From: Parus major
Lineage: Eukaryota; Chordata; Aves; Passeriformes; Paridae
Direction of reading: 5' to 3'
Assembly (NCBI RefSeq): GCF_001522545.3
Contig: NC_031770.1
Coordinates: 27,959,747 to 28,023,746, forward strand
DNA length: 64,000 nt
Part shown: in pieces, positions 1-64,000 of the stretch
Numbering within the stretch: the stretch's first letter is position 1
How the letters are laid out: each line of letters opens with the position of its first letter
The notes under the pieces: model-generated
Database searches by the model: none
Told to the model about the DNA's origin: nothing
What the model saw: only the letters and a program-made list of their open reading frames with translations
Translations under genes and position numbers: made by a program

Positions 1-55
1 TATCTCACAGCAAGAAATAAGTAATTTTCTTAGTTATTGGTTTAAAACCACGACA
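1..55 (+). mobile_element. 3' end of an avian ERVL-type LTR, cut by the window edge
   Basis: The last part, ending in GGTTTAAAACCACGACA, resembles the 3' terminus of the LTR at 13917-14434, which ends GGGGTTAAGCCACAACA. The first bases (TATCTCACAGCAAG) also match its U5 wording (TATCTCACCCCACAAG). The window therefore seems to open inside a copy of the same LTR family. Only the tail is visible, so I cannot say whether it is a solo LTR or part of a provirus. Confidence 0.55.
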
Positions 56-1222
56 CATGGCACTTTCAGTTCCTCCACTCATCCAGCCTCAGAGCTGCTC
101 TGCTGTGAGATAGGAATATGCAATCGGTTCTGGCCAACCTACTAACAGACCCAGCTGTTATTACAGCAGCCACAAAAGCAAACAGATCTTTGGGCTCCTC
201 ATGTGTCTGGAAATGCCTGCACATTCTGCCCCAGTTTAACTGAAAACACGAGGTCAGGTCCTGCCAGGCTGGTGTGCAGCTACAGCCAGAGTGAGCTCTC
301 AAAGCATCCACAACTTCTGCACCCTCACCCCTTTGCTGAATAAGCCCACTGAAATCTAGCTCAGGAAGTGGTGCGATACCAACATGCTTACATGTTCTTA
401 TCATCACTGCTGTTACTTTTGCAGAACCTTACTGCTTCAGTTGCATTCTCTTTGCCTTGCTGGGTTGAGGTTAACCACATGAGGGTTACCCATCACTGGA
501 GGATGCTTGTCCTTGCTTTCCTATAATATTCCTAAATATCAAAAGAAGATTCTATGCATAACATACCCATCATAAGCCTGCAGCAGTGTTCAAACCAAAC
601 TCACTTTGTTCCTATGACACATGAACACTGGCAAGCCACCCAGGACAGACCTCACACACTTCAAAAATTTGAGCTATGCCTTTGTGACCAGCCTCTGCAC
701 ACAACAACCATGGATGATTCAGGCTCAGCCTTGCTGTGCCAAGGGACAATGACAGACAGCCCTGATGAATCAGTGTTCTCCGAGAAGGCCCCAGCACCCA
801 CACATAGATGGCAGGAAGGATCTGCAGGATGCCCACGTGCAGCCATGCAGATAGATCAGCAAGCAGCTCAGGTTTCAAGCACTCCCTGAGTAGCAGCACA
901 GTAGATGAATGGGGTCACCCCCAGCCTTACCATCAAACACGAGGGCCAAGTCACTACTGAGACCTCCCTGTGAAGAAACTCTTGGAAGTGTAAAGGCAAT
1001 GAACATGCAAACAAGGCAGTGCTGGCTTGACAGAGTTGGTTGCTGATGCATGTGCCTGTTTGGAGCTACTAGCCCACCTGGAACCCTAGCAGGAACAGAC
1101 CCTGCCACTGAGGAGGGGGCAGAGATGGGACTGGTACACAGTAACCTACCCCAGAAAATGCCCCTATGTCACCACCCTTCTCAACCAGAGGTGGCATTTG
1201 TGCATGTAGTTTCCTAGAGAGT
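56..1222. other. Unique sequence without recognisable gene
   Basis: Only short open frames are present on both strands, with no convincing splice-site pairs and no repeat family that I recognise. On the single-gene model this lies beyond the 3' end of the minus-strand gene. Confidence 0.4.
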
Positions 1223-1278
1223 ATCTCTCCTCTCCTCTCCTCTCCTCTCCTCTCCTCTCCTCTCCTCTCCTCTCCTCT
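1223..1278. repeat. (TCTCC)n pentanucleotide microsatellite
   Basis: About eleven head-to-tail copies of TCTCC run directly into the assembly gap. A C/T-only tract continues on the other side (1707-1731, CCCCTCTCCCCTCCCCTCC...). One strand is pure pyrimidine and the other pure purine, which explains the artificial gap-spanning open frames here. Confidence 0.97.
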
Positions 1279-1706
1279 NNNNNNNNNNNNNNNNNNNNNN
1301 NNNNNNNNNNNNNNNNNNNNNNNNNNNNNNNNNNNNNNNNNNNNNNNNNNNNNNNNNNNNNNNNNNNNNNNNNNNNNNNNNNNNNNNNNNNNNNNNNNNN
1401 NNNNNNNNNNNNNNNNNNNNNNNNNNNNNNNNNNNNNNNNNNNNNNNNNNNNNNNNNNNNNNNNNNNNNNNNNNNNNNNNNNNNNNNNNNNNNNNNNNNN
1501 NNNNNNNNNNNNNNNNNNNNNNNNNNNNNNNNNNNNNNNNNNNNNNNNNNNNNNNNNNNNNNNNNNNNNNNNNNNNNNNNNNNNNNNNNNNNNNNNNNNN
1601 NNNNNNNNNNNNNNNNNNNNNNNNNNNNNNNNNNNNNNNNNNNNNNNNNNNNNNNNNNNNNNNNNNNNNNNNNNNNNNNNNNNNNNNNNNNNNNNNNNNN
1701 NNNNNN
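1279..1706. other. Assembly gap (428 N)
   Basis: Unresolved bases between two halves of a pyrimidine tract. The real length is unknown. It is most simply a collapsed or unsequenced extension of the microsatellite. Confidence 0.99.
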
Positions 1707-1731
1707 CCCCTCTCCCCTCCCCTCCTTTCCC

Positions 1732-2893
1732 TGTAGCTGTGTAAAGCAGCAACCCTGTGGCACAGGGTTCCCCAGTGCAATCCCACACTCAGTGCAAATC
1801 TGCCTCTGGTTGTTTGCTTTGAACATGCCACCTGCTACTTCTGTTTGATGTCCCTGAAGTTCTTGTCTGAGAAGCAACAGAATACAATCACACTCTAATT
1901 TGTATTGAGATCACTTTGAGTCACCGATGTCCAGGTGCCTGCTTCTTTTTAATTTAATGGTGAGAGCTCCCAAGTGCCTCAAGGGCACAGATCAGGCCCT
2001 TGAAACAGAAAATGTTTCTTCACTTTTCCAATCATTACTGGTGTGATGCACTGCAAAAGTCTGCCAATTATTACCATAATGGATGAGACTGCAGAAACAG
2101 GAAAGAAATACCATCCTTGCCTTGGCATATATAAACCATCTCTATGCCCTCCATGCATCACTGCCTGCAGACACCTGTGAGCACACAGCCTCATTCATGC
2201 TCATCCTCTGCACAGGTTCTCCTGCCCATGCTCCAGATGCACATCCACCAGCATCCATCTTTCCAGAACCACACTTGCATGCATGCATGCCCCTTTATCT
2301 TTACTCCTCCAATATGTCCTTCTGATTAAAATATAACTAATATGCCATAAATACAAACCCCACAGGTATATAAATGCCACTGTAAATGCACTGTGTCTAT
2401 GCTGTATCTGTACATACCCCATTCAATCCTAACTTGATACACACCTTTGAATGCATTCTTCCACCTCACATCTTGCCACAACATACTGTGCACCTTCATG
2501 AAGAGCAAGGGAAAGCCCAAAGTTGCTTGAATGAGATGGTCTGCCCATCTAGAAATTCTGCTTCTCAGTTTTTCCTGTGCCAAGCCATGTTTCAGGGGCC
2601 TCCATTGAACCTGGGGTGAGAACCCTGGCCGCAGCAGCACCGCCAGTTTTTCCCATTTTACTAGTCAATCCCATAGGTAGGCAGATGGGTCAACACTCAG
2701 CATGCAGCTGGAAACAGGGTGGTGGGTGGGTTTTCCAAGCACTACTGTGCTTTGCAGCACAGAGGTGGTGAGTGTGCCACAGATGGGCTTCACATCCCTG
2801 TCAAAGATGACCCAGGTGAGCACAGGGCACCCTGCTCATGGGTGGCTGTCAGAGGACAGAGATTTCTGCACAAATAAAACACAGTGAGACAGA
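1732..2893. other. Unique sequence without recognisable gene
   Basis: No exon with a consistent frame plus splice sites was found on either strand, and no known repeat was seen. Several short open frames overlap one another on both strands, as expected by chance. Confidence 0.4.
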
Positions 2894-2899
2894 AATATA

Positions 2900-2964
<65 letters not shown>
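2894..2964. repeat. (TATATG)n hexanucleotide microsatellite
   Basis: A short TA run is followed by about eleven copies of GTATAT, ending at CACAGG. It lacks stops in several frames, so the overlapping small frames encoding alternating I/C or Y/V peptides are artefacts of the repeat. Confidence 0.97.
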
Positions 2965-5164
2965 CACAGGTGTGCATGCATGTACATACATATATGTCAG
3001 AAAATGATGTTTGGACAACACAAAGACAATTCTGTGTGCTGGCTGCAAAGGGACTCACTGAGGCTCAGGGTATACATGTAACAATACATTTTGCCACTGC
3101 TGTGATCTTGGTTCCTCTCTGTTATTTTTTTAATTAATTTACTTTAACTGGAGAACAGTATTAGCTTAAAAGGTCCTCCTTAAATTGTAGAGAAGCCATA
3201 GCCAAACTCTTCAAACAGTCTTCAAACAGCTTGTCCCCATTCACCCTCCTGCAGATGGTTAACACAACTGAACTGCACTTTGGCACAAAAGCCCTGCTCT
3301 CTTCACAGGGTGTTTTCTGCTCTGAAGGGAAACACCTGCACGTCTCCAAGCAAGATGGCTCAGAGCAGAAAAAGGGCGCAGATTTGAAGTTACAGGCCCC
3401 CCTGCTGAGCCAGGACCCAAACCTGGTGGGAAGCCAGTAGCTCCAGCAAAGCAGAGGTCCTGAGGGACCCACGCCAAGCTGACCGCGCACACAGTGCTTT
3501 GTTTATACCTCAGCCAGCATCCCTGCCCACTCTGATGGATCCCAGAGGCAGCAACAAGGGGGAGTGGCTACAGCAAAGACCATAGCTCAAAGACCACAGC
3601 TCAGCTCTCATTTTCCTGGTTTCTACTGGTATCTCCTGCAGTGGGCTTTGGGAAACGGTTCCCACATGCCAGGGTCTGGCATCCCAAGGAGGCCAACATC
3701 CTGACTCTCATCTGTCAGTAACATTGGTAACTACAGCTGAAAAGTACCCTGTAAGATCTTCATGAGCTTCAGAGTTGCTACCATATGGCAGTTTATCACC
3801 ACATTTCACCACATTTCACAATCTGCCCTGTTTTGTTGTTAACCCAGAGGCCCACCTTTAGGGAGAGATGATGGCTGGGCACAATTGAATTAAATCCAAA
3901 CATGTGCTGGAGGCCCAGACAACAGCCCCGGGGCAGCAGCAGCAGCTCTACCCCCAGCTCACTGTGGTCAATGGGCTGGCTGTGCAATGCCAAGCTGTAT
4001 GCCAGCTTCCTGCCCTTCACCAGCTATTCCCTGGCTTCAGAGCGCTTGGTGTCCATACCTCTGGCCTAGCAGATACAAGGTCAATGCATCCCCTCTCTCT
4101 GCATACACAAAACAGACTTACAACAAGCTTGACCTGGCAGAGGCCTACAGATGATCAGGGTTTGTGGAGTCATAGCCACCACTATGGTTTTGAACAGCAT
4201 CTGGGGCTCCAAGGGTGGGTGCACTGAGGGATCAGGCTGTACTGGAAGAAACAACTCAGAGAAAAGCATTCTGTAAATGAGGTACAAGAGCAAGGGCTCG
4301 GGGGAGCCAGCAAGTCACCCTACAACCCTTGCAAAATTGGTCAAGGCCAGTAACAAACTGCAGGTGGCAGAAAGGGGAGGATTTCAAGATAAGAGAGAAG
4401 GCAAGAAGCCTAGAGGAGATCAGAGCTTGGAGGGAAGAATGGAAAAGGTGTCCTGGTAAGGAATCTAAGTAGGACTTCTAAGGGAATTTATGCTAATATC
4501 TCTCAGGAGGCTTTGAAAAAGGGGACATAGGTAATAGCTTTGTGAGATGCTGGTGAAGACACAGAGTTAGGATTGTGGGAGAGACAGGAATTAGCTCAAG
4601 TGGATAGCAAGGGGTGGGAATGCACATTACAAGTACCCAAGATGGAGTATTTAGAGCAAAAAAAAGAGGAAGGGGTGAACTATAGCTAAATTATGAAGAA
4701 GGGAAGATAAATGCTCTCACCATAAACAAAACAGCTGTGGAGAATCTCAGGACAGATATGCAGGACTTCCTGAAGTTGAAATTTCAAGTCAAAGACCACT
4801 GGGGTAGTTACCCACATTCTGTTTTGGGGGGACTGGAAACCTCTAGTCAGGCTATATTTGACTTGCCCAAGCAATAGGCAAGTTACTCAAAAGCCAAAGC
4901 ACCATCCTGGTAAGGGAAGCACCAGTGGGGGACAATACAGCATACCAGTACAGCATAGCTCAAATGGAGCACATACAAAGAACCTGGCATTCATTCTGGA
5001 AAAGATCCTCATTTTCAAAACCATTCACTTGCAGATGCTGCCTCCTTGCATTGTGGAGTGCTTGGGGGACTGGATGCACAGTATCATAGCTCACTCTACT
5101 CCATCCCCTCCATACCACTGCCCACAAACACCTAGAAGATGGCAAACACATGAGACCCACCAGA
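2965..5164. other. Flank downstream of the minus-strand gene
   Basis: Non-repetitive sequence lacking a supportable gene. It is the 3' flank of the minus-strand gene if transcription ends near 5165-5180. Open frames of 70-130 codons occur on both strands, but none has a recognisable family, a splice context or a consistent composition. Confidence 0.4.
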
Positions 5165-5189
5165 GGTGTAAATATAGCTGCTGTTACAC

Positions 5190-5195
5190 TTTATT
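5190..5195 (-). terminator. Candidate distal poly(A) signal AATAAA
   Basis: Canonical hexamer on the minus strand with a GT-rich element downstream, correctly placed to end the mRNA whose coding part stops at 7443. Two extra AATAAA hexamers lie 30-50 bases upstream in an A/T-rich stretch. Confidence 0.5.
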
Positions 5196-6732
5196 TCCTT
5201 GTGGGGTTTTTAATTTCTTTTTTTTTTATTATTTTATTTTTTCTTCTGATTGAAAAGAAAAGACAGAGAAAAGTTACAAAAGTAGTAAAAGGCAACGATA
5301 TTGGCAGGACATCCCTCTTCCCTGCTCCCACCCTCCGGGGCAAGCCAGCCTGCCCCACCTGCTGGTTGGCAGGGACACACCTCTGGGCCCCGGCACCTTG
5401 GCAGCTCTTGCTGAGTAAAACCTGAGGCTGCAGGGCCACGCAGGGGCTGCCACTCCAGGCATTTGCTCAAGGAATATGCCTCTTAGATGGGTACCAGGCT
5501 ATGGCTGTCCCATCTCCTGAGCACAGGTCCAAAGGAGCAATGCTTCCTGTCCTGCACTGGTCAGCTTGATCTGGCAGCAGTTAAAAAGCTGAGGTGTGCC
5601 ATCAAAACAAGATAAGCAGAATTTCTACAGAGGCAGGAGGAATCAGCAGAGGAATTGAGCTCTCTTGGAAACAGGGATTTGAAGGGAATCGTGACAGTCT
5701 GCCAGAGATCCCGCACCAGTGACCTCTTGGAGGTGGTGCTGGTGCAGGGGGTGGCCTGGCTGTAACAGTCTGGAGCCAAAGAACATGGGACAGCATCAGG
5801 ACAGACACCCCCTCACCACCTTGCCCAGTTCCTCTGCCTGCCTGAATGACAGGAGTTAGGGAGAAAAGGGTGGGTTGGTGGATTCAGGTCCCCAGGCTAC
5901 CCCAAGCTTTGGATTTTCCCTAGAGGTCTCAGGGAAAGGCCCACACCAGTTCACTGGTAGCCTCCTACTGGCAGCGGGACTGACCATTTGTCTTAACCAA
6001 AGAGCAGCATCAAAGACTCTACACTGAGGCAGATTTAAAAAACCAAAAATTATTTTATATTACTCACAGTTGCTCCTCTTGATCTGGACAAACAATAAAC
6101 AACTTGCTTCCCCATGCAGTCAGATACAGGCTTATGGTGGGGAATTCCTACACAAAGAGGTTACTCTCTCCACCAGGTGCAGCAAGAGGAAAGGCCTTGT
6201 TCCTCTGCCTCAGCAGGAGAGGCAAGAACTTGTTCTATTAACTCCTGCCTTGTGGCACAAAACACACACATGCCTCGAAGAAAGATCCCAGTCAAACACC
6301 TAGCATGATCCCAACAGCCTCAGAAGTGTCTATGGAGAAATGTCCCCACCTTCACTCAAACTCCCCTCCTATTTCTTCCACCAACAGCGACAAAATGGAT
6401 TGCTTTTCCTACTCCTTGCTTCATCTAAGAATATTGTTCCACTGATACCAGAAGAGTGTATCCGAATTTAACAGCTAGCCTAAACAAGGGGAAAGCTTGC
6501 TGTAGACATTAAATTGGTTTGAGTTTGATGGTACCAGTTACATACACCATCATGTAATGGAACAAAACTATGGAGAAGTATTACATAACCCAGAATACAC
6601 ACTGTCTCAGCAGCGAGGAGATCCATGAGCATACAGTCAACTGCAAGTCTTCTCTTTGATGACACTGAGAGGACTGAAGGTGGGTGTTGCTTTTTCCTGG
6701 ATGGCTCAACACAGACCTTCCAATTTTAGAAT

Positions 6733-6738
6733 TTTATT
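6733..6738 (-). terminator. Candidate proximal poly(A) signal AATAAA
   Basis: A canonical hexamer on the minus strand, about 700 bases after the stop codon. It is followed by GT-rich sequence (GGTCTGTGTTGAG), so it could give a shorter 3' UTR isoform. The hexamer is seen; its use is inference. Confidence 0.3.
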
Positions 6739-7442
6739 CTAATCCCAGATCTACATATGGATGTCTCACTCTCCCATTCCAATCTCTTTTTGGACAGTAT
6801 CACTGAATTGCCAGCAGATCATCTGGAATGCACAGCTAAATGTGCCAGTTACTCATCCACACACCTCCCTGTCCTAGGGTTTTCCACTTAAGAGAGCTTG
6901 ATGTGAATGCAATTATAACAATCTCAGACAGGGGTCGTCTTGTTTTGAAAGCAGCTCTGTATAGCTTCTTTCTACAATCCTGAGCTCTCTTTTGAGTGGG
7001 AGAAATGTCAGGTCTACAGCAAAGCACTGTAGACCCAGGTATCCTTGGGAAACTGACTGGATTTGGTTTCACAGCTTGATCACTCACCCCTGCTGCCATG
7101 CAGGTCATACTAATCCCTGAACACCTGGGTATCTTCAGGTACCACCATCTTCATGTTTGACACTGCCTTGGTGGCAGTTCTTGTGGTTTGTGGACCTGAC
7201 TGGTATGCTTTGCCCTGAAAGACAGAACTCACTCCCTTTGCCACTGCTTGGATCCATAAGTGGTATGAGAACAGGCACTGCTGCCAAGCCATTTGCTTCC
7301 TCCTGCCAGAGCAGCTGCATTGCAAAGATGTGTCATTGCCCCTTCTTCTCTCACCCCTCCCCTTGGGTATCAACCACCTCCCCTTCTCCCTGCCAGGCAG
7401 GACACTGGTTGATAGTTCCTGAGGTTTTTTGAAGAAACTCCT

Positions 7443-7571
7443 TCAGTAGGCACATGACGGTTCTTCCACTGGAGCTATTGGGCTCAGCGGCTTCAAGGTG
7501 CTGAGGGAACGGAAGGCAAATGTGGAGGGATCATACATAAAGTGGGGTGGCGGGCGGCCTCCGTTGATGCT
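7443..7571 (-). CDS. Terminal coding exon of an unidentified minus-strand gene
   Basis: The minus strand shows a strong acceptor (a pyrimidine run ending TTTATTTCCCTGCAG), then 42 codons starting SINGGRPPPHF and ending EEPSCAY, followed by TGA. The peptide is Pro/Ser-rich with aromatics and looks like a disordered C-terminal tail. It is not low-complexity translation of noncoding DNA. The exon begins in phase 0, which matches the phase at the end of the candidate exon 10448-10495. I do not recognise the family. It could belong to a different gene from the exons above 29 kb, but strand, spacing and poly(A) placement favour one gene. Confidence 0.7.
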   Translation of the reverse strand, partial: SINGGRPPPHFMYDPSTFAFRSLSTLKPLSPIAPVEEPSCAY

Positions 7572-8736
7572 CTGCAGGGAAATAAAAAGAGGCATGAAGT
7601 CAGTGCTCATATCAGCTGCTAACACTAAGTTCTTCCCTTGAGTGCTTTGTCATCCCCCTCTCTGATACAATTGCACCTCCTTGAATGAGTGGTGATGCTT
7701 TCCCTTGCAGCAAATGGCACTAACATAAGAAGTGGAAGCATTTTGCTCACATCCTTGCTCTTACCCTTCAAGATAAAATGCAGGCACACCTCCCTTCCTC
7801 TAGGACTGAGGTCCCTAGGATACACATGAATAGGTTCCATGGCACCTGTAGCCACCAAGTGAAACAGGATATCCATGATGCATTTAGAGTATAAGAGTCA
7901 GAAAAGCATCATTACCAAAAGGTATCACATGGAAAAGCTAAATTCTCTTGGCCTTGAAATAAGATCTGATACACCTTTAGAGCATGGAGACAAACCAAGT
8001 AATCTCTGGAAATGTGTTCTTCAGCCCCATTTGTCAACAGCTCTCCAATAAGGATTTACAAACCACTCTTTATCTTAAAGTCCCAGGTATGCTGAAACTG
8101 TCCAGGGTTTTGGTTCCAGACTCTACAGTTTGAAGAGGAATGGCTTAGAGATGCTTGGAGGAAAAGGCCTAACAGACTGGTTTCTACGATGGCCACTAAA
8201 GACCATTCTCTCCCCTTTTGCTCAGTGTTCAGAGCATGGTCAGTGCAGATCCAGAGTAAGGAGGGCAGAAATAGCCATGTACTCCCTGCATTGTGTGACA
8301 GGACAGAAATGCTGTTTTCCACTAGGCGTTTCTACTATGCTGGTATATATGGATCCCCAGAGAGATTATGGTGCCAAAGAAGTTATTCCACTCTGTTAAA
8401 TGTGAAGAGCTTTCCTTTTACTTTTCAGGAACTTTGGTTTGTTTCTTTCCTTATGCAAGCAGAAGCACTAGTGGGACACCTAATTTACTGATATTTTTTG
8501 GCCAGGAGAGGAGGTCTCGCTGCTCTATGGTCCAGGAAAGTGTTTAATCATGATTAAACCAAAGAATATGTGGGAAGCCCAGCAGCTCAGAAACTCATGC
8601 AAATGTCCCCTACTCTCATCTCATTTCCATTACTCTTGGATAGGGCTTTACCACTGTTTTCACAGAGGTTAGGAGAAACCCAATGAGAAATGGGTTAGAA
8701 AAAACCCAAACACCTACATGTTGGGCAGAGAAGAAA
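7572..8736. other. Last intron, proximal part
   Basis: Unique intronic sequence between the acceptor of the terminal exon and the CR1 fragment. No repeat or additional exon could be supported. Confidence 0.4.
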
Positions 8737-9442
8737 TTTAGAGCAGCCCTGCAGAAAAGGACTTGGGGATGGGGGTTGATGAAAAACTCAATGTGAGCTG
8801 GCTCTATGCGCTCACAGCTCAGAAAGCCAATGGAATCCTGGGCTGCATCAAAAGCAAAATGGTCAGCAGGTCAAAGGAAGTGATTCTCCCCCTCTACTCT
8901 GCTCCTGGTGAGACCCCACCTGGAGTACTGTATCCAGCTGTGGAGCCCCCAACAGAAGAAGGACATGAAATTGTTGGAGCAAGTCCAAAGGAAGACATGA
9001 AGTTGTTAAGAGGACTGGAGCACCTCCCCAGTGAAGACAAGCTGAGGAAGTTGGAGCTGTTCAGCCTGGGAGGAAAGAAGGCAGTATGGAGACCTCACAG
9101 GAACCTTCCAGTCCTGGAAAGGGTCTATAGGGAAGCCAGAGAGAGACTCTCCTTCAAGACCTGTAGTGACAGGATAAGGAGCTATGGGTACAAATTGGAA
9201 GAGGTGATATTTAGTCTAGATATCAGGAAGAAATCCTTTCCTGTGAGGATGGTGAGACACTGGAACAGGTTGCCCACAGAGGTTGTGAATTCCCCAACCC
9301 TGGCGGTGTTCAAGGTGAGGTTGATAAGGCCTTGAGCAGCCTGGTCTGATGGGAGGTGTCCCTACCCATGGCAGATGGGATTAGAAAATTAGATTAGATG
9401 ATCTTTGATGTCACTTCCAACTCTTAACATTCTACATGATTC
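8737..9442 (+). mobile_element. CR1 LINE, 5'-truncated 3' end of ORF2 plus 3' UTR
   Basis: The plus strand reads typical CR1 wording: GCAGCCCTGCAGAAAAGGAC at the start, then the end of the reverse-transcriptase ORF. A 190-codon frame is still open (8763-9335) and contains HWNRLPTEVV and FSLGGKKAVW. It ends in the CR1 3' tail (GATGATCTTTGATGTCACTTCCAACTC, then CTACATGATTC). Most of the element is missing, as is usual for CR1, so it cannot move. It lies antisense to the host gene. The open frame is transposon-derived, not a host gene. Confidence 0.93.
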
Positions 9443-10447
9443 AGACTGGGTTCTGGTGTTATCTGACTCCCTGCTCCTTTTCTAGGTCTTTCCTAACTGG
9501 AACCATGGTGTCCTTTGTTTAGCCTGCACTGTGGGACTGTTACTCAAAAAATTAGGCTTTTAAAGAACAATTACCAACTCTACTGTCTAACAGAAAACAG
9601 AGGTTCATTTTAGCACTTCAGATTCAGGTCTATCACACAGGTGCAACTACCTAACAGCATGGCAATGATGTTTTGATGCCTGCACCTCTCGTCTGCCTGG
9701 GCTTTAATTTGTCATCACAAGACAACAACACACGAACACCCTAAAAAAGCTGTTCAGATAGTTTTTCTCACCCAAACACACAGCAAATCAGAGTGAGCTA
9801 AGGAAGGTCCAAGCCAGGCCCTGAGTACCACGGTAACTGCAGCAGGATCTGGAAGCCTCTTGTCTCCAAGCTCTTGGTCACAGCTCAGCCTCATGGGGCA
9901 GCAGCCCTCATGTCAGGAAAAACCTCTAAAAGCTAGTGTAGACAGTGTGTTCCTGCCTAGTTGGTATCTCTTCTGAAAATTAAGACGGGCACGTGAGAAT
10001 GGAAAATGCCAACATGGTGCTTGGCATCAGCTGAGCCTGGAGTTTCAGCCAGCAAATCATGCCCTGCTACATCCCCCTGACACCTTGGCCAGCAGTGTAA
10101 GAAACAAGAGAGGGAGATTTTAGGGCCTTTACTCAATAGCCACTTGCTGTGGAGTTATATATGGTATATGCTCTGGCAGGTATCAGGCCTGGAGGGTAAC
10201 ATAGCAACCCCTATTCAAAGCTAAGGGCCAGAATAAATCAGCATATTTGTCCTTCTCCAGAGGAGAGAGGGTCCCTTGCCAGTGCCAAGAGGGAATGGGA
10301 ACAAAGAACCTGGCAGTCCCCTCCATTTTGAAACGCTAGACAGGATTAAGGAAGGCAGCTGAATCCATTCATTTCTGGCAGACAGCAGATGAAGGGGCTC
10401 GGGAAAGATGGTCCAAAGGACAGACAAAAATCATCTACAAAACTCAC
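9443..10447. other. Intronic sequence, nothing recognised
   Basis: Unique sequence between the CR1 copy and the candidate exon at 10448. No repeat family or further exon could be supported. Confidence 0.4.
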
Positions 10448-10495
10448 CAGGCTTTGGATGAAAAGTTGTGCTATGGTTTTTCTCTGGGTCTTCTT
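10448..10495 (-). CDS. Candidate 48-bp internal exon of the minus-strand gene
   Basis: On the minus strand the acceptor GCCCCACACATTGGCCCCAG is followed by 16 codons in phase 0 (KKTQRKTIAQLFIQSL) and a strong donor (CTG then GTGAGT). Entry and exit are both phase 0, and the exit matches the phase-0 start of the terminal exon at 7571. The Lys-rich, stop-free peptide is plausible but short. A second frame (phase 1 in, phase 1 out) is also open, so this call is moderate. Confidence 0.45.
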
Positions 10496-13230
10496 CTGGG
10501 GCCAATGTGTGGGGCAAAGAGCCTTCCCAGGGCACAGAACAAGGGTTGAGGTTGAAGGTCAGGGATGGGAGAAGACACAGGAGGACGCTGAGATTCATGG
10601 GCAGTCAGGCAGCTGCAAGTGAGGCTCAAAATGCAGCCAATCCTGGTTTTCATCATGGCACCTCTCAAGCAGCCACAAGATGACAACTAGCTTTCAACAA
10701 CAGCAGACAAGGGCAGAGTGAAAAAGGGCCTGTGCCCAACTGCAGGCAGTAATAGGAGAGGCAGTAACCTGACTGCCCTCCTCCATAGCAACACCCTGAC
10801 CAATCTGCACTCCTTTATAACCCTGAGCAATACAGGATCCTTGTGCATATGCTCCCTGACTGATAGGGCAGTACTAGAGGTACCTGCTGGAGGTAAGAAA
10901 TCTCCAGATCCTCAACTCTCTTCTTGCAGAGGAGCATTTTTAGATTGGAGTTTACATCCAGCTCTCGGGATGACCAGGCCTCATCTGGCTTAGTCCAAGA
11001 CGCCATTTTGGATCACAGCATGTGGTGGTTTGGTCCTGATGCACAAGGCAAAGCTCTGTAGATGTATTTCCAGAACAAAAATGAATAGAGCCTGCTGCCA
11101 GAGAGGGGAACTCATTCCTACCACCCTGTTGCTTGGGCCAGCTGCCTCTCTGTAGTCTGGGAGAACATCCTAGCCAGCCTGCCCTTCTCCTTGGATACAC
11201 CATGCCTGGGACTTTGCTTTGACTAGGAAAGGGTGTTAAGAGTTGTTGCTGCTGCCTGCAACAGCAGAGAGCTTGCCATAAATCTCCCTGACAGCCCCTG
11301 GTGAGCAACCCCAGACCAGCTCCTGCAGAGGCTCCTGAGAGTGCAAACAATACACACCTGACATTAAAGGCTCATGTGTTCACTCTAATGGCATTTGGAC
11401 TGCTGGGTACTGCTCACAAAACGAAGCCTAATATGGGCCCTGTGCTAATGGAAATCATTAACCAGAGTCCTCAATTTGCTAAGCAACGTATTTACACAGC
11501 TGGAGAATGGCCTGAGTCAGACTCACACGGCTGCCACAGGAGAGCACACAGGCTCAGACATATACTCTGTCAAATACACATGCTCACTTGCACATACCTG
11601 CCCTCACACACCTCAGGTTCTCCTCAGTACACAGGCACTTCCCTGGTCACTTGTCCACATCCCTCTGTGCACATGCAGACTCACCCTGACTTGGAAATCA
11701 CAAGGGCTGTTCCACTCATACAAATCCTACCTGCTTGTAAAGTAATTCAAGACATACAGGGCCAGTACTTCACAGCATCTGTCTAAGGCATATCTAAGGC
11801 ACCATAGCTCATCACTGGCTTGTATAGCTGTTCAGAACACAAGGTTGCTCCAGCACCTAAAGATACCCGCACTGCCCCACTGCACACCTTATTTGAGTTA
11901 GATGAGCTCCTAAGGGAGGTAAACTTGTCTTACACACTTTTCAAGCAACTGTGCACAGATAAGCAATAGTATTATCACCTTTAAATACAGTGGGGCAAAT
12001 AAAAAAACAGGTTTAAAACATATCTGAAGTGTATAAACAAAGAAGCACACCTAAATATAGTGAGTGGAGGGAGGCCTCAAAGAAGGCCATCAAAGAGTAA
12101 ACATCACAAAAGAAATGTCAATTTCAATCATATTAGCAGCTTTCAGAAAACAGACAAATGCACAACTGTTCCATAAACCCATCCGTAATGTAATTGTACA
12201 TTTTGGCAAGGAAAGAGTATATGGCAAGAAGACAAACATGTAAAGCTACATCTGTTAATATGAAGCCATATTCCTCCTAGAAATAGGTCTCTTCTATGAA
12301 GTCTGGGAAAATATCCCAGACGATTTTGGTCTCGTGGTTCCACAGAATCATAGTTCTTTGAACAAAGCAAAAGTGAGCACAGGTCAAAGTGAGCTTTCAG
12401 CTGTGGGAATAACAATCCCCACAGGAGGGTGGAAATGCAGTTACCCAACACAACAATGTCTTTGAAGGGAGTGGTGTGTGGGAGTGGTGTGCTAGGGATA
12501 ATGGAAAATTAAGAGGACTCTTTGGTCCTCTTTCTTAAGACTTCTAGTATACTGGTGGGATTCAAAACCAGATCAGCTTGTGCATTCTGCCAACCCATCC
12601 CCTACTCAAGGCCAATCCAGCATGACACAGCACAGGAGTACCTTCTTTCCTACTCTTAAGCCCCAGTGGGTGGGAAATGCTGCTGAGCCCTGTTTAAAGG
12701 ATGCTGCCTTCCAGTGGCAGGTGAATGATCCCTTTGCAGTCTGTAGACTCACTTTATAAAAGTGAGTATAAAGTGTAAAAGTCCTTTGGGATGAAAGGCA
12801 CCATGTAATTGCAAGTTGTGAAGGCATATCTGATTCCCACCACCATCCTCTATGGAAAGGAATAAATCACCAGAATAGCTTTGGCAAGGACAGATGCCTG
12901 CTTGGGACACTACCTGTTTGTGAGACAGCTGACTTGCCCAGGAGTTGGCAGAGCCAGAGGTAGCACCAATATTCAGGCAGGGCACAGAAAGAGTAAAGGC
13001 TGTCAGACTCCACAGAGGAACATGTACGGGTACACTGATTTAACTCCACTTTGTCCTCCTTCCTCTCACCCCTGCTAAGTGTTAGAAAATAAACTTATTT
13101 ACTCTTCAAATTTGATGTGGGAAGCCATCAGCTTAGAGCAAGGAAAGGAGGCCACATGCCTGCTCCTAGTTACATCTGTAATTCCAAACATGGTTGTGAC
13201 CAGGCTGTCATGAATAAAATCTCTCAAGAA
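10496..13230. other. Intronic sequence
   Basis: No gene, exon or repeat family could be supported. A short CACAGAATCATAG near 12341-12354 resembles the end of an antisense CR1 but is too short to call. The open frames on either strand are unremarkable. Confidence 0.4.
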
Positions 13231-13740
13231 ATCCACCCCGGTTAAAACACTGTGTTTAGTTATGTACAGTTAATGTTCTTATCCCATTTGTAAACCTTGT
13301 TTGTTGTACCCCTTGTTTACCCCGATAGTTGTTAGTAATGTTAATTACTTACCAGTTGTTGAAGTGTTTTAAAAGTTCTTATAGGACCTACCTCTACCCC
13401 TTCCCTTTACTTCCCTGTTACTATGTAACAAAGCTGCTCCCAGGGGGCTGTGTGCCTGAGTAATATGCAAACTAAGGCATGCAAGACACCAAAACAATGA
13501 GCTAACAGAGAAATAAAAGAACAAAGAAACATATTCTAGCAAGCTATGGTGAAAGATCATCTTCCTGCATCACCTAAGCCTACTTAGAGACCATCTTCCT
13601 GCATCACCATGACCTCAGAGGACTGGAAAGGACTGACTCCCCCCTAGACAATAAGCCAGAACAACAGGCCTCCTGGCTACTCTCATGAGCATGGAAACCC
13701 CACCTGTGCAGTGTGTGCTGCAAAGCTGAATCGTGCCTCT
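13231..13740 (+). repeat. Possible LTR or other interspersed repeat (weak)
   Basis: A block differing in style from its flanks. It opens with GGTTAAAACACTGTGTTTAG and repeated TTGT/TACCCC wording, has A-rich sequence with AATAAA near 13512, and ends with U5-like CTGAATCGTGCCTCTTTC. It carries two copies of ATCTTCCTGCATCACC about 35 bases apart (near 13560 and 13594). The layout suggests a degraded LTR, but I have no clear termini or target duplication. Confidence 0.25.
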
Positions 13741-13916
13741 TTCTTGGAACTACCGGTGTGGAAATGGCTGTGGTCCAAGCAAACCCTCAGGCACCCCCCA
13801 CCCCAAAGCTGAGTCCTAAAGAAGGCATAATAACAGGAGTGTGTCTCCTGGCCAATTTATTTCAAGGCTACTTCCCAACATCTCTGCCTCAGTTTCTCCA
13901 ATGCATAATACATACA

Positions 13917-14434
13917 TGTCCTAGTTTCTGCTGGGATAAAATTAATTTTCTGCCTAGTAGCTGGTGTATCCTTTGGCTTAGATTTAGGGTAAGAATAATG
14001 GTAACAGCAATAATTAAAAATATCAGTCTGTTAAACAGTGTTTATACTAAGTTAAGGACTTCTCAGCTTCTCATGCCCTGGTATTGAGAAGGTTTGGAAG
14101 AGTATAAGAAGCTGGGAAGGAAGCAGCCAGGACAACTGACCCAAACTGGACAAAGGACTTTCCCATACCATATGTTGGCATAAGCTGGTGCTTTGCCTTC
14201 CCAGGTAACCATGATGCAGTCCTGCTTTTTTGGAGATGGCTGAACACCTGCATACCCAAGGGAAGCAGTGAATGAATTCCTTGTTTTGATTTGCTTGCAT
14301 GCACAGTTTTTGCTTTCTCTATTAAATTGTCTTTATCTCACCCCACAAGCCATCTCACATTTACTTTCCCAGTTCTCTCCCCCATCCCATGGAGTTGCAA
14401 GATAGCAACTTCGTTGTGGGGTTAAGCCACAACA
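13917..14434 (+). mobile_element. Solo LTR of an avian ERVL-type element
   Basis: Starts TGTCCTAGTTTCTGCTGGG and ends GGGGTTAAGCCACAACA, the usual termini of a very common avian ERVL-type LTR. Inside are other recognisable blocks: TTAAGGACTTCTCAGCTTCTC, CCAAACTGGACAAAGGACTT, and a poly(A) region near ATTAAATTGTCTTTATCTC. The middle, where the TATA region is expected, looks shortened. Flanks are ATACA upstream and GCACA downstream, a possible 5-bp target duplication with two transitions. No internal retroviral sequence adjoins it, so it is a solo LTR, antisense to the host gene. Confidence 0.85.
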
Positions 14435-17400
14435 GCACACCACAGCCAGGTAGCTGGGATGAATTAATTAAACTTCTAGGTGTTTCAACCTTCTGATGAG
14501 AGGTGATTTCTTTTCAATTACAGTCTTGCTTCAGGCATTTTTAAAGAAACAGTCATTGGCAAGCAGGACCAGCTCCTCCAGTGGAGCAACAATTCACACT
14601 TAACTGCCTATTCATTAACTCTGATAGGGCCTCTAATAATGTATTCCAGTTGCAGACCTGAAGCAGCCTAAGGAGGAGCTTTTCACAGGCAAACTCCTTT
14701 CCTCCTGAAAGTCTGTCTTCTACCCCCAGGTTCATACAGAATTTTATTCCAAGGCATAGTTTAAAAATAGACCATGCCAGACCTTCATTTTATAACTACT
14801 TTTTTCCTTTTTCTTCTGAGAAAAACAAAGGTCGTCTCTAAATGTTGTTCTGACAAGGAACCCAAAACTTTGCAGTGAGCACCATTTTCTTATGTTTTTC
14901 ATCACCCTTCCCTAAAAGACTGAAAGACCTCTCTGCCATCACTAACATAAGGCTAACACCTATTTCTTTCCATACCACCACATTGCAAAGAGCAGTTCAA
15001 TGTTTTACAAACATATCACTGTTCCTCTTAGAAAGGTTAAAAAATACATTTTTAAAAATCAAACATTTGCAAATGTGTGTGCAGAGTTCTCAGGTGGCAA
15101 CTACCAGACTTACAGAGGTGCCACGAGACAGACAACACTGAACCTTTTTGGAAGATACTTCAAAGGGCCTAGCAGATGCTTATTGGTCACCTGCCCAAAA
15201 GCAGAAATAGCCAGTTTTAGCTCTGGGTCCTTGCTGGCAGCAGCATGATAAGCCTTTCTTCTCCTCTCACACACATCTTTAGATATGTCTTTGACAAAGC
15301 TTACTTGAAGCTTTGATTTTTCCTGCCTGACAACCTGAAGGAAAGACGCTGCACAAATAAAAGGGACAGATGGGTCATTCAGAAGAGCAGTCTATTGTTG
15401 CTCACTGGCCAGGTTGGGGAACTCGCCACTCCAGGGTCCCAGTAAAGATCATGCTCTGAAGGCAAAAAAAAAATCTCTTAGGAACAAGTGAATGAACCCG
15501 TATTTCCCTATTAGTCAGCTGTGCCTTGGACCTACTTTTTTTCTTCTGATAAGACATTGCCTGTGCTTCCTGCATTCCTGCAGCAATACCTGCAATACCA
15601 CAGGGTCTGCATGTGCCTGAGCAGGAGAAGGAGCAGGCACAAGAGTTGCCCCAAACAAACACAGACACAGGCGAGGCACAATCTGGCCCTAAATCTCCAA
15701 GTGCATCTAAGTAGACTCCTTAGTTTTGGTCTGTACAGAAGTGACACTACCTCACCTCTCTTTCCTCTCCACCCTCCCCGTTCCAGCCCTTGCTGTGTTG
15801 CAGAAACACCCTCCTCTCAGAGAGATCACAGCAGCTGCCTCATAGTCCTCCTCCCTTGGAGCCAGGAACCTCAGGTACCATGCTTCCGACAGAGCCCGCA
15901 CGTAGTGTGTACTTGGGATTGTGCAGCTTCCAGTTTGCATGAGGCCAAGGCAAGCAGATTCCCTCTGGCCAGGTAGGCTGGCACTGAGCAGCACACTGCT
16001 TTCAACTTGAAGGGTACACAAATTGAACTTGCAAAGTGAGGATTAATTAGCTTGGCATGAGCAGACTGCAAACACATGCTGACATAGTGCACTTGCCTCT
16101 GGACAAACCACCCTAGCTGTGGAAGCAGGAAATGGGTGTACTATGGGAGAAGTGTGTGGGAAAAGAGGATCTAGGGACTGGGAGAGACAACAGGTGCCAG
16201 GTTCCCACAGCCACATGAACAAAAAGGGAGTAGGAATAACTGCAGTGCGCCTGGATGCAGTGAGTAGATGTGCCTCATCAGCCATCTTGGACTTTAATCT
16301 TTGGCAGAAAACAGTGGCTCTCTGTGACCCTGTGCCATCCCCTAAATCTCTCTCTCTGCTCCATCACCCAGATATGACCCAGAAGACATTAAATCCCTCT
16401 CTCTGTGAAACATGCCTTGCTATTTTCCATTCCCTTGAACCGCAGTGCCAGTAGCCATAGCCACCATTGACACAGAAGCAACTGGGCTGCACCTTTTTTC
16501 TACCACTCCCCACCTCTCCCTATTCTTAAACCAGACCCACAACCCACATCAGACCACAAAGAAGGAACTGCTGAAAACAGGAAGTCAGCCTCCTCACTCA
16601 CCAGATACTTGCTACTTACATGCTGCAGTGTGGATTACAGAGCTCTTCGTTATTCCACAAAGGCTATTCTGTGGGCACTTACATGATTCAACAGGTGCAA
16701 GGGTATACACAGCAGGAATTTTTGAAAAGAAGGAAGCAATAAAAGTTCTTATCCTTAAGGAAACAGAAGAGAGACATGACAGTCCCACTTCTACCTGCTA
16801 TGGGCAGGCTAAAGGCTGGTTAGCCTCTGCCATGAAATCCAGTAAAAGCCAAATATTTTGAGTACTTTTTAACAGTGAGGCATTCCGCCCTTGGCTACAC
16901 TAGATACTTCCCCACACTGAGGAAACTCTGGACAGTGTCTTTTGTCAGGAACTGTTCAGAACAAAGACTGGGATTCTCCAGTACCTACTATCATCTTCAG
17001 CAGGCAGTTCAGTGGCTGGGTTGGGAGGAGCGTAGAATACCCAAAGGGATGTTCATGTTCCCACTTAGCAGATGCCCTTCTCCATTTTGCTCAGCAGAGG
17101 CATGCCCATCAACTGGAGACAAGACACCACTGGGGAAACTGGAATACCAAAATCCCCATGAGGGGCTTCTGACCATGAAGTAATCCAAAGTTGTTACTGG
17201 CCAGGAGGCAAGTCTCTCTTGTTGATTCTAAGACCAGGGTAAGGTTTAGACACTCAGTCACATACTAGAAAAACCAGGAAGGTTTGGGAAACTGTTAGCA
17301 AGATGCAGTTTGGGATTTCTGCTGCCTGAGATGCCCAAGCTGTTTATACTCATGGTAGGTATAAGGACACAAGTCTAGAAACATGGCTTAACGTTCTCCT

Positions 17401-18345
17401 TACCCTACCTCTCTTCAGGTGAGTCACACTTTCTGCTGGTTTCTCAGTGTAACTCATTCTGAAATTGCAATCATGGTATTTATCTGCATATTTATATGCA
17501 TCCAATGCTAAATGCTTGCACAGCTCCTTGGGAGCCTGGGATGGAAGGGGAACACCTGTGTTTATTTGTATATATATATATGCCTACACACACTGAACCT
17601 TCTGATTTTTTAGAAATCTTTACTTTGTGCTGAGCAGCCAGAATAAAAGATTTGCACCAATACTGCTCTGTCACCTGGTATGCCTTGCACTTGTGAATAG
17701 CTCAGGTATCTGCCTAGAAGGCTCAAACCAGCATATCTCCTGCTCAGCTCCAAGCTGAAAAGGTCCATTGCTTTAGGACAAAAATAGCCAGCATGTTTCT
17801 GCAGTGGCCTTTTAGGATGCAGAGTAAGCAATAAGAAACGAGGAAGTCATTTGAGGGATCTGGTCCCTGTCCAAGCAGAGGGCATTCTCTCAGCATTGAT
17901 AAGATCAAGGCAAAAGCACAGGAGATTAATGTTCTGATTTAAAATTCTTACTTTTACATAGCAGAAAACATCTCCCTGATCAGCCAGGTTATCAGATTGG
18001 CCTTGAAATCCTTCCTTTCTGCCAGCCCCAACAAGATCCTTGAGACACAACTGGTAAGTCCCTGGGTGTCTTCTACCCACCTACTGCTGTTAATATAAGC
18101 ACAGCTCCACCAATCCCATTCAGAGACTGCATGTAGAAGTTTGTCAAGGAAGAACAAAAATAGGAAAAATGACAGACTTTTAACCCTCATCCCAAGATGG
18201 CCTGGATAATTGAAGAGAATTGTATTATAGATACACTGGAAGACAGGTCTCTGTTTCAGAGCTGGCCAAGCCTGGTCTAGGGCAGAGGCAGTTACACCCC
18301 AGAAGCACATGGTCATCCTCCTTCCAGTGCCAAGGAAGTATCTCC
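14435..18345. other. Intronic sequence between LTR copies
   Basis: About 3.9 kb with many short open frames on both strands but no exon I can support. Two weak minus-strand exon candidates (near 15.2 and 17.7 kb) are recorded as rejected. The transcript model still needs at least one exon between 10.5 and 29 kb, entering in phase 2 and leaving in phase 0, so a real exon may hide here. Confidence 0.4.
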
Positions 18346-18349
18346 ATTA
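18346..18349 (+). repeat. 5' target-site duplication of the provirus (ATTA)
   Basis: The four bases before the 5' LTR read ATTA, and the four after the 3' LTR (26796-26799) read ATTG. A 4-bp duplication is usual for gammaretroviral integrases. Three of four bases match, consistent with one later transition. Confidence 0.55.
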
Positions 18350-18829
18350 TAACAGGAATGACGGATTTGTCTTTCCAAACAAGATGTGGGTCTGCTGGTA
18401 GATAAAACTAGCACTGAGAAATAAAAGAAACAATGGGAAGGTCTCCACTGATTGATGAATGGTAAAAAAGACATTTGCCTTTACAAACAAACTGTAGGTT
18501 TGCTGATAAATGAAAATTGGATATTGAAAGATGAAAGAAACAATGGGCAACACCATAAATTCCATAAGAATTAAGAGGGAGGGTTATACATTAGAGGGGA
18601 ATCTTAGGTATCAGGAAGTACCTGATACCTCTCAAGTACCTCAGCTGATGGGGAGAGAGGGACATACGGCTGGGAATTAGGATAAAAAGGAGGCTGTGTC
18701 TTCCAAAAATTTGAGAGACCCCAGGGGAATGTCCCATGGCCTCTCCCTTTATTCGAATAAAGTAAAAGGACTACTCTGTCTCCTTTTTGGACATAAACCT
18801 CTGGTGTTTGTGGATTAATTTTCCTGACA
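18350..18829 (+). mobile_element. 5' LTR of the provirus
   Basis: 480 bp, aligning end to end with 26299-26795. It ends in CTGACA. The start is TA where the 3' copy has the canonical TG, presumably a later mutation. A TATA-like GATAAAAAGG is at 18681 and AATAAA at 18756-18761. By eye it differs from the 3' LTR by about 6-8 % substitutions plus several short indels, which marks an old insertion. U3 holds a perfect 10-bp inverted repeat (18606-18630) missing from the 3' copy. Confidence 0.92.
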
Positions 18830-18831
18830 AA

Positions 18832-18849
18832 TGGGAGCTCTTTTCTGGA
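18832..18849 (+). promoter_or_regulatory. Putative primer-binding site
   Basis: Two bases after the 5' LTR, TGGGAGCTC resembles the start of a proline-tRNA-type site (eight of nine bases). The following nine bases are poorly conserved. The position is right; the tRNA assignment is tentative because the 3' half has decayed. Confidence 0.45.
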
Positions 18850-19046
18850 ACATTTCCACTGTCCAGGCCAGCGGGCAGCGAGCAGTGCTGAAGGTGCCTC
18901 ACCCAGTTTCAGTGATCAGCCCCCCTTGGTGGCAGCTGGCACTGGGCGATCGATTGGGTTCCCGAGACTGTCCAGGAGACAGACGAGTGGTGGACCAGGG
19001 GAATCCATGAAGAGTCCACAGGGAAGGACCACTTCAAATCTCACCG

Positions 19047-19052
19047 GTGAGT
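19047..19052 (+). promoter_or_regulatory. Putative retroviral splice donor
   Basis: CCG followed by GTGAGT in the leader, nine bases before the first gag-like ATG. This fits the major donor used for subgenomic env mRNA. It is inferred from consensus only. Confidence 0.4.
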
Positions 19053-19055
19053 AAA

Positions 19056-19250
19056 ATGGGATTTTCAGGAAGCAAACCTGGGAAGGCACCCATGGAGGGT
19101 AGCACAGGTAAACCTGGGAAGGCACCCATGGAGGGTAGCACAGGTAAAACAAGGCACCCATGGAGGGTTGCAAGGGTACACCCAGGAAGGGGCCATGGCA
19201 AAAGGGATGACAATCCCAAAATATCTCCAAAGAATCCCTTGGAAGAATAA
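19056..19250 (+). pseudogene. gag: gag remnant, N-terminal part with a 12-residue tandem repeat
   Basis: The frame opens with MGFSGSK, so Gly2 could be a myristoylation site as in retroviral matrix proteins, and runs 64 residues to a stop. It contains two exact copies of the 36-bp unit encoding KPGKAPMEGSTG (19075-19146) and a shorter third copy. After the stop no long gag frame is seen until 19746, so most of matrix and capsid is deleted or unrecognisable. The gag assignment rests on position and the N-terminal pattern. Confidence 0.5.
19075..19178 (+). repeat. 36-bp in-frame tandem repeat in gag (about 2.8 copies)
   Basis: Unit 1 is 19075-19110 and unit 2 is 19111-19146, identical to each other. 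A degenerate, shortened third copy runs to about 19178. The unit length is a multiple of three, so the encoded 12-residue segment repeats in frame. Confidence 0.9.
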
Positions 19251-19745
19251 GGAGTTGGTTTACACATTCTCCCACAGGTAATTAAGGATATAGATGCCCA
19301 AAAGGGTCAATAAGGGAAAGTCGAGAAGGGGTCTTGACACTCCATGCCCAGAGGGACAGTAAGGGGAGTTAAGGAGTCCTGACAACAGGGGATGGATGGT
19401 GTTGGTGTGTTGGAACAGAATTGATTGAAAGGGAGTATGGAGAGATACAGTTGAGGCAAGGAGCAGTAGGACCAGGCACAGAGGTGCAAGACCGAGAGCA
19501 AGGCTGGGGGTCTGTGCTGCTGCCGGCTGTGCCCACCAGGAGCGCCAGTGGGGGGAAGGAGCTGTTTGGACAATGCAGCAGGACAGGGACTAGCTCTGGT
19601 ATATGGTATGTGATAAACAGAGTGCATATAAGGAGGAAAGAATATCCAGGAAATGTAGATTGTATGTAGAAAGACTCAGATTTTCTTTTAAGGATTTTTT
19701 TTGGTTCACTGGAAAAACGAATGGTTTTGAGCTGTCGGAAAATAA

Positions 19746-20057
19746 GTACTCACAGGCAGTAGTGGGGAGGGATTAGAGGAAGAACAAAGTAAATCCCTGG
19801 GTGAACTGGTTAGAAAGATACAGAAAGTATACATTAAAAGGGATAAGGAAAATGAGAAAGCAAAGGTGAAGGTAATGGCAGAATTTTTACAGCCCAAGAG
19901 GGAAGAACCACAGGGCACAACAGGTCCCCCAGGACAGAAGGGATGGGATCAGCCACAAGGATGTGGCAGAGGCGTTCTCTCCCCAGCAGGGGAGACCCAA
20001 CCCAAACAGCAGCTGGGGAGGAACCAGTGTGCTGTCTGCAGGGCAGAGGGACACTAG
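19746..20057 (+). pseudogene. gag: gag remnant, capsid end and nucleocapsid
   Basis: A charged stretch (LEEEQSKSLGELVRKIQKVY) followed by Lys/Glu-rich sequence resembles the capsid-nucleocapsid junction of gamma-type gag. It then leads into a Gly/Pro/Gln-rich basic region and the first half of a zinc knuckle (CAVCRAEGH). The knuckle is cut by a TAG directly after the His, with another stop two codons later, and the last zinc ligand is lost. The conserved capsid core lies in the missing or degenerate interval upstream. Confidence 0.7.
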
Positions 20058-20213
20058 AAGTGAGAATATCTGCAAAAACAGCTGTACCCTCAGGAGAATG
20101 AAGTCCAGAGGATAACAGAAATGGATTGTTAGGGGTGTCAAGAGCTCCCATTGTACCAAGGACACACCACCTTCAAACCTTTGTTAACTTTTAAGGTGGG
20201 TCCAGATTGAGAG

Positions 20214-20735
20214 TGTTGCAGCGAGTGTTTACATTTATTCATACTTGCATGTTTAAGTTTGTCAGTTATATGATTCATTCTTGTGCCCTTCCCTGCTCCT
20301 TCCAAGCTGGTTTACCCCTAAGAGTTATATCCTCCCCTGAACTGCCCTTCATTGCAAATCCAACCCCTTATTCCTGAACCTTCCCTGCCTGTCACCACAA
20401 CCCTGCCCCTACCCCTTGTCCATCATTGTAAACCCTGCCCTTTTTTCTGGATCCTTCCCTGTCAATCCCTAACCCTTGAGACACCACGGGCCTATGTGAC
20501 CGGTCCTCTCCTCCCCCTCATCCCTTTTGGTCCCTGCATTGTAATCCCCTCTCTTCGCTCCTCCCTCCTGTATTCACCATTGGGTGTTTGTTCCCACCCA
20601 TTGAGTTGCTGCTCTATGAAATCCTGAACACAGACGTGCTCAGGGCTCTTCTGTCCCTGATCCCATTTGGCAATAAACCTGTTCTCAGAACCTCAAACAG
20701 AGAGCCTCCTCATCTTCCTTTGCCTGATCCTGACA
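20214..20735 (+). mobile_element. Probable nested solo LTR inside the provirus
   Basis: A C/T-rich, non-coding block interrupts the provirus between nucleocapsid and protease. It begins TGTTGCAGCGAGTG, has AATAAA at 20672-20677, and ends with CCTTTGCCTGATCCTGACA, a typical U5 ending in CA. The length (about 520 bp) suits an LTR of another, probably class II, family that recombined to a solo copy. I cannot find a clean target duplication, so the boundaries and identity are inferred. If correct, it is younger than the host provirus. Confidence 0.5.
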
Positions 20736-20859
20736 GTGGTTGATATCCTGCCTTTGCTGAGCTTATGGCTCAGAAGGTTCAACTCTGGGACCTACCCAGG
20801 CTGTTCCCCACTCCTGGCTCAAAGCTGGAGTGTTTCAGAGCTAGCCCACGTTCTGGCAG

Positions 20860-21147
20860 AACTGTGTCAGAGAGGAGGTGTATGTCCTAGTAAACACAGG
20901 GGGCTCTCAATCCACCTTAATTTTTATCCCTGATGGAGGGAAACTGTCAAAAAGATCATTGGTTATTCAAAGAGTGAGCGGAAAGGATGAGCAAGTGCAC
21001 TTTATTCAACCACTATTAATAGATGTGGAGGATGGGTTTGAAATGCATGAATTCCTGTTTGTTCCTAATTGTGATTGTAATTTACTGGGAAGGGATTTGG
21101 TGGCTGAAGTTGGAATGCAAATTAGCATTGTAAAAAATGACACATAG
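20860..21147 (+). pseudogene. pro: Retroviral protease remnant
   Basis: An open frame with VLVNTGGSQSTL in the active-site position of retropepsins and CNLLGRDLVAEVG as the second conserved block. The catalytic Asp of the usual DTG triad is Asn here (NTG), which by itself abolishes activity. The frame ends at TAG, 21145-21147. Upstream coding sequence is disrupted by the LTR-like block. Confidence 0.8.
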
Positions 21148-21204
21148 TCCAACACTGTGATATCTTAGTGTAAAATATCTGAGAAGGCTTATGCTGAAAT
21201 AAAA

Positions 21205-22409
21205 CTGGAAGTGTGGGCAGCCCCAGGGCAATATGGAAAACTAGACATAGAACCTCTCCAAATAACTTTGAAGCAACCAGGACAAGTGGTGTCTAAAAAG
21301 CAATACCCTCTTTCAAGGGAGGGAAAGAAGGGCTTACAGCCTGTCATTGAGTCCCTACTAAAGGCAGGTCTTTGGGAGCCCTGTATGTCTCCCTATAACA
21401 CCCCTATCCTGCTGGTTAAGAAACCAGATGGAACCTACAGAATGGTGCAGGATTTAAGAATAATAAATGAAATTGTCAAATCAAGGCATCCCATAGTTCC
21501 AGATCCCTATACAATCCTGAACCAGATCCCTTCTTCACATCAGTATTACTCAGTACTGGATTTGAAGGATGTTTTCTGGGAGTGTCCGATTACAGAAGAT
21601 AGTAAACAGTATTTTGCCTTAGAGTAGGAACAGGAGGAAGGAGGGAAAATAGTAAAACAACAATTGACATGGACAGCCCTCCCAGAGGGATATACAGAGT
21701 CACCGGTTTTGTTTGGGCAATCTTTGCAGAAAATATTAAGAGAGTTTACTCTACCCTCAGGAGTTAGGTTGTTGCAGGATGTGGATGATTTGCTTCTATT
21801 AGGGGAACAGGAAAAGGTGGTTGAGGAGGCTACTGTAAAGCTGTTTAATTTTCTTGCTAAAAAAGGAGTGTCTGAAAAGAAAGCACAATTGGTAGGAAAA
21901 AAGGTCTAATATTTAGGACACATTCTGACTGGAGCATTACAGTGTATTGATCTGGAAAGAATAAAAGGGGTTTTACAAGTACCATTATCCCAGACAAAAA
22001 AGTAGTTATGGCAGTTTTTAAAGTTGGTGGGGTACTGCAGAGTATGGATTGAGAATTTTTCTGTTGTGGCCAGACCTTTATATGACTATTTAATCTAAGA
22101 AATCCTAATGTCATGGTTTGGACACCAGAAGGAGAGCAAAGCTTTAGCAAATTAAAAGACAAATTAGTTAATGCCCTAGTCTTAGCTCTTCCAGACTCAG
22201 AAAAGAAATTTGAACTATATGTGGATGTTAAACAGGGTCATGCTAAAGGAATTTTGGTGCAAGAGCATGAGGGAACACGGAGGCCTGTTACCTGTTTTTC
22301 TAAGCTGTTAGACCTGATAGCCAGAGGCTGGCCCCATTGTCTGCAGAACAGTGCAGCCACAGCTCCGATGTTGGTTGAGGCCCGAAAGCTGACAAACGGG
22401 AGGGTATGA
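21205..22409 (+). pseudogene. pol: Reverse transcriptase remnant
   Basis: The longest open piece (21211-21627) carries the fingers and palm start: TPILLVKKPDGTYRMVQDLR and YSVLDLKD, with the first catalytic Asp. In-frame stops interrupt at 21625 and 21907. The catalytic box reads QDVDD where YVDD is usual, so the Tyr is replaced. The YLGH motif follows the second stop. A frame change then leads to the connection region (22113-22409). No single frame survives. Confidence 0.92.
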
Positions 22410-22659
22410 TTGTCAAAATTTCACATCCGATTGAAGGTTTGTTAACTGAGAAAGCCTCCAAGTGGGTGACCAGCGTTCGGTTATTACAGTATGAGTCCTG
22501 TTTAATGGAACAGGAGGATTTAGAATTTAAAAGCGGAAAAAGGTTTAACCCAGCCTCCTGTTTGAAGAGCCCTGAAGAGGGGGACCAGGAAGAAACCCAT
22601 GACTGCATTCAGGTGATAGATCTCCAGACCCAGGCGAGGGAAGATTTATGAGATACTAC

Positions 22660-23173
22660 CTCACCTGAATGTGAGAAAACGTGTTTATTGATGGGTCTTC
22701 AAGGATGGTAGAAGGGAAACTATTTACAGGATACTCTATCATGAATGGAAAGCAATTAAAGAAAGTGGGGAGGTTACCACACACCTGGTCAGCTCAGACA
22801 GCAGAGCTGTGTGCGCTTGTGAGAGCCTGTGAGTTATACCGGGAAGACAGTGAATATTTTTACTGATTTTAGATATGCATATGGGGTGATACATGCATTT
22901 GGGAAACTATGGGAAGAAAGAGGTTTATTAACCTTCAGGGGAAAGATGTTAGCTTATGAGAACTTAATCTCTTGCCTGTTGGAAGTGGTGAACTTACCAA
23001 AAAGGGTGGCAATAATACACATCAAGGAGCACCAGGCAGGGCACTCCGAGAAGGCAATAGGAAACCAACTGGCTGATGAAGAAGCTCGGAAAGCTTCACT
23101 GATGCCAGAAATCTCTAAGATCCTGCCCTTGCTCCCAGTAACTTCACCACTGCCAGCAAAACTGTCTTTATGA
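22660..23173 (+). pseudogene. pol: RNase H remnant
   Basis: FIDGSSR supplies the first catalytic Asp, AQTAELCALVRACELY the Glu helix, and after a frameshift near 22840 NIFTDFRYAYGVIHAFG the TD block. IKEHQAGH gives the final His region. This order (D, E, D, then H) is that of retroviral RNase H. The reading frame is split in two and is not functional. Confidence 0.88.
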
Positions 23174-24293
23174 CCAGAGAAACTTGAGATAATTAAAAAG
23201 AGTGGGGCAGAGGAAAGAGGGGATAATTGGTTTACAAGGGACGGTAAGCAGTGGATACTAAAAGCTCTGGCCTTACAGTTGTTAAAACCAACTTCATGAA
23301 GAAAGTCATTGGGGCTTCTGAGGACCGGCATTTCCTCAAAATGTATGCTGCTCTGGGTCTTTTTACTCTAGCAAAGTGAGCTATTGGGGGTTGCCTGATT
23401 CGTGCTAAAACAAATAACAGACTTAACAAAGAAACTTGCCAGGGGAGCAAGGCCTTGGGCTGCATGTCCTTTCCATAAATGCCAGGTGGATTTTACCCAA
23501 ATGCCCTGAGTGACAAGATTTAAATATCTTCTAGTAATAGTATATCAGTTAACAAGGTGGCCAGAAAGCATTTCCAGCTGTTTCAGCAACTACAGGATCA
23601 GTTATTAAAATATTTTTTGGTACAAATAATTCAAAGATATGGGATTGTGGAAGCAGTAGGCTCAGACAGGGGAACTCATTTTACAGGAAAAGTTCTTCAA
23701 GGAGTTATGACTGCTTTAGGGATACAAGGGATACAATGGAACCTCCATCCTCCTAGCATCCCCAGAGTTCAGGCCGGGTTGAAAGGATGAATAGGGAAAT
23801 ACAGAAACACCTTCTGAAGCTGGTGATAGAAACTAAGATGTCGTGGGTGCGGCTCTTGCCACTAGCTTTGGCAAGGATCAGGGCCAGACCCAGGGGGGAT
23901 ATTCAACTATCTGCCTTTGAATTGATGTTTGGAATTCCTTACCCTTATAATTCTCAGCCTAGTGGAGGGATAGAGATAAGTGATGTATATTTAAAACAAT
24001 ATGTGGCCCGGATACTGTCTCTTGTGAAATCTCTTTGACAGGAAGCTCAGCTGGCACAGACCCTGCCCTTGGACTTTGCTGTTCACAACATCCTACAGGG
24101 AATTGGGTCCTAGTTAAGGAGTAGAAAGAAGCACCACTGGTGGCTAAGTGGCATGGACCTTTCCAGGTGTTGCTGACCACAGAAACAGCCATCAAGAGAG
24201 CTGAACATGGGTGGACCCATCACACTCGGGTCAAGGTCTCTGAGGCCCCAGAGGTTTGGACATCTCAGCTGGAGGAGAAGGATGAGAAGCCGT
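23174..24293 (+). pseudogene. pol: Integrase remnant
   Basis: The catalytic core is visible as VGSDRGTHFTG, followed by the region of the catalytic Glu, which is broken by a stop at 23788-23790. It continues as a separate frame from 23787 (MNREIQKHLL... FELMFGIPYP). Near the end WHGPFQVLL is the GPF motif of gamma-type integrase C termini, followed by HTRVKV. Multiple stops make it inactive. Confidence 0.88.
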
Positions 24294-26240
24294 GACTGAC
24301 ACTCTGCAGGAGTGGATTGGAGCAGTAGCTGTGCGTCGACATCGGGGGAAGCCCCGAGTGCCTACCCACAGACTGCCTGCTGAAATAGTCTGTATGGGCA
24401 TCCCTACTCTCAGATCTCCAGACACTGGGGACCAATCCATGCTGTCATTGCTTTCTTTATGCTAAGCTGTTTCTGTGCCTTCACTTGCCACAAGTGGTGT
24501 GGAAGACAACATCAAAGTGAAAATTAGGTTAAGAAATTAGTTTATTAAAGTATTAGAATGTTTCTCTTAATAATCTTACCTTTGTATTGTCAGTTAGCTT
24601 AAAGCTAAAAGTGGGAAAGTAATTTTTTAACCTTAAGAGAAGAAGTAGCAAAAACCTTTAACCTTAGCAATTGTTAGGTCTGTGGAGAGCCAGGGGGATC
24701 TGAAAACTGGCCATGGGTGGCCAGCCCAGTCGAGCCTAAGTGGTGGGTTAGCACTCTGAGTGAGGTCCATAATCGAACAGGATTTTGGGACAAAGAAGGA
24801 AGTCCATGGCAGCTTCATTCTTCTGAAAGAGGCGTATATTGTCTAAATAGAACAAGTAGCATATATGTGGGAAAAATGGTCTGTGACTGGACTTTATCTT
24901 TGGGTTTAGATTGTTGGACCCCCAACTGCCGTCCTTATGATTGTTCCAGATATCATAGCAGATAGAATCAAATGCGTGTTAAGCTCACTAATGGTAGCTG
25001 GGAAAGGTGTTCCTTCCATAATTACCAACAGGATTTTGAAGGCTGTAAAGCAGTGGGGAATGATAAGTATTTTTTGACCCCTTATTTTTAAGCTGTCCCC
25101 AAGATAATTTCACAAGTAGGACACACGTTGTCTGTGACTATCAGTGGAAATGGCAACAACTGGAATGGAACTCAAACCCTTTTTAACAGGTTCTGGTCCA
25201 GATCTAACAAAATAGATCTGGAATGTAACTGCACGTGGAAATGTCATGTGGGAGCTGGGAAATACAAATACTGTGATTCTTATGGTGAAGCAACTATTGC
25301 TAGGAGACTACTGGGCCCAGGAAGCAAACTGTATTTTGAACCACCAGTTGATGATGAGAATTGGAAAGGTCCCTTTGCCAAAGAGACCTGGACTCTAAAG
25401 GGGCATTACTGGATTTGTGGACAATATGCTTACTGCCGGCTACCCCCAAACTGGTCAGGGATAGTTTATGTGGGGTGTATTAGACCATTGTTCTTTCTGC
25501 TACAACAAGTTCAGGGAAATCAGTTAGGAATCAAAGTATATGATGATATAATTAGAGAAAAGCAGTCAGTTGATGCATCCCTGGCTGGAGAGAGCACCCA
25601 AAAGTGGGGTAAAGACGAATGGGTACCTGAATAAATCATACAATACTATGGACCAGCCACTTGGAATTCAAATGAATTAATATCAAGTGCCAGAGAACTG
25701 ATTTATTATTTAAATCAGATAATTAGGTTACAAGCTGTCTTTGAAATAATAATTAACCAGACAGCTACAGCTCTTGACTTTCTTGCTGACCAATCTATTG
25801 AGATGAGAAATGCAATATTTCAACATTGGATGGTATTAGACTATTAATTAGCAAAAGAAAGGGGAGTGTGTGGCAAAAAATGACTCAAACTGCTGTTTGC
25901 TAATAGATGACAAGGGGAAGGTGATGAAACAAATAACAAAAGGAATAAGAAAGTTAGCTCATGTACCGGTCCAAATATGGAAAGGATGGAAATGGGACAT
26001 GTTTTCATGGTTACCTGGTGGACTGTGGATTAAATAAATGCTTTTTTTTCTCTTCTGTGTTGTAGCAACTCTGGTCTTTTTACCATGCATGATCCCTTGC
26101 TTAGTACAACTCATTCAACATGTGATCAAAGGAATGCAGGTAGTAGCCATGCCTACTGATCCAGAGATGGCTACAGAAGGACAGAAACTGATGTCACTGC
26201 AAATAATTTCAAAAGAAAAAGACCCAGGAACAGGAATTTA
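24294..26240 (+). pseudogene. env: env remnant (surface and transmembrane subunits)
   Basis: The surface subunit is seen in fragments: 24717-24965, with NRT glycosylation sites and many Cys, and an open 168-codon piece, 25128-25634, with several N-x-S/T sites and GHYWICGQYAYCRLPP. The transmembrane subunit follows in shifting frames: a heptad-like region near 25740-25850, then a Cys motif (C, seven residues, CC) near 25870, [13 protein letters not shown], a stop, and a hydrophobic anchor at 26038-26110. Stops and frameshifts break the reading frame. No convincing signal peptide or furin site could be placed. Confidence 0.85.
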
Positions 26241-26284
26241 AGTCAATGATAACTAAAGTTTGTAAAGATAATTATTAAAAAATT

Positions 26285-26298
26285 AAAAGAGGAGGGAT
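26285..26298 (+). promoter_or_regulatory. Polypurine tract of the provirus
   Basis: AAAAGAGGAGGGA plus one T lies directly before the TG that opens the 3' LTR, where plus-strand priming takes place in retroviruses. Confidence 0.8.
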
Positions 26299-26795
26299 TG
26301 AGAGGAATGATGGATTCATCTTTCCAATCAAGCTGTGAGTCTGCTGGTAGATAAAACTAGCATTGAGAGATAAAAGAAACAATGGGAAGGATTCCACTGA
26401 TTGAGGAATGGAAAAAAAGACATTTGCCTTTACAAACAAACTGTAGGTTTGCTGATAAATGAAAATTGGATATTGAAAGATGAAAGAAACAATAGAGAAA
26501 AAAACATTAATTCCATAAGAATTAAGAGGGAGGGTTATATATACATTAGAGGGGAATCTTAGGTATCAGGCATTCCGGGAAGTCTTTACCTCTCAAGTAC
26601 CTCAGCCTATGGGGAAAGAGAGAAGGGACATACGGCTGGGAATTAGGATAAAAAGGAGGCTGTGTCTTCCAAAAATTTGAGAGACCCCAGGGGAATGCCC
26701 CATGGCCTCCCCCTTTATTCAAATAAAGTAAAAGGACTCCTCTGCCTCCTTTTTGGACATAAACCTCTGGTGTTTGTGGATTAATTTTCCTCACA
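26299..26795 (+). mobile_element. 3' LTR of the provirus
   Basis: 497 bp, beginning TGAGAGGAATGA and ending CTCACA. A TATA-like element is at 26647 and AATAAA at 26722-26727. It pairs with 18350-18829. It differs in several short indels, notably around 26568-26590, where the 5' LTR has a palindrome instead. Confidence 0.92.
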
Positions 26796-26799
26796 ATTG
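26796..26799 (+). repeat. 3' target-site duplication of the provirus (ATTG)
   Basis: Partner of the ATTA at 18346-18349, with three of four bases identical. Confidence 0.55.
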
Positions 26800-27769
26800 C
26801 AAAACACAATTCACCATGCAAACACACTCTGGACGCTAAAATACCCGCAAGATGCGTGTGCCCCTGTCCCACTTCCAGTGCCTTGCTTCCAGTTACAGAC
26901 GTAACACTGGCTGACACTTCGAGGGACCAGGGACCAGGTCTGCACACTCACTCTGCCCAGCTCGTGTACAACACCACATAGGCCAACACCTGTCCCTGAC
27001 CTTGCAGTGGCATGTGCTTTGCTACATTTACCTATTATGTACAAATCCATAGCTCACGTTCATGCTGTTGGGTGCTGAGTTTCCTTCCTTTGTACTAATG
27101 GAATCCCACCCTCCCATGTTGCTACAAAACTAACTATGGGGTACTTAAGAAAACCAAAAGAGTGTCTAGACTCAGGGTAGAGGGGAGGGGATACCTGGAG
27201 ACTCGGACAGGAAAAAAGATGGAAGCTGGGGAGCTACTAGGGCTCTCGCTCTGCGTTTCAGAGGATAGGCAGGCTGTTGCTTACTGCGAGGAGGATTCAC
27301 TGTCACTGCTGGAGCCCAGTCCTGTACTGTCTCGCCCCTCTGTGTCCTGCTGGGAGCCTGTCTGACTCTATCCTGTCCCCCTTGCTCTTCAGCACTGCTC
27401 CGAGCCTTTTCTGCACTGTAGCCCAGCACCTCCTGCCTGCCGAGGCCTCCCCCTGTTCCAACCACAGCTCAGGAGCTTCTGATACATCTTGTCATACACC
27501 CTGGGATTTTTGCTCATTCCTGCCGGCCCAGCTTGCTGTTCCCGTAAGTCCTGCTGGAACACCGGGATCGATTGCCCCAGGGGGGTTTGTGCAGCAAAGC
27601 CTCTCTCCCATCCTCTCTCCTCCCCGTGCCCGCGCCCCAGCGGCCCCTGCAAGCGCAGGGGAATCACCGCACCTGCCCGGTCCCCTGGGAGCACCAGTGC
27701 CCCTGCCGGCTGTGCCCGGAACTGCATGGAGGGGAAAGTGCCTGCAGCTGAGAGAAGGTGATCACTGGG
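26800..27769. other. GC-rich intronic sequence, possibly more of the adjoining LTR
   Basis: From about 27280 to 27760 the sequence is markedly GC-rich with local CpGs, unlike its surroundings. It continues smoothly into the recognised LTR end at 27770-27977, so part may be the body of that LTR on the minus strand. Long open frames on both strands here follow from the base composition. 26800-27200 shows nothing recognisable. Confidence 0.35.
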
Positions 27770-27977
27770 TTCCTGCTTCTGTTAATGCTATGGTTGTTGT
27801 TTGTTTGCTTTAGGACACATACTAGTAAAGAACTGTTATTCCTATCCCCATATCTTCGCCTGAGAGCCACTTAATTTCAAACTTATAACAATTTGGAGGG
27901 AGGATGTTTACATTTTTTCATACCAAGGGAGGGTCCTGCCTTCCCTAGCAGACACCTGTCTTTCAAACCAAGATACA
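27770..27977 (-). mobile_element. 5' end of an avian LTR on the minus strand
   Basis: Read on the minus strand it starts TGTATCTTGGTTTGAAAGAC, continues through AGGAGGGACC-like wording, TGTAAACATCCTCCCTCC and TTAAGTGGCTCTCAGGCG, and reaches AACAGTTCTTTACTAG. I recognise this as the opening of a widespread songbird LTR family. Where it ends toward lower coordinates is unclear. No target duplication was confirmed. Confidence 0.6.
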
Positions 27978-28334
27978 TGCTATCACCTCTAATTTATCTC
28001 TGCTCGCCTGCAGGAGAATCATCACCAGAGGACAATCCTTCTGTTCCATTATCCTTTACTAGGTGGGAACAGAAACAAGATTTTTTTTCTTTTTAATATT
28101 ATTTGCTCTTCATTGTAGGCTGCCACCTTTCACAGCTGCTATTCTTGAAAACATTTCTAACTGAGCTACTGCACGTTAGACAAGGTTATAAATCTCTTCC
28201 ATAATCTGTCTGAGTTCTTAGACTAGTCACATCACTATGCCATCATCCCACTTAAGAACTGCTGAGTGAGTGAAAAGGCTGTAGCTGATCACCACCAGAG
28301 CTGGGCCTTGGGAAACTTCAGTACAGGAAGCAAA
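27978..28334. other. Intronic sequence left of the inverted duplication
   Basis: No gene or repeat recognised. It contains a short T-rich stretch at 28081-28100. Confidence 0.4.
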
Positions 28335-28664
28335 GAGGGTAGAAGAAATGAAGACAGATCTCTTAGTGATGGGTTGACAAGCTATTACAGGAGGAACCAG
28401 GCAGCTCTCTGAGCAGGAAACATCACCATGTTAACCACTTTGCTTGTGTCACTGTATCACTGATGCACACATGTTTCAGCTCTTTCTGACCCGAGATCGT
28501 CACAGATATCCAGACAGTGTACAGCTGGATGAAGATGCAGTGAGTGAACTATCTGAGGAGCAGGCAGAATATATACTGGCTTGTGCCAGGGATTTGAAGT
28601 AAGGATCCTTGCTTTCTCCCTTCAGTTTTCTTGCTGCTGAATAACTTGTAGGAGAAAGGATGGT
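28335..28664 (+). repeat. Left arm of a 330-bp inverted duplication
   Basis: This segment is the reverse complement of 29029-29358. Comparing the arms by eye over their full length gives three mismatches in 330 bases (about 99 % identity) and no indels. Two mismatches are CG against TG. The arm starts GAGGGTAGAAG and ends AAAGGATGGT; outside these points similarity stops abruptly. It carries an inverted copy of the host exon. Confidence 0.95.
28506..28598 (+). pseudogene. Inverted copy of the host exon 29095-29187
   Basis: All 93 bases are identical to the exon in the right arm, but on the opposite strand from the gene. The copy keeps acceptor-like TCACAG and donor GTAAGG on the plus strand. 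Within the host pre-mRNA it can only act as antisense to the exon. It could be spliced only if transcription came from the plus strand, for instance from the upstream provirus or its LTRs. Confidence 0.85.
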
Positions 28665-29028
28665 CCAGGTCACATGCTTAAGAAAGACTCCCAAGGACCA
28701 CAAACATTCCAAAGGCTGTAGCTGTGTTTCCATGTTAGAGGGCAAAGACACTGCCCCTCCATCTCATCTTCCCATGGGAGACTCTTCCAGATGAAGACAG
28801 AGGAAGCAATAGCTGTAATGATGCATGAGAAAACAACACTTTGCACCCTGACATGACAGCAAAGCCCCAAGATGTCAAGGCAACCAAAGGATCAGCCAGG
28901 AGGAGGGGTTTCTAAAAAGCAGGCATCATGTCACAACCACATGAGACGCTGATCTGAGCAAGAACAGGATGAAAATGTTTCACTGGTGATATTAGAAGGT
29001 CACTGTCCTCACACAAGATGGAATAAGC
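28665..29028. other. Spacer of the inverted duplication
   Basis: 364 bp of single-copy sequence separating the arms. It has no recognised repeat or gene, and would be the loop of the predicted RNA hairpin. Confidence 0.7.
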
Positions 29029-29358
29029 ACCATCCTTTCTCCTACAAGTTATTCAGCAGCAAGAAAACTAAAGGGAGAAAGCAAGGATCCTTACTTCAAA
29101 TCCCTGGCACAAGCCAGTATATATTCTGCCTGCTCCTCAGATAGTTCACTCACTGCATCTTCATCCAGCTGTACACTGTCTGGATATCTGTGACAATCTC
29201 AGGTCAGAAAGAGCTGAAACATGTGTGCATCAGTGATACAGTGACACAAGCAAAGTGGTTAACATGGTGATGTTTCCTGCTCAGAGAGCTGCCTGGTTCC
29301 TCCTGTAATAGCTTGTCAACCCATCACTAAGAGATCTGTCTTCATTTCTTCTACCCTC
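29029..29358 (-). repeat. Right arm of the 330-bp inverted duplication
   Basis: Partner of 28335-28664. Because the host gene is transcribed from the minus strand, this arm is transcribed first and holds the exon in sense orientation, with intron sequence on both sides. It is therefore the likely original copy. Confidence 0.95.
29095..29187 (-). CDS. Internal exon of the minus-strand gene, lying inside the inverted repeat
   Basis: The minus strand reads an acceptor (CTGACCTGAGATTGTCACAG), then 93 bases, then donor GAA with GTAAGG. In the frame entered with one leftover base it encodes YPDSVQLDEDAVSELSEEQ followed by AEYILACARDL, an acidic and probably helical segment. Entry phase 2 matches the exit of exon 41259-41319, and the junction codon would be AGA (Arg). 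The exit phase is 2, so another exon with that entry phase must follow. The arms are identical throughout the exon. The family is not recognised. Confidence 0.75.
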
Positions 29359-31032
29359 ACCACAACAGACAGATTCCAACAATGAATCTGTACCACCAGA
29401 CCCTCAGCAACAGAGCCAAACCTCTCACTTTGCCTCCAGATATCACTCTTTCCAAAAGCCCACATTCAGTAGGGCCTCAGAATAGCCCTTCAAATAGAAC
29501 TTAGGTCCCTAGTGTGCCCTGACTCCATTACTGAATGTTGGACAACACCCAGAAATCACAGAAGGGGGGTTGAGGTTGGCAGGCAGCTCTAGAGATGGCT
29601 GAGTTTAAACCCCCTCCTCTGATCAGGGTCAGCAGAAGCCTGTTGCCCAGGACTGCATCCTGGCACACCGTGACTATCACCATGGACAGAGATTCCACAA
29701 TTTCTCTGGGCAACCTGAATATCTTTTATTTTGACTAGTGCCCATTACCTCTTGCTCTGCTGCTGGGCAACAATGAGAAGGAATACTTTGCCAAGCACAT
29801 CCTGCTGGCTGGACTGAGCTTTCCCTTTATATGATGAGAGCATGGCACTGTCTTTCTGAAGTATTGACCTCTTTCAGCTGTTTGCAGAGCTGAGACACTT
29901 AGCAAAAAGTTCTGCCAAGGACCTGCTGCTTCCTTTCTCAGCTGGGTACACAAAAGTGGGCAATCAAAATCACTTGAAAATTGGAGGCAAAAATGCACCT
30001 TTACTTAACAACTCTGCCACCACAACAGACCAACAAGAGGTGGCAACATGCTATTATCATGAAGCCACAAGTACCTCAGGTGGAGAGGCAGCTTGGCAAG
30101 ACTGGCCAGAGAAGAGTGTATTTTGTGCCATCTGTCAGAAAAGTACACTCTCAGTTTCTGCTGTTTATTTTACTGCAAGCTGACATGGGCTTAAGGAGAA
30201 AAGGGATAATTCTCCTTGCAGATTCTCCAGGGGCGCAATAGTAAGGCACAATAATGGGCTTAAGGTGTAAGGAAATCACCTCACTAAAGCATCACTGAAA
30301 CCCAAGGGACTAGAAAATCATCACCAAGCACCACTGGAAACAGCTGGTGTCCAGGGACAGACATCCAGAAAAAAAAACAGTGAAAGCACACGGGGCAGGC
30401 AAAAAGGAAGGTGATAAACAAGATGTGCTAAAACATTGCAGCAGGATTAGACAGCTGGCAGGTCTGAAGGACAGGCACAGTCTGGGGAGAATTTGTGGGG
30501 CACAGGAGGACACAACTATATTGAGAACATTCCAGGCAGAAGCACATGAAAGCATGTAAGAGATCAAGATTAATTGTGCAATCAGAAGTACAGGTCACTG
30601 AGGGGCTGCTGGAAGACAGGACTGAAGAGTCCTGACAGAATGAATTTGAGATGTCAGAAAAATACCACCCCCAGCTCTGCACAAGGCTCTAGCCAGCTCT
30701 ACCCGCTCCTCTTCTCAGATACCAAATTCATTTCCAGAGCAGTGATGGGCCAGGACATCCAATGTCCTTATCAACTGCAGCACTTCTGGGTACACAAAGG
30801 CATTGTTCCTACTGCCTGCTAGGCAAGGTAAAAACCTTGAAAGGATCCTGGTCTGTCATTCATCCCTCTTGCAAGGCTGTAATAAACACTGCAGTGAAAA
30901 TAGCAGCTTCATCATGAAGGATACTTGTTTTCTACCCCCTAATCTGTTTTTGCCTGTGTATCACAAACATGGAGGATCATGTGGACTGAGGTACATCTGC
31001 TTTGGTGACAACATGCAAGGTCACACACAAAC
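29359..31032. other. Intronic sequence
   Basis: Unique intron between the inverted duplication and a CR1 copy. No further exon or repeat could be supported; open frames on either strand look random. Confidence 0.4.
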
Positions 31033-31650
31033 AGAATCTTAGAATGTTTTGGGTTGGAAGGGACCTTCAAGATTATCTAGTCTGAATGCCCCTGTGATGA
31101 CAAGGACACCTTCTACTAGGCAAAGTTGCTCAGAACCCCATCCAACCTGGCCACAAATTCTTCTTCCAGGGATGGGGCAGACACAACTTCTCTGGGCAAC
31201 CTGTTCCAGTGCTTCCATCCTCCTCACTGTAAAGAATTTAATCACAAAATCTAATCTAAATCTACTGTCCTTCAGCTTTTAAAGCCATTCCCCCTTGTTC
31301 TATCACTACACACCCCTGTGAAAAGTCCCTCTTCAGCTCCCTCATAGCTCCCTTTAGGTACTAGAAGATGATATGAGGTCTCCAAAGGAGCCTTATCTTC
31401 TCCAGGCATGGGCAGCCCCTGCTTTCTCAGCCTGTCTTCAAAAGGAAGGTGCTCCAGTCCTCTTCCCAACTTCATAGCCCTCCTCCGGACTTGCTCCAAC
31501 AGTTACATGTCTTTCTTCTACCAGGGACTCTAGAGATGGATGAAGCACTCCAGCTGAGGTCTCATCAGACCAGAGTAAAGGGAGAGAATCACCTCCCTCA
31601 ACCTACTTGTCACATTTCTCTTTGATTCAGCCTAGGATACATCTCCCACA
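31033..31650 (-). mobile_element. CR1 LINE 3' end, minus strand
   Basis: Begins AGAATCTTAGAATG and GGGTTGGAAGGGACCTTCAAG, the reverse complement of the CR1 3' tail. It continues through AACCTGTTCCAGTGC-type text (ACCTGTTCCAGTGCTTCCA), TCAGCCTGTCTTC and GAGAGAATCACCTCCCT. It is a truncated copy in the same orientation as the host gene, so its tail is present in sense in the pre-mRNA. It has many substitutions and is old. Confidence 0.93.
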
Positions 31651-33636
31651 GCACCACAGACCAAAATAAAGACAAAGTACCTACAAAGGAAGTAGGGGCT
31701 GGCTGATGAGTTCAAGAATGTGCTGCTAAGACAAAACTCTAAGAGGTGTAGACAACAAAATTTACAAAGACAAGACTTGAGCACACCTGATAGGGATGCA
31801 GGCTGTCAAGCATGGAGAGGCTCGGGACACTGCAGCTTCAGCCCAGTTAAAAAGTTATCTAAGCAACATAGTTTTTATTTGTCATCACACCCAGTTCCAA
31901 ATCCCATCTGGTTCTGCAAACACCAGTGCATCATGCAGGTACAGTTCCTTTCCCCCAGCTACCTACCAGACCTCTCACCCCTACCAAACACCACTTGGTC
32001 AAGAAGGATCCAAATGACACTCTACGGGACAGCTATGCTGTATGACGAGTTCATAACATGGGATGTAGACGTTCACACCAAGGAAGCTTTGAAACCACAG
32101 ACTCCAAAATGGAAAAGACAATGTATTATTACCCTTGTCAGCACCTAGCCTGAACTGCAACTACATTCTATACTCCACAGTAGCAACTTTTGTTATGCAG
32201 CTGATCAAGCCACAGAAAATCTCCAGAAATCATCTTCTGGACACAGATGTTCAATAAGAATCACCACATTAGGTATATGTGGAAATATGAAGGAACTGCA
32301 CCAAAAAAGGGCAACTTACACGAATTTTAATTACTCTAGTCTTTGCTCCACAATTATTCTTGAGCAGCATCTTCTTAAAGAGAAGTAGAATCCAGGGATT
32401 AGTAGAAATATCATGAACAGAAAGAGGGATATTGTAAGGAGTCCCTTGTAATCAACATTTCATTAAAACAAGATGGATGGATGGTCAAGGAAGATGGATG
32501 GAAAGATAAATATTACCAAAGGTGGCCGGCAAGTAATCAACCTAATCTGAGACTGTCTCACACAGCCTGCACAGAGTCCTCTGCAGTGGCTGATACCCCA
32601 GGTTTTGAAAGAACATACAAGAAATTTCACAAGGAAAGAGATAGAACAATTGCCTGAAAGGAAGTTTTTTCTTAATTTCTGTCGATTAGTGGTTAGACTT
32701 TGCCCTGAAGCAGGTGAATTTATCTTCCTTTACAAAGGAAAAAATGGTCTACTTCATGTAAATGTGGATGCTCCTATTATTTAACATATATTTTCATTAT
32801 GCTTATTTATTTAGAATTAAAAAAAAAAAACAAGGTAAAAGCGTCTGCCTGCAGCTCTAAATCTCTTTACCATATATTGCAAGAGTCATTACAGTTGTCA
32901 TAACATGAACCACACAACTTAGCAAACAGGATATACTTGAACCAGCAATTATTCTGGGAAATTACAGAAATAAATAGGTGAACTGAAGTTCTACCACAGT
33001 TTGGAGGCAGTGTTTTGAAAGCTGGCAATATCATTCTTTCCCCTAAAAAAGTTGTCACAAAACAACTCCCTTGGAAAAGCAAGGCTTCAAGAGAACAGTT
33101 CTTTCGTTTAAAAAAATATTTCAACTACCTTTTTCATACTGAAAACCTGGTGAGGGAGGCATGTCAGGAAGAATCTTCATCAGCTTTTGAAGGAAATAAA
33201 AGATTTTCCTAACTTCTGTTTCTAACACTTTTCCAGTTGGAAAGCTGTGTGAAGTGTTAGGAGAGCACTCCCCACACTCACATGCTTCTACAAAGCAACT
33301 GAAGTATTTTTCAGATGAAGTTCTTAAAGGTTGTAGAAAGACATCCCACCATTTTACCAATATGAGTGGTAAAGAGTGAGACTTTTCTATTTTCTCTCTT
33401 TTTGTTTGTTATCCTTCTGCTTTCTCTAGCACAAAGCAAGACAAAAGCAACACAGTATGGGGAGGCATGGAAACTCAAAAAGCTTAAAAAATCCAAAATA
33501 TACAAATAACCTCCAAAAAAATTCAGAAAAAAAAAGCACCACCCCAAAATTTAAGTCAAAGTAAGTATTAATTATTCTTCCAGTAGAAAGTACTGCTGGG
33601 AGGTAGGAAAAAGTCCCATTCCTCCTCCACCCTCGG
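31651..33636. other. Intronic sequence
   Basis: Nothing beyond short A/T-rich stretches (for example a poly-A run at 32820-32831) and short GGATG repeats near 32473-32500. No supportable exon. Confidence 0.4.
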
Positions 33637-34323
33637 TCACTCTACATCCCATAAGGATGTCTTTGCAGTCCCAATACACATTATTGCCCAAAACTTGGAG
33701 AGGGACTTAGAGATCCACCCAGCATTTCTATGCACATCAGCCTCTTTGATCTGAAATCCAGAACTTTGCACACCCACGTCCGACTTTGAAACTTTCACAT
33801 GAATAGTCTGGGGCTCAAGGACAGTGTATTTCACTATCCAAGCATGCATGGGGAAGAAGGGAGGTGCTGCAAGGACTCTCAGCTTTTTCTGTTGATCCTT
33901 TAGCAGGTAAATCCTATTGCTGCCTCCATTATTCAAAAGACTCAACAGTAGCCATGCCTGACTGCTCTGTTCCCAGGTCTGACCTGGCAGCACAGCTCCA
34001 AGGTTTCTAACCCAAAAGGACCCAACAGGTCTTTGCACAAACCAAGCAGAAGACAAAGGGAACTGCTGAACTGAACTAGCGCAGCCCACAGCTGTCCAAC
34101 TAAACAAGTAATCCTGGGAATTTGTATGAAGTATCACAGAACTTAGCTCCCAGCTAGGCTGCAAGGCAAATATGGTAAGGATGGTATTTACTCTGAGGTC
34201 ACTTCCTTTCTTAAGGCACTCATAACCACACAGTGAAAAAGAGAGAAAGAAGAAGACCTTGGTAGGGCTGACAAAACCTAGGGTGCAAGGAAAGGCAAAG
34301 TGAGGAGCTGTGAAGTCTTGCAA
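33637..34323 (-). CDS. 228-codon open frame of unknown nature
   Basis: The longest gap-free open frame in the window. The N-terminal third is hydrophobic in places (KVFFFLSFSL), the centre contains LNNGGSNRIYLLKDQQKKL, and the C terminus ends KTSLWDVE. I recognise no family, no repeat and no splice signals. A few stop-free runs near this length are conceivable by chance in 64 kb, so it may be noise. A decayed retrocopy or a lineage-specific ORF is also possible. It lies in an intron on the same strand as the host gene. Confidence 0.15.
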   Translation of the reverse strand: MQDFTAPHFAFPCTLGFVSPTKVFFFLSFSLCGYECLKKGSDLRVNTILTIFALQPSWELSSVILHTNSQDYLFSWTAVGCASSVQQFPLSSAWFVQRPVGSFWVRNLGAVLPGQTWEQSSQAWLLLSLLNNGGSNRIYLLKDQQKKLRVLAAPPFFPMHAWIVKYTVLEPQTIHVKVSKSDVGVQSSGFQIKEADVHRNAGWISKSLSKFWAIMCIGTAKTSLWDVE

Positions 34324-37300
34324 AGTTCTGGTCTCTCCTTAAGTTTTTCTTCCAGCTGCTGTGAAATGTTGGGATGAGAAAGGGTAGGCTAAATAGCTCA
34401 AGCCACAAGCCCACTGGTGGGATAAGATGTGTGAGACAAAGTTGGGTTAAGCAAGGAAAGTGAGAATCATACCTGTGTTTTTGAGCCCCATCCTTCTGCG
34501 GAAGAATGCCATTAGAGCAGAACATACCCTACTGCATCCCATATGACTACAAGCTTTTTGACTTTGGGTGAGACCCTCAGCTTCCCCCGGCTACTGTAAA
34601 GCTGAGCTTTATAGTGGTACTTTATAGTGGTAGCTGGGCTGAATGCCCAGAATGAAGTGAGGCTGTGACAGAAAATTCTACATTGCCTCAACACCACCAC
34701 TGAATCTTCTGCTGAAAGAGGAAAAACAGACCTCTGTTGGCCAAGGAGCAAGTACAACACCTTCCAGTACAGTCCAGTGGGATAAAATGCCTGGTGTGGT
34801 CACATCCACAGGTCCCCCAATGATGTAATCAGGGTCCAACAAAAGACATTATTTCCCAACTAAAATTAGCAAAGGCAGCAAGGTATTTACCCATCCTGGC
34901 CTTATATTAAAACATATAGGAAGGACCAACAGAGACAGAAATTACAAGGTGACACTAAAGAGTTAATGAAAAGTTTGAACTAGGCCATAAATAGACAGAC
35001 AACCAGCCAGACTCTTCCAAGAGGAATTCAAATGCTGAACTGTATCCCAAGTCCTACTCTTCTGGAAGAAAAGAGAAGTGTTCTTTTAGTAATGCTGTTG
35101 TGATAAGTTTTAATTATATGAAAATCTTACCAGTAGTTACACTGCTGCTACAGTTTGCAAAGGTTTCATTGTTCAGCAAGAGCAAGACACCCTACATAAC
35201 AATTTTTGTTCCTCTTGTGTTTCCTCTTTGTTCCTGGCGTTCCACTTAATGGACTTAGTAGAAAAATGAAAATATGACATCCCTCATCCATAGGCTGTTA
35301 AACTGCAGGATAAACCTCAGCATATAAAGCTCCATGGAACTGCTAGGTTCTCTTATTTCTACTTAGACTGCAAGTGGAGCAAGACCACTTGTGCTGTACT
35401 CCTACAGCTTCCAGATCCCACATCGTAGTGATATCTGAAACAGGGAGAGGGAGAGAGAGAGAGCAGGCCAGCCACATGATCCTGCAGCTGAGAATGAATA
35501 CATGGAAGCCAAGTAATCAAATGTTATTCTGTAAAATCAAATTGCTTCCACCTCACTTGCAGCCACATGGTTTCTACACCCAGCACAGCAGAGCCATGCT
35601 TCACAAAAAGTAAGTTAAGCCATCTTTGAATGGTCTTCCATCCCTCAGTCTTCCCTTTTCTCGCCGAATCTGAGTGCAGCCTTTCAGACAGGGAAGCTAA
35701 AATGCAGTGCTGCCTAGCAACAGCCAGGGACTTTCCACAGGAGCCTCTCCTTATCCTCCCTCTGGAGACATCCACGTCACAAGCAAACCACGAGATGCAG
35801 CAACTCATTAACTCCTATTTACACCGATACAAGGCAGAGCTGAAAAAACATTTATTTGGCTACATGACTTGCAGTAGCCCAAAGCAGGGGAAATGGCCTA
35901 TAGGAAAGGTGACATATTCAGTGTAGTAGTCCTGGGATCATTCCTAACTACTACACCAATGTGAAAGTGTAGTTTTATTTCCTCAAGCTATTTTCTGGGA
36001 GCTATGACAATGAGCAGAGCAGAGATTTGTCAAAGGTCATGAAGGGTATTAGTAGCAGAGCTGAGAATAAAACCATAAGGCATGGTTTCCAAAACTTTCT
36101 TCCACTTGCAGAAAATTAAATGGAAGAAAAAGAGGCAGTATCTCTATTTCAATTAAAAAGTCTTTCCTGCTGGTCTCTGACATAACTGCTGGCATCAGTG
36201 ATGAAAAATATGGCTTGGAAGCATTATTATTTGCATGAAGGGAAGTTTATTTTGCTATCTACTGTGATTTCTACTAAAAGGAGGAAATGACACGACTAAG
36301 GAAATGTTAAAGCCTTTTTGAGGACACGAGTTATGCCTCGCTCTAAAAGTAAAGCTGAATTGAAACACTTTAGGGTTAACCTTCCAGAAAACAGCAGAAT
36401 CAGTTCAGCCCAAGAACCTACCCACCAATCTCACCTCCTGCTCATAACCCAGAGTCCTGAGCCTGGATTCAAAAGAAGGTTGCAGGGACTGGAAATAACA
36501 GTGTCACATATTCACCAAATGAAATGTGGTAATGAACTCCTGATCTGCCACACATACAGCTTTGCTGCACATCGCCACCACATCAAAATACCCCTATTAG
36601 AGCAGAGTTGAGCCACCAGCCCTGTTTCTCTTGAGGCACAGCTCTCCAGTCCAGCCTTGCTTCAGGAAATATCTCCAATTGCTTAAGCAGCAGTGCTGCA
36701 ACTCCTCCAACACTGACTTGAGCAGTTCTGAACTAACCCAGGAGAAAATGGTGAATGCCTGCACTTGCTTATGCACAAAAGCTGCCATAGAACTATTCTA
36801 TATAAACTGCACCATCCAGATGACTGTAATATATATTAATAATCAAAATACATGCATTCTTAATGCAAGATGACTCTAGGAATAGTGATATCTCCAAAAG
36901 GAATGAATTTACGTCATACTGCTGCAACAGTTCAATACTAAGTACTTAAAACTCTGTCAACACACAATTAAAAGACAGGCATCATAACTTAATTTTCAAA
37001 TGTTTCAGAGTTTGAACAAACTCTTAAACCAGAATACAGTGCAAAATGTTTTACATTAATAGATATTAATAAACACTTTTCATCTTACAACTGCTTTTCA
37101 TATACACATTTCTGGTTTTAGAATAGATTCATTTTCACTACCTCTGCAAGACAAAGCAACTCCTTTGTCCATTAATGAATGTTGTGAGGGAGTGAGAAGC
37201 ATTTTAATTGCTTTTATTTATTTAATTTTATTATCTGGTCACAGTTTTAAACTTAGGGGTTGTCCAGAGTTGGATGTAGTTTAACTACTATGGCTTTTCT

Positions 37301-38317
37301 CAGACTAGTTCCGCCTATTTCAAGCAAGAGAGCACAGGAACTCTCAATTTCTCGACATAATTCATCATTTAATGACGCACTTCATTAAATTCTACATACT
37401 GATATACAACCAGCTTGTTACAATTTAGCAATGTTGCAGGGACTTTTACTTGCTTAATGAAAGATTTCAAAATTTAAAAGAAAAAAAAAATCTGTATTCA
37501 GTAACTGTGCTTTAATTTGACTGAAATATCAGACTTCCCAAAGAACATCAATCAGGCCAGAGGTCTGCCTTTCTTTAGTTTTGCTCATGATCCTCCAGAG
37601 GACAAGTGCATTTTAAAGGTATGGACATTTCTGTTTCTTGTGGACATCTTAAGGCTCTTGACAGGAGAGTTTAAACAGTACAAATTTTCAGAGAAAGCCT
37701 CCTCAGCTCCATAACCCCTGTTTTACTTCTATGCTGTTAACCGTATCAGCCAGCTTCCCAGTTGTCCAGAGTCTTCCAGGAACAAGAAGGCAGATCAAAC
37801 TTGAATGTCAAGCACAGAAACAGAGAAACGGACTGATGGTATTGCTTTTTTTTTGTTTTGTTTTTTGGGTTTTTTTTAAAAAAAGAACTGAAAGAAGAAA
37901 CAGTACAGTGTGAGGAGAAATTGTACTCTAAGTCATGGCAGTGGGCTGGTGAAAAGGGAAAAACCAAGACCAGTGATGCAATGTGCAGAGAGAAAATTGC
38001 CTCACAGCAAGGCAGGGAGGCAGATGCATGGCCCATTAAGCAAAGGACTGAAGGGGTGCCAGTAAGATACTTTTTGAGACAGCGAGGTGAAGTGGATCCT
38101 TCTGCAGAGCCATTGCCTACACGTGAGCTCCAGCCTGATGCCAATCCCCAGTACACACAGTGAGTCAGCCAGGGAAGTATGGTGAAATCATTAAGTACCT
38201 TGGACTTCATTAGTGTAAGAGATCCGATTGCCAGGATGTCTTGGCAGGAACAAGCACAGCTTTGAAGATTGCAAGAAGATTGAATCAAGTCTGGTGACAG
38301 GGAAAAGATTGAACCAA
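34324..38317. other. Intronic sequence
   Basis: Mostly unique. It contains a short direct duplication TTTATAGTGGTA near 34610-34632, a (GA)n stretch at about 35443-35463, an A-run at 37480-37490 and a T-rich run at 37848-37880. No exon could be supported. Confidence 0.4.
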
Positions 38318-38471
38318 TGTTGAAATATGCACGTGTGTTTGTATGATGTTTAACTCAGTCATTGTAGTAAAAAATTACTAGCTTTTCTGGAATGGTATAT
38401 AAGCTCATGTAGCCCACAATAAAATCAGATTCTGATCACCGAGTCAGTTGTCCTCATCTCTCTTCATCGCA
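38318..38471 (+). mobile_element. LTR-like fragment, possibly class II ERV
   Basis: TGTTGAAATATGCACGTG leads through a TATA box (TATATAAGC at 38396), AATAAA at 38418-38423, and a U5-like end (CACCGAGTCAGTTGTCCTCATCTCTCTTCATCGCA region). This compact TATA / poly(A) / CTC-rich order is typical of short avian LTRs. The start is uncertain and no target duplication was found, so part of U3 may lie further left. Confidence 0.45.
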
Positions 38472-41258
38472 GATAGGGAAGCACAGCCCTATGGCCCTCC
38501 TCCCCCGGGAAGGCATTTCAGAGCAAAGAGCCTGCCCCACCCCCTTTCCTAACAGCCCTCAGAGACAGGTTTGGGCCAAGAGGAACAGCTTTCCCCAGCA
38601 GCCAGCTGCTGCTGCAAGCCTGTCCTCTACCCCAACACTGCTGGGGTGGGGAGAGCTGCAGAGGGTTAAGGTGCAGGGCAGGGGTGCAGCTGCAGCACAG
38701 TGGGCAGATGACGTCAGGATGCTGCACAAAGTGGCCATTGTGCAGCACCCTGTGAGCGTAGGCTTCTGGATGGTCCCACCTCCATCCCACCCTGTAATAC
38801 CATGACAGCACAATGGCTGCAGGGGCAGGAGGCCCACAGCTGCTACCCATCAGAGCAGGGAGGCACATGCAGGCAAACGAGCAGCAGTCTCATGCTTCTG
38901 ATGAAGCAGGGCCACCCAGCAAGGTCCTTTTTAGAGCACAGGGTGAATTAAAGGAGAGGGATCGGATACCCTCAAAGGCAGTGCTTACACAGGACAGATG
39001 TGAAACCCTAGCACAGCCCTAGATACAGTTCAGTAGCAAGGCTGATGCTTTCAGTGTTTTCCCAACCCAACAGCTCTGTGCACTTTCAGGCTTAAACCTC
39101 ACAGCTCAGTGCCCTCTGCTTTAGAGAAATCCTCCACCCAAGAGAACACATGCCCACATGGCAGAGCACGAGAGAGCAAGGCCACGGTTCCTGCCCTTTC
39201 ACCAATACAATGATGAGTTTTGTACAAGGACCAAAGCCAGGTCTGCCATCCCAATGAGTTTAGGATAATAACAAGGGAAAAAAAAAAAAGAAAAAAAAAC
39301 CCACAAAAAACCCCATAAAGCTAGTTTGTAAGTTGATTTTGGACTGGGTTTTCTAATTCCCTGGCAATGAGGAGTGCTGCTAGGACATAGGCATCACATC
39401 TTAGCCCTGCAGTAGAAAAAATGTACAGAAAAAACCCCTAAGTCACAGGCTCCTCCTTACTGCTTTTAAACTAAAGCAACTCCAGCTGAGACTAACCCCC
39501 ATCCAGGCTCAGGCTCCCAGGCACACGTGACTTAAATTGGCAGACAAATCAGGGGGCCAAGCTTTCCTAGCAGGCACCTGAGGGTACACTCTGCATTTGC
39601 ATCACCCTGTACCAGGGGATCACTCACTGTCTAGGCCCAGGGGTGCAAAGCCACTATCCAGTGCATCCATGTACCTTGCACAGACACAAGCTCCCTGTCC
39701 AAGCCCTGAAGCAGCACAGCAACAGGAAGGCTGTAGTTCAGCCATAGCTTTAAATTACAATTATTATCAGTCACAGTCTCCAGACTTCTCCATCAAAAGT
39801 TAAACAGCCTCACAGCATTTTAAAACACAGGCCAACTCAAATGGTTTGGCCAACAGTCCCCTCCTACAAAAACAAACCTCAGCATTCAAACAATAAGCTG
39901 TGGTGATACTGTGGAACATCCTGAAAAGCCTCTTAACTCTTTTGAAAGTTATTTCTAATTAATATTGAGTTGAATTAGTCATTCATGCTTTTTTTGCCAC
40001 ATTTATCCTCAGTCCATCTGAAGTTCCTTCAAAACATCAACACATTTGTTCTCTTGACATTGTCATAAAGGGCTCCTATCTCTACCAAGATGGGAGTCCC
40101 AGTTATCCAGGCAGCACCTCTGCCAGCAAGGGCCAAAAATCCACAGCCTCCATATAGTGCAAACACTGACAGCTTAGTACATCTGGACAAGGCAGCAGAG
40201 GAAATGCTGATGATTAAGTGATCATTGAGAACAAATTCAAATTTAAAAAAAGCAAAGTCTTACAAAAAAAGGCAAAGCCTTACAAAAGAAGATGTACTGC
40301 AAGGACTTCTACTCAGCAAACAGTGGACCATGAAAACCAAAACAAAATAATTCCTGTGGTCACCAAAATGCTTTCCAATATGGTATCATTAATCACCTCA
40401 TTTTGTGCACTACTGGGAAGGTCTCAGTTATCATTGCTGAAGAGAAATGGATGAAACCCCCATCAAATACAAACTGGCAGAACAGCAAGTCAGTCTCACC
40501 AGTAACTCTCTAAATAAGCACAGCCCAGTTACACTGCAGTCCAGAAAGGCGATGTGCAAATGATTGCTGCAGGGTGGCACCAGTCTCCTGGGCCTGGTCA
40601 ATGCCTGCTATGGAAAAGAGTGAGCTGAATTTTGGCCAACAAGGTCTGCCACCTGGCAGAACATCTGAATTCCCACTATTCCCAAGGCCCAGAGAACAGA
40701 TTAAATTATTCAAATTACAGGATGCTTTTTTAAGTTTTCTCTGCATATCACAGTAGAGCTACAGCTAACATAAACACAGCTACCTACTCACACAGTTGTG
40801 GTCTAAGCTAACTGTCGGCCTGTCTGTAGGTGACTGGTTTTCTACTTCTCCTTGGTCTCCTTTGTGGCATACAGTTTCCAGATATACTCTGGACCTGTAC
40901 AGAAGCCCCGTTCCTTTAGGAACAGATAAAACGGGCCATATTTGACCTGGCACTTTTACCACTAGCCCTTTGACTGGAGAGAGGAAAGGAACACTCTCTA
41001 TGCAGCAACTCTGGCTCAGCAGCCACTTTCACTGCTGGAAAAGGTCTGAGTCTGAGTCTGCTGCTCTGCAGGGTACATCAGATGGTTCATCTATTCACTC
41101 CATGTCAACCCCAAATCCCTCACTGAGTTTTCTCTGAGGCCTGGAAAAAATGCAAAACTCCATTTGTGCAGGAAATAGACCTGACCAAAAACTCCAGTAC
41201 CTGTGGAGCAACAAAAATGTAAAGAAAGGGCAGGATTAATTAATTCCCTATCACTTAC
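38472..41258. other. Intronic sequence
   Basis: A GC-rich patch near 38500-38850 gives overlapping open frames on both strands with no consistent product. An A-rich stretch with CCC interruptions lies at 39280-39315, and a 20-base imperfect tandem (GCAAAGTCTTACAAAA) near 40250-40285. No exon found. Confidence 0.4.
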
Positions 41259-41319
41259 CTGCACATGCCGAAGGTACCAAAGTTCAAGTAGTGGGCTTGC
41301 CCCTCCTGCTCACTAGAGT
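41259..41319 (-). CDS. 61-bp internal exon of the minus-strand gene
   Basis: On the minus strand, a strong acceptor (TTTGCACCCCTCCTCCTTTCACAG) is followed by 61 bases and a consensus donor (CAG with GTAAGT). In the phase-1 entry frame it encodes SSEQEGQAHYLNFGTFGMC and leaves two bases (AG). Those join the first base of exon 29095-29187 to make Arg, so the two exons are phase-compatible neighbours. The peptide has a clear domain-like core (HYLNFGTFGMC). The family is not recognised. Confidence 0.75.
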
Positions 41320-44300
41320 CTGTGAAAGGAGGAGGGGTGCAAAGAGACTGGGGGGGTCTAGTTTCACAGCAGGCAGGCATAGTAGCAGCTCCTGAGTAAA
41401 AGTTTACAAAGCTTTTAATTCAGGGCCGCCAATGTGACTGTTTCCTCCCTTCCTTCCTGGCCTTGGCTCCAAAGCTTTCCACAGGGAATGTCCAGTCTAG
41501 TCTAACATATCATCTGATGTCACTATAGTTTATCTTGCTTCTAACTGAGGCCTTAGCTTGGACATGATTCCAAAACCATCCCTCCCCACACACAGACTTT
41601 TGCTTCAGACAGAGCTAGGGCAGAAGGCATATTGCCTCCTGCAGCTTTATTGCATTCCCCTCACCACTTCTGCACATGGGAGATGGCAGTGCTAGGGGCT
41701 TGAAACAAGCAGCCCCAGATTCTTCCATCCTTTTGTTGTTTAAATGCTTTAAATGCTGCCCCCAAGTGCCCCAAGAAGGGGTTCAGACATCAGCACAAGT
41801 CAGGCAATAGAGTAAACACAGTTGCCTTTTAAGCAGGGAGATACAGAAAGAGCTCTAAAAATCACACAGCTGTATACCCTGGGAAAGAAGAAAAATACTA
41901 AAATCACTGAAAGGGATCCACTCTTGTCATCTGTGACAATACAGGGACATGGAGAGGAAGAGAATCCACAGATGGCTGCTCCAAACCCAGAGGACACAGA
42001 GATAACAATGTCTGCTTTTACACTGTCCTTGAGTAAGTGAAAAAACTACGAGACATTCTAAATGCTCTATGCATGCCACAGGGCCTCATGCACACCAACC
42101 ACAAAGCATGAACAGCCAAGCACATGGAGCACCAGATTCCCAGAGGAGGCTGCATACTCACACAGGTTTGCTACATGAAAGGATAGATGTGTGTGTGGAC
42201 AGCAAAAGGAAAAAGTAGGCCAAAACAACCAGTTCAAAATGGTTTCAAGTCTAGATTTTTAAGCCAATTTCTTCATGGTTTTGATACAACTAGAACAGTT
42301 TAGATGTTCATATGAAGTATTTATGTTTAAAAGTAAAAATTCTTGGACTCAAATTATTGTTTGTCAGTCCAAAACCCTACCCTAAAGTTAGCACAAGGAA
42401 CTTTTTAGGAAGTATAAAACCCACACAAGGTCTACCTAATCCACTACAGAAAATATCAAGTGGAGATCAGTGGGTTTCTCTGAGGAGAATCTGCAATATG
42501 TACCTTGTCATCAGATTTTTAGTGAGAGGATTGGTCTTAGTGGAGCTTCTCAAAAATAGGGCAACAGGAGATATACTCATTGCACTAAATGAAGAAAGGA
42601 TTTGTCAGTGGCCTGGATCTTCACAATAGGAACCTCAAAAGGTGGCTATGAATTGTCTCTCACAATCTCCAGCTGAGTGCAAAGGACATTACATGTGGGA
42701 ACCTTTGCCTTAGGTTCATCTGGTGCCGCTAGGAGCATTCATTCACAAGTGGAACTTTAAGCAGCAGGCACATAAGGTCACATCTTCAGATGAGACCTTG
42801 GATTCATGGACAGTGGGGAAACTTTGAAAAAGCCAAATGCAGACTGACTACATAAACTGCTTTGGAAAGCCCAAACAAGCCTGTCTGAAAGTAGAAAAAT
42901 CCCAGCCATGTGGCTTGCTCAGGCTCTGAACACATGGCAACAGAGTCCCTCTCTTTCTCCCAACACACATACATGTATCCTGTCTGCACTGCCCTGCAAA
43001 ATATTTGAGCATATTCTCCTTTCACATAACTATGCCTGTTTGGGAAATCTCATGTGTTTGCATAAGCGCATGAAAATGAAAAAATACTACATTAGAAACT
43101 GGAGACCAGATGATGATTAACAAACCTGAGATGCCATTTTTGCCTACAAATAGACATCCAAGAAATTGGAGTTGTACAACACTAATCACCACAGAGAAAA
43201 ATGATGATGTGAGCCAGCTGTTCCCACATTCCCCATCCAATCACCTATTTGTCACCCTGCTCCTCTTCCCCAGTGAACCTCACTTAGACATTAGTGACAA
43301 GAGAACATGCTGAAGCAGCTAGCCAGCTAACAGGATAAAGGCCTCTTACTTCAGAGAGCTAATCCATTTATGCAGGACATAACTAGTGGTTGCACATGGA
43401 GATTGCTCTCCCATGCCCACAGGCAGCAGGGCCTGCCCACATGTGCCTTGCAGCACAACAGTGCACAGCACACAGGGTCTTGCTCAAGTGGTGCTTGAGT
43501 GTTGAAACTCAGAACTTGTGATGGGGCTCGACCTACCAACTTTGAAAGAGCTGGCCTAGGCCTGTACCCATGTGAACAGCTTGCAAATACTTCAGAAGAG
43601 CCAGTATCTCCTGCCTGGTGCACTGTCCTTCCTCTTAAGTAGGCATATGGTTCCCTTCAGCACTGCTGATCAGCACTTGCAGATTCTGATACCATTTTTC
43701 ATCCCTTCATTCACATCCTCACAGGTGCACATGGCTTGAAATGGTGTAAAGCTGGTCCAAGAAACCAGTGCAGGAAACAATAAAACCAGTTCAGCAATCA
43801 GTGTTTCTCCCTGGACACTCCAATGAGCTCAGTGAGCTTCAGCATCTCTACTTGTCCATGGGTGCCAGCACAGGATACGCATTACTCCTGCCAAATTTTT
43901 GAACTCCCCTGTGTGATGGCAGTGAGGCACCATTGGAGCCAGAAGTAGATAATTGCCTTCCTAACAGGTGTTAGCAGAGCACAGCAACCCTCAGAGCTGT
44001 GCATGAAGTATTTGTTGGAGAACTTCTGCCCCCAAGCATGCCACTCCATTATCTGCATCATGATCCACTTTCCAAATAGCTGGAAATAAACTATCAATAC
44101 AATAGCTTGCAAGATCCATATCAGAGCCTGTATAACACAATCCAGTGTTCATAACACATGCATCAGTTTTAATGCACAAATCGTATCAGTGTTTCCTTCT
44201 TTCAGCTCAGGATTTTGGCCCATCTCACACTTACGAAATGGTCATGCCCTAGAACCAAGAGGGCTTCTTCACTCAACACACTGCAGAAGGGCAAAAGTTC

Positions 44301-47300
44301 AGATTAAGTCATTAAAAAGAGATCAGAATGTCTCAACGCCAAGTTCATTAGAATCCTCTGTGCAGAGAAAGGCTGATAACAAAAACAAGCACTTACACCC
44401 ATTTATATGAATAGTTTTGAGGATGTTTGAATTATTTGGATGCTTGTCTCTGGAAAGCAAATGAACCAGTACCTCAGCTCCATATATATGGACTGAGTAA
44501 CATAGGCAAGTCTCACAATTGCAGCAGTAGTTACAGCTGCTGTCTACCTCTAACCCTACCAGCAGCCGCATCGTGAGACATCAGTCTGGCTTTTTTTCAG
44601 CTTCTTGTGGTTTACCATTTCACTCAGCTCAAGAGAGGGTCCATAGGCTGTTTAGCACAACTGCCCACAGTAACAGTCTGCAAAATGCAAACAGGACAAA
44701 CTAACACAGCAAAAATGCCTTTCACACTTCTTGTAGCAGTCAGGCTTGAATAGAACATTGGTGTACTATGAAAGAAAAGAATTCTTAAATAGTTGTACTA
44801 TAAACCTTTCTGCTCAGAAAATATTTTCCAGGAGTACCACTTGCAGTGCTCATAATTGCACTCATTCCACTAACAATAATTAGAAACTAATGGCGTTGGT
44901 TATGTTTTTCAGAGGACTACAAGAAATTATCTTAAGTTGAAAATTAAGAGGTATTGGATAGCACTCCAAACTCAGTACTACAATGAAATTAAACATGCCA
45001 TGAACTTGCTGTGCTATTTCCACCAGAGCTCTGAACAAAGCACTGCAGCTTATATTAAGACTCTCTTTAAAGCATTATCAGTATACAGTATTATCATCCA
45101 GTCAGGTACGCTATATTCTTGAATGAGGTTTTCCTGTCTTTCCAGCACATATAGAAAACAGTAGCAGTAACAAACTTTACAGAACAAACTCAGGGCATTT
45201 CCTGACCTATAGTGGTTCTCCCAGCTGCAAACCAAATCACCTGAAACATAACCAGTAATAGGTTTACAGAAGTTAGAAAAATCAGACAACTCACTAGCTT
45301 TATTTTAAAGATATTTCTACCTATACTAGGAATTACACAGATCCACTAGATTTGAAATTTGGAAAGTGAGTTTGTAAAAGCTGTTCCTTGTTTCTTAATC
45401 ATAATATACCCACATTCAACCATGTCAGAGCCTACAGGATTGTTAGATGAGCCTCTGAAGTCACAGGCAAGATAGGGAGTGTCTAAAGCCTCCACAGGTA
45501 GATAAGATTTTTATTTTGTTTATGTTTATTTTATATTTTATTATGTTTATGCTGTCAAAAAAAGCATGCTTATAATAAGACTGCAAAGTAACTTGCAAAG
45601 CATTTTACGGTTTTATCCTTTGTACAGCAGATCAACGTGTTTTTTCCATAATCAAACATGTGAAGGTGAAATTACAGCTTACATGCATAAGCCAGGATTT
45701 TAAAGCACAAGCATGTTTTTTAATTAAAAATACAGCTTTTCTTAATATAGACATGACCGCAGACTTCACTTACATTAAGTTCCTAACTCTCCAGACAAAG
45801 CTCAGGTTTGCAAATTCATTTCTATGAAAACTGCTTTGCATAAGCAGTTGAAGTCCAGCAGGAAACCAGAAAAGATTGTTTGCAGTGAGGAAAATCAGCA
45901 AGTTTCAAAGGGTTTCTCTTAAGTTTCTTCATTTGTATTTTATTTTAAATTTACCTGTGGCCCCCAGGACACCTATGTTTTTGAAATCTTTAATTTAGAA
46001 AATGGGTTTTTAAGCAGTTTTTTGGCTTAAAGAGGGAGGGTTTGTCTCTCCCTTATTGGTCATCATTTCTTCAAAACAAATTGTAGCTCAACAAGAAGCA
46101 TATCTGGGCTCACAGCTCTGGAAACGGGCAGGGAGTTTTACAAGGGAATCTGCTTTGGTTTAACTCAGTCTCTATCTACATGAGAAATAGATGCCTCTAT
46201 TGAGTGCATCCTCAGAGATGAGCTGTGGACCAATGCCCAAAACTGCCACTGACATCAACAGGCTGAAAGAAAGCGCAAGCAGAGCCCAGCAATGCAGTTC
46301 TCTTGTGAGCCAACAATGGAGAGGTTGATCAGAGCTAAACCCAAGCCCATGCCAAGGATAGCTGTGTTGTTGACAGCCAGACTGCCTATTCTACCACTTC
46401 AAAGCTTGTCTCAAATAAAGCATTTCCTAGTGTTTACTCTAGTCACAGGCTTGGCCTTAAAAGCTCAGCCAGCTTCTGCCTATTGAGCAGTTTTCAAGAC
46501 TCAGACATGCCCTGGACACGCTGCTTGCTCTCCATGTGTAGTGACAAACTGGAGCACAAACACCCAGCATTAATAGTTAATCAGCACCATCACCTGACTG
46601 CCCTGCTCCTGCTGTTACCAAACTCACACTATCGCCTCCCTCCCTCCTTTTCTCACTCATGGGCAGTATCCCATGGGAGACTGCAGCATACAAAGCACAC
46701 CCATGTCACCTCAGACACCAGTGCCAAGAGATGCTGGGCAAGAAAGATGTTCTGCTTCACAGATACAGAGCTAAACAATGCCTGGGAAAAGTGAAGGAAA
46801 AGCAAGCTCTTGTTTTCCATTCCTTGCTAGCATCACTTCTGTATAGCACTTTGAACAAGTATATAACCATCTGAATTCTATGCAATAGCAGCCCCTGTTA
46901 TCTTGCAGTTGCTGAATTCTAAGGGAAATCAATGCTTAGTGGTAGTAAAGTAGGAGCAAAGAGAAGAAAAAAGCCCTCATCTATCTCTACTGCTTATTTC
47001 AGTTTCTTAACCTATACAACACAGTCAGAAAAGCAAGGAGAAAACTGACGCCATCACATGCCCTCTGGATTATATGAGGAATAACCAGATAGGTTCTAAA
47101 TAGCCATTCACCTGCTCCAGTTTTCTCAAGCCACTTCACTGGCCTGCCAAAGAACTAAACTGCAAAGCTCTCTCCTTTTCAGAGGTTGCTACCACAAGCA
47201 AAAGATGCAACTTATTATGCCTGAAGAGAGAGCCATTCATCCACAGACCAAATACAACTTGGGCAGTGACAGCATATGGTGGAGCTGCCTGCAGACTCTC

Positions 47301-50300
47301 TTCTCTCCCCAGGCAAGGATGAGATATTTGTATCACAATGAGCCACATGCTGAGGGCGGAGTGGGCAGGGAGAGGTATCTGGTCAACTCAACAACCTCAC
47401 TGGGACCCAACCCAGGCAGCCCCTCTAGACACATCAAGGCTGGGGAAGGTGAGGACAACCCAGCCCTACTGTAGAAAAGAAGAGCACTAGAGAAAGTCCT
47501 GATCTTCACTTCCAAGCAGCATCTCCAAGCTGGTGCTTTTGAAAAATATGCACGGGTTGCAGCAAAACTTTCTTAGTCTGTCAGGCTCTTGAGATTACTT
47601 GGGCTGAACTCGGGGACTGGTAAACAACATGCCAACATTATCCTCCTGCACTGTTCTGTGTCAAAACAAGAAAGAAAACATCCTTCAGAAAACCTTACTT
47701 GAAAAGGACCTGCAGAAGTCAACACACGAGATAGAAAAGTGATATGTTGCAGGATGGCCACCCTTGGAGATCCAATCCAGCACCCACTCTGTGACTGCTG
47801 CTCACCCCACATCCAATCACATTTTAATCAGTTGTGTTGTTGTTGCTGCAGTTAGGAGCTCTTGGTTTTGCTGCGTGATGTTTTCTGTGGCCAGCTGGCA
47901 GCCCACCATAAAACACTGCCAGTAGATATGGGAGACAGGGCTTTTCCTTCTCTTAGTTCAGTAGGAATCATTCTGTGTGGTGCTTTGTGAACAAAATGCT
48001 AGAGGTCAAAACCCCAACCATGTCCATTCACCTGCAGAGCTTCTGACTGACACTTTCAGGTGGAAGTGTTTTACCTCTTTCCCGATTTGCTCTTCCCAGG
48101 CCTACCCAACCATCGGAGTCAGACCAAGAGTTCAAGTCCTACACAGCATCACCAGCATCACTCAGTCATTCTCCCTAAGTCACATCCTAAGGCCACATGC
48201 CAGTGGTGCCCATATGCCAATTGAGCTCCTCTCTTTGGACTGCAGCCAAAGACTCAGCTCTAGTCTAATACCTTCTTAACAGGCTTTAGAGCTTTGAGGG
48301 AAAAAAAAAAAAAGACAGCAGGGAAGATAGCCAGCAAGCCTGCCAATCTAAATGATAAGCCCTTGGCTTTAACCTCAGGCTCATAATTTTCTGCCACTGG
48401 TGCCAGGTGCTATTATTGTCCCTTTGGGAATCTTAATACAGCAAAAATACTCTTTATAGCTTTATCTTCACCATTCTTAACCTTCCTATTCCATATATCT
48501 CTACTGCCTCTCAAACTTCAGCCACATCAAATTTCCTTCCCTCATCTTCCTTTTCCTCAATCAAGCTCTGTGTATTCTCCAGACGACCCTGACCAATCTA
48601 ATTCCTACTCTCTTTCATGATTCACAGCAGCAGATTCAAGGAACCACATTTCAGATGTCTCAGCATATATTCTAGCTACTGGCTCACCCTCCCTTGGTAG
48701 TCCAGATGGATATATTCACCAGTATGCAAGTTTCCAGGAAAAGGCAGCAAAATTATACAGCCACATACCCTAGGAAAAAGAGACGGATAAGTATTTCCAG
48801 AGAGAAGCTCATTTATCCATCTCCCTCTTGAACTGTTGCCCCTTTGCACATGTTGCAAAATCGGAACAAAAAATGCACTGAGACAAAACAAGGAAAGAAA
48901 TCATCACGGGAGAAGAACAGAAGCATTTGGCTCGAGAAATGGACAACACATTCTGTGCCAGGGCTCATGCAACAGTGGAAGAGGTGCTGAGAGAGGTGCG
49001 TGCTAAGAATGAAAGTCTGCTAGCAGCACACCTGAAAGGTGAACACAGTATCAACAGATGCCATGGGGCAAGGCAGAACTGGAGTGGACTTGCACTATAA
49101 TTAATTTTTTATTTCAACAATGCACAGAAAGCATAGATCCTCTTGGAGAAGCTGTTGGCATACAGGCCGTATAACTTCCAGAGGGCCTTTGCAAACCTCA
49201 GCCACTCTGAGAATGCTTTAATCTCTGGTACACTGGTTGATGCTGAGTTTAGGAATAGGACTAGGTTATCCTGCCTGCCTTGCCTCTGACATTTACAAGT
49301 TGAACCTTACCATCGGTGACAAGAAAACATCGTCAACTTACTTGTTCAGGAGGATATCCCTATACTTTCTAAGAAGCAGCTAGGCCAAGTTTTCCATGGG
49401 TAACTGCTCTCTTATGTTCCAGTCCATCCACCTGCAGCTGCATACAGGCACTTCCTTATGTTTTTGCATGAATTAGATAACCATCCAGGGAACACTTACG
49501 AGACACAAAGACAGAGGTTATCTGCTGCCTGGCAGAGTCATAATCACTTCCTTGGGTCTAGGTGGAGTTCCTCATGCTTTCCCCTGCTATCGAGTCTCTC
49601 TGCACCTCCCAGACAGCACATTTTCTCCCCACCCCTGTCAGAGTATCAATGTCTGATGTCAGCAAACTGGACATCAGCTGGCTGACACTGAACCAGTCTT
49701 TACAACAGAGATCAAGCCATACTAGAACATCTTCTCAGCTCCGCAAAGAAGCAAAGAAAAAGACACCTGTAGCATGCCTCCATCTCCCACTCACATGGTA
49801 CATGTCTAAAGTCCCAGAGCCCCCCACCATGGAACTACATCCTCACAGGCAAGCAGACCAGACAATGTCATCAAAATCACGTTCAGCCCCAAATTTCCTC
49901 ATGCTAGGACTGCCTTGCAGCAGCCATACATAGCATTTCTTTGCTGGCCACTTCAGTGCCAAACACTGTCAGGGTTAAGATAGGCACTTCTGTGCTGGAA
50001 AAACAGCTGCTGCAGGGTATTTCTGGGGGTAAAAAATTAAAGCAAAATTGCAGGAGGTTACCAGAAGCAGAATTTCTCATTCTGTATTGATGCAGTCAGT
50101 TTCTGCAAGACTTTCTTTACTATGTCACTTCAATAAGCCCATCGACAAAGAACTGCTATGGCCCAACTTCTCACACCTGACAGACAAGTTCTGGTACTTG
50201 CCCCCTTAAGAATTGGTGTAAGCCATTATGCTCAGCACAGGCCCCTGAAGTCCACTCAGTCATTCTGGAGAGTGAAGCCCAGGACAGAGACTGTGCTGAA

Positions 50301-51003
50301 ACTACCACCAGCACCAGCACTAGATCTTCTAGCACCATCTCACCACAGAGAGAAGCTCAGATGGGCAAATAGATGGTAACAACTCAGGAACTGAAAAGGC
50401 CCGGATTCAAATGGGAGGCCGAGAGGTGAAAAGGACTCAGTACCTCACATGTGGAAGCTATTTGTCAAGTCCTGGAGAGACAGGCAAGGGCAAAATCCAG
50501 TTGTGCTAAGGATATGGAAATCTCACCCTGAAGCCATTAGCAGCCAAAATTCCAGACCCCAGTGCACCAGGGTCACACCCTGGGTCCTTGGTCCTGTGTG
50601 GCAAGTGCTGTTCTGCAGCCTCTGTGCAACCAGTATTGACTCAAAGGAAGTTTTTCGTGCTGATCACCCTACCAATGCTCAATCCAACCAAAATGCCAGT
50701 ACTGAAACATACAGCAGAAGGAAGATGGTCTTAACATTATACAGCTAAGCAAATCAAGACTCTCATCTATATCCAGGCCATTCCAGTGTCAAGTCAAGAT
50801 GAAGATCCACTCATCTGTCTTGCACTGAAACTAGTCATCCAACAAAGGGGGTGCAGAGCCTGCAATGAACAATGCTAATGGTAGCACAGGATGTATTTTT
50901 CTCTTCTCTGATAGCCTTTTTCATCCTAGCATCTCAATGAATTTCAAAGAATGCACTAAGCCTCCAAAAGAAAATGGTACTGACACTGTAGAGGAAGCCA
51001 AAT
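41320..51003. other. Long intron(s), no repeat recognised for most of the length
   Basis: About 9.7 kb of largely unique sequence. The model needs an exon between 52.85 and 41.3 kb that enters in phase 0 and leaves in phase 1. A weak candidate near 49.5 kb has a good donor but a poor acceptor. A/T-rich stretches occur at 45505-45550, and an A-run at 48300-48313. Confidence 0.35.
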
Positions 51004-51405
51004 AAAGAGCAGCTGAGATCACTTGGCTTGTTCAGCTTGAAGAAGACTGAAAGGAAACCTCATTGCAGTCTAGAACTTCCTTATGAGAAGAAGCAGAGGG
51101 GTAGGCTCTGCTCTCTTCTCTCTGGTGACCAGTGACAGGACCTAAGGAAATGGCCTGAAGCTGTGTCACAGGAGGTTTTGGTTGGATATAAGAAAAGGTC
51201 CTTCACCCAGAAGAACCTTACAGTTGGCCACTGTAAGAGGCTCCCCAGATTAGATGTCATAGCACCATCCCTGCCGAAGTTCAAAAAGCATTTGGACAAT
51301 GTTCTCAAGCACAGGATGTGATTCTTGGAGCTGTCCTGTGCAGGGCCAGGAATTGGACTTGCGGGTCCTTTCCAAATCAAGGTATTCTATGAATTTCTGA
51401 TTCTG
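51004..51405 (+). mobile_element. CR1 LINE 3' end, plus strand
   Basis: Typical CR1 wording: AGCAGCTGAGATCACTTGGC, TTGTTCAGCTTGAAGAAGAC, GAGGCTCCCCAGATTAGATG-like text, then CCAAATCAAGGTATTCTATGAATTTCTGATTCTG at the tail. It is truncated to the last 400 bases, heavily substituted and antisense to the host gene. Confidence 0.92.
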
Positions 51406-52148
51406 TTATTCATACAAGCAGGCAAACCATGGCAGAAAGCTCTAATCAAGTCATGAAACCTAATAGATTAGCAGCATACCTGGAAATATACCCATGTATC
51501 CATACTCTCAGCCTTGTACTTCAAAATTATGCTTTCCATATTAGCCACCTACCCACACAAAGTATTTGGAGTGCTTGTTGTACCACCCCAAAGCTGCTCT
51601 CCCCCCAAGAGGTCTCTCTCTCTCTGCAAATGCTGCACTCTGACTTCTCAAGCTTCTGTAAGTAGATTTCAAAGGTGCTCCTGGCAGTCCCACTGAACAG
51701 CACAGGAGGATTCTTTACTTCCTCTCTGTTTACACAACATGCCAAGATCAATTAGTCTCCTGGGAACAAGCTCAGCAGCTCCAAGAAGTCTTTGTGACAC
51801 CTTGGACTTCCTTACACCTGAAGTCTGAACCTGGTGTCTTCACCTTGAACTGAAGGATGTCCCTGCTCTCCTTGACCTTTTGCTCTCAGCATTGCCAAAC
51901 ATGCTAAAGTGGCAGCAGCCATGCAGGGTGGCAGCAGGCTTCATGGAATAGCAAGTGGTTGGTAGCAGGGCCTGCCTACAACGATGTGTCTGTCCAGGTA
52001 CCATGATCAAGGGGTGCTGGGAGAGGGTAGTCACTGAAGCAATGTGGAGTGTCTGCACAAGTCAGGGCATTTCTGCCCAATTAAGGGAAAGACTAGAAGC
52101 CTTCTGAGCTAATTGTCTAGTCCTTTGGAGAAGTGAAGAAAAGCATGC
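51406..52148. other. Intronic sequence
   Basis: No gene, exon or recognised repeat. Confidence 0.4.
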
Positions 52149-52238
52149 ATTGAAATATCCTCATATCACATTATTATATTATTATATTGTATTACAATAT
52201 AATATATATATATATTATACAATATTGAAATATCCTCA
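52149..52238. repeat. A/T palindromic tract between 15-bp direct repeats
   Basis: ATTGAAATATCCTCA occurs at 52149-52163 and again at 52224-52238. Between them lie about 60 bases made almost only of A and T, with ATTATT units and a self-complementary TAATATATATATATATTA core. The layout resembles either a tiny insertion with a long target duplication or slippage-driven expansion. Confidence 0.8.
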
Positions 52239-52849
52239 CTTGGCCCCAACAGGGATTCACTGGGTGGCCAGCTGACCAGCCAAGGTAGGAAATACATCCA
52301 CCAACAGAACAAACTCTGGAACACAAAAGGGCTGAATTACTGTACCCTGTGAAGGTAGAAAGGCATAGCCTTGGCATCTAACCAAAACAGGGCTTTTTAA
52401 ATCTGCTCCTGGTACGGCCTTCCCTGTTGCTGGAGGCTGAACTGAAAGGCATGGATGATGGTAATTTCCATTTATTCACGGGCCAAGAAAGGACAGCTAT
52501 TGCCTAACTTCTTAAAAGCACTCTGATTGTCCCCCGACCCATTTGTCTCCCAAATTTGGTCCTCTTTTTTATCAAAAGACACCAAATCACTGGAATACAG
52601 GGAGACATTTGGACACCACTTGCCACTGACCCATAGGAAGAAGCAAAATCTTCTTAAACATCCCAACACAGAGCCACCCTACACCACAACTCTGTGGACC
52701 AATATTCCATCACCATCCAACATAAACAGAATTTGATGCGAAGCACTTGGCATCTCTTCATCCACCCTTAAGTTACCCATACCACATCCCACCCCCAAAG
52801 TGTCTTCTTATCTCATGACACATTTGCTTCAGTCCCAAATTCATCTCAC
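52239..52849. other. Intronic sequence
   Basis: No gene, exon or recognised repeat. Confidence 0.4.
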
Positions 52850-52873
52850 CTGATATTCTTTGTCATCTGTCAG
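52850..52873 (-). CDS. Candidate 24-bp micro-exon of the minus-strand gene
   Basis: On the minus strand, a pyrimidine-bearing acceptor (CTTCCCATTCCTGAAGCTCTGTGCAG) is followed by eight codons LTDDKEYQ and donor CAG with GTGAGA. Entry and exit are phase 0, which fits the phase-0 exit of exon 55137-55627. The peptide is charged like its neighbours. Micro-exons this short are known in vertebrates, but matches by chance are also possible. Confidence 0.45.
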
Positions 52874-55136
52874 CTGCACAGAGCTTCAGGAATGGGAAGT
52901 AAGGCTCAGGGATAGGAGTGAAAGCCACATCTGCTGCTCAAAAAAAAATGTCTAGCTGATAAACTTTTCAGCTTCATTCTCATAGACAAGCACATGATAG
53001 CAAGGGTAAGAATCACAAAGCAAGAACAGCTTGATGCTCGGAGCCCAGATGAAGCCTTAGAGTAGCCTGTTAAATATTAATATTCCTCATATGCATGGTT
53101 TACCTAAGAAACACATGATGCCACACCCTACCGGATGTACACACACAGTTAATAACAGCAATTTTTCTACCAAAAATGGAAACAGATCAAAAAACAAACA
53201 CCATTGTCCTATTTTGTAAGTGGGGAATGGCGTTCCTGAATTATTTTCGTAGGAGAAATAAGTACAGTTAGCAAGCAAAGACTCATAAAGCTTCAAGATG
53301 CTAGTGGCTGAAAGTTAACCAATTATAATTACAAAAATAATAAAAATAATAAAAATAATAAATTAAATAAAATAATAATAGATGTTTATAAACATTAATA
53401 AAAGTTAATGACAACAGAAATTCAGGCTGCATCTCACTTTGCATGTGTGTGTCATGTCATGTTGTGCCCTCAGTACACTTTCTTTCAAATTAAATCCACC
53501 AGCTGACTATCCTTTCTTTATAACACAGATACCACAACCATGGAATATTAATGACATCCACAGTAAAAATGTTTTTTCAATAACACACTGCCATCTTCAC
53601 TCCAGATTTCAACTTCTTTTGCAAAAATCTTTACCACAATTAATCCAAAGTGGAGAGCAAGTGGACAAGGAAGCCAATTATTCTCACAAGATTTCCCCAG
53701 AAAAAAACAACAGTTTGGAAAGCTTGTTCAAATTAGCCCCTAACCTTCATCAATACACTCCTTAACATAGTGCTGAAAGGAGCTTAAAGGAGAGCAGGCA
53801 GATGCTGTGCCTGGGATCCAAATCAGAGAAATCACCTGAGCCAAAAGAAATATTTCCACATTTACTCATGTGCACTCTAAAAAAATAGAAGGCTGGGCAC
53901 AGACTTAACAGCTTTCTTCTTCTCTCATAAGGATGGAAGACTAATTAAAGTCTGTCTGTATCGGTAGAAGACTTTGGTGATGTGAAATGCAAGACTGGGC
54001 TTTTGAGTGTTCCGTGAGCAGAAACTTGGCTAGATGGTTGAAAAGGGGGTGAGGAAAACTGTACTGAAAACACAAGTCTCTGCATTGTGTATTCATGGGA
54101 TGCATGCTGCCAGCAGGACTGAGAAAAACCAACAATGTAACAGAGAAATAGAAATCTCACTTTTAGAGATCTTAAGAAAAAATACATAGTCATTTCTTTT
54201 AGCGCATCCATCTTATAGGTTTAAAGGAAGTGTTGCAAGCAATGTTAAAACTAGTACATCCAATCAACCAGAGGCAGTGAAATTCTTTCCTAATGAGAGG
54301 AAATTAAGAACTGAAAGTAATTGTTTTAACTTACTCCAATGTACCAGGGCCACCAGTTGTCTGCAGATATCCTTTTAAACTGACACTATACCAGTGCAAA
54401 TAGTAAAACAAATAATGAAGAGATGTGAAACTCTACAGCAAGGCCTTTTGAAAGGGAAGCACCAGATGGGAACTGCACAAGGCAGCCTGCCCCATTTCCC
54501 AGGCTCTGGAAAGACGAATCGAACTTATAGTGTTTCCACACCTCAGTCCTAGGCCAAACTGAAGTCCTGCAAAATCAAGAGTAACTGCATCTAGACCAAA
54601 TTGTAAGCAGTTTATGAAGTGTTAAGAAGGTAAAAAGCACTCTTTTACATCCCTACAAAACTCCTAGGAGGCATAAAGAGATCTAGGCCCAAGGAGGTCA
54701 ACAAGTGTAGAAATTCCTATCACCATCAAGTCAACAAACACTTTCACCAAAGGCTCTTTTTAAATATCCTAAACAATTTATTTATTTTGCAGTAAGTGAT
54801 ACAGGTCAATCATGGAAATGGTAACTTGATGAAAGCAAATGCCAGTGATTATGTTCCTGTGCTGCCTTCCTCATGGGGTAGCAAGAGAACAGCCCAACTG
54901 TAACAGGAGCCACCCAAGAAGCAGTACCCTTTACCTCTCAGGAGGGGTATCTACACTTACCCCAACTTATCCTAGACAGAGAGCAGAAGTACCCTGAAAG
55001 TATGCCCCTGAAGACATGACCACAAGAAGCAACCCTATGAATTTACTGAACCTTCCTCAATAACCCTTTTCTGTCTTTGCTTACCATGCCTTTTTCTCAA
55101 GCAATGCTGCTTTCCTCACTTGAAGTTCTGCCTTAC
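52874..55136. other. Intronic sequence
   Basis: Contains an A/T-rich AATAA microsatellite-like stretch at 53332-53400 and otherwise unique sequence. A 26-base minus-strand candidate near 54.34 kb has a good donor but does not fit the exon phases. Confidence 0.4.
53332..53400. repeat. (AAATAAT)n-like A/T microsatellite
   Basis: Several AAAAATAAT and TAAAATAAT units in a row with no recognisable mobile element around them. On the plus strand this could be the decayed tail of an old retroelement. Confidence 0.75.
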
Positions 55137-55627
55137 CTGCTGCATTTTTTCCAGGTCAAGGCTGGGCCTGCTGACCTTATCCCCATATCCTTGTCGATGT
55201 CTCTTATAAGGCATGACTTGCTCCAGGCCCGCCCCAACACTTGTGAAGATTAAACGTCCAGAGGCCGGGCTCCGTACCAGGGGCTGGAGTCTCTTGGGAG
55301 GGGAGGCACTGAACAGCACAGGGCTTGGGCTGGCATGGAGGCCATCGCCCTGCTCTGCCACGGGCCGGAAAGACATTGCACACAAGCTCTTCACTTCTTC
55401 ATCACTGGAGGAGGAGGTGTTGCCATTGCTGCAGCACGTGAGCTGGCTGACTTGGGACCACTTCCGCTTCTCTGTGGCAAACTCTCGGTTGATGTGCTCC
55501 AGCTCCTCTTCCGAGCTGTGGCGGTCAAGGCTGGCATGGAAGAAGGCCCGAACCTTGCAGCATTGGTTCTCTTGGTTCTGGAGTTGGTTTGTGGCCAGAG
55601 GACTCAGGGTACAATTCTGTCTTCTCT
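55137..55627 (-). CDS. Large Ser-rich internal exon of the minus-strand gene
   Basis: 491 bases between a strong acceptor (TCTCAATCTCCTCCTCCCACTAG) and a strong donor (CAG with GTAAGG), open throughout for 163 codons. In order it encodes Gln/Asn-rich sequence, RAFFHASLDRHSSEEELEH with charged helix-forming sequence (REFATEKRKW), a Ser/acidic cluster (NTSSSSDEE), a Pro/Ser-rich stretch, a short block SGRLIFTSVGAG, and a basic patch YKRHRQ that could be a nuclear localisation signal, ending LDLEKMQQ. It begins in phase 1 and joins exon 56893-56965 to give a Glu codon. It looks like an intracellular, largely disordered regulatory protein. The family is not recognised. A 156-codon plus-strand frame over the same bases is a shadow. 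Confidence 0.85.
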
Positions 55628-56892
55628 CTAGTGGGAGGAGGAGATTGAGAAGTGGCAGAAGAGATATGTGTCCCACAGCCTAATAAAATGGGCCTGTGTT
55701 CTCCTGACCTGTTGCTTTCATCTTCTCCCAAGCAAACTTCTGAGCTGTTTGCCCACCTTCTCTTCCCCAGATGAAATATTTCCCAGCTGAATGCTTCCCT
55801 TTGGAATTTTCCAGGCCTTTGTTCAGACCAGACTGATAGATGTTGTCCCCTTTCAAACCATCACCTGGAAGTCTAGTTCCAGAGAAAGAACATAGATCTG
55901 TCACCCACCTCACCTCCTCAAGGTGGAGAAGTCATGAGCTTACAAGTATGTTGCTAAGCACTTGCCTCTAGCCAAAAATATTAACTTCTAGTGACCAGTT
56001 CTCGGGGCAAAAGAGCCAAGTAAGTTATGCTATTCTAAGCATCACCTTTATGGCTCAAATAAATGAGATCTAGTTTCTGGAAATAAAAGTCTGCTATTAC
56101 AAGACTGGTCTCAAGAGAGCCTGTCTTCAGCCACAAGCTAGGCATGCTTGATCTCTTCTGCTGAGCTCTTTCTATGCTAAGCATATGGAGCAGGAATTTG
56201 AATTCTAACAGGACGTGTCCTGTGGGTCAGGAATTGAACTTCCACTGCCTCTGCATAAGAATCCACTTGATCCTGGGCACAGGGCCTGCACTAATGGCAA
56301 ACTTAGCGTAACTTAAGAGATGCATTTACTACAGATTTTACCTGTAGCTCTAAGCTACTCCATAGCAAGTCCAAAAGCAACACCAGAGCACCTGTATCTT
56401 CTCTATCAAAGACTCTCACTAGATGAAAGAATAGTGCTGCACAATACCAACAGTCTAGGAGGAAGGGAAAGAGATAATCAAATAATGAGTCCAGGGGAAT
56501 GAAGAAACTGAAGGTTAAAACTCAAAATATCAAGAATGAGAAAACCCAGAACAAAGATGACACAAGTGCAAAAGCATGGAATAGAAGATAAATTTTTAGT
56601 CCCAGCTCTGCTGCTGGCACAATTGTGGACAATCTCTGCCCATGTCTGAAGCACTGGGCTTTTAACACATGGCTAATAATGTCTGTTTCTGGTGGTAAAA
56701 ATGCAACTGCAGCTTCAGGTAACTCCAGCCTCTCCCTGGGAGATCCCAAATGCTTCAAAGGTGACTGATTTAATGCATCTGATTGTGGTACACTGGGGAC
56801 TGGGAAGAAGGCACTTCCAAGAGTACAAGTGAAAAGTGAAAAACTGACTTCAGCCGTAGTATCCCAGGATCCATCTATCTTCATCCCTTTAC
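55628..56892. other. Intronic sequence
   Basis: About 1.27 kb intron between two well-supported exons, with no repeat recognised. Confidence 0.6.
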
Positions 56893-56965
56893 CTCTGTCG
56901 ATCTGAGCAAGTTCCTGGTTCTCTCCAGAGTCATCACTGTCTTCATCACTTGGGGGATAGGAGAT
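56893..56965 (-). CDS. Acidic internal exon of the minus-strand gene
   Basis: The acceptor (TTTCTTTCTCCTTGTCCCCTAG) is strong and the donor is AGAG with GTAAAG. The 73 bases encode 24 residues beginning ISYPPSDEDSDDSGENQ and ending AQIDR, then leave one base that completes a Glu codon with the next exon. The SDEDSDDS run looks like an acidic or CK2-phosphorylatable segment, an inference from composition. Another frame is open through this exon but does not fit the neighbouring phases. Confidence 0.75.
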
Positions 56966-58232
56966 CTAGGGGACAAGGAGAAAGAAAAGGCTTCATTGTG
57001 AACACTGAACAATGCCCTGCTGCTGCCCAAGCCACTTCCCCCACCCTCCACCTCCCATATCCTGCAGGCATCCACCCCATCTAACCGCACATACCCAGCC
57101 ATAGCACCTTCCTGTATACACATCCTCATCTCCCAACCGCAACCTCCCCAATCTCATATCCTCTTACTTTGAGCAACACGGAACACACAGCCTACTGTTG
57201 TTTTCACCACACTATACTGCCGACTCTTTCCCAAGTACAATGAACATATCCTGCCTTTCACTTCCCAGACACATAGCTTACAACCATCATGGCCCACCAC
57301 ATCCACATCATGTGGATAACTGAATCTTCACTGCCAAGATAAAGACATATCCTGTTAACAGCACTATCATCTTGCAAGGCATCCACAAATGGAAGTGGCA
57401 CGTTAGCTTTAGCCATCCCGTGTAGGTACCCACACTTCCCCCTTGAAGCTCACACACAATTCACCACGGAACAGACTCACCTTGCTTCCCTACAGGACAA
57501 CCTTGAAGTATTTAATAGAAATAAAATAAACATGATTTCAGAGAAACACAGACAATACTGTTATGCTGTGCCCTCCAGGAGATAATTTACACTACCACCG
57601 AACACCTTTGAAAGATCCAAGAGTAACAACAATTCATATATTTTGTCAATATCAAGACTTTTCAGGAACATTTGCTCTGTGTCAGCCAATGGACTTCAAG
57701 CTACTTACTCAAAACATGTCTAACACTGAACAAACCTGGTAGCTGTCTCTTGAGAGGGCTGAGAGATCTGAAACCAAGCTTTTATAGGTCAGATAGATCA
57801 CACTGCTTCTGAGTTTCCTACACAGATGAAATCCTACCTACCTTGTTACTAAAGTGACTTTTGTTCAGCTGCATAGAGCCGATCAAATCTCTGAGCTACA
57901 CAGGTTAGCATGTGTCTCTGGCAGTAGTCAAAACCAAATGGGTCAAAGGAAAATGCAATACTTAAAAGAAACCTTTATAAGAAACAGTTCTGGAATAACA
58001 TGATCACGGCAAGATGAACTTCATTATTCCTTACACCTTTTTACTCAGAATAAAAAACATGGCCATCATTCTTAGATGCCTAAAAATACTTGCTCACAAT
58101 AGAATCCAGTGGCAATATGTTTCAAAAGGTTACATGCTATGTTTCCATTTTACACCTTTGATGTGCTGTGCTTGACTTTTATGGAAGAGGAAGCAAGAAT
58201 GCAGCCATTACACTGATTTGGACCCATTTTAC
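56966..58232. other. Intronic sequence
   Basis: No repeat or additional exon could be supported. A 21-base minus-strand segment near 57.48 kb ending at GTGAGT has a weak acceptor and was not called. Confidence 0.4.
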
Positions 58233-58266
58233 CTCTACCACCCTGAGGAGACGTCTTTGTAGTGCT
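58233..58266 (-). CDS. Candidate 34-bp internal exon of the minus-strand gene
   Basis: The minus strand shows an acceptor (CTGCTCTTTTGTGTGTCTGGGTGGCTAG), 34 bases, then GAG with GTAAAA. Entered with one leftover base it encodes ALQRRLLRVVE and exits in phase 0, as needed by exon 56893-56965. The Leu/Arg-rich peptide looks like a helix. Moderate confidence because of its length and the unremarkable donor. Confidence 0.45.
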
Positions 58267-61200
58267 CTAGCCACCCAGACACACAAAAGAGCAGCTACAC
58301 TGAAGTAGGTATTTATGAAAGACACACTACTGATGCAGAGAGACAATAATAGTTGAGAAATTCTGATTGATACTGAATTTGACAGTTATTAAATCGACAC
58401 ACCTATTTTGTGACCATCCTCCAGGATTGTGTTTGGGGGGTTTTGTTTCCCTGAAAAGTACGTTGACACCTTTTTTTCCCTCCTTCTTTAAAGCTACCTT
58501 TTGCCTTTTTGCACTTTGAGAAATTAAAATATATCTTCCTTGCTAGTCTTTAAACTACATTCTAAACTGTCAAAAGATGAATTGGGCAGGACAGAGTACA
58601 GATTTCTCCCCACTGCAGATATTCCTGAAGTAAATGCAGGACATTGTTTTTCCTTCTACAGCTTGAATTTTCTTGTATATGTTCACACACATGCATCATT
58701 TAATAAAGGCAGCTGGCACTGAAGAATAGTGCCAAACATGGAGACTTCTAGTTGTCCCCAGAGCAGGTATAATATCTTGTTTGTACCATGGTAGTTCATA
58801 GAGAGGATAGCTGACACTGAGGTACCATTGTATAACTGCTGTACAGACAGACAGAGGTCCTGTCTCTGTTACGAAAGCTAAGGCTCCCATTCTAACTCGA
58901 GAGGTACTGACCTTAGTCTGTGGCTCATTCCCACATAAAAACCTTTCATTTGGACATCGCAGGGGTTTCAGTGAAGTTTAGCAGCTCTGCGTGGGAAACC
59001 TAGCAGCTTCAGTTTCTGTACAATGTGAATGTCAATACATTGTATGGCACTGCTTCCAAAAAAAAAAGCCAATGCACATGCAGGTCAAACAGCTACTGCA
59101 CAATGTCACTGGCTTGAGATGCTTAAATAGGAGTTGGATTTGAGTCAATGACTGACATCTGAAGGTCTTTGTGTCTACTGGTCCTGGTCCTGGACTTCCA
59201 AAATATTCACCGTTCCTTGTGCAAGTGCAATTTTGCCAGCCCTTGGCATCATGTGGGTAACTCTCCTCTGCTGAGCCCTCCCCACTCCCTTAGGCAACCA
59301 AAGACCAATTCCTTTGTGAGTTGCCTTGAACATTTTGCTAGAGGCTTTCTTCAGAGCACCTGAAAGAAAAATCTTTCAAACCAGAGACTCTAGCTTTCGT
59401 GTCCCCCAACAGAGAACCATCATTCATCATTCACAGCAGGCTAACCATTAATCTTGCAGAGCTGAAATTTTTTACCTGCAACTCCTTGCCACGATACCCC
59501 CCCACAGGCAAAGATCAATGGAAGATCAAAAGAAGGATTCTCTCTCTGTGTGGATAACAAGACTTTCCAAAAAACTAAAGATCTACGGAATCAAAGACTA
59601 ATGCTCTGACTAGTTGGAGATAAATATTCTCTCCCTTGACTCTTCACAGGCTTAACAGTAACCTTTTCCTAAACATTCAAAAACAATTTAATTAAAATTA
59701 ATTTAATTTCATTAAACACAGCAGTACTGTGTGCAGGCCTTCAGCCTCATTTTTACAGTCCCTGTCCTATATTAGCAACATATTTACTTTTGTCCAGAGC
59801 AGTACAGCCCCATTTGCCTCAGAAATTCAGAACTGTGGCACTGCTGTAGCAGAAAATTTAAAAACTCCATGTCAAAGGTCCCACCAGATCATGGCTTCAT
59901 TCACAGCACATCAACTGCAGAACTTTTTTGACTGAAAGACACCGTTTGGTATCACAATAGTCCAAGTTCTTGCTCAAGCTGGAACAACTAGAAAAGTTGC
60001 AAGGACTGTGCCCAACACACTCTTTGCCTTAACATGCAAATTTGAAGATAATAGAATAAAATCTTCACTTCACATAGATGGGTGAATGTTTACAAGCTAT
60101 AGGACAAAAGAAGCCAAAAAAATTAAAAAAAACCCCAAAACCAAAGGACAGGTGGCCATCCACCCTTCAGTCTTTCTTCAGTAAATGCATCAGAAAGCAG
60201 CCTCCTGTTGATGAGATTCTCAGTGTTACACCTGGGTCCTTCAGCTCTGGCACTTGATGTGCTTTTGGTCAGGATAAAGACTCCTTCTGTGTCAGACAGA
60301 AACAAAGTTCCCCATGCATTTCATTTTTCATCCATCTCTAGTGAGGAATATAGGTTGGTGTAAAATAACCAGATGGTATTTAAGGAAACTTAAGAGTAAA
60401 GCTTACACTTTTGAGGGAATTTTAACATGAAAGACAATCTAGGAGATACAAGAAAATACTAGAGACAGAAAAATATGTCCCTCTCATCACACTGCTGCTT
60501 GTCAACTGAGGGATAAACTGCAGTTGAAATTGCCCATGTCCTAAAGGATCATCCTCAAAGTCTAAAGCTCTGAAATACATCAAATGAAAACATACCACTA
60601 TGTTAAAGTGGAATTCCTCTTGTTTTGGCTTCCAGAAGAGAAATTACCTTGCTATCATACAATCAAAAGCAATGACATTAAAAATCATCTGTGAGCTTAC
60701 AAAAGATTAAGAAATTTCACTTCTAAGGCAAAACAAAACTCTCCCAACAGGCTTCACTTAAAGGCTGTATTGTTCTAAAAACCTGAAACACCAACAGCAT
60801 GGTTTGGTGTGGCTGAGGTATATACATGGGCAAGAGATAATACAAAGATACAACTGACCACAGGCAATGCCTTGTTCCCAGCTTGAGTGAAGAATGCACA
60901 CATTTCACGGCTGGAGGGCATCACTCCCAATCTCCTTCTGGGAGTGAGGGAGGAGGGAAGGAGGGAGTTTACCTCCAGGGAGGTGGTTTCCCTGGCAGAG
61001 GCCAATACTGCCTGTGCTGCATGTATAAGGCTGTTTGTGACATAGGCTTATTCACTTCAGGCCAACCAGTCCAGGGAACCTCTGCAACTAAGTCCCTTCC
61101 AAGAGCCCTGGAAGGAGACTTTGCTGAGTTGGTCTCACGCCCTGGCTCCTGGCACAAAACCAGAAAGCAATGGATGAGCTCAACAGCGACTACTGGTATC

Positions 61201-64000
61201 TCTGTGATGGGGAACTGTTTCCACTTCTTCAGACTGGAGGAATGAAACCAGTACTCACTTACCTCCCCCCACCACACTGCCTACAGAGCAGCTGCTAAAG
61301 ACATGGACAACCTACAGCACAGGGCTCTGCTGCTGGCTCTTCTCCATTTCCATTGCTTGGCTTTCGCAAAAACATTTCACTATATTTTCCTAGTGTTATT
61401 TTTCCAGGTCAACAACTAATTCAGTTGCCACGGGACACTGCCTCATCTTGAATGAGGGAGGTGCCATCCTGCCAATTATAAGAAACTCTAAATAAGAGAG
61501 AGTAGGAAAACAAGGTAGATGGGACACTGAAAGGCAGTTTTGAGCCATGGAACATTAGAAGGAAGGAAGGAATGAGTCAAACAGACCTTCAAATTAAATG
61601 TAACTCCTTTCCCAACATCTCCTTTAATTTTGAGAGCTATTCAGTATTACAGGGAGAATTTATGCTAGTACAACAGGCTGGTTCTCTCCTCAAGAAAAGT
61701 CTCCATGTTAAAGTTCAGTTCAATCTTCAAACATCCACATGTGAGATATGACTGCCCAGGCTATATCTGGGGTTTACAGCTAGGGTCCTTCAACAGCTAA
61801 ACTGCAAGCAAGAACAATCCTGGTTCGGAAAAGCTTTTTTAGAATATTTTTTCCATGCTACTATGTTCCTTTTTAATTTCCTGGTAGATCTGGCCTTCAA
61901 ACTCTATTCCCCATTTCCTTGCAAATGGCTACAGCTCAATCCCAGGGCTTATAATCATTGAACATGGTCCTGCTTGACAGAGCAGCTGTCAGAGTAAATG
62001 AAAGCAGGGATGGGCCAGTGGGACACAGCACACCCTGAAGCCCTTGTTTTCTAAGCCCTACACACGCCAAGGACACCAAAATTCCTGTTGTAGGAATGCC
62101 ACCTTCTGCATGGGCCTAGAATGTATTAATTATCAGTGGTTTCATAAATGTGAGGGAAGCAGAGAGTCACTACAGGTAGCCAAATCTGCAATGTTTTAAC
62201 AGTACAGTTACTATTTTTGTTCAGTGCTTCTCATTCTCATACACTGCCAAACATGGTGACTGGCAATTCTCAGGATGCAAGTACTTGCAGTCATTAACCA
62301 AAGAACATGGAAATCAAGATTCTGTTCTGAGGAGCAATGACTGAGCTGCATTTCCAGAAGCATGGACTTAAGTTGGGTTACCGAGATCTTGAAAGGAAGG
62401 CACAAGGCTTACACAGAACAGTGAGGATATGAGTGGTGCATGGGTGAGAGAAGGCACATGCTTGGTCCTCTTACGTCTTCATTTTAAATCCTCTTCCTCA
62501 TCCACCTGCAGTTTCACAAATACATACGTGTGTTTTGACCATACTTTCTACAGCTTCTAGAAAGAATTTACACCTATGGACAAATCTGACTAGAACTAAA
62601 GCAGAGATACACTACCCTAGTCCTGGGGATCCTCATCTGGAAGTGGAGTAAACCAGTGTAGTCTATGCAGACAAGTACAGTGGGGCTGGCTTCAGCCCAG
62701 GAAAAGGGTTGTTGTTTTGACTGGTCAAAACATGGTTCAGGCCAACACAGCTGATTCTCTGCACTCTCTCATCTGCCCCACATCAGTTCTCTTTGCAGCA
62801 GTCAGAGTGTGCAAACCTCTTTTTGAAAATCTTCCCTTGCTCTTCCAAGGGCTAAGCTGAGATGATTTTGCAGGAGACAAAGGATAAAACACATGGGGGT
62901 TTACAAAATAAAAACCAAACAAAAAACTCCAAGAAACCAAGTAAGTCCCAGTGCTTCACCATTAATCCAGAAAAGTATGTATACACCACCAGTGAGCCTA
63001 TGGTGCTTCAACACTTGGACTCCACAGGCACCAGAAACCATGTTCCTCAGTCCCAGGGAAGTGAATACAGCTGATTCCTACACTTGAGACTCCTATCCAC
63101 CCTAGGTCTGTTCTCAGAAACTCTGCGTAAATATTGTTATAAGAGTAAAACCAAGATCATGCTTTTGAATTCCAATGAAAATAGAAATAAGTACTTGCAA
63201 ACAGATTAGAACAGACTCAGTTCTACCAATGGTATAGGCACCCATATAGAGGCACGCACGCTTCCAATCAGTCATCACACTTCTGTGACAACAAAAGACG
63301 CAGAAGGAATGCTATCAATTAAAAAATTAGTCTTTAAAAGGCCTCCTAGACAATAAAAATGCACTCAGGCTCTGTTCCTTACCACCCAAAATACTCCAAA
63401 TCTGAAAGAACCCCATTAAGTTTATTTATCCTCAAAGCCACTATGAGAACAAAAATATGTCTGGTTAAACATAGCTGCAGTCATGTTTGGAGCTATGGTT
63501 TCAATGTTATAAATTTCACTTGTTAAAAATACAGATAAAACAAAGTCACTACAGCCCTCACTCAGCACGTGGATGGGGTCTGGTAACAAAGGTGTTACCA
63601 AGGAAATAGAATCTTTAATCCTTCAGTTTCCTTCTTGACTTCCCAGTCCACTGTGTTCCAAAGTAAGACTGCTTCTGCAGCATGGGAGCCAGGGGAATGG
63701 TGCTGCTCCATGCTTTCATATGTATCACTCTTTCTGGTAGCAAGAATTCTTTAAAAATTCTCAAACTAACCTTATGTTGTTATCTTAACAGGCTAGTTAA
63801 GCTTTATAACTCTTACTACAAGCCACAGAAACCATACACTCCTTCAACTCCACCTCTGCCTGCATGTAAAGCTCACAGGTGTGCCACTTCCCAGTAAGTG
63901 TCCCACAAAGCTCCTACACTCAGGTTCTGCTCCATACAGATACCGAGCACAGCCTGGCCTTGGGTGGCAGTCACCTGCATGTGATAGAACCACACAAGAG
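58267..64000. other. Upstream intron(s) or 5' flank of the minus-strand gene
   Basis: No first exon, CpG island or promoter could be recognised, so the gene probably starts beyond the right edge. Overlapping open frames near 60.9-61.3 kb on both strands have no family and no consistent splice context. No repeat family recognised. Confidence 0.35.

What the first reader, a model, noticed from the sequence alone, without database searches (positions are those of the whole stretch)
28335..29358. Inverted duplication that captures a complete exon: predicted exon-sequestering hairpin
Seen directly: two 330-bp arms with three mismatches by eye, a 364-bp spacer and abrupt edges. The right arm contains the 93-bp exon 29095-29187 with its splice sites in gene orientation, and the left arm contains the exact antisense of the exon. 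Inference: the pre-mRNA would fold the exon and both splice sites into about 330 bp of near-perfect RNA duplex. Established knowledge: such duplexes are ADAR substrates, can cause exon skipping, and can promote circular RNA. The exon parts are identical while all differences are intronic, which would fit selection or gene conversion, or simply recent origin.
Basis: partly seen in the sequence, partly recalled or inferred. Interest (0 to 1): 0.8.

Follow-up and report, generated by a model that had tools for sequence, protein, structure and literature searches.

The report
Intronic inverted duplication, exon claim unproven
A 330-base piece of DNA sits twice, mirror-fashion, inside a large intron of a little-known bird gene, most likely a copying accident; the "captured exon" that would have made it special has no support beyond its looks.

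Summary
The inverted repeat is real in the assembly: arms 28335-28664 and 29029-29358, 327 of 330 bases identical, spacer 364, abrupt edges. A search of the 1.02-Gb genome found the arm at those two places only. It lies in an intron of a minus-strand gene whose exons match uncharacterized vertebrate proteins.

The "captured exon" (29095-29187) is weak. Its acceptor scores 1.9, against 6.4-15.1 for four host-gene acceptors. 45 segments downstream of the 41.3-kb exon fit its thresholds and phase. Its peptide found no protein of about 165-525 or 519-1652 aa, and no other place in the genome. Shorter proteins, including the 124-aa isoform its frame would give, were not searched.

Edge sequence (4-bp ACCA/TGGT) suggests a fold-back template switch in which the right arm, carrying the "exon" in gene orientation, is the new copy. 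If transcribed, the intron would form an uninterrupted 330-bp hairpin, a plausible ADAR substrate. Exon sequestration is not shown, and the geometry is wrong for circularising this exon. Low interest.

The parts
28335..28664 (+). left arm of the inverted repeat (inferred original)
   Evidence: original by 4-bp edge homology
28665..29028 (.). 364-bp spacer, no other copy in the window
   Evidence: whole-genome search of it did not complete
29029..29358 (-). right arm, inverted copy, 327 of 330 identical (inferred new copy)
29029..29032 (+). ACCA at the start of the right arm, repeated at 29359-29362 just after it; inverted partner TGGT at 28661-28664
29095..29187 (-). 93-bp exon-like stretch claimed as an exon; unproven
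41259..41319 (-). exon-like segment with strong splice sites, in frame with the 93-bp stretch; unproven
56893..56965 (-). host-gene coding exon (ISYPPSDEDS...)
55137..55627 (-). host-gene large coding exon, 43 protein hits with a 138-aa part of it
32320..32373 (-). host-gene optional 54-bp exon (KMLLKNNCGAKTRVIKIR)
7443..7571 (-). host-gene last coding exon with stop

Best explanation
An ordinary, fairly recent local inverted duplication inside an intron (between the optional exon at 32.3 kb and the exon at 7.5 kb) of an uncharacterized minus-strand bird gene. Shown: the two arms, their sharp edges, their being found at only two places in the genome, and the host gene on the minus strand. Inferred: during replication or break repair the growing strand ending in ACCA (now 29029-29032) folded back onto TGGT at the inner end of the left arm, copied 330 bases of it backwards, and rejoined the original template at the same ACCA, leaving an inverted copy on the right. 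Inferred consequence: when the intron is transcribed on the minus strand the two arms pair along their whole length (327 Watson-Crick and 3 G-U pairs), making an intronic double-stranded RNA that ADAR enzymes may edit. The 93-bp 'exon' is most likely a chance exon-like stretch, not a captured coding exon, so there is nothing to sequester.
For: Arms and edges. Two places in the genome. Host gene: 43 protein hits with the large exon, E down to 9.3e-75; exons in order on the minus strand; first coding exon on the same strand about 12.4 kb beyond the window. Edges: ACCA both starts the right arm and follows it, with TGGT at the inner end of the left arm; the other five comparisons printed gave 1, 0, 0, 0 and 0 bp. 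Chance of 4 or more bp at one junction 0.0054 in 200,000 simulated sites, about 3% for six comparisons. Fold-back duplications with a single-copy spacer and 2-8 bp of inverted microhomology are documented in human patients (13 of 21 sequenced junctions; PMC3907307, abstract and passages). Hairpin energy -775.3 kcal/mol for 1024 nt, pair counts; the right arm alone folds no better than shuffles (z = 0.05). Exon doubtful.
Against: The microhomology is only 4 bp, and no relative or unduplicated allele was available to show the ancestral state. The exon is not excluded: its frame is open, it joins the strong 41.3-kb segment in frame (CAG|A, arginine), and its codon score is in the top 7% of open windows of its length, better than the host gene's own 54-bp exon (27%). 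Proteins under about 165 aa or over about 1652 aa were not searched, and a chain from the first exons through 41.3 and 29.1 to the last exon would give only 124 aa. Transcription and editing were not observed. The assembly was not checked against reads.
Confidence: 0.72

Rival explanations
1. One reading: the right arm holds a real, older exon of the host gene (spliced after 41.3 kb), the left arm is an inverted copy of it, and the hairpin hides the exon from the splicing machinery.
For: AG...GT boundaries, open frame, in-frame join to the strong 41.3-kb segment, which in turn enters in the phase left by the exon at 56893-56965; codon score in the top 7%; hairpin prediction.
Against: Weak acceptor (1.9); 45 segments with equal or better scores fit the same phase; no protein of about 165-525 or 519-1652 aa carries the peptide; the edges favour the right arm as the copy. 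In a minus-strand transcript the sense arm is made before the antisense arm, so splice sites could be recognised before the hairpin closes (inference).
Confidence: 0.1
2. Assembly or library artefact: a fold-back chimera placed a false inverted copy in the assembly.
For: Fold-back chimeras are a known type of artefact (recalled); the window has an assembly gap elsewhere (1279-1706); the differences are few and all C/T.
Against: Three transitions, two of them at the only two CpGs of the left arm, look like ordinary mutation; a 330-bp copy returns cleanly into flanking sequence on both sides, with 364 bp of its own between the arms.
Confidence: 0.12
3. The stretch is a real exon or small gene of the plus strand, with the left arm intact and the right arm a dead inverted copy.
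For: The left arm has an open frame of 55 codons around a 43-aa ATG-to-stop peptide, while the right arm has a TGA in it; the left frame scores in the top 4%.
Against: 252 ATG frames of 43 aa or more occur in the window; none of the protein searches matched; no paralog in the genome; the plus-strand acceptor is as weak (1.1 or 0.4).
Confidence: 0.05
4. A transposable element with long terminal inverted repeats.
For: Shape: long inverted arms round a short middle.
Against: No other copy of the arm in the genome search and no shared short sequence just outside the two outer edges (GGAAGCAAA against ACCACAAC).
Confidence: 0.01

Closest known systems
Fold-back inverted duplication with a single-copy spacer (human inverted-duplication CNVs, PMC3907307: abstract and passages seen)
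   Same: Inverted copy separated from the original by an unduplicated spacer; 4 bp of inverted microhomology at the spacer/duplication boundary (13 of 21 sequenced human junctions: 2-8 bp).
   Different: Far smaller (330 bp; human spacers alone are 766-70,466 bp), interstitial, no terminal deletion seen; only one genome available here, so the event itself is inferred.
Small inverted triplications and templated fold-back insertions (PMC13334657 and PMC11724301: outlines and abstracts seen)
   Same: Small size, short spacer, short breakpoint homology.
   Different: Two copies, not three, and a spacer of 364 bp rather than about 30 bp; the yeast fold-back insertions are mostly 5-34 bp. No third copy in the window or in the genome search.
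Intronic inverted repeats such as inverted Alu pairs, substrates of ADAR1 (PMC11263572: passages seen)
   Same: Two near-identical inverted sequences in one intron, predicted to pair in the pre-mRNA.
   Different: Not a repeat family; no editing data; both arms in the same intron, so no pair flanking an established exon.

Membership tests
Local inverted duplication by fold-back template switching | inverted copy with sharp edges and a single-copy spacer | tested here: met
   spacer has no second copy in the window, its whole-genome search did not complete
Local inverted duplication by fold-back template switching | inverted microhomology at the spacer/duplication boundary | tested here: met
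   4 bp; 0.0054 per junction by simulation, about 3% for the six comparisons
Local inverted duplication by fold-back template switching | unduplicated ancestral allele in relatives | not testable with these tools
   states that this genome has no relatives held
Exon-sequestering hairpin | a real exon inside one arm | tested here: inconclusive
   no protein match in two length ranges, weak acceptor; proteins under about 165 aa not searched
Exon-sequestering hairpin | stable duplex across exon and splice sites in the host transcript | tested here: met
   predicted only: minus strand
Exon-sequestering hairpin | reduced inclusion or editing in RNA | not testable with these tools
   no RNA data
Circular-RNA-promoting inverted repeats | arms in the two introns on either side of an exon | tested here: not met
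   both arms lie between the exons at 32320-32373 and 7443-7571; the candidate exon is inside one arm
Transposable element with long terminal inverted repeats | further copies and target-site duplication | tested here: not met

The most novel reading that the evidence does not exclude
One copying event may have turned an antisense intron piece into a sense-oriented, splice-competent new exon and at the same time wrapped it in an unbroken 330-bp RNA hairpin: an exon born already masked, whose use would depend on the race between splicing and folding, or on ADAR or helicase activity. All three later mutations keep the duplex fully paired in the gene's strand (G-U), as such a constraint would predict, though chance gives this 1 time in 8.
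Probability: 0.05. Interest if true: 0.6.

Novelty: new member of a known kind. Interest (0 to 1): 0.17.

Why it matters
If only the best explanation holds, it is one more small inverted duplication and a likely intronic ADAR substrate in a bird gene with no known function. It would matter more if spliced reads proved the exon, since a single mutation would then have created an exon and its own silencer together.

Tried and rejected
Identity of the exon: Pfam, PDB sequences and two protein searches gave nothing. One search used the joined 52-aa peptide as a region of a 300-aa query (candidates about 165-525 aa). One search used a 944-aa query (candidates about 519-1652 aa) whose region was set 8 residues too early, so 35 of the 43 peptide residues were searched. 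In each, 2 candidates shared words and none scored E <= 1. No control was run for the region mode; one search shows that the database holds bird and reptile proteins.

Coding exon of the host gene in its main frame: rejected for the 93-bp form after the exons ending in KMQQ or KIR, since entry in phase 0 meets a stop (read).

Polarity by CpG: the left arm keeps two CpGs, the right none. I first took this as a sign that the left is ancestral, then dropped it: at equilibrium CpG gains and losses balance, and three changes in one direction have p = 0.25.

A repeat crossing one arm edge would show which arm is original: none clear; the significant matches (nhmmer, 2 at E < 0.01) come from a remnant at about 29535-29717, outside the right arm. 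Rfam on 26.8-33.0 kb: 0. Viral contigs, one 30-base word of the arm: 0. GC-rich patch as promoter of a plus-strand gene: 1 of the 200-bp steps passed a weak CpG-island cut. A bacterial promoter/terminator scan does not apply to a bird and was not used.

Literature (open-access library only): 'dkey-16j16.4' 0 papers; inverted/antisense/duplicated exon with dsRNA and splicing, at least 4 of 5 terms, 1 paper, on Drosophila Y chromosomes; A-to-I, chicken, CR1, inverted repeats, editing sites 0; inverted duplication, exon, RNA editing, bird 2 papers, off the subject by title and abstract start; ADAR, chicken, inverted repeats and two more terms 13 papers, 8 listed, listing seen only; others (38 papers, 15 listed; 10 papers, 9 listed) gave the papers cited. 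These searches showed no report of this locus.

Full report
OBSERVATION. The inverted repeat is as described: arms 28335-28664 and 29029-29358, 330 nt, 99% complementary, 364 nt between them. The arms differ at 3 of 330 positions, each C in the left arm and T in the right arm in the same sense, and the flanks show no similarity. The window's self-comparison gives E = 6.8e-170. The window lies on a 111.6-Mb scaffold of a 1.02-Gb assembly, and the arm matches there at 2 places, the two arms. A whole-genome search of the spacer did not complete.

HOST GENE. A 138-aa stretch of the exon at 55.1-55.6 kb (minus strand) matches 43 proteins of 70 candidates, the best at E = 9.3e-75; named ones come from a gecko, snakes, a pheasant and fishes, three of them called si:dkey-16j16.4. 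By comparison with P0014, P0015 and others the exons in the window are 56893-56965, 55137-55627, the optional 32320-32373, and 7443-7571 with the stop. A first coding exon MLKILTKKLRSQSLNEIQSFQLK lies on the minus strand of L004, about 12.4 kb beyond the window. The gene therefore runs on the minus strand, and the inverted repeat sits in the intron between 32.3 and 7.5 kb. The only Pfam match of the large exon is far below its cut-off (FAM53, E = 0.38), so I do not name the family.

THE EXON. Its frame joins the segment 41259-41319 in phase (CAG|A), and that segment is the only one in the window, on either strand, of 50-250 bp with an open frame, acceptor at least 11 and donor at least 12. It may well be real. 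The 29.1-kb stretch is weaker: acceptor 1.9, against 11.7, 6.4, 6.8 and 15.1 for the four host exons; its donor (7.0) is within the range of the three host donors (6.6, 11.4, 7.0). On the minus strand 149 segments of 50-250 bp reach its two scores with an open frame. Between 41.2 and 7.6 kb, 45 segments of 30-250 bp (42 distinct acceptors) reach them and are open in the phase that the 41.3-kb segment needs, 20 of these at least 90 bp long; 20 pass the stricter host-like thresholds 6.4 and 6.6, which the 29.1-kb stretch does not. Its codon score is in the top 7% of open windows of that length; three host exons stand at 1%, 2% and 27%. The scoring matrices and codon table are recalled approximations of vertebrate values.

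The peptide finds no protein. The joined 52-aa peptide had 2 word-sharing candidates among proteins of about 165-525 aa, and 35 residues of the left-arm peptide had 2 among about 519-1652 aa; none scored E <= 1. In the own genome the 43-aa left-arm peptide matches the two arms only, the right one with a TGA. Against this stands a gap: a chain from the first exons through 41.3 and 29.1 into the last exon would be 124 aa, below the searched lengths. The exon is thus unproven rather than refuted.

WHICH ARM IS THE COPY. On the plus strand the right arm begins ACCATCC and is followed by ACCACAAC; the left arm ends GGATGGT. A right-arm insertion therefore has 4 bp of microhomology at one junction; the other comparisons printed gave 1, 0 and 0 bp for that model and 0 and 0 bp for a left-arm insertion. 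In 200,000 simulated donor-site pairs from this window, 4 or more matching bases occur in 0.54%, about 3% for six comparisons. The simplest reading is that the strand ending in ACCA folded back onto TGGT, copied the left arm outwards, and returned to where it left. Human inverted duplications show the same signature: a single-copy spacer and, at 13 of 21 sequenced junctions, 2-8 bp of inverted microhomology, against 0-4 bp in simulated spacers (PMC3907307, passages). If so, the sense-oriented stretch in the right arm was antisense to the gene before the event, and was not captured from an older exon. CpG content does not help to polarise the differences.

WHAT IT DOES. In a minus-strand transcript all 330 positions of the arms pair: 327 Watson-Crick and 3 G-U; in a plus-strand transcript the three become A-C mismatches. 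The 1024-nt fold has -775.3 kcal/mol (no shuffles at that length). The right arm alone folds no better than its shuffles (z = 0.05), so the stability comes from the duplication. That inverted repeats in introns are edited by ADAR1 and can shift splicing is described for inverted Alu pairs (PMC11263572, passages). Editing here is likely if the intron is transcribed in cells with ADAR, but it is inference. Circular-RNA promotion works by pairing across the introns flanking an exon (same passages); both arms are in one intron.

AGE. The arms differ by 0.91% (0.0091 after correction). With a recalled bird rate near 2e-9 per site per year this is roughly two million years, less certain if the arms exchange sequence.

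VERDICT. A real, probably young inverted duplication in an intron, found nowhere else in the genome; ordinary in kind; the exon part of the claim has no support beyond appearance.

Noticed in passing
window 18354-26796: Endogenous retrovirus on the plus strand inside the same host gene, with two long direct repeats 18354-18830 and 26303-26796 that are 90.5% identical and pol-like pieces between them (label recalled). Described only.
   Followed up: no
window 41259-41319, minus strand: Only exon-like segment in the window with very strong sites on both ends (11.4 and 12.6); in phase after the exon at 56893-56965; possible unannotated exon of the host gene.
   Followed up: partly
window 8835-9303 and 31166-31638: Two inverted repeat remnants, 74% identical, with a CR1-LINE-like open frame at 8742-9332 (name recalled; no Pfam match); a further remnant at about 29535-29717.
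   Followed up: partly
window 7443-56965 and L004:2355-2423: Host gene: conserved vertebrate protein without a Pfam domain above cut-off and without a paper under the one name searched; pheasant protein P0014 lacks part of the large exon, suggesting an alternative splice inside it.
   Followed up: partly
window 27451-27750: GC-rich patch (up to 69% GC, CpG observed/expected about 0.5) in an otherwise CpG-poor intron, about 0.6 kb from the left arm.
   Followed up: partly
window 28492, 28498, 28623 against 29201, 29195, 29070: All three arm differences are C (left) and T (right) in the sense direction and leave G-U pairs on the gene's strand; two hit the only two CpGs of the left arm.
   Followed up: partly
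window 1279-1706: Assembly gap of 428 N.
   Followed up: no
window 19074-19175: Tandem repeat with an offset of about 36 bp just inside the provirus.
   Followed up: no
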